The notes under the pieces: generated by a model | Seen by the model: the letters and a program-made list of their open reading frames with translations, nothing else | Database searches by the model: none | Told to the model about the DNA's origin: nothing | NCBI GenBank assembly: GCA_963575745.1 | Contig: CAUYUJ010016060.1 | Coordinates: 380,467-444,466 of the forward strand | Direction of reading: 5' to 3' | Length of the DNA: 64,000 nucleotides | Origin: Prorocentrum cordatum | Lineage: Eukaryota > Sar > Dinophyceae > Prorocentrales > Prorocentraceae | Program-made: the position numbers and the translations under genes | Part shown: in pieces, positions 1 to 64,000 of the stretch | Position numbering within the stretch: position 1 is the stretch's first letter | Layout: each line of letters starts with the position of its first letter

Positions 1-46
1 ACAAGCTGTTGCGCACGTGCTGGGGGAGGGCGGCCCCAGGGGGGGG

Positions 47-155
47 GGCAGGAGGAGGAGGAGGGAGGAGGAGGAGGAGGAGGAGGAGGAGGAGGAGGAG
101 GAGGAGGAGGGGAGGGGGAGGGGGAGGGGGGGGGGAGGGGGAGGGGGAGGGGCGG
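47..155. repeat. GGA/GGGGGA purine tract
   Basis: (AGG)n followed by GGGGAG repeats and a run of nine G. G-quadruplex potential. Confidence 0.93.
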
Positions 156-564
156 AAGCCGGGTGGTGGGAGAGCGGGAGGCGTGGGGCGGGGCCCCCTC
201 GCCAGGGCGGGCCTCGCGGGCGTCGGGTCTACGCGCCCGGTCGCCGCTGGGGGGGAGGAGGGGGGGGAAGGCGGCGTGGCGGGTGTCCTGGCATCGCTTG
301 GACGTGTGCATGTGTTCTCGGCGAGGACCATCGAGGAGCATCCTTGACCATCGAGGAAAAAAAACACGCACGATTCCGACAAATGCACGGGAAATGGACG
401 TCCGAGCGACGGCAAGATGTGCGCGGGTGTCTTTGGGACGAGGTGTTGCTCGCTGTTTCCCGCTGCAGCCATCGTGCTGCCATCCATGAGAATCGAGCAG
501 TGGCGAAGCGTCCCGGCTCGCCTGTAGCCCCACCAAACAATGTTCTAAGAACCTTCTGTGGTTC

Positions 565-665
565 CCACGAAATGTTCTTAGAACATTTCTGGCTGGGACT
601 GTCTTGTTTTAACACATCGGGTTGATGTTCTTAGAACATTTTTGGGTTCTAAGAACATTTCGTGG
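565..665. repeat. Fold-back element with perfect 20-bp inverted ends
   Basis: CCACGAAATGTTCTTAGAAC at 565-584 has its exact reverse complement at 646-665. Further copies of the near-palindrome TGTTCTTAGAACA or TGTTCTAAGAACC lie at 541, 574 and 625. The size (101 bp) fits a small MITE or fold-back element. Confidence 0.75.
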
Positions 666-670
666 TAGGA

Positions 671-1827
671 CTACAGGAATGCCAGGACGGTCGGTCCCTA
701 CGGTCGGTCCCTGCTCATCAGAAGGAGCGCGGAAGAGGGGACGAGTGGGCTTTCTTCGCCACGGCGGGCCTCGGCCGCTCACCGACCCTGAGCTGAGGAG
801 CGGCCCGGTCGTCGTCGCTCCTCCTGGTCCCAAGGTGGTCCTTGCTTCAGCGTCTTGACTGTGTGGCTGGGGGCCCTTTCGGGCCCCTCTGGGGCGCAAT
901 GCTGGGCCCATCTTGGAGCTCCCTTGCAGGTGGAGACCTTACAGGCCGTCGTCGGGGCCAGAGTAGGGCCTCCAGAATGCCCAACAGAGCACCAAGACGG
1001 GGTCCCAAAGAAGCCCCAACAGGGGCCCCTCTTGGTCGTGGGCTCCTCTAGGAGCTCTCCTGGAACTGTCCGGTGCCCTCTAGGCCCACCTTTACGGCCA
1101 GAGGAGGGCCCGCAAAAGGCCCCAAGAAAGCCCGCAACGCGGCCCCCAACGATTCCACATCAAGGACCTTTGGTGTGTTATTGTCAGGGGCCCTTTTGGG
1201 CCCGTCTTGGAGGGCCCCAAGAACGCCCACGAGGGCATATTGCCTGCCAGCGGCTTTTTCTCGGATTCTCCCTCGTCCTTCCCCCTCCTCAACCCCCACG
1301 CGATGGAGTCGTCGAATCTACGCGTGCTGAGGCTTTCGCGCGGCATCCTGTTGGTTGAGTTATCCTGCGAGTGCGCTGGTCCCACTCGGGAGGATTACAC
1401 ATAATTTCGACTATGGCATCAGAGAGAATCGGGAGCGAAACATCAATGTTGTAGCAGTGTAACTCCGCGCGGCCCCTCGACCATGATATATGCGCATGCG
1501 AATAATCACATAGTTACATGTATGTTCGGCATTGCCAGTCCACAACATCAACACTCACAATACAACGCAATCCCTCACGCTTCGCGTATCCCCACCAGCG
1601 ATTCTGACTCGCCGCCGGCGCGCTCGCCCGCGGCCGCTGACAAAAAAGTATCCCCACCAGTCCATTCAGAAGCCCTGCCCATGAGAGCTGACGGGAAAGG
1701 GGACGGAGACACATCTAGGGAAACAAAGCGAGCAACCAGGGTGAACCGAGAGATCTCTGGGAGCAAGGGGGTGGTCTTGGAAGGCCGCTTCGGGCGATCC
1801 CTGGGGGCCGCGTGGGGGCGAGGGTAA
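671..1827. other. Non-coding stretch, weak GGCC-family relics
   Basis: 850-1230 has GGGCCC(C/T)TT and GTCTTGGAGGGCC phrases related to the GGCC family. The rest shows no structure or convincing coding. Confidence 0.5.
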
Positions 1828-1962
1828 GAGGAGGAGGAGCAGGAGGAGGTTGTGGACGAGGAGGAATAGGAGGACGAGGACGAGGACGAGGACGCGGATG
1901 AGGACGAGGACGAAGAGGACGAGGAGGACGAGGACTAGGATGAGGACGACGCGGACGAGGAG
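1828..1962. repeat. GAGGAC/GAGGAG purine-rich repeat
   Basis: Imperfect GAGGACGAGGAC units. Confidence 0.85.
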
Positions 1963-2319
1963 TCATGAAATCATCTAGAGGTATTCTTGCGGCTGTTGCT
2001 GCTGCTGGTGCTCTCTGGCAGTTTGGGGGGCCCTCTTGGAACCCTCTTGGTAACCTTGTAAGGCTTCTTGGGATCATCTTGGAGGTCATCGATTATAAGA
2101 TGGGGGGGTCCCAAGCTCAGCTCCCATCAACACTCACAACACAACGCAATTCCTGCGCACCTTGCTGCGCTGCGTCGTTCTGCGTCACGCCCATGATGCG
2201 TGTCTTTGTCTCCTCATTGGCAGGCACACTTCTGTTCGGTCTACGTACTTTTTAATTGAAGACCATGTTGTTCGCCCGCGCGCTAAGCGGCTTATGGCAT
2301 GACGTCTGATCCCAGTGAG

Positions 2320-2960
2320 TGTCCCGCGAAAGTGGTCACAGGTACGCAGTTGGCAGCGCCCAGGGAGGGGAGGTCCCGTTTGCGTCCCCGTAGGACGCAG
2401 GTGTCCCCCCCCCAGGCAGTTACGCGCTTGGCAGCGCCGAGGGACGAGGAATTCCGCGTGGGCCCACGCAGGACGTCGCCCCGCTGGCTTTTCCGCGATC
2501 TCACGATAGTGGGCGCAGCTGCGCGCAGGGACAAGAAAGTCCGTATGGATTCCTGCAGGACCTCGGCCCGCCAGGGTCCCCACAAGGTCACGAATTAGGT
2601 GACCGCTGCGCGGTTAGCAGCGCCCTCCCCTGGGAAGGGAGGTCCCGTCGGGGCCACGTAGGATTTAATACCGTTGGACCTACAAGCGTATCACGGAAGT
2701 GACGCCCCTTTCGCAGTTGGCACAGCCAGGGCGGCGATGTTTGGTTTTGATATGGGTAAGACCACTCTGCGTTGAATTCCCTACAAGCCGCACGAGTCTG
2801 CCGACAGTCTCGCAGTGAACGCTACCCAAGGGGGTGCGGTCCAGTTTCGATCCTGGTGGGGCCGCACTGCGCTGGACCCGCAACGAGCCCACGAACGTGG
2901 CGACGATGGCGCAGTTGGCAGCACTTGGCAGCACCTGGGAGGGCGAATTGCGAGGAGGCG
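2320..2960. repeat. Diverged GCAGTTGGCAGCGCC repeat
   Basis: Units of roughly 100 bp share (C/G)GCAGTTGGCAGC(G/A)CC and GGGAGGTCCCGT(T/C). A last part (2860-2950) has GCTGGACCCGCAACGAGCCC, also seen at 38.7-39.3 kb. Confidence 0.5.
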
Positions 2961-3564
2961 GGAGGAAGCAGCGAGCCACAGTATCCTATGCAAAAGGAGG
3001 GCTCTACAGGGTGAGCAAACGACACGCAAGCTTGACTGTCGGTCCTCGAAGCTCGATCCTCGATGCCCTTTCCCGTCTCAGTATTGTCATTTCCATCCCC
3101 GCCGCCAGCTTAGGGCACCTGAGTCGGTAAAGTGAGCGCCATCATCCCACCCCCAACGGCGGAGATTGGCACCGCAGACCCGAGGGTGAGGACATCTGTC
3201 CCTACCTGGGGGGTCGAACGGACAGTGGGGCCAAGGCATTCCTTGCGAGAGTCAGGATGCGGTGGGGCCGTGTGTTGGGAGTGTGCCCGGGAGGCTTCAG
3301 ATCCAGGAGGACTCCTCACCTGATGAGGGCGGCACTCAGACCCTGGATTCCTTATCCACCAGCTTCCCGACCCTGGATTTCTTACCCAAGGATTCCTCGT
3401 TCCATGTTGTCAACACCTCATGTCCAACGATGCTGACTCCCCTCCTCCTGAGGCCGCCGCGATGGCCCTCGCGCCGTGGACGCCACGGTCGCCGGCCGAT
3501 CCCCTCGCCGTCGAGGATCCACTGTCACCGACGCCCCGCCGGCCACGGTGAAGTCGTGGTGATC

Positions 3565-3782
3565 ATGGTAATGATGCAATGGTAGTGGTCATGATGGGTG
3601 ATGATGGGCATGATGGCGATGATAATGATGAGGAGGAGAACGAGGAGCAAGAGGAATAAGAAGGGGGAGAACAGCGAGGAGGAAGATGAGGAAGGGAGAA
3701 GGGTGAGGACGACAAGGGAATGGATGATGCGATGAGCAAGGGGGAGGAAAATACAAGGAAGAGGATGAGGAGGAGGGGGGGA
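3565..3782. repeat. ATGATG then GAGGA low-complexity
   Basis: GTGATGATGGGCATGATGGC grading into GAGGAGGAAGATGAGG. Confidence 0.8.
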
Positions 3783-4919
3783 ATGCTACGGTTGTTTTGA
3801 TTGATAGGGGGGGGCTCGGTCCCGAAGGACTTCCCGAGGCCTCTGGGGACCTCTGGAGGCACGGGGAAGCGTTGTGTTCGTGTCCGCGTTTTTGTCATTG
3901 CTTGGGCCCCCAGGGGCCTGGAGGCCCGTGGAGGCTTCAGGGGATGTCCGCTGAGGGAGAGAGGAGGAGGCGGGAGAAGGAGGAGAGAAACTCTACGTTT
4001 CGTTCGATGCGTGGCCCTCTGCCCCTCCCCAGGGCCCCCCTCCCCTGAGCTGTGTCCTGCCGGCCCCGAGGCCCAGAACCAGCCTCCCGGAGGCCACGCA
4101 CGGCGACAGATGGGGCGCCCCGGCTATCGGCTACATTCCCAGGCGCCAGAAGTCTTCGATGTCTGTTGCCTTGGGCGGCGACACAGAAATCAGTTTTTCC
4201 TTCACTTGGGCCGCACTTGGCTCGCACTTGGCCCTTCCTCCTGTTCCTCCTCGCCTTTCCTCTCCGCCTCACCCTTCTCGCTCTTCCCGTCTCCTTGCTG
4301 TGAAGTCGCGACTCCGGTGCAAATCCAGAACCACATGCGTTCCAACATCGGGCCCACGCCGGACAGCCCCAGAGGCCACGTACGCTCCCATGGAGAGCGG
4401 ATACCACAGGCCGGGCGCCCCGACTTCTCCGAGGCGCCGGCGGCGACTACGGCGGCTTCGGCGACGACGGCGGCGCCGCCGCCGCAGTGGACGGCGGCGC
4501 TGGCTGGCCCGCGGCTGCGCCGCTCCCGCTGCCCCGGCTCGAGCGCCGGCGCCGCGCCCGCGCCGTTCCCCCCCGGGCGCGGCCGCGGCGAGCGCGCGGC
4601 GCCCTCTTCCGGGGAGGGGCACAGGCCGCGTTGCTCGTGTGCTACGGCGGAGCGTTGGTGAAGGAATGCGCCCAGCGGTTTGGCAGCCTCGGGGCTCTCG
4701 GCGGTGTGCCAGCCTCGGGGGTGCGCTGCATCAGCTGTGCCTCGTCGAGAGCGTTCTGGGGGTGGCCAGATCGTCCGGAACGGCCGCCCGAGTCCCGACA
4801 TCGTTGTATTGTGGGGGCGGTCGTTCAGGAATGTGCCCATGAGGCGTCAGACCTTGGATGATTTCGTATATGATAAGGGTGGTTCTGGATTCCTTGTTCA
4901 GACAGGTTGAGAGGCTGGG

Positions 4920-5466
4920 GTTGGGAGCACTGATTACATCATCAGTATTACCGCGTATGTTGAAGGCGTTCATTATACAGTCGAGCACACTGCCATTGGC
5001 CGTCGCATCATCCAAACCCTCTGTATCTTGAATTGCCCGCCGACTGTGATGGTACTTCTGCTTGAACTTAATTTGATGTTTCGCTTCCATCTCGCTAGAA
5101 GCGAAAATCTCGCTCATCGCACTTACGCGTCTGTCCTTCATCTCAGAGCGTGAATTACCTAGCTTTCGCTTCCAGGAAAAACCAAGTCATACAACGCGCC
5201 TCCTCGTCAAGCGGCCTGACCAGTATAGGCCGTAGTTTGGCATCGCTTGGTATCTCTTGGAAGCGAGGGTGGTCAAAAGCGAGGTAGGTTTGTTGTTCCC
5301 CTATCATCGTCAGCAGATCATCCTGAAGAACCCTGCTCTGCGCATCACGGACTTGGCCAGTATAGTCTGGTATCACGGGGAAGCCATCAAGAAAACCCTT
5401 TGTGTTACCTATACGACCAACCTTCGGGTGATAAAGAGATTGTGGGGGGCGGGAGGGGGGTGAACC
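4920..5466 (-). pseudogene. Unrecognised coding remnant, one frameshift
   Basis: Two minus-strand ORFs (5502-5155, then 5141-4731 in another frame) read like one ordinary globular protein, quite unlike the low-complexity translations around them: VIPDYTGQVRDAQSRVLQDD, AFDHPRFQEIPSDAKLRP, TWFFLEAKAR, then MKDRRVSAMSEIFASSEMEA and RRAIQDTEGLDDATANGSVL. The frame changes near 5145 at a sequence (CTAGGTAATT) that could be an indel or a splice donor. Base composition is less GC-rich than the neighbourhood. The upstream part is cut off by the ATCGATCTC repeat array (5.5-5.8 kb). I do not recognise the family. Confidence 0.45.
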
Positions 5467-5499
5467 AACATCTGACTCAAACGATCTCACTAGCGATCG

Positions 5500-5825
5500 C
5501 ACTCAACGGGACAACACGGGACACCACGGGACACTTGTCGATCTCATTATCGATCTCATTATCGATCTCACTCAACGGGACACCACGGGACAGATCGGGG
5601 CACCACATCGATCTCAGTATCGATGTCAGGATCGATCTCATTATCGATCTCACTATCGATCTCACTATCGATCCCACTATCGATCGCACTCAACGGGACA
5701 CCACGGGAAACCACGGGACGCCACGGGACACCTTTCGATCTTACAGTAGGTCGAGAGGTGCCACTATCAGTCCCACTATCGATCTCACTATCGATCTCAC
5801 TCAACGGGACACCATAGGACACCAC
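5500..5825. repeat. ATCGATCTC / CAACGGGACACC compound repeat
   Basis: Alternating blocks of (TATCGATCTCAC)n and CAACGGGACACCACGGGAC. Unit length is about 12 bp inside the ATCGATCTC blocks. ORFs rich in Ile, Ser and Asp are shadows. Confidence 0.9.
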
Positions 5826-5971
5826 TACTGGACACCCTGGGGGTCTCCGTTCCCTTGCGATCGCATCCCCCAACCACCGATCGTTAGCACCGAATCGAAC
5901 ATACATAATTTGTGAGCGTGGGTTTAGCGCAGCAGTACCTTTAGCGCCACTATAGACCGTAACATATACAT

Positions 5972-6065
5972 AATTATTGCTCCTCTTCCTTCTCCTCCTC
6001 CTACTCCTCCTCCTCGTCCTCCTCCTCCTCTCTGTCCTCCTCCTCCTCCTCCTCCTCCTCCTCAT
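5972..6065. repeat. TCC trinucleotide tract
   Basis: CTCCTCCTC almost throughout. Confidence 0.93.
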
Positions 6066-7959
6066 CCCCCTCCCTGTCCCAAACTTCAAGCTTGCATGTT
6101 AGAGGTCGGTTTTTGCGGTTTTGTTTTTTGCCTCGGGGGTCTCGCCCTCCCTTGAGGTGACGTGCGGGCTGCATGCTGCGCTGCGGAAAAGAACAAATCC
6201 TCCTCTTCCTCCTTCTTGCCACGTTCGAGGGTTGCTGGGGGCTCCAGAGGGGTGCTAAGTAACGACCAAGCGTCAGGGTGCCAGAATAACGTTCCAGGAT
6301 GCAGGGTGCGTTATCGTTTCACCGGAAGGGGGGGGTCCTTGATCGTTTGCCGGGGTGGGGTCCGATCGGCAGCGATGTTGCACCCTTGGTGCCGACGACT
6401 CATGCAGAGGTCGTGGCGGAACCTAGGAGGAATGTAAGCGGACCAATGCAGTAGCGACTCCGCATCGCGAACGGGACGCAATACGGAATTCACAATTCTT
6501 TCTGCACCTGGAACGACACGCAATAAAGAACTTGTCGCGGCCCCGCAACCTCCAAACAATTGTAGGAGCACGAGGAAAAATCACAAGTTAATCCCCGATC
6601 AGCAACGGATCGCGATACGGAGCCCGATGCGGAATGCATTAATGATTGGGCAAGTGCCAAGGCCCGCGGCATTCCTCATGCCCTTGGTCCATCCCCAGTG
6701 CGCGTCCACTCGCTTCAGCACCTGGGATGGTACACAATATCTCCGAGCGGGCCAAGAACACACAGAAGAGGGCTGTTGGACGGCGTCCCGAAGGCCTCGA
6801 CAGGGCCCCAATAGGGCCACGAAGTAGGCTGCAGGTTGGTATCCGTGTCTTGGAAAGGTCTCGAGGGTCCAAGATGGCCCCAAGAGGGCCACGAAGTAGG
6901 CTGCAGGTTGTAATTCGCTTTTCAGGCAGCTTGCGCGGTGTTGGATTGGAGGCCCATGCGATGCGGCGACAACGCGATTCCCTTTCGCTAGACGCATGCG
7001 GCCGAAAGTATCGAGGAGTGCATCCGAGCGCCATTGCTCATACCATGTATCCTCCCAGCTGCTTCCTCCCAACACGATCATTGTCTTCCTCACTCATCCA
7101 AGGGTTCCGTGTCCGATGCCCTCGCTGCACGAAGGGGGGGGGGGGTTTTGAGTATCTTCCTCCGAGAATCCGACTCTGGTCTCGGTGGAGCCTTCCTTTA
7201 CCTCAACTCCTCCCCGTCCTCTGCTCCCTCCTCTCCTCATTCCCCCTCGTCTCTCCTTCTCTTGAACGCGCGAGGGGGGGGAGGAGCAGGAGGAGGAGGA
7301 TGAGAAGGAGGAGGAGACGGAGAAGGCACGGGGTGGTGCAAAAGGGAGGAACAGGCGAGTAGGGTCGAGGAGGGGGAGAGCAGGGCGAGGGGAAGGACGA
7401 GGAGGGCGAAGACGAGAGAGGCGGCGGGGAGGCGGGAGGGAGGGGGGAAGCATGGATCGGAGAGGAGCGCGCGAGGGCCGCCCCCTATGCCCCTCCCCTA
7501 GTGGCCTCTGGCTCGTCCCGCTCCGCGCCTTCGTGGCCGCGACCGGACTTTCCCACGCGGCGCGCCGATGGAGGTGCCGGGCGCCCCGGATGGTCCGTGG
7601 GACCAGGCTCAGGGGTGCGGAAGTCCAGGCCGCCCAGTCGGCTGCATGACAGAGTGGCCCTTCGCCGGAGTGGCCTTCGGTGCGTGGCTTTCGGGAGGCG
7701 CTGCGGGGCCAAGCCCAGGCACGCAGGCCGGCACCTGTCGCACAGCACGCAACGGCCGGCACGCCGCGCACCAGAGGGCTTTCTTGCTTAGGGTCATTCT
7801 TGCGCGCAGCCCACCCAAGCCGGTCGAAGTACTCGGGGGTGGCCACGAGGGGGGCGACTCGGTTTCTGATCGTTCCCATGTTTTGTTTCTCTTAGTTTGG
7901 CTTGACGTTTGGTGGTGTTCTGCGTGGCGTGTGGTTTTGCAAATCTTCTCGGATACCCG
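6066..7959. other. No gene recognised
   Basis: Apart from the 72-bp duplication at 6.8 kb and G/A-rich sequence at 7.27-7.45 kb, nothing is identifiable. Open frames here lack domain-like composition. Confidence 0.5.
6780..6925. repeat. Two-copy direct repeat
   Basis: GGCCCCAATAGGGCCACGAA and GGCCCCAAGAGGGCCACGAA, each followed by GTAGGCTGCAGGTTG, about 72 bp apart. Confidence 0.75.
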
Positions 7960-8300
7960 CACACTTCAAATCAATGCAGGAATGTCTGACACTAGGAATC
8001 CATGTGCAACACGCCCATAGATCTGTCGACGTGAAGCAGCACATAAGGACTTTGTGTGCAATGCTGTGCAAGAACCAGCATGTGAATCCCAAGCAGAAAA
8101 TCCATTGTACAGCACCATAACAGGAATTCATGTATAAGCCGCACACTGCAAATCAATGTGCAAGCGCCCCACCGAACGAAACCGATTGTAAAGCCACTCC
8201 AGATGATTTCACTTGTAAGCCACATTCTAGGAATCAACATGCAAATCCACAACACAATCAATCCTAGTGTACAGCCTCAGAAGGATTTCAGTTTTGTAAT
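7960..8300. repeat. Diverged 26-34-bp repeat
   Basis: Units end in (TG)TGCAAGC or TGTAAGCC and contain GGAATC or AAATCAA (AGGAATCCATGTGCAAC, GCAAATCAATGTGCAAGC, GATTTCACTTGTAAGCC). Confidence 0.5.
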
Positions 8301-8469
8301 CCAAACAATTCGGATCACATTGTGGATCACCCACGCTTTGAATGTCGTTTGGTACAGGAAACGGACAAACATTGAGACGAATTCATAACAAGCTTTTCCC
8401 AGGGAAGGACCCAACAGCATGCACCAGTGAGTAACGCAGTTGTGAGAGTCGTTTTCGGCGAAAACCCAA

Positions 8470-8705
8470 TCGCCGCCCTCCCGCTTCAAGTCCCGCCCGT
8501 TCGGTCCCGCCCGACCCGCCCTCTTCAACGCCCCGCCTGCCCGGCCCACTCGTTCGCGTCCTCTTGTTCGCTTGCGTGGAAAGTGGCCCGCCCCTTTAAT
8601 GTCCCGTCCGTCCGGTCCGCCCGTCAGGATCCGCCCGCCCGACACGGCCATTCGGGTCCGCCCGCCCGACACTCTCTTTAAGGCCCGCCCGACCGACCCG
8701 CTCTG
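8470..8705. repeat. GTCCGCCCGCCCGAC repeat
   Basis: About nine short CCCGCCCG(A/T)-type units in a C-rich stretch, for example GTCCGCCCGCCCGACAC twice near 8625-8675. Confidence 0.55.
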
Positions 8706-8927
8706 GTCTTTTCCTACCGGTGCTGACACAATTGCTGGCATGAAGGAATGGAGCTCCCAAAGACAGGCACGCTCAGAATCGAATGAGGGTGGGAGGCGAG
8801 GCCTCGTACTGTACATGTTGTGTGGCGCACGGGCAGACGAGAGCTAACAGTATTTCGATGATTACTGTGGGTTGTTAGTAGTTGTGATAATGACCGTGAT
8901 GGCGATGGAGGAGGAGGAGGAGCTGGA

Positions 8928-8981
8928 TGATGATGATGATGATGATGCTGATGATGATGATGATGATGATGATGGCGATGG

Positions 8982-9013
<32 letters not shown>

Positions 9014-9104
9014 CTGATGATGATGATGATGATGATGATGATGGTGATGGTGATGGTGATGGTGATGGTGATGGTGATGGTGATGTTGATGGTGATGGTG
9101 ATGG

Positions 9105-9136
<32 letters not shown>

Positions 9137-9148
9137 ATGGTTATGATT

Positions 9149-9194
<46 letters not shown>

Positions 9195-9265
9195 GGAGGA
9201 GGAGGAGGAGGAGGAGGAGGAGGAGGGGGAGGAGGAGGAGCAGGAGGAGAAGGAGAAAGAGGAGG
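8928..9265. repeat. GAT trinucleotide array passing into GAG
   Basis: Nearly pure (GAT)n with GGT and GCT interruptions to about 9195, then (GAG)n. All frames are open, giving poly-Asp and poly-Met on plus and poly-His and poly-Ile on minus. Confidence 0.96.
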
Positions 9266-9657
9266 AGGAGACGCCCCAGCGATGCGCAGGGCCAGGTGCT
9301 GAGCAACAGCACGTTGGACTCCATCCCCAGGGGGGGGGACGGGCTGGGACTGCGCGGCGGGCTTCCCCCCTCCCCTCGACATGGCACCGGTCGGGCGACG
9401 GGATCTACAGTCAGCGCGCCTAGTAAGGACGCGCGCCTTCATCTAGGATCCCCTTGCGTCTTTGCCTCTGTGGCCCGTCCTTTGCCGCTTTCACTGGTCG
9501 CCGCCGCCCGAAAAAATCCCAACTTCAGCCTCCAAGGGTCTTGCGCCTTTACCACGCGTCCTTCATATACGTTCTGACTGTACACGCATCCACCGGCCCT
9601 GGGCCCGGCCCGCCCGCACACACCTGCCTCCCTGGCCCAGCCAGGCGCCGTTTCGTC

Positions 9658-9960
9658 AGGTGGGCCTCCTCCTCCTTCTCCTCCTCCTCCTCTTCCTCCT
9701 CCTCCTCCTCCTGCTCCTCCTGCTCCTCCTCCTCGTCAGGTGGGGCCCGACACAACGAGCGGCAGCACGGGGGAGTGCGGGTGGCAGCAGAGCGGTCGGC
9801 CTGTTAGGAGCAGGCGGAGGCGGAGGAGGGGGAGGCGAAGGGTGGGGAGTGTGGGGGGCTGGACCTGGCGAGGAGGCGTCAGAAGAGGCATCGGAGGAGG
9901 AGGAGGAGGAGGAGGAGGAGGAGGAGGGGACGGAGGAGGAGGAGGAGGAGGTGGCGGAAG
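9658..9960. repeat. TCC tract and GGA tract in opposed orientation
   Basis: TCC-rich 9665-9737 and GGA-rich 9895-9955, about 160 bp apart, which could pair as a long imperfect stem. Confidence 0.9.
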
Positions 9961-10317
9961 AAGGTCTATAGGGGCCTTCGCGCCCTCATAAGTAGGTTCC
10001 TCCCAGGGACGCTCTCGGGGGAGGGGTGGTAAGTTTTGCTGCCGCTCCGGATCCCGACCCCGGGAGGTCCCCGGCGGTCGCCGGAGGCCTCCAGAGGCCC
10101 GAGGAGGGCCAGCAGCGCCCGAGCACCTCTCGAGGGTCGAAGGCAGAAACTGACGGGGACGGGGGGGGGAGCTCTCGGGGAAGCCCGCTCAACGTTCCCG
10201 CCCCCCTGCCCCCCCCCCTGGGCGCCATGGTGGGCCTGGACCTCGGCCGCGGCTGCTTCGCCAGCGCGCCGTGCCGCGCCGCTCAGCCGGAGCTCTGCGC
10301 TTTCTTCGTTCGGCCTC

Positions 10318-10395
10318 CCTTCCCTCCCTTCTCCTACTCCTCCTCCTCCTCCTCCTTCTCCTCCTTCTCATCCTCCTCCTCCTCCTCCTGTCAGT
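10318..10395. repeat. TCC tract
   Basis: CTCCTCCTC with CTT interruptions. Confidence 0.9.
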
Positions 10396-11260
10396 CTCCT
10401 CCTGTCAATCTCCTCTCCTCGTCCTGCTATTCCTCACCGCTTCCAGCAGTATGGGATGTGGGCCTGTTGCCAAAAGCGTCTGATCTGAAAAAAGAAGTCT
10501 TGGCAGCCTGGATGCGATTTCCGAGCTCTATCAGAAAAGCCGGAGTCGGGGTCACACGCGATTTAAGAGACCTCACCGGCTCAACGTGCCCCGTCTGAAC
10601 CCTTCCAAGCATGGTTGCCATCTTTCTTTTCGAAGAGGGCAGGACTGAAACATACAGCCTCCTGGCTTTTTGGTATTGCGCTTGAAACCTGGGTGTGAAT
10701 ACCCAGAGTCAAGCAGTTCATCATTTCTGGGCACGTCTCTGCGCGCCAGATCCAGGGAAATCATCGGCCCTAGGATCAAACTTGGCCAGCCCAAGATCGA
10801 CTTCGGGGGGACTTAAAGCATCACGTTATACATCGATCAGTTGACGGCACACTTCTGCACCCAACGGTCCGTTGGCGGCCGAACACACATTCGAACACGA
10901 CGCCACAGCGAAGGGGCCCCCTTGGAGCGTGCCACAGCTTGCGTGCAATTGCAAGTCCTGATTCTCGGCTGGAATGGCCGTGCAAGCAAACCGACTTCTC
11001 TTTGGGCAGAAACGAAGCTCCGATCCCCTCGCCATTTCATGGATGGCGACGGGCACGGCTGTCATTTTCGGATAACGAAAGCGTTATTCAAACGTTTCAA
11101 CTAATCAACACAATACAGGCTTGCTTTGTTTAAGCGCCATTGCACACACACACACGTGTTCATTACGATGGTACCTTCTCTTCGCCTCCTTCGTACCTAC
11201 CCCACATGCCATGATGGGCATACGGAGGCCCCCTCATGACACGAGTGATATTGCCTCTCT
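10396..11260. other. No gene recognised
   Basis: Mixed-composition DNA without tandem structure. Short ORFs on both strands have no recognisable motif. Confidence 0.5.
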
Positions 11261-11261
11261 A

Positions 11262-11385
11262 TCGTTCTCTCCCTCTCTCTCTCTCTCGGTCTCTATCTCT
11301 CTCTCTCTCTCCCTCTCGCTCTCTCTCTCTCTTTTTCTCTCCCTCTTTTTTGTATATATCTCCCTCTCTCTCTCGTCATTTTTGG
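11262..11385. repeat. CT dinucleotide tract
   Basis: Runs of TCTCTCTC with short interruptions. Confidence 0.95.
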
Positions 11386-11699
11386 TTGTAAGCGTATGGA
11401 TGAGGGGAGTTCGTGTGTGTGTTCCATCATTGTACTCCGCTGCAGTGTGCCGTTTCCCCCTCCTCCCCCTATTCTGGGATGCCCGGGTGTTTGTGCTTGC
11501 TGATCGCAATTCACAGTTTGCTGCTTCTCCTCCTTTCGATCCTCCTTCGGTCCCTTCCCCGTCTCCCTCCTTCGAGGGCGGGGCAGCCAGGCGACGGAGT
11601 GGGCACCTAGTATCGGAGCGGATCTGGATTGGGATACTAGTTGTGAGTGGGTGGGTGGGCGGGGTGGGCTTGTTGAGTTGTTGGGCACAAGGGGAATGA

Positions 11700-12089
11700 C
11701 GACGTGGAAAGCGATGATGCTGGTGGTGGTGATGGCGATACTGATGCTGATGCTGATGCTGGTGCTGATGACGACGACGATGATGATACTGATGATGATG
11801 ATGCTGATGCTGGTGATTATGATGATGAGGAGGAGGATTATGATGCTGATGATGATGCTGATGACGACGGCGATGATAATCATGCTGATGATACTACAGA
11901 TGACGATCACGATGCTTATGATGCTGATAATGATGTCGATGATGATGACGATGATGATGATACTGAACATGATGATGCTTATGCTGATGAGGCTGATGAT
12001 GTTGATGGTCGTGGTGATTCTTGGTATGATGATCAGTGGCATCTTGATGGTGATGCTGATACTGATGATGATGATGATGATGATGATGC

Positions 12090-12124
<35 letters not shown>

Positions 12125-12175
12125 GCTATGATGACTATGATGACGCTGACTGCTATGATGATGAAGAGTGACAGG
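11700..12175. repeat. Imperfect GAT array
   Basis: GATGATGCT/GATGACGAT variants across 470 bp. Flanked by a CT tract on the left and GA tracts on the right. Confidence 0.93.
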
Positions 12176-12334
12176 ATGCCTGGAGATGAGAGCACGTGAT
12201 TGGGAGCAGAGGAAGAGGAGGGAGAGGGTGAGGGGGCAGAGGAGGAGGAGGATAATGGGAGAACCTGCCAGAAGCCCTCGTTCTCTTCCTCCTCCTCCTC
12301 CTCTCCCGCGCCGTCGTCGTCCCCATCCCCGCTG

Positions 12335-12570
12335 GGATAGAACAAGAGAGAGAGAGAGAGCAACACTCATCAACTGTCTTGAAAGAGAGAGAGAGAGAGA
12401 GAGAGAGAGCGGCAGAGAGAGAGAGAGAGAAAAAAAAAGAGGAACACCATGAGAGAGAGATAGACACTACGCACGACATAAAGATGGAACTAGAAAGAGA
12501 GAGAGAGAGAGAGAAAAAAAACAACAACAGAGAGAGAGAGAGAGAACGAGAAAGAGAAAGGAAAGCAAGA
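12335..12570. repeat. GA dinucleotide tracts
   Basis: Several GAGAGAGA runs with A-rich interruptions. Confidence 0.95.
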
Positions 12571-12659
12571 AGGCACAGACCTCGGGGACCCCGGCCAGAC
12601 AGCGGGGTCGTGAGATCGGCGGTCCCCCGCCGCGCCCTGCCGCTCAACGCCCGGGTCGC

Positions 12660-13395
12660 GATGGCTGAGGAGGAGGACAGGAGAACGAGGGGGAAGCACG
12701 TAGAGAAAGGATTGGAGGGACGAGGGAGGGCTGGGGAGGAGGGAGGGAGGGGGGGAAGCCTGCGAGGAGGAGGCGTGGCAAGACGAGGGAGGGGGAACCA
12801 GCGAGGAGGAGGAGGATGAGGAGGAGGAGGAGGAGGAGGAGGAGGAGGGAAGGAGGAAAGGAGGAGCGGACGAAGCGATGCGCGACAATGTGTTGGTGGG
12901 ATGTGGGGGAGGGGAGGGAGCTTCACAGCAAGCCCGGGGGGGTGGGCGGGGCTTGCCCTCCACTTCCCGCAGTGGTGGGCTTCTCGAGGGCCACCCTCGT
13001 CGCCACGACGGCTTGGGGCTGGATAGTGGGCCAGAGCGATGGGCGGGCGGGATCGGGGGTGCTCCATGTGGAGAGGCCCCTGGGAAGGAGGGAAGCAGGG
13101 AGGGAGAGAGGGATGGCAGAGACGAGGACGAGGAGAAGAGAGCAGGGGGGAGGGAGGGAAGGGAAAGGATGAGGGAGGGAGGTAGGGAGGGAAGGAGCAG
13201 GGATGAGGGAGGAGGAGGCAGGAGTGAGGAGGAATGGTGGAAGAAGGAGGAGACCTGGGAGGAAGACGAGGAGGTGATGGAGACTGGTCGAGCTCAAATA
13301 TGGGTGGGAGGAAAGAGGAGGAGGACGAGGAGGAGGAGGAGGAGGAGAAGGAGGAGACGGACGCAGAGGAAATAGGGGAGGAGGAAATGTTGATG
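12660..13395. repeat. GGA/GAGG purine-rich region
   Basis: Purest at 12808-12855 and 13315-13360, with GGGAGG units between. The plus strand is strongly purine-biased. Confidence 0.85.
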
Positions 13396-13639
13396 ATTGC
13401 GGTTGTAAAAGTGTTGCTGCTGTAAACGTCGTGGTGCAGAAGCCCCCCTGGGGGTGAGGGAAGAGGCGCCGCATCTCATGGCTTCCTGGCGGTGGGGTGG
13501 GGGGCAGATCAGTTGGGACAGGCGTTGGAGTCTGTTGGGGTAGCACCGCAGGCCTTGCAGGCCGTGGGGCCACTGGGAGAGCCCCCCGAGCTCCTGGGAC
13601 GCCCACCGGATTCCCACGTCTTGCCTGGGTTCTCAGGAG

Positions 13640-14380
13640 GAAATCGGCGAGGTATTGAAGGACATCCTCAGGATGCCTCAGGACGCATCCTCAACATTCC
13701 AAAGGACGCGCTCAGGATTCGTTGAGGGATCCACACTCCATATGTTTTCAAGGGCATCCCTAGGTTTCCAAAAGCTCGCCCTCAGGACATTGAAAACACC
13801 CTGTTTAGGATCCCGGAGAAGATCCAGTGCTGCCCACAGTAACCAACAGGGTTAGGATTCTTTGTAAGATGCCCGTTGGATTCCGAAAGGGACCAGTACG
13901 ATGATTGAGGGGTTCGTGAGGATTCCTTTTTGCGAACTCCCTGGGGTTCCATCGGAACTTGTTGGGGATATTTTGTAAAGTTCATGGGGTTCGCTACGAA
14001 ACCCGTCATGGATTCCGCAGGGTGTCTTCTGGAGATTCGCAAGGAATCCGGTAATAGTTCACAGAAGGCTTTGGGGACGCATGAGGGATACTTGCAGATT
14101 CTGTCGGGAATCTGTAGAATTCTGAGACAACCGTTAACACTCTTCGGCAATCCTGAGGGCATCTCCGTGACTCCTAGTGATTATCGGGGATTACATGGCG
14201 ATTCCTTCTTGCTGGTTTGGTACCAGGGGAACCTGAGGACTCGCAACACCAGCTTTTCACGATCGTTGAGGTCATCTACTTAACTCCTTCGGGTATCCTT
14301 AGGACCCAGTAGAGGTCTGGTAGGACCCCTTACAATTCTCAGGGCTCCTGAGGTAATCACCAGGGTTCCTTGGGGAACCC
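13640..14380. repeat. Highly diverged GGATTCC-type repeat, about 25-30-bp period
   Basis: GGATTC, GGGATCC and CCTCAGGA(C/T) recur roughly every 25-30 bp across 740 bp. The same grammar appears compactly at 42835-42935 (AATCCTTGGGAATCC). Confidence 0.5.
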
Positions 14381-15684
14381 ATATGCATCAGTACACTTCC
14401 AAACACCACCACGCATGATTTTCTACACGCGCCCTGAACTCTCCATTCCTCATTCATATGTTGACGTCGACTCATCTGTTCCTCCTTCCCCCTCCCCACC
14501 CGCTCCTGATCGTCCTTCATCCGCGTCATGTGTGCGATATCGGCGGCCATTCCAGGGCAGGGGGGTGTATTTGTTTGCAGCGCATTCGTTTTCCCGTGTT
14601 TGGTTGGTGGTGGTATTTGTGTGCTTTTGATTGATGCAAGGTGTTGTTATCTTGGTTCGCATGCCGACCTTCCGATTCGCACTGCAGCTGCCGCATCTTT
14701 GCGTCGAGCAGAGATGGTCGCGCTCCGCACTCAGCCAAACATTTTCAAATGCATACAGCCAGGAACCCAGGAGTTGCATGGGTCCATCCGGGTCGTGTTG
14801 AACTGGTTTAGGAGCAGTTCTGGTGCCTCGTAGAGTCGCATGGAGGTTATGAAGCAGTTCGTGCATTTGCCGTACTCAAGGATTGCGGATATGCCGTCTA
14901 GCGATATTGTGCGAGCCGTACACCGTACACGATCCCACACAAGGCTTAGAGAAGTTCTGTTGGTGTCCTATGGGTTTCGTGCAGGACATGTTTTGGAATC
15001 TTGGATGGGCCGTATTGTGGTCTACCTCCCCGCTCGCCTAAGTTCGCCCGCCCCCACAAAGAAATGCAATCCCCCCGCAAGTGGCGCGATCGAAGACGAA
15101 GAGGGCGGGAATCGAGGGGATGGGGGTGTACATCTTGCATGGTTGATGCAGTGATTCACGCTGTTGTTGGCGCCCAGGTGATGGTGAGTCGGATTAACGA
15201 TGACAATTCTGATGAGCAGAAGGAGGAGGGTGAATATTACGATGAGAAGGAAAAGCGCATGGCCGGTGTCACCCAAGGCTGGCTTGGCGGTGCCGCCCCG
15301 GACGCATCGACGGTTGCCAGGGGTTTGAATAGCCAATTGTCGTTGGTGGACACTATTGCCGACTTCTCTCGAGTGGCGGGTGCGGATTGATTTCCCCTCC
15401 TCCCTGATCCTGGCTGCCACCACTCTCTGTTTCCGTCCGTCCTCCTCATCTTCATTCTCCTATTTCCTCTCCGATGTGCCGCTCCCCCTTTCCTCTCCAG
15501 CTCCTCGTGCTCCCGCTGATGCTCCTCATCCTCCTCCTCATTCTGCTCCTCCTCCTCCCCAATTCGCTCCACTTGCAATTGCTGCTCCTCCCCATTTCTC
15601 ATCCCTGTCCTGTCCTGCTTGTCTTCATCCTGCTTGTCGCGCTTCTCCTTCTCCATCCGGTTTCCAAATACCATTTCTTTGTCG
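14381..15684. other. No clear gene
   Basis: A minus-strand stretch at about 14940-14735 reads SLDGISAILEYGKCTNCFIT and NQFNTTRMDPCNSW, faintly protein-like but short. Otherwise C/T-rich or unstructured. Confidence 0.35.
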
Positions 15685-15930
15685 TGGGCAGTTTTCAAAA
15701 TGTTGCTCTCGCCTGAGCGCCACACACATTCGTCCCATAAGTTTGTAATAGTTTGACGGATGTTGGGCGGCCCGTTTTCACAGTGTGGTGTTCGCCTGAG
15801 CGCCGCGCACATTTGTCCTGAAAGTTCACGACCGTGTCAAGGATGGAGGGCGCTTCCTTCTCAAATGGGGTTCTCGCCTTAGCGTCGCGAGCGGCTTTGT
15901 GTCGACTGTCGGCAAGTGGAGTCGTGATTT
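15685..15930 (+). repeat. CTCTCGCCTGAGCG repeat, about three 84-bp units
   Basis: Units share GTTTTCA, GTTGCTCTCGCCTGAGCGCC and CACATTCGTCC. A further unit is at about 16480-16560. Reverse-complement relatives lie at 50950-51560. Confidence 0.55.
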
Positions 15931-16560
15931 GGGCACGATCGGTCAAGTCGTGGCAAGACCACGTCGAGAGGCACCACGATTCTTGGGCCTGGTCTTGGCC
16001 GTTGCTCCACTGGCACGCCGGCGATTGGCTCCATCGCCAGCGCATTGCGGCCTCCTCCGCCAACGAGTCCCGCACTCGCACGAGAGTCAGCCGCGGCCGC
16101 CCGCAGAGGAGATGGGAGGAAGGTCTCATGCTATCCAGGTCGCGGCCTTGCAGGCGTAGCCCTAGTGAGGTGCTGCAGTTCCTCTGAGTGGCGCACAAGT
16201 TTCGGGCCACCTAGTCGTGGCCCCGATGTTTCCCTCTTCCTCGCCTCGCGTCTCTGCCCCCCCCAGCGCGAAAAGCTCCACACTTTGTTGCGTGCACGTT
16301 CTCCTGAGCAGTGGCGGAGTGCGCCTGTTGTGTTGGCTCCCTTTGTGCCGCTTCCCCCCGCGCAGTCAGCAGTTTCTTAGCGAAGTGCGGCCGAAGTGTT
16401 GCGAATCGCGAGGCCGAGAGTTACTCATGAGTTAGGGTTGGTCTATCGCCCGCACAACAACAACTTCTCCACATGCTCAAGGATGGAGGGCGGTTCCTTT
16501 TCAACGTGTGGTTCTCGCCATGCCGCCTCGCACATTCGTACTGCAAGTATGCAGCGTTTC

Positions 16561-17717
16561 GAGGGCTTGTGGCTGTGCTCCCAAAAATCGCGGTCCGGCA
16601 CCGCTCAGGCTTGTTGGGGCGCAGCAGTCACGTCAAGTCGCTGCGCTGAGATCCTCGGTGGTCCACTCTGGTGCGCCTTAGCATGACAGTCACGATGACT
16701 TGCGGCGCTGAAGTCCCAGGACTTGCGTTTTTGCGCGATTTGCGGATTCACAAACGGTTGGCTTCCAAGTCGGCACCTCCCGCAGTGAAGGGAGAATTCG
16801 AAGGGAGGCTTATTGCAACATCGTTGATGCGTCCTGGACTTACACTAGTCCTTCCGCATCTTCCTCATCATTCTCCCTCTCTTCCTCCTTCTCCGTTCTC
16901 CGTCCTCCCAGTGCCCCTTGCTCCCAGATCCTCGGCGATTCAGTGCAGGTGCTTTTTGGATATCGCTCGGGCTCCTGCCGGTGCCGAGACTCTGCTCAAG
17001 CCAGGCGCACGATGCGAGTCTTATGGGATGGTCATGTGCCTGGTCCAGGCCGTTGAGAGGCTTGGCTGGCGTGTCCGCCAGTTGGAAGAGGGGGAGGAGG
17101 TGGGTCCTGCTGCTGGTGCTGCTTCTGCTGTTGTGCACGGCGGTGGTAAGGAGGAACCCGTCCTATTCGAGTGCGAGGGGCCCTTTTTTCTTCTGCCTCC
17201 ACTGCGGGGCTCGGGTTGCAATTGGTTCGGCGAAGCTCGACCCGATATCTGTCAGTTGGCCGTCCGAGGTACCCTGTTCGGTGCAGAGCGCGCGATCTTG
17301 TCGCTGACGGTCGCCACCCAACCTCGGGCATATCCCGTTGTGCCGAACGTTCTGGGTTTCTCAGGAGGTGTGGATTGTCCCCGCCTCACGCCCCCACTTG
17401 TGACGATCCCTCTGCAACGGCAGGGTCGTGCTTTGGCACTTCCCTTCTCTCTAATGCGTCCTGCGTCCCGCGTTCCCCGTCTTCCGTCCCCCTCTTCGAG
17501 GAGGAAGAGGAGGAGAAGGAGGAGTAAGTGGAAGGCGTTTTGAAGGTTTGGTGCAGCGCACCATGACGCGGATATACATACAAGGCTAGAGGGATGAGGG
17601 CGCAAGGCATCAGCAACCAGCGGTGGTTCAGACTTGCTCGAAGCTTCGCCTGTAACCACCCCGCGATCTCGTTCGAGCAATGCCGCTTGGTCGGTCTTGA
17701 GTGGGCCGGCGTCGCAA
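16561..17717. other. No clear gene; one possible exon
   Basis: About 16945-17097 (+) reads FLDIARAPAGAETLLKPGAR, ESYGMVMCLVQAVERLGWRV and RQLEEGEE, preceded by TTCAG and followed by GTGGGT. It could be an isolated exon of an unidentified gene. Confidence 0.25.
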
Positions 17718-17795
17718 GGAGGAGGAGGAGGAGGAGGAGGAGGAGGAGGCAGAGGAGGAGGAGGAGGAGGAGGAGGAGGAGGAGGAGGAGGTCCC
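17718..17795. repeat. GGA tract
   Basis: About 25 GGA or AGG triplets with one CAG interruption. Confidence 0.95.
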
Positions 17796-18474
17796 CCTCT
17801 ATGCCTTTTCGACCACTTTGCCGTGCAAGTGAAGTAAGCCGCCGCGTCAGGGGGCCTTTCCGGGGCCCCTTCGGCCTCCTGGGGCCTTCTGGGGCATCTT
17901 GCGGCTCTCGGGCCGTCTAAGGGTGCTCCAGGGCCACAGGTGGCCCCTGGAAGCTATCTGGAGGAAGACCGCCTTGTTGGTATGGCTTCCCGTCGCCCCG
18001 GATGCGGACCCCCGCCAGAGGTCCATGGAGGCCTCCCCGGGGGGCCTCCCGGGGCCTTTCGGGAGGCCCGACAAGAGCCAAAGACGTCCGAAAGTTTTAT
18101 CCCGCAACCGTCGAGGGTCGATGGGGAAAACTTGGTACGCCTTCTTCCCCCCTTGGGAAGCAGTTGTTCTTTGTCAGACTCCGGCAAGGTCAGTTGTATG
18201 GAGGGCTGAAAGGGGGGGGAAGGCGCGACGAGGCCCCACAGGAAGCCTGGACTGGACGCAAGTCGGGACCCACCTGCAAGGTCTCCCAGAGAAGGCGGCG
18301 GAGGCGACAGCAAACTAAATATGAGTTTATAAAACAATATAAACAAAAACGGAGCAAAAAACAACAACACAAAACAAATACTAAAAAGCGGCGGAGGCGA
18401 TAGTGGGGAGATACCGTGAAAGTGGACGTGCCTAAGCCACAATCGGGGAACGAACAATGACAGTCATGAAGACT
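17796..18474. other. Non-coding, GGCC-rich then A-rich
   Basis: 17840-18130 is rich in GGGGCCTT and GGAGGCC phrases. 18310-18400 is A-rich with AAAC repeats. Confidence 0.45.
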
Positions 18475-18601
18475 CGGAGGCCCGCGCGGAGTTCTTGGAT
18501 CGGCGCTGGACCCTCTCCCTGGCGCGCGGAGCGCGCCAGGGGCGGCGCCAGAGGCGTCGCCAGGGGGCCCCAGCGCAAGTCCGAGGACTCCGCGGACCCC
18601 C
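18475..18601. mobile_element. MITE family M2, copy 1
   Basis: Imperfect terminal inverted repeats: CGGAGGCCCGCGCGGAGTTC at the left, and GGGGTCCGCGGAGTCCTCGG reading in from the right. The core contains GCGCGGAGCGCGCCAGG and GGCGGCGCC, shared with the copies at 54245 and 56946. A fragment related to it lies at about 18698-18757. Confidence 0.65.
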
Positions 18602-19923
18602 CGATGTTTTTATGTTTATCTTATTACTTGTTCCCCGACTAACGTAATACACCCCCGTTCGAGGCACAACAAAACGGTATACACGTGATTCCTCGGTGCC
18701 CTGCGCGGATGTCTGGGCTCGGCGCTCGGGCTCCCCCTGGCGGCGCACCTCGGAGAAAGTATGTTTAGCGAGTTGCTGGTGTCGCGCTCTTCCTGCTCCT
18801 TTTGTGGCCCACTAGGCCCCGTAGTGACTCGGCTGCTTCTGCCGCGGCGTGGAACTTCGCCGCTGCGATCAATCAAAAATTATCTAGTTTTCGTTTGTTC
18901 TAGTTTCTGTCGAATTCTCTGCAGCACCCGCGACCCGCGAGTCCGCGAGGCGGCGCGAGCTACGCCGGCGCCCAGCCCCCGGCCGCTGCGACTCAGCGTC
19001 GCGCCCCACAGCGTTGGCGCGCCGCTCGGAGTCTTGCTTCCGACGAAGGCCTCGGTCTTTCACGCCGCACTCTTCCCCCTAGGGGAGAAACATGGGCCAC
19101 CGTCTCCGCGAACCCATCGGTGGGGGAGGCCGGCCCCTGTGCGACGGCATGCCCGAGCGTCACTCAGCACACGACGACGCTCGGGCGTGTCACCGCCCAG
19201 AGGACCGTCCCCATCCGATGCGTTCTCGGTGGCGGTGGTCCATGCTTCGAGTAGGAAAGCGGTTACCGAATTGATATGCACCACACTCGATCGGCTCGTC
19301 GAATCTACGATGAATATGGTGCTCGTGGATCTGCGAACATACGATGCATGCTGTGGTAGATCCGGCGAAGCCAGAGAGCATGCTTCCGGGGAGGTCGATC
19401 CCTGTCCTCGATCTCCTGCTCGAGAGTGTCTCTTCGGATCCCCGGCAGCTTCATGAAGAATCTCTCGGGCCCCACCCCTCGGCGCACGCGTGTCTGCGCC
19501 CAGGTTGGCAGGTCGGCCCGGGTCTCGCTGCCCGTCGCGGAGGAGGACGAGGCCGCCGCCGCGGCCGAGGAGCCGGGGCGGCCTCGGCCAGGGCGGGGGG
19601 GGGGCGGAGGAGGAGGAGGAGGAGGAGGAGGAGGAGGATCACCTCTGGCTCTTGAGGGTCCCGCAAGGTCTGGCGCTCGGGCCGTCCTCCGCTACAGGGG
19701 CGGGGGCCCAGCGCAAGCGGCACCGCGCGCACAAGCAACTGACCATACCGTCACGGAGCGGCAGCCCCACGGAGCCAACACGCTCGGGCTCACCACCCTC
19801 GGCTTCGGCGCCACGAGAGCGGAGCGTGCCGCACAGCGCCAACACCATCGGCTGGGACCTTTTCCGTTTCCTTGCCCCGGCGCTTGATCGAGGAGGACCA
19901 CCCGTGTGTTGGCAACCGCCACT
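18602..19923. other. No clear gene
   Basis: Contains the M2 fragment near 18.7 kb. A minus-strand stretch at 19487-19300 (RFFMKLPGIRRDTLEQEIED) is the only faintly protein-like reading. Confidence 0.35.
19600..19640. repeat. GGA tract
   Basis: GGGGGGGGG then (AGG)n. Confidence 0.9.
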
Positions 19924-19957
19924 GACACCCTGCGGCGGGTGCCCGCCGCAGGGTGTC
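19924..19957. other. Perfect 16-2-16 palindrome
   Basis: Arm GACACCCTGCGGCGGG, two-base TG loop, then the exact inverse complement. A strong cruciform or RNA hairpin candidate with no T-run after it. Confidence 0.9.
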
Positions 19958-20042
19958 GCCGAGGGCAGCATCCTGACACCGGTTCTCGACATCGGCGTCA
20001 CAAGCCCTCCACTGACAGCCGAACACGTGGCCTTCCCCCGGG

Positions 20043-20255
20043 GAAGATGAACTGGATAACGCGACCAGCCAGGCCATCGACGACGCCAACATCATGGACG
20101 CCGCATGTCCCAACCAGACGCCACCTCAACAGCTGACAAGCGACACTGCCAGCCCAAGCGGAGCAGAGCCACCCTGGGAATCGTGGCCATCCTTCGCACA
20201 CGCATGCCAGCTCGACCAGCCGACCAGCCTGGTGAATCAGGAGGCTCCCCCATGA
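20043..20255 (+). CDS. Possible short coding fragment
   Basis: An open stretch without a good ATG reads EDELDNATSQAIDDANIMDA and LDQPTSLVNQEAPP before TGA. It is less biased than the neighbouring frames but has no recognisable domain. Confidence 0.2.
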   Translation, partial: EDELDNATSQAIDDANIMDAACPNQTPPQQLTSDTASPSGAEPPWESWPSFAHACQLDQPTSLVNQEAPP

Positions 20256-21129
20256 TCACACAGCCATCGAGGCACAAGCCTCGCGATGGGACCTGCCGAA
20301 CGACGGCCCATCAGTGCGTCACCCACCTCACGCGTTTCCAGTTTTGCTCCTACTAGCACTGCCAGCGGCCAGCTGCTGGTTTCCACGTCCACACCTCGAT
20401 ACTACGCTTCTTCAACCGAGCCGCCGCACTCACTGGGCTTCTTGACATACGTGCTCAGCAGCAGGCAGCAGCTGGCCCGCACTAGATGCCGACTCTGCTC
20501 TCCACCATCTCATTGCTCATGGCCGCTGCTCGCTACACCTCCACGAGCCTCGCAGTGGAACCACGCAGCACAGCACCCACGGCGAACGCACCTACAACAC
20601 GCTATGCTAGGCAGTGGGCCCGCGGTATGACAGGGCTTCACAGCCTGCCGTTGATTTTTCACCCGCGTATGCTTTTCAACCGACGTGAGACGAGATTGCC
20701 ATGTGAGGCCCTCGTCCAGCCTTCACTCCCTTCTGGCCCCCCTTCTTGCAGCCCCCGCTCCCCCATTTCTCCCCGCTAAGTTTCACCTACCCAGTCCTTG
20801 TGGCGGAGGGACGGGTGGGATGTTGCAGTGGCCTTCGGCCTGTGCCGCCGATCCGGGGCGTTCCCTGCGGATGTACGCACGTGGTCAAGCACTCTGGCAG
20901 TCTTGGGGGTCATCTTGAGCTGACATCCAGCTTTCTGGCGCGTGTGATTTTGTTTTAGGGGGGGGGATGAGTTGGGGCCTTGTGGGCATTATCGAAGACG
21001 CCTACGGCGAATCACCGCCGCCCCCTGCCTTTGTGGAAGCGCCTATGTGGCCGAACGTTGAGGCCAGGCCTGCCAAGCCATCGGACCATGTGTTCCCCGA
21101 ATCGGTTTGGAAAGCCTTCGGGGAACACG
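20256..21129. other. Nothing recognised
   Basis: No repeat, hairpin or coding pattern found on either strand. Confidence 0.4.
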
Positions 21130-21900
21130 TGAGCGTCTTGATGGTCATCGTCGCCGTCTTGGAGGCCTCTTGGGCGATCTTTCGGCGATCTTTGGGGGCT
21201 CTTGGGCCGTGTCGGGCCGTCGGAAGGCCGAAAAAAGGGAAATGCCCAAATCCATCAAAAACCTTGGGAAAATCAGTGATTTTGGCATCTTTTGGCCTTC
21301 CTGGAGGCCCTCTTGGGGGCCTCTTGGGCCCTTTTGGGCCAGCTTCGAGCCAACTTCGGCCATCTTGGTGGGTTCCTGGCACGTCTGACGCCGTCGGGAG
21401 CCGTTTTGGGGGCCTTTCTGGGCCAACGGGGGACCCTCTTGGGGCGCTCCAGGGCCGTCTTGGAGGCCATCTTGGGCGTCTTGGAGGCCATCTTGGGCGT
21501 GTTGGAGGCCTCTTGGGCCGTCTTGGGGCCCTCTAGGGGCCATCTTGGAGGCCACTTGGGCCATCAGGGGGCTCTCTTGGGGGCCTCTTGGGCGATCTTG
21601 GGGGCTTCTTGGGCCGTCTTGAGCCGTCGGAGAGCCGAAAAGGCGCAAATGCCAAAATCCTTCAAAAACCAATGGAAAATCAATGATTTTGGCCTCTTCG
21701 GACTCTCCTGGAGGACCTCTTCGAGGCCTCTTGGGCCGTCTGGGAGGCCTCTGGGGGGCCTCTTGGGCCGTCTTGGGCCGTCTTGGACTCTCTTGGGCCG
21801 TCCTGGAGGCAGTCTTGGACCATCTCGGGCGGACTTGGAGGCCATCTTGGGCCATCTTCGCGATTGTTTGAGGATGTCCCGAGCGAAACGGCCGTTTTTG
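21130..21900. repeat. GGCC-family repeat array with two conserved cores
   Basis: Dense irregular copies of CTTGGGGGCCTCTTGGGC and GTCTTGGAGGCC. Two AT-richer cores (about 21205-21300 and 21620-21710) share GCCGAAAA, GCAAATGCC or GAAATGCCC, TCAAAAACC and AATGATTTTGGC. Long ORFs here are shadows of the repeat. Confidence 0.85.
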
Positions 21901-22074
21901 GGCACGGTGGCGGGACGGGCCGGAGCCCACTGGGGAGTTCTTTTGGAAAAAGAGCCAAAACCAAAACCTGAAACGTCCAGCACGCCGTGCACCCCTGCAA
22001 GCAGGGGGCGGCGGATCTCATGGCGGTCGGCCAATCCCGCCACCGTGCCTGGGTGATGGGTCACAGGCTTCTTG

Positions 22075-22520
22075 GATGTTCGTTGGGATGTCATGGGTGG
22101 CCTCCCGAGGGCCTCCTGGAGGCAGTTCTGGAGGCTCTTGGGGACCGATTGGAGACCTCTTGGTGCGGTCGAGGGGCCCTCTCGGGACCCCTCGGGGGCC
22201 TCCTGGGGCCTCCTTGGGGGGCATCTTGGGGCGGCAGGCTCGGAGTGTCGGTCCAGGCTCCCCCCCCCCTCTTGGGCCCCTCCTGGGGCCGCATTGGAGC
22301 TCTGCTGGGGAGTCTTGGGCGCCTCTTGGGCTGGCGTGGGGCCCTCTTTGGCCGTGTTGGGGCCCCCTTGGGGGCCTCTCAGTCCGTCTTGAGGCGGTCT
22401 TGGGGGGCCCCTTGGCCGTCTTGGGCGCCGTGAAAGCCGAGAAGTCGTATATACTGAACATGTACGCCTGCCAAACAGGACTTCGACGATCGGGGCCCTT
22501 TTGGGGGTGCTCTTGGACAC
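22075..22520. repeat. GGCC-family repeat, further block
   Basis: Same CTTGGGGGCC grammar, ending in a partial core (GTGAAAGCCGAGAAG) near 22430. Confidence 0.8.
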
Positions 22521-23174
22521 CTCTTTGGACGGCTCGTTCCGCGACTGCGGAGGGCCCAAGGAGGCCCTGGAACTCGCCTGCGAGGGCCGGGGCAAATCGG
22601 GGACCCATCCCCCCCGCTTTCCCAGGTCCCAGGGGTATCTGGGGAAACCCGGACCTCCCCCCAGGGCTCGGAAATTCTGGGGGCCCCACCCACCCCACCC
22701 CCCTTCCCGACGGAGCCACCCCGGCACCCACCCCCAAGCGAAGCCAGAATTGCATTTGGAATCGCTAAGCTTCCTGAGTTCCTTCAAACTCTGCGAGGGT
22801 CAAGGAGAACTTGCACGCTGAATCGGCGGACTTCCATTGGTGGGGGGAGGGGGAGTCTCACGGACGACTTTCACGGTGTTGGCCAGGGCGGCGGCAGGCC
22901 GCGCGCAACCGCTCGTCAGCAAGCCCCACAGTCTGCCTCGATTTTTTGTTCGAGAGGGCCTTCCTCATCGCCCCACTAACCTGGCCTTGCCCATTCTTTT
23001 GCACGTTTAACTCAGCAGCAACTGAGACAGTTGCACAGATGCCGACGACCACTTTGACACAGTGGCGCGGTCCGCAACTCCGAGAGCCAGCTAGGGCGAC
23101 GTGCCCATTTCTTCCTGCGTCTCTAGGGCAACAGGGCCATCTTTTCCGCCTGGTTGACCAGCTGGCAACAGCCG
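22521..23174. other. Nothing recognised
   Basis: C-rich 22560-22740, otherwise plain sequence. Confidence 0.4.
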
Positions 23175-23449
23175 ACCAGCGGGGGGGCGGGTAGCACGCT
23201 TTGGTGGGGGAGCTTTCGGAAGCGAGGGCCACCGCCACGGAGTGCACAAGCCTCCCCCGCGCCCTGCTCTTGGAAGCCCCTGAGCGGCCACCAGTCCTGC
23301 GCTCTGGGCACCGTGCGCCTGCTCCGCGGGTGAGCTGGACCCTGAGGGGGGACTCCCACTGGGCCGGGGGCAGAGGCCGTTGTGCCTGCCGCCCTCGGCG
23401 AGCCTGGGCACGACGCCGCTCGGCCGCGCCAGCTCCGAGCTGGCATCAT
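23175..23449. repeat. Duplicated flank, copy A
   Basis: Diverged direct duplicate of about 25774-26030. Shared landmarks include GCGGCCACCAG, CTGGGCA, TGCGCCTGCT and the GGGGGGGCGGG start. It abuts the left end of the small M1 MITE. Confidence 0.55.
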
Positions 23450-23641
23450 GTCGGGCGTGTCCCCCTACAGGGGGATTTTCGGCGAAAAATTAGAAATACC
23501 CAAAAATGATATAACAAAAAAAAACGCCAAAAAATATTCAAAAAATAGTCCCCATACTATTTTTGGACTATGTTTGGATTATCTTTCTGGGATATCTTTA
23601 ATTTTTCGACGAAAATCCCCCTGTAGGGGGACAGGCCCGAC
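23450..23641. mobile_element. MITE family M1, intact 192-bp copy
   Basis: Terminal inverted repeats of about 43 bp with two mismatches: both ends read inward GTCGGGC(G/C)TGTCCCCCTAC, continuing AGGGGGATTTTCG and CGAAAAATTA. The interior is AT-rich (AAAAATATTCAAAAAATAG), unlike its GC-rich surroundings. No ORF. Confidence 0.85.
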
Positions 23642-24019
23642 CGAAAGCTGACGCGCAGCCCCCCCCCCCCACACTGCCTGCCGCCGAGTCTCACTCTCAA
23701 GCGCATCCCACCGCCAACTCCTACCGCTGGCCGGCAGGCGACAGCCTACTAGTTTTAAGTCGGGCCTGTCCCCCTACAGGGGGATTTTCGACGAAAAAAA
23801 AGATACTCCAAAAAACCCTAAAAGGTCCAAAAATATTCAAAACACAGTCCCCAGACTATTTTGGGATTATTCTTGTAATCATCTTGAGGGTATTCACCTA
23901 ACAGCGAGGACTGATAGGTTTCTAGTGGGGTCAAAAGAGAGCATCTGATGACTCCCCAGGGGGGTCTGGGCGGGAGCCGGACAGGCGAGGGCCGGGCTCG
24001 TTTTAAGCAAACAGTCATA

Positions 24020-24438
24020 CACTTCGTGCTCTTCGACCTCCCAGAACTCCATTCCCGGGCCACATTTTGAATGCCCGGAGCCAACTGTAGGCCACTTCGT
24101 GCTCTTCGAGTTCCCAGAACTCCATTCCCGGGCAACATTTTGGATGCCCGGAGCCAACTGTAGGCCACTTCGTGCTCTTCGACTTCCCAGAACTCCATTC
24201 CCGGGCCACATTTTGAATGCCCAGAGCCAACTGTAGGCCACTTCGTGCTCTTCGACTTCCCAGAACTCCATTCCCGGGCCACATTTTGAATGCCTGGAGC
24301 AAACTGCAGGCCACTTCGTGGTCTTCGAGTTCCCAGAACTCCATTCCTGGGCATGATTTTGAATGCCCGGAGCCAACTGTAGGCCACTTCGTGTTCTTCG
24401 AGTTCCCAGAACTCATTCCCGGGCCACATTTTGAATGC
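24020..24438. repeat. 73-bp tandem satellite, six copies
   Basis: Units begin CACTTCGTGCTCTTCGA at 24020, 24093, 24166, 24239, 24312 and 24385 (the last has GTTC for GCTC and is truncated). Spacing is exactly 73 bp. Because 73 is not a multiple of three, the minus-strand translation cycles through frames, so the long ORF across it is not a gene. Confidence 0.92.
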
Positions 24439-25562
24439 TGAGGCAGGCTGATGCTGCTGAGGCTGAGGCAGGCTGAGGCTGAGGCTGAGGCTGAGGAGGC
24501 TGAGGCTGAGGCAGAGGCTGAGGCTGAGGCTGAGGCTGAGGCAGGCTGAGGCTGAGGCTGAGGCAGGCTGAGGAGGCTGAGGCTGAGGCTGAGGCAGGCT
24601 GAGGCTGAGGGCTGAGGCTGAGGCTGAAGGCAGACTGAGGCTGAGGCTGAAGCAGGCTGAGGCTGAGGCTGAGGCAGGCTGAGGAGGCTGAGGCAGGCTG
24701 ATGCTGAGGCAGGCTGAGGCTGAGGCTGAGGCTGATGCAGGCTGAGGCTGAGGCAGGCTGAGGCTGAGGCCGAGGCTGAGGCTGAGGCTGAGGCAGGCTG
24801 AGGCTGAGGCTGAGGCAGGCTGAGGCTGAGGCTGAGGCAGGCTGAGGCTGAGGCAGGCTGAGGCTGAGGCTGAGGCTGAGGCAGGCTGAGGCTGAGGCAG
24901 GCTGAGGCTGAGGCCGAGGCTGAAGGCAGACTGAGGCTGAGGCTGAAGCAGGCTGAGGCTGAGGCTGAGGCAGGCTGAGGCTGAGGCAGGCTGAGGCTGA
25001 GGCTGAGGCAGGCTGAGGCTGAGGCTGAGGCTGATGCAGGCTGAGGCTGAGGCAGGCTGAGGCTGAGGAGGCTGAGGCTGAGGCTGAGGCTGAGGCTGAG
25101 GCTGAGGCTGAGGCTGAGGCTGAGGCTGAGGCTGAGGCTGAGGCTGAGGCTGAGGCTGAGGCTGAGGCTGAGGCTGAGGCTGAGGCTGAGGCTGAGGCTG
25201 AGGAGGCTGAGGCAGGCTGAGGCTGAGGCTGAGGCAGGCTGAGGCTGAGGCAGGCTGAAGGCTGAGGCTGGCAGGCTGAGGCTGAGGCCGAGGCTGAGGC
25301 AGACTGAGGCTGAGGCTGAAGCAGGCTGAGGCTGAGGCTGAGGCAGGCTGAGGCTGAGGCTGAGGCAGGCTGATGCTGAGGCAGGCTGAGGCTGAGGCTG
25401 AGGAGGCTGATGCAGGCTGAGGCTGAGGCAGGCTGAGGCTGAGGCCGAGGCTGAAGGCAGACTGAGGCTGAGGCTGAAGCAGGCTGAGGCTGAGGCTGAG
25501 GCAGGCTGAGGCTGAGGCAGGCTGAGGCTGAGGCTGAGGCAGGCTGAGGCTGAGGCTGTGAC
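24439..25562. repeat. GAGGCT hexanucleotide array, 1.1 kb
   Basis: Near-continuous GAGGCT with regular GAGGCAGGCT variants that form a higher-order pattern of about 20-40 bp. The purest stretch is about 25068-25200. Confidence 0.95.
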
Positions 25563-25773
25563 TGCGACTGCCGTTGCCACTGCGACTGTCATCGCGAATG
25601 CGACTACGACTGCGAGAACAGCAGAATTATTCTACAACTGGATTCTCATCTGAATATTAAGGGGAATGCTTCCAGATATGCTCCTACACATCGCTGTTAG
25701 GTTGCTTTGCCGGGATAATTTTATTTTTCGACGAAAATCCCCTTGTAGGGGGACACGCCCGACATAATACTAG

Positions 25774-26030
25774 TCGGGGGGGGGCGGGGAGCGCGCCTCG
25801 GAGGAGGAGGCGCGCGTTTTCCGAAGGCCGGGCCAGTGCCACGGAAGGCACGGTGCTCCCCCGCGCCCAGGGGAACCTCCCAGGCGGCCACCAGTTTCGC
25901 GGCCTGGGCATCTTGCGCCTGCTTGGCGGGTGGGGCTGGTTGACGGCAAAGGGGGGTCCCATGGGCGAGGGGAGAAGCATTTGTGCGTTCCGCCATTGGC
26001 GAGCGGGGTCACGACGATACGTAACCGCGC
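25774..26030. repeat. Duplicated flank, copy B
   Basis: Counterpart of copy A, abutting the right end of the 2-kb M1 element. The two M1 elements thus sit between two copies of the same flank. Confidence 0.55.
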
Positions 26031-26039
26031 CAACTTTCA

Positions 26040-26469
26040 ACTACCACGCAGCCATCACTCCCACGGTGCCTGCCGCAGCATTGCCACCTCTTCACTTTCT
26101 CCATCCTCCCTGACGTTTGATGTGGTTCAGCTCTCCTCCCTCCCTCCCGCCCCTGCGTCTGTCTTTTGTTCGTCCTACATAGCCAGTGAGAGTCGTCACC
26201 TGGCTGTTTAGTTTGATTCCCCCCCCCAGGGCCGAGCTCTGGGGGGGGAGGGCAACGCCTGAACGAGGTTTCCGCCATCAGGACTCAGGAATCAGGAGGA
26301 CGGGGAGGGGGGGGGTGCGAGGTGGGAGGGGCGGAGGGTGGAGAAACATGGGAGGGAAGCGGCGGGGTGGAGCCCCCGCACCATGATCGGGCTTCCTCCT
26401 CCTCCTCCGCGGGCCGTTGCCTTGCCCCCCGTCTGCCCCATCTTACGCTCGCCTCCTCCTGCTCCCCCT
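26040..26469. other. Nothing recognised
   Basis: C-rich on its left and G-rich on its right side. Leads into the CCG/TCG tract. Confidence 0.4.
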
Positions 26470-26636
<167 letters not shown>

Positions 26637-26718
26637 GGGCTTGCGAGCCTGGGCTGGCTGGGACTAGCGCCCACGGCAGTGCGCGATAGCGGACTGGTGT
26701 CGGCGCTCGGGGTGACGG

Positions 26719-28008
26719 GTGGTGGAATGGCGAGCCTCCCCGGCGGATGCTGCTGGTGCGGCTGCGGCGCGGCGGGCTGGGCGCCGCCGGCGGTCATCGG
26801 CGCGGTGCTGCACCAATGGGTGGTCGGGGCCACTGCCACGGCGGCCGCTGAGGGCGTTCGGGACGGCGTGCAGGCAGGGCGGCGGCACGAGGTTCGGCGG
26901 GGCGGAAGCGGCGGCAGCGTGCGGCGGCAGCACTGTGGGCCGCCGGCAACTCACGATCACGGAGGAGAAGCATGGGACGGAGGAGGACGACGGCGAGCTC
27001 GCCCGGCGTGGACGTCCAGGGCGGCGCGCTGGACAAGCTGAACGGCACGCAGCACGAGGGCAAGGACGGCTTCGACGAGAAGGGCGAGGCGGGCGCTGGG
27101 CGCGCGGGAGGGGCGCCACGGCAGCCAGCAGCGGCGGCTGCAGCGCCGCCACACGCCCTGGCGCTGGGAGTCCGCCGAGGAGCTGGCCGCCCGCTCGGCG
27201 GAGGCCTGGGCGGCGGCGGAAACTGAACGTCGGATCCAGAAAGATCGCGAGGCCGAACACACTGCGGCGGCCTGCGTGGTGCAGAGGTGCACGCGGGACT
27301 GCGGGGCTGCAGGCGGCCGAGGGGGCCCCGAGGCCCGCACTGCCGAAAACGAGGGCGTTGAAGAAGCAGGAGGCCAGGAGGGCCAAAGCGGACCTGTTCA
27401 GGGACGACGAAGCGGCCCTGGCAGAGGGCACCCGCTTGGCCCGCTTGGCCAAGGGCGAGAGGGTCGTTGAGGCGGCCCGCCACCTTCAGGAGCTCGAGCG
27501 GGATGCGAGCGAGGCTGCTAAAGGCCTGCGCGAATCTGACCAGGAGCTGAAGGTGGCGCTGGTGGAGTTCTACTTCGGCTTCGGCCAGGAGGTGCAGGAG
27601 AGCAGCGGCGACGAGGATAACGGCGAGGACAGCGGCGAGATGCAGGGTATCATCGACGCTGCACAGCAGGAGGCTGGGAGGCAGCTGAGGAGCAAGGGGA
27701 GGCAGGGCGTCGTCAATTGGGCGCGGTCCCTGCTCGGGAGCAGAGTCAAGGAGGCAGCGGACGGGGGCGACGCAGAGGGCGACGTCGTCACAGACCTCGC
27801 CAGTGCCGCCGCGGCGAGGGCGAGCCACTTTCGGAGGCGGGGGGCTGCGGCGGAGCAGGACGGCAAGCCGGCGAAGCAGGGCTTCGGCAAGGAGGCCTGG
27901 CCTGGACTGCGGCGGTGGTACGGGCAAAGGGCGGGCCCGCGAGGCGGGGCGGCCCGCGCCGCGGGTCGAAGGCGCTGGCGGGAAGGACAGGGGGGGCGGA
28001 GCTCTTGA
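26719..28008 (+). pseudogene. Possible decayed gene with helical Ala/Glu-rich domain
   Basis: A 429-codon open frame whose first half is Arg/Gly-rich and unconvincing. From about 27340 it reads as amphipathic helix: KKQEARRAKADLFRDDEAAL, AARHLQELERDASEAAKGLR, ELKVALVEFYFGFGQEVQES, followed by acidic and Ala-rich stretches. Just upstream, another frame (about 27160-27310) gives SAEELAARSAEAWAAAETER and IQKDREAEHTAAACVVQRCT, which also looks coding. An indel near 27320 would join the two. No family recognised; GC-rich repeats in this region can mimic helical Ala/Glu/Arg sequence. Confidence 0.3.
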
Positions 28009-28666
28009 GGAGGCCCGGCAACGGGAGGTTCGGGGTCAGCCGTAGCGTGTGAAGCCCCCCCGCGTCGTGCGATGCCGCAGGCCCCCTCTCTCTCACCGAG
28101 GACTGCCGCGGGCGCTCCGAGCGGCGCGTGCGGGGATGCCGCGCGCGTCGCGCGGCCGCGGGGGAGCGTGCGTCGCCCCCCGTGGCGCCGACATAGAACC
28201 GTCATAGAACCGTCGGCGCCGTCGTCGTCGTCGTCACCGCCGCCGTTCGCACCTCCTCCGCCCGTGCTCTGCCCCCCCCCCCCAGCAGGAGGGGACGGTC
28301 CTCAAGGACAAGCTGCTGTCCTCCGAGCCTGGGGGGCCGGTCGGACGGGTCGCCTGCCAGTCGTGGCGTCGGTTCCGCGTATGCAGAACCCCGAACCGTC
28401 AAGGCCGGGGGGGGGGAGGTCAGGGGTAGCTCGTGATTCGTGCCTCGGGGCCTAATCCGAAGCTGCCCCGGACTGGAGTTGTCCTGCATATTCCGGGCGT
28501 CCGGCCACCTCAGGATCGTCGGGGTTGGGGGCGGTGCAAGTCTTCCTGGTTTTTGCGTCGGGGGCCCGACTCGTCGGGCGTCCAGAGTAACAGTCGGGCG
28601 TTTAAGGTTGTCTAGCATCGGGACCTCAAGCAGCCGCGCCTAGCCGACTCCCGTAGGTCAGAGGAC
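28009..28666. other. Nothing recognised
   Basis: GC-rich with short CGT repeats near 28200-28240. No coding signal. Confidence 0.4.
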
Positions 28667-28805
28667 GAAAAGGTACCGATACCGCTAGCCTTGCCTCGTT
28701 TTCGCCTTTTAGGGCCTTTTGTGGCGCCTTCGTCGCCACAGCTGGATTCGCCTCGAAATCTTAGTCAAGTCGCACCCAGGGGGAGGTCCGGGGAGTAGCG
28801 GTGGT
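28667..28805. repeat. Dispersed repeat R3, copy 1
   Basis: About 135 bp related to 47602-47736. Shared blocks include GAGGTACC/AAGGTACC, CCGCTA, CGCCAC(A/G)GCTGG, TCGCCTCGAAA and GAGTAGCG. GGTACCGATACCGCTA near the start is partly inverted at the end (TAGCGGTGGTATC), so it may be a MITE. Confidence 0.6.
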
Positions 28806-28949
28806 ATCTGTATTGCTCGGTCTCCCCAGGCGGGGATGGGGGGAGGCGGCAAGAGAAGGGGACGAGGCGGAGGGGTTTGAGGCAGGGGGGCGGGCGTCGC
28901 TGTCGCACGAATCGCGTTTTGGGTGCAAGGGGGTATTCCCAATATTCAG

Positions 28950-29440
28950 GTGGTGTTGTGTGTGTGTGTGTTGTAGTTACGATCGTGCTTGCATGCGTAG
29001 TTGCGTATGTATGTGTGTATGTTTCTGCGCATGCACAGGTATGTGCATGTGTATGTGTGCATGTATATTCATATGTACACACATGCGTATGATAGTGTAT
29101 GTGCAGATGTCAGGCGTATGAATAAACAGATCGTTATACACGTGTATGCATGTCCCTATGCATGTGTATATGCAATCGGTTACGTGCAAATATATAAGCA
29201 TATATACATATGTGTATATATATGTTTCGATGTGTACAGTTGTAGAATTATATGCGTATGTATATGTGTGTAAATGTATAGGTTACGCATACGTGCACAT
29301 ACATCTATATGACTGTGCAAACGTAATGTTGTTTGTCTATGTATGTACATGTGTGCATGTACATGTGTACGCAACTGTGTGTACATGTGTATGTATACGT
29401 ATATGTGTATGTGCGCATATACTATATATATGTGTACATG
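28950..29440. repeat. TG/TA low-complexity DNA abutting the retrotransposon
   Basis: GTGTGTATGTGTATGTACAT-type sequence with ATAC runs. No gene seen. Confidence 0.9.
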
Positions 29441-29446
29441 CCTCGT

Positions 29447-29544
29447 TGATGAAGTATGCCTGCGTGCCGCGTGTAGGCATAGACATTCCTTGACTATCCG
29501 TAGCCATGTTGGCTCAAGTGCGATGCGAGCATAAAAGCTTGTCA
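29447..29544 (+). repeat. 5' LTR, 98 bp, containing a DinoSL-like 22-mer
   Basis: Very short LTR. Positions 29497-29518 match the 22-nt dinoflagellate spliced leader with one mismatch: it begins TCCGTAGCCAT, then G where the leader has T, and ends TTGGCTCAAG. This leaves 50 bp before (U3-like) and 26 bp after (U5-like) the leader. The mismatch creates an ATG (29506-29508) that runs into a stop within 15 codons. Confidence 0.93.
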
Positions 29545-29562
29545 TGGTAGCGGAGCTGAGAC
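29545..29562 (+). promoter_or_regulatory. Putative tRNA primer-binding site
   Basis: TGGTAGCGGAGC begins at the first base after the 5' LTR. TGG is the complement of a tRNA CCA end, and LTR elements usually place the minus-strand primer site here. The tRNA identity was not determined. Confidence 0.65.
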
Positions 29563-29898
29563 CGATCCACGTTCGGGCAGGCTCACGCGCGGGCAGAGGC
29601 GCAGCAAGTCTGCCCAGCTACGACGCCAGCTCCGTGGCGTCGAACGGCGCGGAGGCGCTCTGGCCGGATCGGGCTCTGAGGGCGCTGGAAGTGCGGGTAG
29701 CCCCTCCTCCGCGCGCCTCGAGCCCGAGGCACAGTCAGAGCGCGTGGGACGTGCGGGTAGCTCCGCCTCCACGCAGCTCAAACCAGAGTGCGCGGGTAGC
29801 ACCGTCATTCAGGAGCCCAAGAACGAGCTCGAGTCCGAGACCGAGCCCAAGACTAAGATTAGGAAGGTGTTCATCGATTGGAACGACCTTTAGGAAAC
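29563..29898 (+). other. Retrotransposon leader region with Ala-Gly-Ser-coding motif repeats
   Basis: The sequence between the primer site and gag has no ATG-initiated ORF in the gag frame. A different frame is open and acidic (rich in Glu-Pro) and closes with TAG at 29891-29893, five bases before the gag ATG. The nonamer GCGGGTAGC occurs at 29693, 29753 and 29792, each time in the same frame, reading Ala-Gly-Ser. The same nonamer recurs inside pol and at the pol stop. The region may be a decayed extra ORF or a structured leader. Confidence 0.5.
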
Positions 29899-31629
29899 AT
29901 GGAGCAGCTACAGCAACAAAACCAACAGCTTACCGCACAACTACAACAGCAAGCAGCAACGATGCAGCAGATGCAGCAGCAGATGACTGAGATGCAGGCC
30001 CAGCTGAAGTCCACGACCGCGGCTTCGTCCAGGGACCCTCAGCCGACCCTCGCGGTGGACACCCGCGTGATCGGCAAGCCTAGGGAGTTCGACGGAGAGA
30101 AGGATTGGAAAGATTGGTCTATCGTCATGCGGTCCTATGCCGCATGCTGCCACGAGCAGCTTGGGACGTTGATGAGGACGGCGGAGCTCTCTGAGGACCG
30201 CGTGGACAACGTGCACCTTTCTCCAGCAGACCGTCAGTTCAGCACCCAGCTGTTCTACATGCTGGTGATGGTGTGCCGTGGCTCTGCCCTCACGCGGGTG
30301 GTCAACCAAGGCACCACTGAGGGCCTCTTGGCGTGGAGGGCGCTCTGCCAGCATCACGAGCCGTCAAGTGCGGCTCGCCATGCCAGCTTACGCTTGGACC
30401 TCTTATCCTTCAACTTCGATGGTGACACCACTGCCAGGTTGGAACAGTTTGAGCGCGACGTCCACCGGTACGAGTTGTCATCCAGCCTATTGCTCGACGA
30501 CGCCATTAAGGTTGGCATCGTCCTCCGGCAGCTGCCAGACGGAGCATTGAAGCAGCACCTGGTCTTGAACATGGACCGGTTCGACACCTGGACGAAGATC
30601 CGCACTGAGATTGAGGCAGTGCGCCGGGCTCAGCAGGCTGCGAGCCATGGCGCTCGCCCGATGGACGTCGACACTCTGGCGCTGCTGAGGCAGGTCCCGG
30701 AGGACGAGCTGACGAGGCAGCTGGCCGCGATGGGGTTCCAGGTGAAGGGCAAGGGCAAGACAGGTGGAGGCAAGGGGAGAGACAAAGCTCCAACGACCAA
30801 TTGCCCCATCTGCGACAAGCCAGGCCACTGGAAGAAGGACTGCTGGTACAACCCGGCCAACAAGGGGGCAGGGTCCGGCAAGGGAGCGCCACCCAAGGGC
30901 GGCAAGGGCAAGGACGCGAAGGACAAGTCCAAGGCGAACAACACCAAGAAGAAGTGTTGGAACTGCGGTGAGACGGGCCACCTTCGAGAAGAGTGCAAGA
31001 AACCAAAGAAGGTGCACTCGATCGAAGAGGTCGTGGACGACCAGGGCGGATCCCTAGGACACCTCTTCCTGCCGCTTTCGGCCGTGAACCTCGCGGGCGT
31101 CTCGTCCGAAAAGGGCCGCACGATGCGCGTTGGCATCGACTCCGGTGCTGCTGTGACGGCCGTGCCGGATTGTCACTGCAAAGGGTACCCACTGTACAAG
31201 AATACGCCCGGCACCGGCAGGTCCTACGAGAGCGCCGCCGGGGAGAAGATTTTGGATCGAGGTGAACGGCGTCTACTCTGTCGTGCGGACGGTCGTTTAC
31301 GAGGACTGCGAGCGCGCGCGTGCAAGGTGAAGAAGCCCTTGCTGAGCGTGTACGACATGTGCAAGGCAGGACAGATGGTGGTCTTCGACTTTGACTCCAA
31401 TGGCAACGACAGGAGCCATGCCATCCACAAGGCGACCGGCGAGAAGACCAACTTTCAGCTCAGGAACAGGGTGCGGGAGTTGGATCTGGAGGTCGTGCCG
31501 CACGGCCAGGCAGAGAAGATCGCCACCAAGATGTTGGACGACCAGAAGCAGCAGTCCAAGAAGGTGCAGGACGAGGCCGCGAAGTTGCAGGATTTGTGCC
31601 CTTTCGAGGGGCAGGTCCTGTGGCCGTAA
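29899..31629 (+). CDS. gag-pro: Copia Gag-protease polyprotein (576 aa)
   Basis: Structural and protease part of the element. The ATG at 29899 is chosen because the open frame upstream of it starts only at a TTG. Residues 1-40 are Gln-rich with heptad character (coiled coil). They are followed by a Copia-type Gag domain (about residues 60-250) and a Gly/Lys-rich linker. Two zinc knuckles of the form C-X2-C-X4-H-X4-C lie at residues 302-315 (30802-30843) and 353-366 (30955-30996), expected to bind RNA. The aspartic protease motif Asp-Ser-Gly-Ala is at residues 414-417 (31138-31149). No stop interrupts this frame. Only 8 codons remain after the point where the pol frame can be entered, and the frame ends TAA. 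Gag, zinc-knuckle and protease roles follow from family knowledge. Confidence 0.92.
   Translation: MEQLQQQNQQLTAQLQQQAATMQQMQQQMTEMQAQLKSTTAASSRDPQPTLAVDTRVIGKPREFDGEKDWKDWSIVMRSYAACCHEQLGTLMRTAELSEDRVDNVHLSPADRQFSTQLFYMLVMVCRGSALTRVVNQGTTEGLLAWRALCQHHEPSSAARHASLRLDLLSFNFDGDTTARLEQFERDVHRYELSSSLLLDDAIKVGIVLRQLPDGALKQHLVLNMDRFDTWTKIRTEIEAVRRAQQAASHGARPMDVDTLALLRQVPEDELTRQLAAMGFQVKGKGKTGGGKGRDKAPTTNCPICDKPGHWKKDCWYNPANKGAGSGKGAPPKGGKGKDAKDKSKANNTKKKCWNCGETGHLREECKKPKKVHSIEEVVDDQGGSLGHLFLPLSAVNLAGVSSEKGRTMRVGIDSGAAVTAVPDCHCKGYPLYKNTPGTGRSYESAAGEKILDRGERRLLCRADGRLRGLRARACKVKKPLLSVYDMCKAGQMVVFDFDSNGNDRSHAIHKATGEKTNFQLRNRVRELDLEVVPHGQAEKIATKMLDDQKQQSKKVQDEAAKLQDLCPFEGQVLWP
31599..31605 (+). promoter_or_regulatory. 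Candidate -1 ribosomal frameshift heptamer
   Basis: C CCT TTC in the gag frame fits the X XXY YYZ slippery pattern and lies exactly where gag-pro must pass into the -1 pol frame. A perfect palindrome with 9-bp arms (GCCGCCCCG) at 31646-31663 lies 40 nt downstream. That is farther than the usual 5-9 nt, so the stimulator is uncertain. Confidence 0.45.
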
Positions 31630-34600
31630 GTCCAACTCCGACTCAGCCGCCCCGCGGGGCGGCAGGGCCCAGCGACGTGGAGGGCCCAAAGGAGGACAAC
31701 TCGGAGAAGGACCAGTCGCTCGAGATGCACCCTGTCGAGGGCGACCCTGCAGTACCACAAGCTGCGTTTGGCCAGAGCCTTCCGGGGAACCCGAATGTTC
31801 CAGGTGCGGCAGATGAGCCTCACGACATGGACGCCGAACAGCCTACACTGCGACCTCGGCGAGCCCCGGCTGAACCTACGCAGGCGGAGCGCGACGCGCA
31901 CGAGTGCGCGGGCCACATGCCGTACCGCTCCTGGTGCCGAGCGTGCGTGGCTGGACATGGGCGTGCTGACCAGCACCACCCTGTACCAGGCGATCCTCGT
32001 GGAGTACCTGTCGTGGCGTGCGGTTACGGCTACCTGGAGCGTCGTGAAGATTGTCCGCCAGGGGGGAGCCCCTCCCCGATCCTTGTCACCAAGGACGGAT
32101 CTCGTCCTGGAGCTGTCACGGCGGACGTGCTCCCATGCAAAGGGACTGGCGACCCCGCCTGTGTGCCTGCGCTGCTTCGTGCGTATGTTGCTGCCGGCCA
32201 CCACAAGTTCATCGCGAGGTCGGACGGTGAACCAGCGATCGTGGACCTTAAGAGCCGGGCGGTGGCGACAGCACGAGCACGCCACAGCATGGGCGTCATC
32301 CTCGAGGAGACTCCGGAGGGGGACTCGCAGGCGAACGGGCTGATCGAGAGCGCCGTCCGCGATGTGAAGGCGACGGCTCGCACGCTCCGATTCGCAGCTC
32401 AAGAGCTCCATGGGTCCAGCATCGGACCCAAGCATCCGATACTTCCATGGCTCGTTCGTTTCGCTGGAGACGTCATCACTCGAGGACAGCGGGGTGCAGA
32501 TGGCATGGCGCCGTACCAGCGCCGCACCGGCCGCGTGTACAGGCGAGCACTCCCGACCTTCAGTGAGAAGGTCTTGTACCTGCCAACGGGGAAGCACGAC
32601 AGTAGGATCCAGGGGCGATGAAACAGCGGACTGTTCGTGAACATCGTGGAGAGGAACAACGAGCTCTTCATCGCCACGCGCGACGGCGACAAGAGGGCGA
32701 AGGCTGTCCAGCGGTTCGCTGCTGCCGAGCGGGCCGACGCGGACCTCCTGGCGAACATACGTGGGACGCCCTGGCAGCCGATCCCCAGCGTCGGCTTGGA
32801 CGTCGTCCCGACCGTCATCTACGCTGACCCCGTGGTGAGCGAGGACGCGTTGCCACCAGGGCCGGCCCCTGGGCAGCCTGCCCCATCTGGGCGGCAGGTT
32901 TACATACGTCGTCACGTGGAGTTGCAGCGGCATGGCTTCACTGAAGGCTGTGCCGGATGCGACACCGCGCGTGCGGGCACAGCCGCGCGCCCCCACAGCG
33001 CAGCCTGCCGCGACAGGATCGAGCAGGCCATGATGGCAGACGAGGCTGGACGCCCACGGATCACGGAGGCGTTTTTGAGACGTGGCGACGCCGTGGCTGC
33101 AGGTAGCCCTGCGCCCGGCGACGCTGTGGCCGCGGGTAGCCCCGCGCCTGGCGGCACTGTGGCCGCGGGCAGCTCCGCGCCTAGTGCCCCGGCGGTCGCC
33201 GGCATCCCAGCGCCCGTGGACCCGGCGGCTGCGGTTAGCCCCGCGCCGGAGGTCCCTATGGAGGCCTCCGCTCCATCACCTGCGGTCCTTGCAGCGGGTA
33301 GCACCGCGCGAGGGCGCCTGGAGGCTGCGGGAAGCTCCGCGCCTTCGGGCATGGCCGTGCGCAGGCCTGCGGAAGTGCCGCTGGAGGGCGCATCGCCGCC
33401 TAGGAGGGCGCGCCGGGGGGCTGACGTGGAGATCGGCGGCGTGGATTTGACCAGCGAGTCGACGCACTTTCTTGGCGAGCTCTCTTCGGTGTTGTCTTCG
33501 TTTGGCGTGTGCCGGACAGGCGTTGCAGGGGTTTTCGGGCCAGGGCGGTTCACGAGCCGCTCGTCTGCTTTCGACCCCCCGCCTGGCACTGCCATGGACG
33601 TCCGTTCTGGATACGATTTCACACAGGCTGCCGAGCGAGAGCGGGCCCGCGAGACCAGACAGAGGGAGAGACCGGCGCTGCTCGTCGGTTCGCCTCCCAA
33701 CGTGGCCCTTTCTGCCATGCAAGGCCTCGCTCCGGACAGCCAGGAGTGGAAGCAGAAACTTGCAGAGGGCCTCACTCATCTTGAATTCGTTTGTGATCTG
33801 TACAAAGACCAAATGAAGGACGGCTTGTTCTTCTTGCACGAGCATTCGGCCTCTTCTGCAAGTTGGGACCTGTGGATGGTCCAGGAGATCGCTGGCATGG
33901 AGGGCGTGCGCACCGTCCTTGGAGATCAGTGCCCCTACGGCCTTTGGTCTGTTGATCTGTACGGGCCGGCTTTCGTCCAGAAGGCTACCAGATGGTTTAC
34001 CAATTCTGCGGCCATCGCACGTGCCGTCGGCAGCCGGTGCACTAACCGAGGCTGCCCGGACAACGCGCGGAAGCATAGGCACTGCCAGCTGATCGAAAAC
34101 CCCCGGACTTGGAGGGGTAGAGAACGCTACCCCCTCAAGCTCGCGACTGCGATCCTCGAGGGATTGTGGGGGGAGCTGAACGCTAAGCACGTGTTGTTCT
34201 CATTTGAGGCGGGCGCTCACGTTGATGAGCCCGACGCCTGGGACATCCACCCGGAGTGGTACGGCCACGTCGTCGACGCCACGACTGGCGTGAAGTTGGA
34301 CGCAGTGCTTGTGTCCAAGGCCCGCGGTGAGGAGATGGACTTCCTCAGCGGCCTGGGCGCGTACTCCTACGACACCGTCGACAGGTGCATCGAGGAGACA
34401 GGGCGGCGCCCCATGCCCACCGGATGGGTTGACGTCAACAAGGGGCAGCCCGACGCACCTCAAGTGCGAAGCCGGCTCGTGGTGAAAGAAACGAGGTATC
34501 ACACGAACCTCGACACGAGCGGCGGCAGCAGCTTCAGCCAGACACCGCCCTACGAGGCGTTACGGATGCTGTGTAGCTGCCAGATGACACCCGCCAGCCA

Positions 34601-36002
34601 GATGCAGGTAGACTACGTCATCATCTTCATTGACATCACCCGTGCACACCCTCATTGTAAGATGCGCCGTAAAGTCTGGGTGGTGTTGCCGCCAGAGGAC
34701 CCCGAGGCGGCGGAACCTGGCGCGCGTGGACTCCTTGAGCGGAGCCTGTGCGGCTTGCGCGACGCCGGACAGTCGTTCGAGCTGCTCGTCCGCGAGACCA
34801 TGGAGGCCCTCTGTTTCAAGGCAGGCCTGTGGTGCGGCGTAGTGTTCTTCCACGAGCAGCGGCAGATCCAGGCGTACGTGTGCGGTGATAACTTCGTAGC
34901 GCGTGGATCTCGTGCAGAGGTCCGCTGGTTCCACGAATCACTATCTGTTCACATGTGGGCCAAGGTGGAGGGCATTCTCGGCCCGGATCCATCGCGAGGC
35001 GACTCCCTGGAGGTCGTCTGCCTCAACCGGGTGTTCCGGTATGTCAGCGCAGCCGGAAACGAACCCGAGCGCATCGAGATCGAAGCGGATGCACGGCATG
35101 TGGAGATCTTGCTCCACCAGGCCGGCCTCTCTGCGGGGCGCAGCGTGCCCCTCAACACGCCGGGCGCTGCGGCGAAGGACGTGGACGTCGGGGGGCCGCT
35201 GGGCGCCGAGGCGGCGACGCTGTTCAGAAGCATGACGACGAGGGCGCAGTATCTCAGCGAGGACCGCCCTGACATTCGCTTTGCTTGCAAGGAGATTGCC
35301 CGCTTCATGGCGGAACCCTGCGAGCTGGGGGCGAAGATGCTCAAGAGGCTGTGTCGCTATCTTCTGGGAGTCCCACGACTCGTCCAGAGGATGGAGCGGC
35401 AGGAGGTGCCGACGTTCATGGACGGCATCTCGGATGCAGACTTCGCTGGCTGTTCAAGGACACGGAAGAGCACGAGCTGCCACGCGATCAAGATGGGCAG
35501 CCATACGATACGCTTTGCGAGTGCCACGCAGAGCGTGATCGCACAGAGCAGCGGGGAGAGCGAGTACTATTCCCTCGTGCGGTGCGCTTCGGCACTCATC
35601 GGCATGGGCAACTTGATGCGCGACCTCGGGCGCGAGTTGCCCCTGCGCCTCCTGGGAGACGCAACCGCCGCGAGCGGCATGGCTTGCAGGCGGGGCGCTG
35701 GGCGAGTACGTCACATCGAAGTTGGGACGTTGTGGCTCCAGCAGATCATCACTGGGGAGAAGATGGTCCTGGGCCGGAGGCCCGGCAAGGAGAACGAGGC
35801 AGACCTCGGCACCAAGCACCTGGCTCTACGCGAGCTGTGGGAGTGCTTGGCCCGGCTTGGCTTCGTCGCCATGGGCGGCCGTTCCGAGAAGTCCCTGCGT
35901 GCCTCCATCGCGCACTTGGGCCTCAAGTTGGAGGCGGGGGCGAGCGGCGCCGCGGCTGCGGCGGCGACGGCAGCAGCAGGCGCGCGCAGGTTGCGCGGGT
36001 AG
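31605..36002 (+). CDS. pol: Copia Pol: integrase, reverse transcriptase, RNase H (interrupted by TGA)
   Basis: Open in the -1 frame relative to gag-pro, with no own ATG near its start, so it should be made as a Gag-Pol fusion. Integrase zinc-binding His/Cys residues are at 31899-31950. The acidic triad positions are 32223-32225 (Asp, in SDGE) and 32346-32348 (Glu, in QANGLIE). The expected first Asp is Gly (32022-32024, in CGYGYL). After integrase comes an Ala/Pro/Gly/Ser-rich linker with GDAVAAGSPAP-like repeats (about 33085-33360). RT spans about 34270-34990; the YxDD box reads CGDNF (34884-34895), so the second Asp is Asn. RNase H has Asp (35439), Glu (35556) and Asp (35658). TGA at 32619-32621 interrupts an otherwise continuous frame. 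The TAG stop is at 36000-36002. About 1465 codons. Probably a dead copy. Confidence 0.88.
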
Positions 36003-36090
36003 CTCCGCCTTCGCTGCGTGCGGCCCGGCGGGCGCAGGCAGACGGGAAGCCCTGAGTGCGCTGCTGGTGCGCCCTCACGGCTTGGAGGGC

Positions 36091-36188
36091 TGATGAAGTA
36101 TGCCTGCGTGCCGCGTGTATGCATAGATATTCTTTGACTATCCGTAGCCATTTGGGCTCAAGTGCGATGCGAGCATAAAAGCTTGTCG
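36091..36188 (+). repeat. 3' LTR, 98 bp, containing a DinoSL-like 22-mer
   Basis: Partner of the 29447 LTR. The leader-like 22-mer is at 36141-36162, again with one mismatch but at a different base (G instead of T two positions further on), so the consensus of the two LTRs is exactly the DinoSL. It is followed by the CTCGT target duplication. Confidence 0.93.
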
Positions 36189-36239
36189 CTCGTCCTGCTC
36201 CTATCGTTGTACTAGAATGGGGGGCGATACCCAGCAAAC

Positions 36240-36615
36240 AACAAATCTGGCCCTTGGATCCGTGGCCTTGGGGGCGCGAAGCCCCCAAAGCTTTCCTGAA
36301 CTCCTGGTTCAGGCAACGGACCCATATCGGTCAGGAGGGCGGCCGAACGGCCCCCTGAAGGCCCCAAGAGGCCCGAGGCACCCAGCTGACGCCCGACGAC
36401 GACCCGAAGAATACCCGAATGATGCTTTTGGATTTCAGAAATACATTGTTTTCCATTTGCGTTTGCATGCTTTGGGGGATGCAATGTTTATGTTCGGCCC
36501 TGGGGGCGCCCAAGACCAGGAGACCCCAAACGATCCGCCAAGGTTTCCAGGCTGCCCAGGAAGCCCCCAAGATGGCGCAACAGACTTCCAAGATGACCCG
36601 AAGAGAGCTCCATGA
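36240..36615. repeat. GGCC-family repeat, reverse orientation
   Basis: GGCCCCAAGAGGCCC-type units with an AT-rich interior (about 36415-36480). It sits directly after the retrotransposon's 3' target duplication, so the element may have inserted at the edge of this repeat. Confidence 0.65.
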
Positions 36616-37838
36616 CGGCCCAGTATTTTGCGACGTTCAAGAACAGGTGAGATCGGTTTGTGTAGACGCCTGCTGTCCCTAACCATGCGTTCTCGGCAGG
36701 ACGGGCGGGCGGGTTTTCACGCAGGCCAGGCGCTACTGAGACGGGCAGTGGCGCGCGCCAGAAAAATCAACAGGTGCTCGCGCGTTAAACCAGTGGCTGA
36801 CGCCGTTTCCGAGATCTACGAGTCGACCTCTTTCTTCAGGAAGGGTCTCAGCAGGCCCTGGTGCATTCTGATTGGTAGCAAGAGCCTTGGTTGTGACCAC
36901 GGCGGTTGAAGAGCACGGCGTCATAGACAGAAAAACGGACCGGAGTTTGAGACAGCCTGCGACTTGAACGGGCCATCGTGGGACGTAGAACCTGACAAAC
37001 TGCTGGCCTACAGGTTGGACGTTTGACTCTTCAGCAAGAGCTTCAAGCTCCAGGACAGGCATGTGCCGGGCCCGCAGAATGCGCGCGCCCTTGGAACCAG
37101 GACATGACGATTTGCGCAGAACTGCCCCGACATAAATTATATCGACGATGTGAATGACGGACAGCTGACGAGCTGGATGCGAGTGTTTTCGCTCCTTCTC
37201 GTGAAGCTCGATATCTCGAGAGTGAATGAGATATGCAAATCGGCAGAGAAATTGCTCGACAAGCTGCAGCGCGGGGCCGGAGAGACGTTCCACGACTGGA
37301 CGGCGCGGGGGGCGAGAGGGACCTCCTGCCGCAGCTCCAGGCCGTCGGCTCCTCGGTGCAGGAGGGTCGCCCCGCCTCTAAGGACTTTGTGGCATTTGCG
37401 CTGGTCGCGGCTGGCGCCTGCGGCTCTCGGCGAGGTGGCGGCGATGGCGGGCGGAGAGTGCGACCTCGACAAGACGCGCCAGGCGCTGTGCGCACGTTGC
37501 CCCGCTGGGGCAATCAGGGAGCTTGGCGGTGCCAAGGGGCGTCGGAGCGACCAGCGCGCCGGCCTCTACGACGAGACGGAGGAGCCCGACGGCGACGGCA
37601 TCCACGAGGCCCACGAGCGCTCGGACATCGCAGAGATCGCGGACCAGCTGACGAGCCTGACGGACAAGGGCGACTCGATATTGCTTGGCGAGGCGGGGGG
37701 CTCCGGGGGCTCCGAGGAGAGCAGCCGCCCGATGCCGGAACTTCGCCCCCCACCATGGGTCCGCCGGCTCGGCGTTGGCCACCTCCGCCCGCGCACGCTG
37801 CGCCGAGGCGGCCGCGGGCGAGGGCGACGCTGGCCCTG
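36616..37838 (+). other. No clear gene; weak coding signal
   Basis: 37170-37310 reads LTSWMRVFSLLLVKLDISRV and NEICKSAEKLLDKLQR. 37560-37720 reads DIAEIADQLTSLTDKGDSIL in the same frame, with an incoherent stretch between. It could be exons of an unidentified gene. Confidence 0.25.
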
Positions 37839-38420
37839 TCAAGCGTCCCGCTGGGTGGGGCGCCATCGGGGCCGCCCCGGCGCTCGGGCCTGGTCAGCCG
37901 CCCAGCGCTCCCCACGTGTGGGACATAGGCCCGTCGCCGCGCGCCCCGCTGGCGAAGGCGGCCAGGGCGGCCATGCTTCCGCCACCCGCAGGAGCCGTCG
38001 GCCCTTCGGGGACAGGAGGTGACCGCGGGGGGGGGGGGGCAGCGGCGGCATGCCAGCGGGCGCGGCCACAGACTTAGGCGGGGGCACCGCGGCCTCAGTG
38101 CCCGGCGCGGCGGCCGTCAGCTCCATAGCCGCCAGCTGCTCCCGCAGCCGCTCCAGCTCAGCACGGTCGTCGTCGAGCTCGTCGGACGCGCCTGCCTCGG
38201 AAAAGCCGGCGCGCCACCAGCGGGCCAGGCTGGTCAGTGCCATCCGCCCGACCGCCTGTCCCGCTCGGGTGACTGCCTCGCGGCCCCTCGCGGCGTGCCA
38301 GGCGGAGCGCGCCACCTGGCCCGCGCAGCTCGGGCCCGCGAGCAGCCGGCCCAGGGCCCGCCAGCGGCTGGGGCGCTCAGCGCGCTCGGTGGCTGGCGCA
38401 GCCGCCGGTGGAGGAGCCAT
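37839..38420 (-). CDS. Hypothetical ORF, 193 codons, with short coiled coil
   Basis: Starts ATGGCTCCTCC directly after a TAG that could act as a trans-splice acceptor. The middle holds a heptad-like segment (ELDDDRAELERLREQLAAME) after LTSLARWWRAGFSEAG, then a Pro-rich tail. No known domain. In DNA this GC-rich an ORF of this length can arise by chance; the coiled-coil stretch is the only argument for coding. Confidence 0.28.
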   Translation of the reverse strand: MAPPPAAAPATERAERPSRWRALGRLLAGPSCAGQVARSAWHAARGREAVTRAGQAVGRMALTSLARWWRAGFSEAGASDELDDDRAELERLREQLAAMELTAAAPGTEAAVPPPKSVAAPAGMPPLPPPPRGHLLSPKGRRLLRVAEAWPPWPPSPAGRAATGLCPTRGERWAADQARAPGRPRWRPTQRDA

Positions 38421-38689
38421 CTACAGTCGCGAAGGCGGGCCGCGGGCGGCCCCGAACACCAGTCAGCGCACGGTTTCAGGGAAACTGAGCCACAAGATTT
38501 TGCCCCAGAAGCAATTATGGAACGGAGGAGGAAGCTCACGCACACTCACACCTTAGCCTCCGCTCTCGAGTTTGTTCATCTATAGGTGCATGTGCATGTT
38601 TATGCATGCATGTACATATATGCGTATGATATATGCGTGTGTGTATGCATGTGTATAGCGGAAGTAGAGATATAGCTATGGGTGCGCAT

Positions 38690-39310
38690 GTGACGCCATT
38701 CCGCTGGACCCCACCGGAGCCAACGAAAGTGGTGACAGGTGCTCGGTTGGCGCCACCCCCCAAAAATCCGTGAGGTCGATTCTGGGCGCGGCCGCAACGC
38801 GCCCCAGGAGCCCGCGAACGCGGCGACAGCTGCGCAGGTGGCTGCACCCACAGTGAGCCGCCAGGCTTTGTTTAGGCGCACGTAAACGCAACACCGCTGG
38901 GCCGCCCCCCCTCTCAGGAGCAGGCGAGAGCGGCGACGGGTGCGCCGCCCATGGAGCGAGCCGCAGGGTTCATTCTAGTTGCGCGCATGGCGCCACCCCT
39001 CTCGACGCCCAGGAGCCCACGAAAGTGGCGACGGGTGGCAGCTCCCCCGAGGAGCCGCGCGGTCTAGTCTGGGGGCGCGTGTGGCGCCTTCAGCTGAGCC
39101 TCCCTGGAGTTCATGCGACGTCGATTGCGCAGATTGCAGCACCCCCAGGGAACAGCGAGGTCTTGTCTGCCATTCCGCTGGACCCCACAAGAGCCCATGA
39201 AAGAGGCGACCTCTGCGCAAGCGGCAGCACCCCCAGGGGGCCGCGGGGTCTAGTCTGGAGCCTGGGTGCGCGTATGGCGCCGCCCCGTTGGACCTCCCCA
39301 TGAACGCGGT
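38690..39310. repeat. Diverged repeat related to 2.3-3.0 kb
   Basis: About six units share CGCTGGACCCCAC, GAGCCCACGAAAGTGGCGAC, a GCAGCACCCCC-like part and CGGTCTAGTCTGGGGGCGCG. Confidence 0.6.
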
Positions 39311-40407
39311 GTCACGGACGCTGGGGGGCAGGGAAATCTCAATTTGAGGGGGGTGAACACGCAAATGCGGGATGCAATGGACTTTTGGGTGGGCGTCCTA
39401 GATTGGGGGTTGAATGTTGTAGCAGCAAACCAGGTTGTGGAGGTCATAAGCATGGGGGGGGGGGGGGGGCGCGGGGGGGGGCGTGTTTGGCTTATCAAAA
39501 AGGCATTATACACAAACTTGTAAAACGTAACACAACAGTTATAGATGGCGCGCACCACGAACTCACATAACCTCCACACAGCACGAATCATGTGGCCGCG
39601 TGAACACGCAACCGCCGCACGCAGCGCATCACACAACACACGGTGAAACACACGCGCACACACACACACACGCACACACACACGCAATGCTCAGCATCGC
39701 TGTCCCATGATGAGACATTGTGCTGTTTCCAAATCGTCTCCCGTTTGAACTGTGAACGCACCTGCTCAAATACCAGCGCACCCCAGGCCCCCCTCCCCAC
39801 ATGGCAAAACACACCATAGAAGTTGCGAGACATATGCACGCAAACACACGGGGCATCTCTGTCCCCTTTGGGGAAGCAGGTTGCGTTTGTCTGGGTATGG
39901 CCATCTCGTTCTAGACATAAGGACGCACTTGCACCTTTCAAAAATTAGCCGGACGAAAGACCCAACCATTTGCAGCTGCGAGTGTCGCGCAGGATATGAG
40001 ACGAAGGAGGGGGGGGACACGCAGACTAGCTCCCTCTTCTCATAGGCACCGCGCCACTGCACGCACGAGGCACAGGGCAGCGCGGGCAGGAGGTGGCTGG
40101 CGGAGGAGGAGGGCCCAGTGGGGCGAGCCACCACATCAGCATCAGCGCATCTTGAGACCTGTTACTGGGCACGCAAGAAGAGGTTACGGAGACACCGCGC
40201 AGATATCATGGGCGAGTCAGCAGCGGCAGAAACGAGACCGGGGGGCGCGCGGTCAAGAAGCGAAAGGAAGCAAGAGGGGCGAAGAACGCGGGGTGACATT
40301 TTTGCCTCCGGGCAGATAGCGAGCCACGCTCCTGCCTTCGCTGGAGATCCCTATGGGGCCACGAAACTGACCCTCGCTGTCTGCATTCTCCTGGAGGGGG
40401 GGGGAGC
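39311..40407. other. Nothing beyond G runs and the AC tract
   Basis: A run of about 17 G near 39453-39480. No gene pattern. Confidence 0.45.
39640..39690. repeat. AC dinucleotide tract
   Basis: CACACACGCGCACACACACA and similar. Confidence 0.9.
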
Positions 40408-41760
40408 GCATGCAACCTGCGCCGCGGGGGGGGGCGCATGCAACCTGCGCCGCTGGGGCCTTCGGTGGAGCTCCCTATGGGGCCACGAAGCGCTGTCCTG
40501 GGCGGGGGGGGCGCATGCAACCTGCGCCGGTGGGATCTTCGGGGGAGATCCCTGTGGGGCCACGAAACGCTGTCCTGGGTGTGGGGGGACGCATGGAACT
40601 TGTGCCACTGGGACCTTCGGTGGAGCTCCCAATGGGGCCACGAAGCGCTGTCCTGGGTGGGGAGCGCATGCAACCTGCGCCGCTGGGACCTTCGGTGGAG
40701 CTCCCTATGGGGCCACGCAGCGCTGTCTTGGGTTAGGGGAACGAATGCAGCCTGCGCCACTGGGGCCTTCGGTGGAGCTCCCTATGGGGCCACGAAGCGC
40801 TGTCCTGGGTGGGGGGTCGCATGCAACCTGCGCCACTGGGACCGTCGGTGGAGCTCCCTATGGGGCCACGAAGCGCTGTCCTGGGTGGGGGGGGGGGGCG
40901 CATGCAACCTGCGCCACTGGGACCTTTGGTGGAGCTCCCTATGGGGCCACGAAACGCTGTCCTGGGTGCGGGGGTGACGCATGCAACCTGGGCCATTGAG
41001 ACTTAAGGTGGAGCTCCCTGCGGGGCCACGAAGCGCTGTCCTGGGCGGGGGTGACGCATGCAACCTGCGCCACTGGGACCTTCGGTGGAGCTCCCAATGG
41101 GGCCACGAAGCGCTGTCCTGGGTGGGGGCAGCGCATGCAAATTGCGCCACTGGGACCTTCGGCGGGGCTCCCTATGGGGCCATGCAACGCTGTCCTGGGT
41201 GGGTGGGGGGGGGGGGGGGGGGGGCGCATGCGACCTGCGCCACTGGGACCTTCGGTGGAGCTCCCTATGGGGCCACGAAGCGCTGTCCTGGGTGGGAGGG
41301 GCGCATGCAACCTGCGCCACTGGGACCTTCGGTGGAGCTCCCTGTGGGGCCACGAAACGCTGTCCTGGATGAGGGGGGGGGGGGGGGGGGCGCATGCAGC
41401 CTGGGCCACTGGGACCTTCGGCGGAGCTCCCTGCGGGGCCACGCAACGCTGTGCTGGGTGGGGGACGCATGCAACCTGGGCCACTGGGGTCTTCGGTGGA
41501 GCTCCCTATGGGGCCACGAAGCGCTGTCCTGGGTGGGGGGGTCGCATGCAACCTGCGCCACTGGGACCGTCGGTGGAGCTCCCTATAGGGCCACGAAGCG
41601 CTGTCCTGGGTGGGGTGGGGGGGGGGGCGCATGCAACCTGCGCCATTGGGACCTTCGGTGGAGCTCCCTGCGGGGCCACGAAGCGCTGTCCTGGGTTAGG
41701 GGGACGCATGCAACCTGCGCCAGTGGGACCTTCGTGATGGCATGGAGGGGGGGGGGGGCA
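40408..41760. repeat. 76-bp G-rich minisatellite, 17 full units
   Basis: Unit: GCATGCAACCTGCGCCACTG, GGACCTTCGGTGGAGCTCCC, TATGGGGCCACGAAGCGCTG, TCCTGGGTGGGGG. Unit starts run from 40408 (truncated) and 40436 to 41706, spaced 75-93 bp. Length variation comes mostly from the terminal G run (about 5 to more than 20 G). Long ORFs across it are artefacts. Confidence 0.95.
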
Positions 41761-42154
41761 AAGGGGCAGCGGGAGGAGAAGGAGACGCGGGGCACCGTCT
41801 CTTCACAACGAGGATCCCACACCACAGGATGGTTGTGAATAGCCACCCAAGCGCCCCAACAATCACATAGAAACTTTGTATTGTTTAGACAGCCGCAAGC
41901 AACAACACACAGCCCCGTTGCCCCAATTAAACAAACACGGTGCGTTTGCGTGGCCCTCCCATCTCTGAATTGTAGATGCATTTGGAACAGCCAAGCACAC
42001 CAACTAATACACCCCCCCCAGAGACAAACGTCTAGAACTTGTTTTCTCGATCGCAGGCAGTGATAGTAGACACCGCGGTGGTTGCTGTATGATGCGTCCA
42101 AGTAGACATACATTGGGTGCAACGAATCGGTGCAACATATTTAGGTGGAAACAG
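41761..42154. other. Nothing recognised
   Basis: Mixed sequence between the minisatellite and the AT microsatellite. Confidence 0.45.
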
Positions 42155-42255
42155 CTATACATATACGTATACATATACATATACATATACACATACGCAC
42201 ATATATATATATATACGTATCTATATACACATATATATATATATATATACAGACA
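42155..42255. repeat. AT/AC microsatellite
   Basis: ATACATATACATATAC then ATATATAT. Confidence 0.93.
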
Positions 42256-42324
42256 CGGCGTGTCAACAATATATCTATCCTATATGCATAACTGATCTAT
42301 TTTGGGAATTGCTGTGGATGTGCC

Positions 42325-42830
42325 TCTCGGGTTGGGGCCGTTGTAGGGCCTCTTGTGGCGTCTGGAGGGCCTGTCGAGCGTCTCTTCGGGCCTCTTGGGG
42401 GCCTCTTCGCGCCTCCTTTGGGACTCCCGCGGCCTCTCGGGATGGAAGGCTCGGATTGTCCGCTCCCCCTCGTGGGAGCTTCGTGGGGCTGGTTTGGGGC
42501 CCCGTTGAGTTGTCCTAGGCGCCCCTGGGGCCGCCTTGGATCCCTCTTGCGCCGTCGGGGAGACCCTCGTCGGGCCCTCTTGGGTAGTCTTTGGGCGATC
42601 TTGGGGGCCTCTTGTGCCTTCGTGGAGCGTTGGAAGCTCGAACAGTCGAGGGCCTAAAAAGCATTTCGAAAACCTAGGGAACACAATGGTCTTGGCCTCT
42701 CGGAACCTCTTCGGACGGCTCTTGGAGGCCTCTTGGGACGTCTTAGGCGCATTTTCGGCCGATTGGACACCAGCTTGGGCGTCGTTGACCGATCGTGCGA
42801 CGATCCGGGGCCCTCTTGTACCGTTTTGCC
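42325..42830. repeat. GGCC-family repeat with core
   Basis: CTTGGGGGCCTCTT-type units. The core at about 42610-42700 (GTGGAGCGTTGGAAGCTCGA, AAAAAGCATTTCGAAAACC, CAATGGTCTTGGCCTC) aligns with those at 21.2, 21.6 and 53.5 kb. Confidence 0.8.
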
Positions 42831-42834
42831 AGCT

Positions 42835-42935
42835 GCGCAATCCCGGGAATCCCCTGCAATCCTTGGGAATCCTTGACAATCCTTGGGACTCCCCGGCAAT
42901 CCTCGGGAATCCTGAGAAATTCTTGTGAAACTCGT
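42835..42935. repeat. AATCCTTGGGAATCC repeat
   Basis: Seven short units such as CAATCCTTGGGAATCC and CAATCCTCGGGAATCC. Confidence 0.75.
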
Positions 42936-43059
42936 GGTGGAGGTTTTTGTTGCAACTCTTTATTTCTCAGGGCGGCATGCATGAGCCTTGGAGCACTCCA
43001 CTACGTGCTGAAGGCACGGTTGCGGATATAGTAGCAAGCGTGGAATCCAAACAGTGTTT

Positions 43060-43144
43060 TCTGCAACCTATGCGATGCAATCTATGTGTGCCAGACAATG
43101 TGCTGGCACCTAGGTGGTACAATCCATGTGGTGCAATCCAGGTG
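43060..43144. repeat. GTGGTGCAATC repeat, short block
   Basis: Diverged units such as TAGGTGGTACAATCCATG and TGGTGCAATCCAGGTG pass directly into the pentanucleotide satellite. Same family as 52040-52410. Confidence 0.6.
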
Positions 43145-44530
43145 CCGCGAAGCAATGCAATGCAATGCTAAGTAATGCAGGCGATTCAAAGCAATGCAAA
43201 GCAACGCAATGAGGGAAACACAACGCAAGACGGTACAACGCAATGCAATGCATGGCAAAGCCATGTTGCGCAATGCAATGCGATGCGAAGCGATGCAACG
43301 AAATGCAACGCAATGCAACGCAATGCAACGCAATGCGACGCAATACCACGCAATGCAGCGCAATGCGAAGCAGGCTCATGCAACGCAATTCACAGCAACA
43401 CAAAGCAATGACAAGCACTGCAGCACAATGCAACGCACAGCAATGCACAGCGATGCAAAGCAACGCACCGCAGGGCAACGCAATGCAACACAACGCAAAG
43501 AAATGCAAATCAATGCCACACAATTTCACGAACAGCAAAGCCATGCACAGCAACGCACAGTGATGCAACGCAACGCAACGCAGGGCAAAGCAATGCAGCA
43601 CAACGCAAAGTAATGCAAAGCAATGCCACGCAGTGCAACGCAATGCAACTCAACGCATGCATGGCAACGCCATGCGACGCAATGCCATGCAATGCAAAGC
43701 AGTGCAAAGCAATGCAGAGAACGACAACGCAATGTATTGTAATGCAGCGCAATGCCATGCAGGCTTATGCAACGCAGTGCACAGCAACGCAATCCAATGG
43801 AAAGCACTGCAACGCAATTCAACTCACAGCAAAGCACAGCGATGCAACGCAATGCAACGTAGGGCAAAGCAATGAAACACAACGCAAGGTATTCCAAAGC
43901 AATGCCACGCAATTCTATGCAACGCAAAGCAATGCAAAGCAAAGCAATGCAATGCAACGCAATGCATAACAAAACAAGGTAATGCAAAGCAATGCAACGC
44001 GATGAAACGCAATGCAACACAGTGCAACACAATACAACGCAGTACACAGCAATGCAATGCGATTGCAGCACAATGCAATGCAACATGATGCAAGGCACAT
44101 CAAGGCAACGCAAATTCAAAGCAACGCGAAGCAAGGCAACATAATTCGTTGCAATGCAGCACAATACTGAGCAATGCTACTCAATGCACAGCAATGCAAA
44201 GCAGCACAAAGCAATGCAACGCAATGCAGCGTAATGCAACGCAATGCAATGCGATTGCAGTGCAATGTGAAGCACTGCGAAGAAATGCAAAGCAATGCAA
44301 AACCAGCCACTGCAATGCAGAGCAATGCAACTACATGCAAACCAAAGCAATGCAACGCAAAACAATGCAAAGCAACAAAATGCAATGCAGCGCAATGCAA
44401 AGCAATGCAGCGCATTGCGCAGCAACGCAATGCGATCGCAATGCAATGCAAAGCAAGGCATCGCAATGCAAAGCAAGGGCAAGCAAAACAAGGCAATGCA
44501 AAACAATGCAATGCGTGTGCAATGCACAGG
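43145..44530. repeat. Pentanucleotide satellite (CAATG/CAACG/CAAAG)n, 1.4 kb
   Basis: Imperfect 5-bp periodicity with GCAAT, GCAAC, GCAAA and GCAGC variants throughout. Minus-strand ORFs rich in Cys, His, Leu and Ala are read-through of the repeat. Confidence 0.95.
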
Positions 44531-44539
44531 TGATGCCAT

Positions 44540-44720
44540 TGCAGTTGGTGGCGACGGACGGCGGGGGCCGGCGGCGGCTGGCGGCGACGAGCCAGCCGAA
44601 CCGCCGCTGCGGCTAAGCGGCGATGTCGGCGACAGGCGGCGACGGGCTGCGACGGGCGGCAACGAGCCAGCCAGACCGGCACTGGGGCCCAGCAGCGACG
44701 GCAGAGACGTGGCTGGATCA
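44540..44720. repeat. GGCGGCGACGAGCCAGCC duplication
   Basis: Two imperfect direct copies of about 75 bp, each holding GCGGC(G/A)ACGAGCCAGCC followed by (G/A)(A/G)ACCG, adjoining the satellite. Confidence 0.5.
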
Positions 44721-45004
44721 GCACTGGAGCTCGGTTATCTTAGAAGGCAAGTAAGCACAAGCCCTAAGTGTAAGCCATCTTTGGGGATTGCATAAATATA
44801 CATACATATAGGTACATACATGTGTATACACATAATTTTGCGTCTTTTGATATGGCTCCCCGAGATCCTTGACCCCTTTCCAAGGATCGTCTCGTCATCC
44901 TGGGCGGCTTCTTAACAGCCCACTGGGCCCGAAACGTGGGATCCAGCAGCTCGAAGCGGAGACACGCTGGCCATCTCGATAGGTTTCGAGTCGCCAGGAG
45001 TCAC

Positions 45005-45150
45005 GAGGATGAGGAAGGGCAGGATGTGGAGGAGGAAGAGCAGGGGGAAAGAGGAGGGGGAGGAGGATGAGGAGGAGCAGGAGGAAGGGGCAGTAAGAAG
45101 GAAGAGGAGGGAGGAGGAGGAGGAGGAGGAGGAGGAGGAGGAGGAGGAGA
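45005..45150. repeat. GGA tract directly upstream of the kinase ATG
   Basis: GAGGAGGA with G/A-rich interruptions, ending one base before ATGGCTGCGG. The strong purine skew may matter for expression, but no promoter motif is recognisable. Confidence 0.9.
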
Positions 45151-45378
45151 ATGGCTGCGGCATGCACGACACTCGAGCCAGCAGCGTCAGCAGCAGGAGG
45201 ACGAGCAGGAGTGACAGGAGTGAGTTTTGACACGGCTGCGGTCCTTGGCGTCGCCCTCCCACCTGCCCCCGGAGAGCTCGTGTTGCTGGACCAGCTCGGC
45301 GCCGGCGCTCAGGCCGAGGTCTGGCTGGGGCTCTGGTGGCGAACCTTCGGCGCCAGCACGAGCGTGATCACCGTCGCG
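45151..45378 (+). CDS. Kinase exon 1 (N-lobe, glycine loop)
   Basis: Encodes 76 residues including ELVLLDQLGAGAQAEVWLGL, the first N-lobe strands and glycine loop. It ends ...VITVA at a GT donor (45379). The next exon supplies the VK of the VAVK motif. The first 40 residues are Ala/Pro-rich and unrecognised. Confidence 0.8.
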
Positions 45379-48300
45379 GTGATCTGGGCGAGTGAGCTCG
45401 ACCCTCTTGCGGCCGGCCCCTGAGATCCTAGCTTCCCGAGATGTTCGAGCTGGGCGTCATGTGGGGTCTCGGGACCATCCCAGATCGTTCCGGCTCGACA
45501 AAAGCAGCAGATTGATGGTGTCTAGGGCTTCGGTCGCGATTTTCGATGACGCTTCCATTTTTTCCCGCCGCTCGCGAATTGTAGGGGGCGGCCACTTTTC
45601 ACCATCCACCAAACCACCCCGACCGAACCCGAAGGCCTCAACTTGCCCTCCATTTCCAGTGGGGGGGGGGCTCGGGGAACAATGAAAAAACACATGGAAC
45701 CCGTACCCCCCCGACCCGAAATTGGGGTCTTCGGGTTAGGTTGGGATGGTCTCGTAGGTAGTCAAATTTGGAGTCGGCTTGGGATCCGAAGTGGCCCAGC
45801 CAGCACTGGTCCCGCCCAGCAGGAAACGGGGGAAGAGGTTCGAGATTCTGGGCTCGATGGCTTCTGTTGCCCTCCTCCGCCTGCGGGGGTCGTTTTGGAG
45901 GGCCCCTGAGCCGCCCAAAAAAGTCCATTCGGGATGACAAAATCTACACCAGAGGGGTCGGGAGACCGTTTTTGATCGGATTGGCCGTCGTCGCCCCACT
46001 CTTGACATATTGTCTCGGGGCCCAGCCAGCTCAGACCTCGTGGCTGCCTCCAACGGTCCACAGGCAGGGTGGTGACCAAGGGAGGTGGTGTTAGGTCATG
46101 ATTGGGGCCATGAAGGCTACCCGGAGTTCGTTGGCCCCTCTTCCCCCCCCACTGGGCCGCGCACGTGCCTCGGGCCATGATTTGCACCCCCCCCCTAAGC
46201 CGCCCCCCGCGTGGACGCCCCCGAGACTGCTCTCGCGGGCGGGAAGCGTGCCCACGTCCACCGCCTCGCGGCCTGGAGTCCTCGGCGTTGCGCGGACGCC
46301 CGTGCGGAGCCGTTATCGGTTATCCGTTCGATCGCGTGCCCACGGGATCGCGCCTCGCGTCCTGAACGTGGCGGCATGAATCTGGTTATGTTCGTCGCTC
46401 GCTAATCCCCGCAGGTTCCTTCGACGTTGGGGTATCGGACATCCCCAGTGGGTTTCAGTTGTCTGCGGGTATCCCTCAAACGTATCCCATCCGCTGGCGT
46501 TTCAGAGATTTGACCTCCGGGGGTAGGGTTCACATCCCGTCTTGCAAGCAACATGTTTTGCATCAGATGTCTGGAGCCCAGACCAGCCAGAGTGCTCTAG
46601 CGATGGACTCGCTGTTGACGGATCGAGGGGTTGTCATCTCGCTTTCGGCGTTGGCCAGCGGAAGGCCTGGCAAATTCGGTGGAAGTGGAACGGATGCGAT
46701 TTGCGGGAGTTGGCAGAAGTAGATATGAACCGCCCGAAAGAGATGCATGGCCAGGGCAACCAGGGGTTCTTGGGTCGGCAAAGTAGATCTCATCATGTTT
46801 CAGGGGCGGATAGACTTGTGAGCCTAGAGAAGATGGTTGATTCGAGTCGGGCCTCGAGACTTGTACTGCCAGCTGGGGGTGACTCTGGGAGAGGGGGGTG
46901 AGGGGGAGGGAGAGTGAGGAATCGTGTAAGGGGGGTTGGTGTGGACGCAGGACAAACAGGAGCAGGACGAGTTGGAGGCGGAGTGGAGTGGAGCGGACCA
47001 CCTGTCAGAGAGAGATTTTCTACTCAAGTGAGCTTGGCCTATGATTCACATACGGCCTCAAGCAGCGTTGCGGCACGGAGGAGGAATAAGATGGGATAGA
47101 GGATGCGGGGGGGGGAGGAGGAGGAGGAGGTGGAGGTGAGGGCTGAGGAGGAACATGAGGTGCAGGAGGAGGACGAGGGGCCGGTAGGGCGCGCGATGGG
47201 GAGCGGGGCCCTGCGATCACTCGCTCCTCGGCGGCGGAGGGGCGCTCGCCATCGTAGGCTCCCTCCCTCGAGGCCCTCTCGGGAGGCCAATCTCTACACA
47301 ACCAAACGCTGACGTCCATCGAGGCCTGGCAAAATATGGTCTACATCATAGTTCAATATGGTCCATTCACCCTCTCTTGTATTCTCCGATCTTGGACTCC
47401 CTCCTTTTGGACGCCCCCGAACTTATACGCGCACGTAGCGCACGGCGGATCGCACAGGTGAAGAGGTTCCACTCTCACGCCGTGGGCAAGGCGTTCGACG
47501 GCGAGTCCGTGGCGCGCTGCATCGCTCACCCGAACGTGCTGAAGACGTTCGAGGTGACCACCAGGGCTCCGTACCTGCTCGTGTCGGAGCGCAGGGGAGG
47601 AAGAGGTACCCACGCCGCTACCCCTCCCCCGTCTTCCCCTTTTTGTCGGCCTCTGGGCAGCTCTCGCCGCCACGGCTGGGGTCGCCTCGAAACCGTGGTC
47701 AGAACGCACCCCGGGAGAGGTTCGTGGAGTAGCGTCTACAGGAGTACTTATATTCAAACATTGTCAAACATAGTCTTGGGGGCGATGTTTTGAAACTTCT
47801 GTTTGAGAGTTTCTTATTTTTCGTCAAACATCCGCCTGGACCCAAGAGTAGCGGTGCCGGTCGGTACCTTCTGTTCTCCCCAGGAGTACTGCGAGGGCGG
47901 CAGCCTCGCCGAGTGCGTGTATAGTTCCTCGGTGTCGGTCTCCTGGGGCCAGCGGCTCAAGGTGCTCGTGGACGTTGCCAGGGGCATGGAGTATCTGCAC
48001 ATGCAGAAGCCCTGCATCCTGCACAGAGACCTCAAGACTGGAAACATCCTCCTCACCAGACCCATACCAGGCCAAGCTAAGCGGGGACGGTGTGCACGGG
48101 CGCGATGTGAGTGAGAACCCAGGCGTCCGCATGCAATCAGCCTGTAACATGCATGTTTTCCCCTTGTGGACAGGATGAGGAGGATGAGGAGGATGAGGAT
48201 GGTGATGATAATGATGCGCACGAGCATCAGCAGGAGCAAGCGCACGTTGTCGATGAGGAGAAGGAGCAGGTGGAAAGAGGTGGAAGATGAGATGAAGGCA

Positions 48301-51300
48301 GGGAGGTTGGAAGGGGGGAGGAACATAGGTGATGACAACGAAGAAGAGCCGCAGTGGATGGAGGAGAAACAGCAATAGGAGGATGAGGGGGGAGGGTCTG
48401 GGGGGACCAGTGCTGCGAGAATCGCTGCCGGCGCGATGGGAGCAAGCAATCTCTCTCAGCAAAGATGCGCAGGGTGTGGGTGGGGGTGCTCGATTGCCTG
48501 CTTGGGGGTCCCCTGCCGTGCTCGTCAGAGAGGAGAATCGGAAATCGCTGTTTGGGGCTGATCACGGGGCTGTTCACGGGCTAGTTGCAGTGCCGTTTTA
48601 ATACATGCTCCGCGTGCGGATCATGTATTAAACATAAAGGGATTCAGTATTCGAAACAACGGTGAATTGATGCATTGATTTATTAGTGAATGAATCTTGT
48701 AATAAAATCCTATATGTTTGAAAATTCCATGTATTCAAAATTGCCCTGTACTGGCATCGGTGGGCTGTCTTGGGTGTTCTCCGTGGCCTCCGCGGGCCTC
48801 GCAGGCAAGCACGCGGGGCTTGGGAGGGGGGTCGAGCGAGGGAGAGGCAGCATGCCCGGGCGAGAGTGGGCTCTGGCCCGGTGCCGATGCCTCGCTTAGC
48901 TCGGCCGGGCCATCGTGGACGCCAGCATGAGGCCGACGGCGAAGGTGGACGGATCAACAAGACACACCCGTACGCACAGGGGGATCGGAGAGGGCTATGG
49001 GTACGTGTTGTCGGATGGGGTCCCCGCTGGAACGGGAGCGTTCCCCAGGGTCCGACAACCCGCACCCATACCCATAGCCAGTCCTCCTCCCAACGACCCC
49101 CCTATGGGTATGGGTGTGTGTTGTTCGTTCGTCAAAGGTGGCGGACTTCGGGCTCTCCAGGCTCAAAGGCGGGCCTGGCGGTGCAACAAAAAGAGAGTGG
49201 GCGTCCGCCTGCGCCCCTCGAGCGGGGAGGACAGGGAGGGGGGAGGGGATTTTGGAGTGAGGGGGCTGCGGGGGCCAGAGTATTGGAGGGCTTGGTTGGA
49301 GGAGGAGGAGGAGGAGGAGGAGGAGGAGGAGGAGGAGGAGTAGGAGGCGGAGAGGAGAGGTGATGACGGGAAAGGAGGGGAGAGAAAAGAGGAGGAGGAG
49401 GAAGAGGAGAAGGAGGAGGACCAGAGTAATCTCAGGGTGCATCAACGATGCTGCAATACAGCGTTCCCGTCTCAAGTCTCCTCCCCATGAATCCTTGCAG
49501 TTCCTCCGCTTGCTCATTCAAGAAACGGAAACCCCCCTTGAACGACCAGCACTGGCTAGGAGCCCAGATTCGCCCTGCACTCCCACTGTAAACCTAATTT
49601 GCTCTCTCCGCCATCCAATCGCAAAACAAGTTTCACGCGCGTACGAAACTCGCCAGCTGCGTCGAAACTCCTAGATGGCGGGCAGTTGCACAGACTCGGG
49701 CAGCATGCGCGTGCATTCTTTCATGGCGCGCCCTCGGCTGTACTCACAGGGACGATGCCGAAATGGCAAGTGCACACCCGCTGCATGTTTCGTAATCGCA
49801 CGGGTCCGTAATCCCTCCGCTTGCCAAACCTGTTTGAAATCGCCATCGACGTAGACCCTGATGATTCCGACGAATCTGTCAACATTCCTGAAGTCACCAG
49901 ATGAGCCGCACGAGCAAGCATGCGTGTCGAGGTACCGTGGGACCGACGCCCAACGTTCCACTTCGTCTTCGCAATCAGGTTGAACAAGCGGCGCGCCAAA
50001 GAGCTCACGACAGATGGGAGTGCATTGACATGTTTGAGGACCTCTGGGGACACGGAGGGCCCGGCCGGCCCGCCTGCCAGTTGATTTGGCAGATTGTTTG
50101 TTTGTTTTCGTCCATCTTTGGCGCAGCCGGCCCAATGCACATTCATGTCGGGAGGCGCAAAGGTGCGAAAGTGGTCAGGCATTGGTCGGGCTGGAGGCGG
50201 GGCGCGCCGAGAACAAACGGGGGCTCAACGGACAAAAAGGCAGGAGCGAAGCAGAGGGAAGGACAGAGCGCCGCTCAGATCGTGTAGACCTCTGCGGGTG
50301 TGCTGGCAGAGAGGACGTGCGGGTGGCGTAGCAAGCAGCGGGTGGCCAGAGAACAAGCTGAATGCACGGTTACACCACGTGCTCTTTACGACGGATGCTG
50401 CGAATGCGTTCGATGGCTGATGTTTGCAAGACAGACAGGCTTATCGGGCATGTGCAGCATATCTGTGCCGGATGGAACCCACATGAAAGCACCCGATGGA
50501 ACCAAGGTGACACCGTATGAAACCAATGTGGGACCATTTGGGACCCTATGAAATTCAGTTGGAACCGTATGCCACCCTATTGTGGCATGCCATGGTGAGT
50601 GGCCGTGTACCGAGGGAGCAAAGCATTACAGTACCTCAGGCATGCGGCAGGTTCGTGGGCCGCGAGGCAACGAGCAAGCTCGTTATGCCGACGTGTGCGG
50701 TGCTAATCCTCATATTGGGCTGATATTGTGCACGCTGGAGCTCAAGCGAACCTGTCTCATTTCATTGCGGGCTGCGCGTGCAGTCCTTGACCGATGCGAT
50801 GTTGATGCGATGTTACGCTATCGGCCTTGAGGCCGTAAACTTGGGATCCGGGACCTTACACACAGCATCCTTGGCCTCAAACACGGGGCCGCGGGTTCAC
50901 GTGTCCGCTTATCTGTGCATATCAATGGATGGTCGCAAGCCAGCACCCTATGGGCCTGCCGTTGGGGCGAGAGCCCCGTTCTGCGAAACGAGTTGTTTCG
51001 CACCCGTCGGGCGAACAGGAATTACAACGAACACGGCCATACAGTATAACGAGGTGTCCAGCGAGATTCCCGTTTGTTGAAAAGCCGCACCATCGGTGTA
51101 ACATTTGCACGATATCACAATTCCAGCCATGAGATTCGAGAACGATTTAATCGAGAGTGCTATTCTCGGAAGGAAGAACCGCCCTACACCCTTGCAGCTG
51201 TTTTACATGTGCAAGCTTCTTGTCGATAAGTTGAAGCGCGCCTCAAGCGAGTGCCCCATTTGAAGAGGAACTGCGCTCCATTCTTGTAGATGGTGCAAGC

Positions 51301-54300
51301 CGTCAAGACGATTGAGAACGGCGTTGAGGCGAGAGCCCCATGTTAAAAACGAGATCCCCTTTGAATGTTGAGCTGTTGCAAGCTTGTTTGCCGGATGCAG
51401 TCAGCGATAATGCGCGAGAGCCACATGTTGAGATCGACGCCCCTCATTTTTGTAGCTATTGCAGGCTTTTGAGACAATTGAGAACATCGTTGAGGGGAGA
51501 GCCACATCCTTGCAACCTGTCCCACGTTTTTTGAGACGACTGCGCGATTCACGAAGGCGATAGTTTCCTTCCGAAAAAAAAACATCCTTTCTCCATCCAT
51601 GTCGCACTTGCAACCTTCAAGTTTCAGGATCATACATTGGAAGGTGTGACGGGCGAAACGACAGAGCCGCCCTACCGACACGCCCAGTGGTGCGACAGGG
51701 GGGGTACTCTAAACATAAATGGACAGATGAGGAGGAGCAGAGGCGGATGATAACGAGGATGAGGAAGCGGATGACGAGGAGGGAGGGTGGGAAGATTGAG
51801 GGCCGTGAGTGTATAGTAGATGTTCTGCTCTTGCCTCCCCAGGAGGGGGACAGATGAGCACGGCCATGACGCGCGCCGTTGGCACGTGGCGCTGGATGGC
51901 TCCCGAGGTCATCACGTCCTTCTCCTTCTCGCCCTTCCTCAAATATATATATATATACACACACACACCGTGCACAATTTATATATACACGCACGTACTA
52001 GGTTTGTCAGCGAGGACCCCAAACATTTGTTTAATCGTACTATGTGCAGTGGTGCGTTCTACGTAGTGCAAAGTATGTGGTGCAACCTGTATGTTTGTAT
52101 GTTTACCTATGTGTATAATGCGCGTGTCGTGTGTGCCATGTGGTGCAGTCTATGTGGTGCACACTCGCTGGTGCAGTCAATGCTTTTTGTTTAGCTATGT
52201 GGTGTAACACACGCGGTATGAGCTAGGTGGTGCAGTCCATGTGGTCCACACGATGTGGTTCAACACATCTGGTGCGAGCTGCGTGGTGCAATCTAGGTCG
52301 TGCAAGCTATTTGGTGCAACCTACACGGTGCAACATATGTGGTGATCTCTGTGTGGTGCAATCTTTTCGTCTCAATTTACGTAGTGCAATGTACGTGGTG
52401 CAAATCACCAATCTTCGCATTGACTCATCAACTCCACTGCTCCCGCAATCATCCCACCCACCCACCCGCAATTTGGTTTGCAAAACCCATGCGGAGGCGA
52501 TTGCGAGCAGTACTTGGTGTTGGCTGGTGCATCTTCGCAGCAGCGCTAGCCCGCGCATACTCGCGCGCGCAGCGGCCAGCGCGACCGACGCGGCCGCGGT
52601 GGCGCTGACCGCTTGGCACAAACCAACGACCCCTTCTCTGCGAGTCGGTGACTTGAGCGGGCGCGGTATCATGGCAACGTCGACATCGGTAAACACGATG
52701 CTGATAGTATCGATGGTGGTGGCAATGTTGACAACGACGACGGCACGGCCAGTGACGGCGCCGATGCTGAACACGCCGACGACGATGACGGCGTCCTCGT
52801 GTCAGTGGCGCACGTTTTGCGAGGACTTCGATATGCGCTCGCGGCCGACGCGCGAGTGGCCCGCATGGTATGATTTGACATGGATCGTGCCCTCCCAGCA
52901 CGTGGGCAAGGGCGTTCGAATAAGTTCGACATGTAACGCGAGGGCCCGTTCGGTAGAGTTTAGTGAACACGTTGAAATCTTGAACGCTCTGAAGGATTTG
53001 TAAGAACGCGAGCGTAGGCTTGTTTGAAAACTGTTGTTGCGAATCCATGTGTCTTGTTATATGCTTACGGGACACTCGACCTTGAAATTCTTACTAAAGC
53101 TTCTGCTGTTGAGGGCTTACGGCATGCGCACGCGACCACGCGCGCGCTCGCACTTCGTCCCATATGTGGCAGGGACTCTTGCGACAGCACGCGTGCAAGG
53201 TCGTTCGACCGATGTCGATATGCGCGCGCTAAGCCCGTCGAGCACCATGATATGCCAATGTTGAAACAGCGATGGTTCTCTCAAGAATTCGCAAGAGCGC
53301 GCGCAAGTTATTTTAGAGCGTTTTTGTTGCCGAGAGCATCTGTGCTTATATGTTTTCGGGGCATTCGATTTTGAAAACCGAGTAAAAACCTTACGAATCC
53401 CAAGGTTATTGAAATATTCTGGCATGCGCGCGCGTCGACGCGCGTTCTTGGGCCGTCTATTGCGCCTCTTGTGCCGTCTCGAGGCGCTCTTAGGCCGTCT
53501 TGGGGCCCTCTTCGGCCGGTTCGGGGTGGTCTTGGGGGCCGAGTGGGCCGTCGTGGAGCGTCGGAAAGCCGGCAAGGCGAGCCAATCAATGAGTTTTGCT
53601 TCTTGGGGCCCTCTTGGGAGACCTCTTGGAGGCCTCTTGGGGCGTCTTGGAGGTCTCTTGGGCCATCTTGAGGCCATCTTGGGCGACCTAGGGGCCCTCT
53701 TGGGCCGTCTTGGAAGCCGCGTGGGGCAAACTGGGCCCGTCTTCGGGACCTCCTAGGGCCCGAACAAGATATGCGACAAGACGCTGGGTAGCCCAGGGGA
53801 ACCGCGACAAGGCCCGTAAATTTGAGGATTTGGGCTCTGGGCCCCTGAAAGACTCCGCAGGCCAGACGACCGAGGCTCTCGGCATTCGTTTGGCAAAGGA
53901 CCTGCTGGTGTTTTCTGTCTGCGGGCCCTGCGCCCCGCGTGATTCGTTGCCTCCTCATTGTCCCCTGCCTCCGCCCGCTCCTCCACTGTCTTTGCCCACG
54001 CACGCCTGGGAGGTTATCACCAGCAACCACTACGACGAGAAGATCGATTCGTTCTCTTTCGGCATGCTGATGTACGAGGTCCTCGCCCGCAAGGTGCCGT
54101 ACGCGGACACGGTGCCCCCCACGAACACAGATCCCCGCATGGGCCTGACGATCGTGAAGGGCTTGCGGCCCACAGTCTCCCTCGTTCAGCAGGGGTGCCC
54201 AGCCAGGAGCTCGAAGAAGAAAAGACGGCATAACCATAACCTGTCGGAGGTCGGCGTGGATTTTTTTGATCGGCGCTGGACACCCTTCCATATCGCGCGG

Positions 54301-54552
54301 AGCGCGCCAGGGGTGGCGCCGAGGGGCGCCGCCAGGGGCTGCCCAGCGCTTGTTCAAGAAATCCGTGCGGACCTCTGAAAGTGTATGTTTGCGCCGTCTT
54401 TTCCTCCCTCCAGGACCGCCAAGTTGATGGAGGCATGTTGGGCCCAAGGCAGCAAAGACAGGCCCGATTTCACAATGGTGAGGCAGCAGCTCGAGAGCCA
54501 GCTGGATCTTGTAGCACTGTATGGCCAAGTGAAGAATGACATTGACTTGTGA
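45151..54552 (+). CDS. TKL-like protein kinase, seven exons, about 327 aa
   Basis: Predicted Ser/Thr kinase. Exons: 45151-45378, 47458-47586, 47884-48081, 49138-49168, 51843-51907, 54013-54206, 54414-54552 (TGA at 54550). Spliced features: glycine loop LGAGAQAEV at residues 49-57 (third Gly is Ala), VAVK lysine at residue 78, probable helix-C Glu92, HRDLKTGN at 166-173 (Asp168 catalytic; Lys170 indicates Ser/Thr), DFG at 188-190, GTWRWMAPE at 209-217 (TKL-type), and a subdomain XI Trp/Arg motif (EACWAQGSKDRPDF) near the C-terminus. The protein is almost only a kinase domain, with about 40 residues before it and no membrane segment. Splice sites were placed by domain continuity. Donors are GT (introns 1 and 5), GA (2 and 6), GC (4) and unclear (3). 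The ATG follows a GGA tract directly; an upstream exon cannot be excluded. All catalytic residues are intact, so it is likely functional. Confidence 0.85.
47105..47170. repeat. GGA tract in kinase intron 1
   Basis: GGGGGGGGAGGAGGAGGAGG then GGTGGAGG. Confidence 0.85.
47458..47586 (+). CDS. Kinase exon 2 (VAVK lysine, helix C, hinge)
   Basis: 43 codons starting VKRF after a CACAG acceptor and ending YLLVS. It contains HPNVLKTF, the usual post-helix-C segment. The downstream intron starts GAGCGC, a GA donor as known in dinoflagellates, and the next exon also starts GAG. Confidence 0.82.
47602..47736. repeat. Dispersed repeat R3, copy 2, inside kinase intron 2
   Basis: Counterpart of 28667-28805, making up nearly half of the 297-bp GA-AG intron 47587-47883. 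Confidence 0.6.
47884..48081 (+). CDS. Kinase exon 3 (hinge to catalytic loop)
   Basis: 66 codons from EYCEGGSL through HRDLKTGNILLT to GQAK, opening after CCCCAG. The 3' border is ambiguous: AAG occurs both at the exon end and just before exon 4, and neither placement gives a clean GC/GT...AG pair. The border was chosen to keep the frame into VADFG. Confidence 0.8.
48175..48400. repeat. GATGAGGA low-complexity in kinase intron 3
   Basis: (GATGAG)n grading into GGAGAA-rich DNA. Confidence 0.8.
48598..48631. other. 16-2-16 palindrome in kinase intron 3
   Basis: Arm TTAATACATGCTCCGC, loop GT, then the inverse complement with one mismatch. Same dimensions as the 19924 palindrome but unrelated sequence. 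Followed by AT-rich DNA. Confidence 0.88.
48959..49125. repeat. Long fold-back at the 3' end of kinase intron 3
   Basis: Imperfect inverted repeat over about 165 bp. The outer arms carry ACACCC/CTATGGGTA-type sequence. The inner arms, GTTGTCGGA and TCCGACAAC, enclose GGGGTCCCCGCTGGAACG and its partner. It ends 12 bp before the DFG exon. Confidence 0.65.
49138..49168 (+). CDS. Kinase exon 4, 31-nt DFG micro-exon
   Basis: A tiny exon encoding VADFGLSRLK plus one base, ended by a GC donor (GCGGGCC). It sits 13 bp after a fold-back element. Confidence 0.78.
49297..49425. repeat. GGA tract in kinase intron 4
   Basis: About 14 GGA triplets, then GGAGAGG/AGGAGG. Confidence 0.9.
49671..50182 (-). 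pseudogene. Antisense coding remnant inside kinase intron 4
   Basis: Two minus-strand frames join into one protein-like sequence. 50182-49900 gives NVHWAGCAKDGRKQTNNLP, SLARRLFNLIAKTKWNVGRR and TSTRMLARAAHLVTSG. About 49890-49671 gives DRFVGIIRVYVDGDFKQVWQ, EGLRTRAITKHAAGVHLPFR and a terminal stop. One indel near 49890 separates them. The composition looks like a genuine, moderately basic protein. Lying antisense within an intron, it is most simply a piece of a mobile element. Family not recognised. Confidence 0.42.
50440..50590. repeat. Short diverged repeat GATGGAACCNANNTGA
   Basis: About eight units of 15-18 bp (GCCGGATGGAACCCACATGA, ACCCGATGGAACCAAGGTGA, CCGTATGAAACCAATG, CCTATGAAATTCAGTTGG). 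Confidence 0.55.
50950..51560 (-). repeat. Reverse-orientation relatives of the 15.7-kb repeat, in kinase intron 4
   Basis: GAGGCGAGAGCCCCATGTTA, GCGAGAGCCACATGTTGAGA, GGGGAGAGCCACATCC and GGGGCGAGAGCCCCGTTC mark successive units of about 85-110 bp. Confidence 0.5.
51843..51907 (+). CDS. Kinase exon 5 (activation segment to APE)
   Basis: 65 nt encoding GGQMSTAMTRAV then GTWRWMAPE, after a CCCCAG acceptor. A GT donor follows. The first 12 intron bases (GTCATCACGTCC) would still read VITS, the same residues that open exon 6. Confidence 0.82.
52040..52410. repeat. GTGGTGCAATC repeat array in kinase intron 5
   Basis: About twenty diverged units of 16-19 bp: TATGTGGTGCAACCT, CATGTGGTGCAGTC, GCGTGGTGCAATCTAGG and similar. 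Confidence 0.75.
53440..53760. repeat. GGCC-family repeat in kinase intron 5
   Basis: CTCTTGGGCCGTCTTGG units with core GTCGTGGAGCGTCGGAAAGC at about 53545. Confidence 0.8.
54013..54206 (+). CDS. Kinase exon 6 (C-lobe, helices F-G)
   Basis: Encodes VITSNHYDEKIDSFSFGMLM and on to LRPTVSLVQQGCPA. IDSFSFGMLMYEVL is the helix F region with the invariant Asp. The downstream intron has a GA donor and holds a MITE. Confidence 0.83.
54245..54376. mobile_element. MITE family M2, copy 2, inside kinase intron 6
   Basis: 132 bp with ends of about 34 bp in inverted orientation (left CGGAGGTCGGCGTGGATTTT; right, read inward, CAGAGGTCCGCACGGATTTC). It fills most of the 207-bp GA-AG intron 54207-54413. Shares the GCGCGGAGCGCGCCAGG core with copy 1. 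Confidence 0.75.
54414..54552 (+). CDS. Kinase exon 7 (C-terminus)
   Basis: Opens after CTCCAG and encodes TAKLMEACWAQGSKDRPDF, the kinase subdomain XI signature, then about 27 residues (amphipathic, VRQQLESQLDLV) to TGA at 54550-54552. Confidence 0.83.
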
Positions 54553-54908
54553 GTCCGAGACGGATTCTTGTTACGGATGTTTGAAGAACGTTACGGTGCA
54601 TGGCAGCGCCTGCGCTTTCCTTTCCTTTCCTTTCTTGCCGTTGCGAATGTCCTAAATAGTCGTACGGTTTCGATCGACCATTTTTGTCACACGCACCGCC
54701 ATGTTTATTATGGCACGGTGCCAGTTCCGAAAAGTGCGCGCAGCATATCGCAAGGCGCACGCGCCTGACCGTGCCCCAAGGCCAGTCACTGCGAATTGGC
54801 TCCCCCTGGCAGTGCTCGTTTTTGTGTGCGGGCACCGTAGGAGATGATCCCCAGTTCTTGTTCGACGGCCCCATGGCCCGAAGCGGGCTCCCGGAATCCC
54901 AGACTAGA

Positions 54909-55043
54909 CAAGCGCGTTCCACTACTCGCAAAGTAACTACTCGCGGCTGACCTGGATCCGCCGCGGGGGGTGAACGATATTACATCGAGGCAAGCGATTT
55001 TTTCCGACATTTGCGAGTAGGTACTTTGCGAGGAACGCGCTTG
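54909..55043. repeat. 135-bp inverted-repeat element 3' of the kinase gene
   Basis: Both ends read inward CAAGCGCGTTCC, then TCGCAAAGTA and CTACTCGC; the left arm has a 4-bp insertion (ACTA). Likely a MITE. No target duplication seen. Confidence 0.68.
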
Positions 55044-56753
55044 GGTAAACCCGACCAGCACGATGATCTTGTGGAGGCGAATATGAGTGGCTCGGTTCCC
55101 TTGAGAGGGGTGAGGCGGATTTTCGCGTAGGGCGCTCCTTGAGTGCCCAGCTATGAGCACGGTATTGGCGCCATCAGCAGGCGTGACCGCGCTGCGGGCA
55201 GCCCTTTTCGATCCTGCAGAGTGGGGGTGGCGGCGGCAGTGGTAGTGCCGAAACGCGCCTAGAGTCTGGAGGACGCGTGTCAACCGAACCTCCAGGGTGG
55301 GCTCTTTCTATCTTTCTTTGCACTACTGCTGTGGCTTCGGCTTTAGCTGTCGGTGCAACGTGAAGCGTCTCCGGGCCAGCTCACCCGAGTCGCATTTCCG
55401 CTCACATAGATACCCCCCTTTTTCGCATAAGATTTTCTCCTTCTCCTTTCCCTCCCCCTTGCCTGTCACCTTCTCCGTTTCCCTTCGTCCTCCATGTTGT
55501 TGTCCACATGTTCTTTCTGATTATCTTTCTCTTTATCTTGCGTCCTCGTTATTCTTATCTTTGTCCTTTCTCCTTCTGACTCTCTTTCTCCTTATCCTCA
55601 CGTGTATCCTCTTCCCCTCTCCCGCCTCCTTCCCGTCCTCCTGGGTCCTCCCGCTCCTCGATCGCCTCGTCCTCCTTCTCCATTTCCTTCTCATGAATAT
55701 TGAATTCCTTTTTGGGCGAGCAGCGTGTGCTTGTAGCGTCCACCGCGGCTGCGCAAGATGCTGCCGAACAATTGGCCTGGTTCCGCTCCTCTGCTTGGGC
55801 GTGACATTAGGGAGAAGCCAGCCATGCATCGCGCCGCGCCGCTGCTGTCACCGACAGGAGAACCACGGCTACTGGTACCACATTTGCGGGTTTCGGCTGA
55901 TGCGTATCGTGTTTTATTGTTCAGTCTTGTTCGTGACATTCGAGAATTCGTTGTGTGTGTGATATTATTCGGTTCGGGTTTAGGGTGGTTCTGCAGTCGG
56001 TTACGCTGGCATGTCTCACCATCATTGGCATTGCTAGTTGACGCGTATCAGTTCGTTGTGCCTGTCTGCTGCGTGCGGTTGCGCAGCTGCTATAAGGCCG
56101 TGTAGTTGTTTTCCCGTTATATCCCCGAGCTTGCCATCAGGACCTTGATCTCGTGATCTCGGCTAGCGGTTGCAGACACGCTGTCGCCAAGCATTTTATC
56201 AGACAGCGCCGGGTATTCAGGCAGATGTCGCAACCAAGAATACATGCTACCTGATCTTGCACGTATCACGCTTCGTGACCCCATCGAATTTCGACCCATT
56301 GCATTCCTTCCTTCCCTTGCTTCTCCTCCAGTTTCACGGCGGCACATACGAGCTCGGAATCCGATGTTGCATTGTTGGGGGCACCGCCATGAGGAGATCG
56401 CGCACGTCACTGCTACGCCTGCCTAGTGAGATTGCCTCCTGGATGTGCCACTTCGGATGACCTTCAACACTGCCGCGGCATGATCCCTTTCTGGGCCCCT
56501 GCCTGCCCGCGCTGCCCTCGTATGGCTCATCTGTCGGATCGACGGCGCGTGCCCTCTCGCTCGCTCCATGATGGCCCTGGCTCGATCCCGTTCGGTTCGA
56601 TGGGGTCGGTCAATACGGTCTGGGCTGGACCATGGTCTGGTCCCGCCAGGTCGGCTCATCGGGCACCCAGCCGTCGCGTGTTCCAAGTCCTGCCTTTTGG
56701 TTTTGGCCCTGACGCCAGTAGCGTTTCGTGGACTAGAACCAGTATCGTTCAAC
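55044..56753. other. Nothing recognised
   Basis: 55400-55700 is C/T-rich. The rest has mixed composition without domain-like translation. Confidence 0.4.
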
Positions 56754-56905
56754 CGACCCCTATCCCCTATCCCCATTCCCATCCCGACCCCCACGATCTC
56801 ACCACCCCAGTTGGAAACCCGAACGGAACAGCCCACATCTCCATCTAGGGGGTAACTCGGCCATTGGGGCCCAGGCCACGCCCATGGAGATAGGGGTCGG
56901 TTAGA
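56754..56905. repeat. Inverted-repeat element, 152 bp
   Basis: AACCGACCCCTATC at the left and GATAGGGGTCGGTT at the right are exact inverse complements. The adjacent pyrimidine-rich CCTATCCCC motif is repeated. Confidence 0.55.
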
Positions 56906-56945
56906 CGATGCTCACAGAAAGTGAACAGTTGCACAGATATTCAGT

Positions 56946-57100
56946 CGGAGGTCCGCGCGGATTTCTGGGCGGCGCTGGACCTAGACATCCATGCCCGGTG
57001 CGCCGGAGCGCGCCAGATGCGTCTCCTGGAGGGGTGGCGCCAGAGGTGCCGCCCAGGGGAGTAGGCATGGGGCGCTGACGTTCGAAAGCGCACGCTGGAT
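56946..57100. mobile_element. MITE family M2, copy 3 (diverged)
   Basis: Left end CGGAGGTCCGCGCGGATTTC matches copies 1 and 2 closely. The core CGGAGCGCGCCAGA and GGTGGCGCC is present. The right end is more diverged, with a GATCCAGCG-like inverted terminus. Confidence 0.55.
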
Positions 57101-57981
57101 CCCCTAGCAGTGCTTGCACTAAGGGGTTATTGCTTGCATCTCCCAGGCATTCCCTGTCACTGCGCTTGCACTGAGGGGCTTGCGAAGTTTCTCTAAACTT
57201 GGCTGGATCTTGTGGTTTTTCTTCCAGTGCTTGCTCGTGATAGCGTAGATGGCAGCACTATCATAGCTCCATAGCTTGCAAAACGTGTATTGGGCGACGT
57301 AGCTTGCACCACGCAGCTTTCAGCAACAATTCACCGTCATCTTCCCAACAACAACTGGACTCCCCTCCCGCCGAGGCTGGGGTTCGCGGTATCCCTCAGG
57401 GCATCTCTTTGCATAGTCATTTTGAGCGATCGCGCCGCAGCTGCGTAGACCTCGTTGGCGGATCGCAGGGCGGATGGTCTCCCGCCTGCAGCACCGAAGG
57501 AGCCTTCTTCCGCACCTGCTCTGCCCGACGCCACCGACGTGGGCAGCTGCAGCGACTGGCAGCGGCGGGCGCTGCATCCGCAAAGCTGTCCTCGTCGGTG
57601 ACGCCGGGCGGGGCCCCCCGCTCACCAGCGGGCCCTGTCAGCTGCCGCCCCACGCCTAACTAGTCCTCGCGGGGTAGTCTATGGGAGGGGAGGGGAGGCG
57701 CGCGCCGATCGTGCTCCATCTCTCCTTCTCTCTCTCCCTCGTCCTCTTTTCTCCCGTCTTCATCCTTCTCCTCCTCCTTTTTTGGACTTGGAGTCAGGAT
57801 GATGTGCACGAAGCGCCACCCGCCAGGAAAAGGAACACGAGAAGGGACAAGGGCAGGGCAAGCGAAGGAGAGCACGCGGAGCATGCGGTGAACTCGGGAG
57901 CCTGCCAGGGCAGGGACGGGGTCCCGGCACCCAAATGGGGCAGGGCGGGCCGAGGCCTCGCACCATGTTGCCTCGGGCCCG
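57101..57981. other. Unstructured DNA with AGCTTGCA motifs
   Basis: CTTGCACT(A/G)AGGGG occurs twice near 57112-57177. AGCTTGCA or TAGCTTGC recurs near 57270-57310. No gene. Confidence 0.35.
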
Positions 57982-58470
57982 CTAGGGCTCTGGGCCAGAG
58001 AGTTCGCGAGCAAAGCCATTGCCCATGGCTCGCGCAACGAAGGGGACGAGGGGCACCCAGAATGCCAAGAAGTCTGGCTCGACCTCCTCCGAAGGGGCAC
58101 CCGGGACCAGAGGCCAACCCCCCAGGGAAGCCTGAAGGAAAACAGAGGCAGTAGTACGGTACATGCCCTGGGGGTGCACCTTAGCCCTATAGGCGCGCCA
58201 CTGCCAATAGCCCACAAAGCCCGCAAGGGTCGCATGGCCACGGGGGCCGTGGGAGCCCCTCCCGCCCCCCCGAGCAGCCCGTGCTCCCATGCTAAGAGAC
58301 GGAAGGTGAACCGAAAGAAAGAGAGTAGGCTTCCTCGACGGCGCCCCGAAAAGGCAAAGGTCGGTGAGGACCCCCTCAACCTCGGGCCGTCCGAGGAGAG
58401 CCTCCAGCACGTCGAACATCCACGCCGAAGGGGCCCCCCGACGGGAGGGAGGAGCAGCGTGCTCCATCAC
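57982..58470 (-). CDS. ORF D: C-terminal module with LCLFGAPSRKPT motif
   Basis: 162 codons. The pairing of LCLFGAPSRKPTLFLSV with a downstream KVHPQGMYRTTA resembles a module I associate with dinoflagellate mobile-element ORFs ('CAFG-x-x-W-x-KPT' then 'KVYPxxMCRAIA'), where it looks like a degenerate methyltransferase-type fold. That assignment is from memory of sequence style and needs a profile search. Continuity with ORF C requires passing one stop near 58.52 kb. Confidence 0.4.
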   Translation of the reverse strand: MMEHAAPPSRRGAPSAWMFDVLEALLGRPEVEGVLTDLCLFGAPSRKPTLFLSVHLPSLSMGARAARGGGRGSHGPRGHATLAGFVGYWQWRAYRAKVHPQGMYRTTASVFLQASLGGWPLVPGAPSEEVEPDFLAFWVPLVPFVARAMGNGFARELSGPEP

Positions 58471-60401
58471 AGCCGGGATTTCGAGGCGGAGGGCGACGAA
58501 GAAGAAGAGGCGGAATCAAAAACGGATCGCCACAAGTCTCGAGTCCTCGCCGCAGCTGGGGTCGTAAGCAACGTCAAGGCTGAAATCCCACACAGAGACA
58601 AGCGAGGACTCGGCAACCCTCTCAAACTCGCGAAGAAAACCGTAAAATCGCATCGGGCCCCAGCGAAAGAAAGCAGGAGGTACCTGGTAGGCTGGCCGAC
58701 TGGCCTGGGAACTTGGCCCGCAAGGGTTTTGTCCTCAGCATCAACTCGAGCCATGGGGAAAGGTTTCCAGGCACGTTTATCCCTCGGGGCCAGGGCAGGA
58801 GGGCAAAACGAAACCCCAGGGACCCGAAAGGCCGGCTTAACAGCAAAGTGAGCAGGTCGACCCGTTTTGCGGTTAGCTTTCCTGGCAGCGACTGTGGCTT
58901 CCTTATCCTCCTGTAGTTGCTCGGGGGTCTTGGGGGGCGCCATGGGCCGCCAGGCCTCTCTGCACCTATGATTCCGAACATCAGGATTGTCCGAGATGAC
59001 GTAGACTGGGCCTCTGCTCTGGTCTTGGAGACTCCATAACAGGTCGAGAGATCCGTCTACATCTGTCCAGGCCCTCACGGGCTCGGGGGCATCGGCAGGG
59101 CTAGTGTTTGCTAAGGCGTACCTAATATGCGGATGCAGAATAATGTCGTTAAAGCGATCCGTAGGCCAATGCTTGAGCGCCATAGGATATGAATCCAGGG
59201 TCCCTCTGACATCGAGCCAAGAGTCCAGCAGGCAAATCCTCGAAGCAACAGGGTGCGGAGCGGCAGCGACGCGGTTCTTTCGGGCCACGTCCAGCTGCGT
59301 GGCGACGATGGGGCCAGCCCCAAGTGGGTCGGGAAGGGGAGGGATCGGAAGGGTACATGCAATGGCAGTCTCCCCGTCATAATTCTGGGCCCTGTGGGGC
59401 GCCCTGAAAATCTGCGGAGGTGCCTGCTTCTCCCGCAGACGCCGCCTCAGGTCCTGTGGTTCTAGCGGCGTCGCGCCAGAACCCAACTCAAAATACTCTT
59501 GGAAATTCATCTGAGCATGCGGTGGGGGGGTCCCCTGAGTGCCGTGGGTGCTTTTCCCCGCAGCCGCGAAATTATCTATCGAATTGGTATTAGCCTCCCC
59601 ATCAGCGTTAGGGTCGGCATGAACAAAGAAGTCAGCCTCTGGCAGGCTGACGGTTGCGTTGTTGGCTCCACCCTGGTCCCCTGGGTCTCGCGGGGCGCCA
59701 AGACGATGTGGGGTTGAGAGCTCCAGTGGGCCAGCCAAGGGCGAGGGGGACTCTTCTTGTCCCTTGAATCCCTCAAAATTCGCGGCGGGTGGCTCACTCT
59801 GCTCATTCAGATGATGGGGTAGATGTTGATCTCCTTCTTCATCGTCGTGTGCCAACTGGGCGTACGAACAGAAGAAGGTGCCCTCCCACGAGACCGTTGA
59901 GAGGAACTTCAGATGTCGTCCCTCATGGTGCCTGGTGCGCATGCCGACTTCCTTGGTGGCTGCCTCAGCGGCCCCCAGTCGTGCGCGTTCTGGCCGTACG
60001 CTGGGTCGGCTGGCGATGTGGGGCTGAGACCCGCTGTCTGGTGGCGCTCGGGCGTTGTTGGTGCTGGAGGCACCTGTGCTGCAACTTGGGTCTCTGGTTG
60101 GGTCTGCGATGCTAGCTGAGTCGGAGCGGAGTGGAACCCTGGCGCGTAGGCTTCCGGGAGGAATGGCGCCGTAGGTGAACACCCCGCTGCTGTGGCAAAG
60201 GCTGGGCTGCGTACCAGCGTAGGCTCCGACGGTGAAGTCATCTGGCTGGGAACCTCGACCTCCGTGGGAGATGGTACCGCTGGTGGCTGCCCTTGGGCTG
60301 CCTGCCCTGGTGGCGAGCTGGGACTCGGCACTACTGTTGGCACGGAGTGCTCGGTAGGCGAGCTGCGGTGCAGGGGAGCTCTGGGCGGAGAGGTTGGGCA
60401 T
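58467..60401 (-). CDS. ORF C: unrecognised domain of the retroelement-like protein
   Basis: Only about 59915-58690 looks like the genuine frame. The first 160 codons shadow ORF B, and the last 65 or so are out of frame with a better-looking stretch (FYGFLREFERVAESSLVSVW). The plausible part has acidic His/Glu-rich sequence (AQLAHDDEEGDQHL), a folded-looking stretch (SRICLLDSWLDVRG, HWPTDRFNDIILHPHIRY, AWTDVDGSLDLLWSLQ) and a basic segment (ARKANRKTGRP). I do not recognise the fold. Confidence 0.42.
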   Translation of the reverse strand: MPNLSAQSSPAPQLAYRALRANSSAESQLATRAGSPRAATSGTISHGGRGSQPDDFTVGAYAGTQPSLCHSSGVFTYGAIPPGSLRARVPLRSDSASIADPTRDPSCSTGASSTNNARAPPDSGSQPHIASRPSVRPERARLGAAEAATKEVGMRTRHHEGRHLKFLSTVSWEGTFFCSYAQLAHDDEEGDQHLPHHLNEQSEPPAANFEGFKGQEESPSPLAGPLELSTPHRLGAPRDPGDQGGANNATVSLPEADFFVHADPNADGEANTNSIDNFAAAGKSTHGTQGTPPPHAQMNFQEYFELGSGATPLEPQDLRRRLREKQAPPQIFRAPHRAQNYDGETAIACTLPIPPLPDPLGAGPIVATQLDVARKNRVAAAPHPVASRICLLDSWLDVRGTLDSYPMALKHWPTDRFNDIILHPHIRYALANTSPADAPEPVRAWTDVDGSLDLLWSLQDQSRGPVYVISDNPDVRNHRCREAWRPMAPPKTPEQLQEDKEATVAARKANRKTGRPAHFAVKPAFRVPGVSFCPPALAPRDKRAWKPFPMARVDAEDKTLAGQVPRPVGQPTRYLLLSFAGARCDFTVFFASLRGLPSPRLSLCGISALTLLTTPAAARTRDLWRSVFDSASSSSSPSASKSRL

Positions 60402-61126
60402 GGTATTCTGGCTGCTTCCGCCTGCTCCTGGAGTTCTCGCTGCTTCTGGAAGAAAGCGTCCGTGGCGGCCTGCACAATTCTGTCCAACCCCTGCAGCTGT
60501 GAGCTTATGGTTGGCTGCGAGTCTGCTGGCGGGGTCTGTGCGACCTGCTGGGTCGGAGACGACTGCACGGTGACCGCCGCCTGGCTCGGTCCCGTTCTCC
60601 TTGCTGCCTCCAGTTGGGCGTGCAGCTCCCTGATTGTCGCTGGGTCCTTGTAGCCCCCCGTCTCTGGGGTCGGATGGTCCATCCCAGCGGCCTCTGCTGC
60701 CGCAATGGCGTGGGACAGCTCGTGCTGGGATATGTGGGGGCCTGGCCCTCCAGGGAGCGGGGCTGGCGGGTGCGCTGGCCCCTGGGCTGGGGGCGGCGCT
60801 GCAAGGTTCGCCGTTGTAGGCGGTGCTCCCTTCTGATCTACTGCCATGGGGGCTACCGCCCCCTCTGGGGTCATCCCTGCTGCGCTGGCGTCCTTGCCTT
60901 TCCCTTTCGCCGCCATGTAGGCTTGGCCCATGGCCGACTTGGACCTCGCCGGCGTGCCCTGATGCACTTGCTGGGTCTGCTGAGGCTGGCTGAAAACTTG
61001 TTGGGGAAGGAAAGTGCCCTGCGTGATAGCCTGCATCTGCTGGATCAGATGTGCTGGAGGCGGTGGCAGGACCGCGCCCGTGACGGGCGGAGGGACTCCA
61101 GGGACGCCGCGACGCCCTGTATGCAT
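59909..61126 (-). CDS. ORF B: Pro/Gln-rich low-complexity segment
   Basis: 405 codons continuing ORF A in the next frame. It opens with Pro-rich sequence (TGAVLPPPPAHLIQQMQAI) and has Gln-rich stretches (QQVFSQPQQTQQ), a short predicted coiled coil (LDRIVQAATDAFFQKQRELQ) and a long Pro/Ser/Ala-rich disordered tail. No known fold is recognisable. It overlaps ORF C by about 490 bp; ORF B appears to be the coding frame until about 59920. Confidence 0.42.
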   Translation of the reverse strand: MHTGRRGVPGVPPPVTGAVLPPPPAHLIQQMQAITQGTFLPQQVFSQPQQTQQVHQGTPARSKSAMGQAYMAAKGKGKDASAAGMTPEGAVAPMAVDQKGAPPTTANLAAPPPAQGPAHPPAPLPGGPGPHISQHELSHAIAAAEAAGMDHPTPETGGYKDPATIRELHAQLEAARRTGPSQAAVTVQSSPTQQVAQTPPADSQPTISSQLQGLDRIVQAATDAFFQKQRELQEQAEAARIPCPTSPPRAPLHRSSPTEHSVPTVVPSPSSPPGQAAQGQPPAVPSPTEVEVPSQMTSPSEPTLVRSPAFATAAGCSPTAPFLPEAYAPGFHSAPTQLASQTQPETQVAAQVPPAPTTPERHQTAGLSPTSPADPAYGQNAHDWGPLRQPPRKSACAPGTMRDDI

Positions 61127-61911
61127 GGCCCCGCGGCTGGCTGCACTAGTCCCAACAGCTGGCTGATTACGCTTTGCTGCATGGCGAGCTGTGCTTGTAT
61201 CTGAGCCATTTGATTGCCAGGCGCTGCTGGTGGGGGTGGCGGTGGTGCCACATTGTGCGAAGATGGGCCGTCCGCTGCCTGATGGTCGAGGGCCACGTCG
61301 TCGGGCTCTTCGTCCTCGGAGTCTGGGGCATCCTCCAGTTCGGCAATGCAGACGTCGGTCTTGGCGATCTCCGTCTCGACCAGTTTTTCTTGCTGCTTGA
61401 ACTCTGTGATGCTTTGCCGAATCTTGGCAAGTTTCTCCTTACACGTAGTCTTCTTGTCCTTGGGGGCCTGGATCTGGTCCTTGCGCTTCTCGGTAAGTCC
61501 CATCAGGAACTTGAGTGCTGCAACTTCTGTTAGCTCCTGGTCGCAGGGCTTGTTGGCCCGCCTGGCTGCACAGATGAGGTTGGCAACATCGTATGGGCGG
61601 CTCTTGATCTCGTCTTTGTACTGGCGCTGCGCGGCTGGGTCTGTGGGAGGCTTGCCATAAACCTCGTAGACCTTGTGCGCTTCTGCCTCGCTCTTCGGGA
61701 GAGGTAGTGTCTTGGCAATGAGCTTCTTCGCCAGAGGCTCGGGCTGGGTGGCCCACCTCGGGGTGGAAGCACCTGCTGCTTGCTGCTGTGGCGGTCGCCC
61801 CCGCGATGCAGGGCGTCGTCTCCTTTGGTTGTAGTGGCCATTGCAGCTTCGGCACGTCCAATGCCGCTCTGATACGTGTCGCCCACACGCACACTGCCAG
61901 GTACCAGCCAT
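61045..61911 (-). CDS. ORF A: zinc-finger and coiled-coil N-terminal segment
   Basis: The ATG at 61911 (MAGTWQCACG) is preferred over an upstream in-frame ATG at 61995 because the zinc finger starts right there. CACGRHVSERHWTCRSCNGH contains C-X-C...C-X2-C, a small zinc ribbon likely to bind nucleic acid. After a basic linker comes a Lys/Glu-rich helical segment (about 61300-61500) that ends in an acidic stretch (DSEDEEPDD), then a Pro run and a Gln-rich helix (QAQLAMQQSVISQLLGL). Only the part upstream of about 61125 is sensible; the ORF then drifts out of frame into ORF B. Function unknown; possibly the nucleic-acid-binding ORF1-like part of a retroelement. Confidence 0.5.
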   Translation of the reverse strand: MAGTWQCACGRHVSERHWTCRSCNGHYNQRRRRPASRGRPPQQQAAGASTPRWATQPEPLAKKLIAKTLPLPKSEAEAHKVYEVYGKPPTDPAAQRQYKDEIKSRPYDVANLICAARRANKPCDQELTEVAALKFLMGLTEKRKDQIQAPKDKKTTCKEKLAKIRQSITEFKQQEKLVETEIAKTDVCIAELEDAPDSEDEEPDDVALDHQAADGPSSHNVAPPPPPPAAPGNQMAQIQAQLAMQQSVISQLLGLVQPAAGPCIQGVAASLESLRPSRARSCHRLQHI

Positions 61912-61995
61912 GTCTTCTGCACAGTCGGACCGGCGCCGTGGTTGTTGGGCGCTGTGGTGACGTTGGAGCAGCTCACGAGCGCTGACCGCCCTCAC

Positions 61996-64000
61996 GAGCA
62001 GTCGCGCTTGTCCGCGGGCTCTCCTTTCACGTCGGTGCCAGGCGGGCTCTCTTGACCGAGAACCCCGCCAGTGCCGCCTCTCGGATGGCGGCGTGACCGC
62101 GGCGATGCCGCAGTGGCCGCGGCTGGGCCGCGGGTGCGCTGCGCCGCCTGCAGGCAGCGCTGCCGCGGATGTCCGCGGGCTATGGCGCGCGCGGGCCGAG
62201 GGCCACGCGTGAGGCCACGGCGGGAAGGGCTGCCCCCCAATCCCCAGGGGCGGCCCTCAGCCGATACGCCTTGCTCCTCCTCCTCCTCCTCCTCCTCCTC
62301 CTCCTTCTCCTCCTCCTCCTCCTCCTCCCCTCCTCACTCCACCTTCCCTCCTCCTCCCTACCCCTCCCTCCTCGAAGCCCACCACGAGGGCCTGCTCAAG
62401 GGCGCGTTCCAGCCGTGGCGGCGCGGGCGCTTCAAGGAAGCCCAACAGGCTTTGAAAGACCTTGATCCGCGAACCTCCGCCGCCGACCAGCGCATTGCTC
62501 GATACATTGGCGCCTCCAGCGCCAGGAGGCGCCTGGAGATCTTGCCACCGCTCCTCTCCTCCTACTCCTCCCTGTACTGAGACACTGGGACCCAGATCTC
62601 ACCATGAGAGTACACGATGGCAGCGGGCTGGCAAGATTCATCATTTGTGGGGCGCTCCTGCCCCGCCCCCGCCTGCGCCTGCTCGGTTGCATTTCCTGGG
62701 AGGTCAAATTCAACATCCGCGCTGGTACATCCGTGGTCGAAAGTCACCATGACCATCCTGATCTGGTCTGATGTTGTCCGGCTCAGTCCCGCTTGCTCCA
62801 GCCTAATTTGGCGTAGTCCCGCTCGAATCTTTGGACGCTTAACATGAGTACGGAAAAACGGGTACGACGTCCATCAGCGAACGTTGTCAAAATCCGACAG
62901 CGGCCGCTGCTGGGAAGGCAAAGTTTCGCCTCGAATGGACAATTTCCGCGGCGACGCCGACAGCGAATCTTGTTCGAAATGTACAGCACCTGATATTGGT
63001 TCCTCCCGTATCTAGTGTGGTCGTACCGATCATCGGGTTCGGTCTGGATCCGTATCCGCGCGGACCTGCCCAGGAGCTGCGTCCTGGCACCTGTGGCGGT
63101 GCGGCGCCCCGCCTCGGAGGCAGGCGGGGCGACACCACACCGCCAGCAGTGCCACCTCCAGGGAGGGGGTCTGCGATGCCTCCCCATGCTGGAAATGCAG
63201 CGGAGTTTGAGTTGTGCAGTCACGGCGCTGGACTCAGGGCCACTCTGGGCTCAGGCCGCGCTCGGGTTTGCGGGCCGTTCCTTGGAGCTGGGTCGGGGAG
63301 CCTACACATTGTTCACTTTTATGTTCTCGAAAGTTGTTTGATTTTGTTTGGGGGGGGCAAGACCCTTTCATTTCTGATTGTTCTAGCCTGGGCCTCTTCC
63401 TGGCCACTAGGGGGCCAGGAACGATTAGAGACCAGCACGATTGGAAACGAGCACGATGAGCCATGAACGACGTGTGGCCTGCCGTGGCCAGAAACGCCTC
63501 TTCGTTCCATACTTGGCGTTCCTCTTGTCAGCACGCTGACTGCAGGTCGACGCTGCCAAATCGAGGGTATGCTTTTGTCCTGTGCTTCGCGACTCATGCT
63601 CTCTGCACTCCTGTGTCAATGTAGCCCTCGGAAGGGTCTTGTGCCCTCTCGCGTGTGCTCTCCAAGCAAGCTCGCCTGTGGGGGGTGCCTCGAGCAGATC
63701 ACCCTGGCCTGGCGCCTAGCGCTTGCGGTGGTGGCGTCGCCTTCCCTCGTTTCTTTGTCTTGCCCTGTCCCCCGCCCCCCCTCGCTGGGCATCGCCGGGC
63801 AGGAGCCCAGGGCGCCCGCGCTCTGAGGGCGCGGAGGGTGCCGGGCGCCATGACGCAGGCGCCCTGCTGGGCTGCCCCGACTCCCACGGTGTCCGAGGAG
63901 GGGGGGGTGAGGAGGGAGCAGGAGGAAGTGGCAGATAGAGGATGTTGAAGGAGGGTGAGGAGGAAGAGGATGGGTTGGAGGGGGAGGAGGCTGGGGGAGC
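61996..64000. other. No gene recognised
   Basis: Apart from the TCC tract and the GAGG-rich window end (63890-64000), ORFs are short and biased. About 62370-62480 reads HHEGLLKGAFQPWRRGRFKE, possibly a small helical exon. Confidence 0.35.
62272..62365. repeat. TCC tract
   Basis: CTCCTCCTC then C/T-rich DNA. Confidence 0.92.

Follow-up and report, generated by a model that had tools for sequence, protein, structure and literature searches.

The window, as we call the whole 64-kb stretch of DNA analysed here, carries a 6.7-kb LTR retrotransposon insertion of the Ty1/copia type (29447-36188, + strand), and within each of its LTRs lies a 22-nt sequence one mismatch away from the dinoflagellate spliced leader (DinoSL); the element is probably a Ty1/copia-type retrotransposon of a dinoflagellate whose R region starts with a captured leader. 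Trans-splicing followed by reverse transcription is the best explanation for a leader in this place, and a replication cycle dependent on trans-splicing may be the larger interest of such an LTR.

Structure of the inserted element

The features of the insertion are collected in Table 1. Its two LTRs, 98 bp each, are paired by repeat detection (pair D14, 95% over 97 nt), differ at 6 of 98 positions, a corrected distance of about 0.064, and are bordered by a perfect 5-bp target duplication. The domain order, gag-protease-integrase-RT-RNase H, is that of Ty1/copia, with integrase-like motifs at 31899-32357 followed by RT/RNase H at 34422-35819; the RVT_2 match (E 2.6e-7, 30.9 bits) falls just below the curated cut-off of 31.6. 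The integrase-like part of pol has no Pfam match, and what we take to be its integrase-like motifs are HECAGH...WCRACV at 31899, a D motif at 32214 and an E motif at 32322; GIDSGAAVT at 31132, in the gag-protease frame, is presumably a protease-like motif. We likewise assume that the sequence adjoining the 5' LTR is initiator-Met-tRNA-like and thus a putative primer site, and that TTGAC at 29490-29494 in the U3-like part is possibly a branch-point-like motif, judged by the consensus for such sites. A tRNA scan of the 64-kb window found no host tRNA genes, and an Rfam scan likewise gave no matches.

Because the in-frame TGA breaks pol, this copy of the element is probably dead. No further copies of the LTR or of the element were found in the 64-kb window by blastn. 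The element lies directly downstream of a stretch rich in TG/TA repeats (29004-29446) with 36% GC, against 61% for the window, and repeat copies containing TCCCCCTACAGGGGGA or near forms of it together with TTTTCG[AG]CGAAAA occur in both orientations at 23450-23641, 23745-23815 and 25713-25789.

Table 1. Features of the insertion, in window coordinates
Feature	Position	Strand	Basis or remark
Target-site duplication CTCGT (left)	29442..29446		identical to 36189-36193
5' LTR, 98 bp, TG...CA	29447..29544	+	repeat detection, pairwise comparison
U3-like part, 50 bp	29447..29496	+	sequence
Spliced-leader 22-mer in 5' LTR, one mismatch (G for T, LTR position 62)	29497..29518	+	sequence match
U5-like part, 26 bp, starts TGCGATG; no GT donor adjoining leader	29519..29544	+	sequence
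Primer-binding-site-like TGGTAGCGGAGC	29545..29556	+	directly 3' of 5' LTR
gag-protease frame, ATG 29899, zinc knuckles 30802 and 30955	29863..31629	+	Pfam zf-CCHC, E 4e-8
Integrase-like part of pol, in-frame TGA end at 32619-32621	31395..32621	+	motifs only
Reverse transcriptase-RNase H part of pol, 1126 aa	32622..36002	+	Pfam RVT_2, motifs, 82 relatives
Purine-rich stretch GGCTTGGAGGGC, possible polypurine tract	36079..36090	+	upstream of 3' LTR
3' LTR, 98 bp, TG...CG	36091..36188	+	repeat detection, pairwise comparison
Spliced-leader 22-mer in 3' LTR, one mismatch (G for T, LTR position 64)	36141..36162	+	sequence match
Target-site duplication CTCGT (right)	36189..36193		identical to 29442-29446

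The spliced leader in both LTRs

The published DinoSL is DCCGTAGCCATTTTGGCTCAAG, where D stands for T, A or G (PMC7245778; here as below, papers are cited from those parts of them that were available). The left LTR holds TCCGTAGCCATGTTGGCTCAAG and the right LTR TCCGTAGCCATTTGGGCTCAAG, both at LTR positions 51-72 and each with a single mismatch to DinoSL, at a different position in each LTR; this confirms what the earlier note had reported of the two 22-mers, and its division of the LTR into 50, 22 and 26 bp is exact. A search of the 64 kb with the 21-mer, allowing up to three mismatches, returned exactly two matches, one per LTR, and none of 100 dinucleotide shuffles contained any match to the 21-mer; with uniform bases, about 2e-6 matches with one mismatch are expected per window. 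The shuffles rule out chance resemblance, a reading that we regard as hardly credible: the leader in the LTRs is a real feature, for which chance is a very unlikely source.

The two LTRs of one insertion come from a single template. Because the 22-mers occupy the same place in both LTRs and their mismatches are private to each, the comparison supports the presence of a leader in the LTR before the present copy inserted, and we infer an exact leader as the simplest state before insertion. The earlier claim that the ancestral LTR probably held the exact leader stands as regards presence, while exactness would be read from two sequences, and the left mismatch may be a host variant. Since one earlier-reported Polarella transcript has the leader ATCGTAGCCATGTTGGCTCAAG, which shares the substitution of the left LTR and differs at its 5' end, the left mismatch might be no mutation at all; the authors failed to recover that transcript again (PMC7245778).

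Within the present copy the leader shows no excess conservation: the LTR pair differs at 2 of 22 leader positions and at 4 of the 76 others, and two or more of six differences would fall inside the leader with P = 0.41, so that the differences would match neutral decay after insertion, as expected. Both private leader differences (29508 and 36154) put G for T inside the 4-base TTTT tract (P about 0.018, a post hoc value). A search of the window for the 15-nt relic with up to three mismatches found only the two LTRs, and with 2.1 matches expected by chance it had no power.

The junction after the leader

In both LTRs the leader runs directly into TGCGATG. Because TGCG and not a GT donor follows the 22-mer, the LTR leader looks like a leader joined to an exon, as though the LTR had been copied from RNA after splicing. 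A leader-RNA gene inside the LTR was considered and rejected, since in such a gene a GT donor and then a short intron would be expected after the 22-nt exon, and TG was found in both LTRs. The earlier proposal of a captured leader gains from this junction, from the leader's presence before insertion and from its plausible position for an RNA 5' end; it is partly supported by the one copy at hand. Its placement of the leader where an RNA 5' end could map is plausible for a sequence lying between U3-like and U5-like parts.

A leader search of contigs from prokaryote genomes found two contigs (L002 and L003), neither visibly an LTR element. In L003 the leader (4334-4354, - strand) sits in an rDNA spacer, flanked by eukaryotic LSU and SSU rRNA genes that Rfam confirms, and GTACGC comes next, a splice donor of the kind seen in leader-RNA genes; the contig is filed under a Dehalococcoidia bacterium and is contamination of that genome. 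L002 has an exact leader beside a (TCA)n tract (32-52, + strand), at the end of a 3-kb contig also filed as Dehalococcoidia, perhaps a chimera or a contaminant.

Among viral contigs, the leader, sought both exactly and with three positions left free, was found only in L001 (IMG/VR contig 3300045993_001077), which contains two exact dinoflagellate leaders, is otherwise of 14-19% GC, appears giant-virus-like and has one gene matching Pfam Glyco_transf_41. The second of these leaders heads a GC-rich gene, a 50%-GC stretch (1936-2913, - strand) that includes a 254-aa frame, and is followed by GCCTAA; the arrangement looks like what retroposition of a trans-spliced dinoflagellate mRNA into the genome of a virus would leave. 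Neither the U5 nor the U3 pieces had an exact match in viral contigs, and searches of these contigs with pol (2 stretches), with one relative, P0029 (1), and with an alignment of 25 of the 82 relatives (37) yielded none confirmed as a relative.

Relatives of pol

Relatives were sought with the RT half of pol (frame residues 440-1126), the 7993 candidates sharing most words being scored. At least 82 protein relatives were found, 74 of which list PF07727 and 8 of which do not. The closest among the matches listed is a Prorocentrum cordatum protein, 94% identical, and the DNA very probably belongs to this species or a near relation of it; also among the matches listed, other Prorocentrum proteins and those of Amphidinium carterae are 40-54% identical to the RT half, with P0005, P0008, P0009 and P0011 of Prorocentrum at 46-52% and P0003 and P0010 coming from Amphidinium. 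A sister group of copia-like proteins (P0020-P0077) is 31-38% identical to that of the window; one of its members is filed as a Chromatiales bacterium, and the true hosts of the group are probably eukaryotes. No leader-coded peptides occur in the 82 relatives, a result of little weight given that a gene model need not extend into the LTR, and translated LTR peptides, searched against the protein database, gave 3 and 24 candidates, none with E of 10 or less.

Origin of the leader and replication of the element

The RNA of an ancestral element would have received the leader through trans-splicing by the host; starting at the tRNA-like primer site, minus-strand strong-stop synthesis would then have copied U5 together with the leader, which transfer of the strand to the 3' LTR would have fixed between U3 and U5. 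Strong-stop synthesis and strand transfer are steps of the known cycle of LTR elements. Given a U3 of only 50 bp and what is generally known of dinoflagellate gene arrays, the element may rely on read-through transcription and trans-splicing for its own 5' end. None of the 10 neighbouring frames scanned, taken from 100 frames of at least 180 aa that include the element's own, matched a Pfam family.

An exact-match replication model was run on the consensus LTR. With an RNA start exactly at the leader, the modelled LTR is unchanged at 98 bp; with use of the internal one of the leader's two AGs and transfer of the full 5' end, it becomes a 113-bp LTR with a nested relic, internal re-splicing being predicted to give an RNA whose 5' end is the leader plus CCATTTTGGCTCAAG. 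Nested relics, for which LTRs of 113 or 128 bp would be expected, are absent from the element, both LTRs of which are un-nested at 98 bp. Because they are un-nested, the model favours an RNA start at the leader, strand transfer at an early point, or only a small number of cycles after capture, which we leave unranked; the single leader is best accounted for if later RNAs had their first nucleotide where the leader has its own, whether through trans-splicing at its terminal AG, by which the sequence is restored unchanged, or from a start site there. Dinoflagellate retrogenes are reported to be trans-spliced again inside the relic with loss of its first seven nucleotides, so that a 15-nt relic stands behind the new leader in their transcripts; a truncated form, also noted, hints at the use of TG within the leader as an acceptor, and among 6544 relic-bearing retrogenes, 95% have a single relic and 5% at least two (PMC12014239). 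This published internal re-splicing fits an un-nested LTR poorly, unless the strand is usually transferred early or the element has gone through few cycles after the capture. Terminal-AG splicing would have escaped that survey, because retrogenes are defined there, in the part of the paper available, by the relic, and such splicing leaves none (PMC12014239). Set beside these retrogenes, whose genomic leaders receive a new one, the earlier suggestion that the element may now supply its own leader is no more than a possibility.

It is possible, though we hold the idea only tentatively and incline against it, that the R region renews itself: a promoterless element contained in a longer host transcript would be trans-spliced at the AG of its own leader and so receive a fresh leader at each cycle. 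If so, the RNA 5' end would equal the leader in the 3' LTR, strand transfer would be possible, and host leader RNA would rewrite part of the element's genome every generation.

LTR retrotransposons require identical sequence at both ends of their RNA. Trans-splicing, which replaces the 5' ends of mRNAs, is a problem for such elements that would disappear once the LTR itself contained the leader, and a leader in the LTR would tie the replication of a retrotransposon to trans-splicing. It would also suggest where a reverse transcriptase in contact with leader-bearing RNAs comes from, a suspected cause of the many dinoflagellate retrogenes.

Other routes to a leader-bearing LTR have to be weighed against capture into the R region. 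The RNA may have been trans-spliced only once, the leader being a fossil without a role ever since and transcription being driven by an unrelated LTR promoter; the lack of excess leader conservation in the present copy fits this, as does the frequency with which leaders have been captured into dinoflagellate DNA (PMC7245778, PMC12014239), but a leader apparently exact, or nearly so, at the time of insertion, and placed where R could plausibly begin in so short an LTR, does not, and we consider a one-off capture with no later role unlikely. Selection for mimicry, in which the element's own transcript begins with DinoSL or the TTTT box serves as a promoter and host trans-splicing is not needed, strikes us as less probable again. 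Mimicry has been a matter of speculation for an RNA virus of dinoflagellates whose 5' end bears DinoSL (PMC10235124), and a promoter role in the transcription of retrocopies has been proposed for the TTTT box of DinoSL (PMC12014239); however, genomic leaders in the surveyed retrogenes receive a new leader (PMC12014239), the TTTT tract is mutated in both LTRs of the present copy, and capture remains the simplest source of the sequence.

We find it very improbable that a leader-RNA gene or a host retrocopy, and not the element's own trans-spliced RNA, gave rise to the LTR or recombined with it. Leader-RNA genes do exist in dinoflagellate genomes, with one in the rDNA spacer of L003, but in the element no GT donor comes after the 22-mer and the 26 bp of U5 run straight into the primer-like site; a host retrocopy is less well excluded than a leader-RNA gene. 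Capture from the element's own trans-spliced RNA thus remains the reading that we prefer.

Comparison with known systems

Ty1/copia LTR retrotransposons are reported in dinoflagellates, which also express them (PMC6050394, PMC3942190, PMC5890265). The element resembles Ty1/copia in the TG...CA ends of its LTR, its 5-bp target duplication, its gene order and, putatively, its primer-like site; unlike the dinoflagellate Ty1/copia elements, so far as the available parts of those accounts describe them, its LTR measures a mere 98 bp and has the 22-nt spliced leader of the host at its centre. No description of a spliced leader inside an LTR was found in the parts of the literature examined.

Elements that acquire a host leader are known from other settings. 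Cer1 of C. elegans is also an LTR element whose RNA can receive a spliced leader, but SL1 is found on its spliced 2.4-kb mRNA (which occurs with and without it) and not on the 8-kb gag-pol RNA, and the available text describes no leader in the LTR (PMC3315495). The dinoflagellate RNA virus dinoRNAV, too, is a selfish element, and its RNA has the host DinoSL at the 5' end; it is, however, a positive-strand RNA virus and not an LTR element (PMC10235124).

That retroposed genes of dinoflagellates can contain relic leaders is established, and in these DinoRL retrogenes, as presumably in the element, a leader acquired by trans-splicing has returned to the genome (PMC12014239, PMC7245778). As described in the parts of those papers available, the retrogenes derive from host mRNAs and bear the leader at the 5' end only, whereas here it stands at both ends of a mobile element and, unlike theirs, would be copied anew at every replication cycle.
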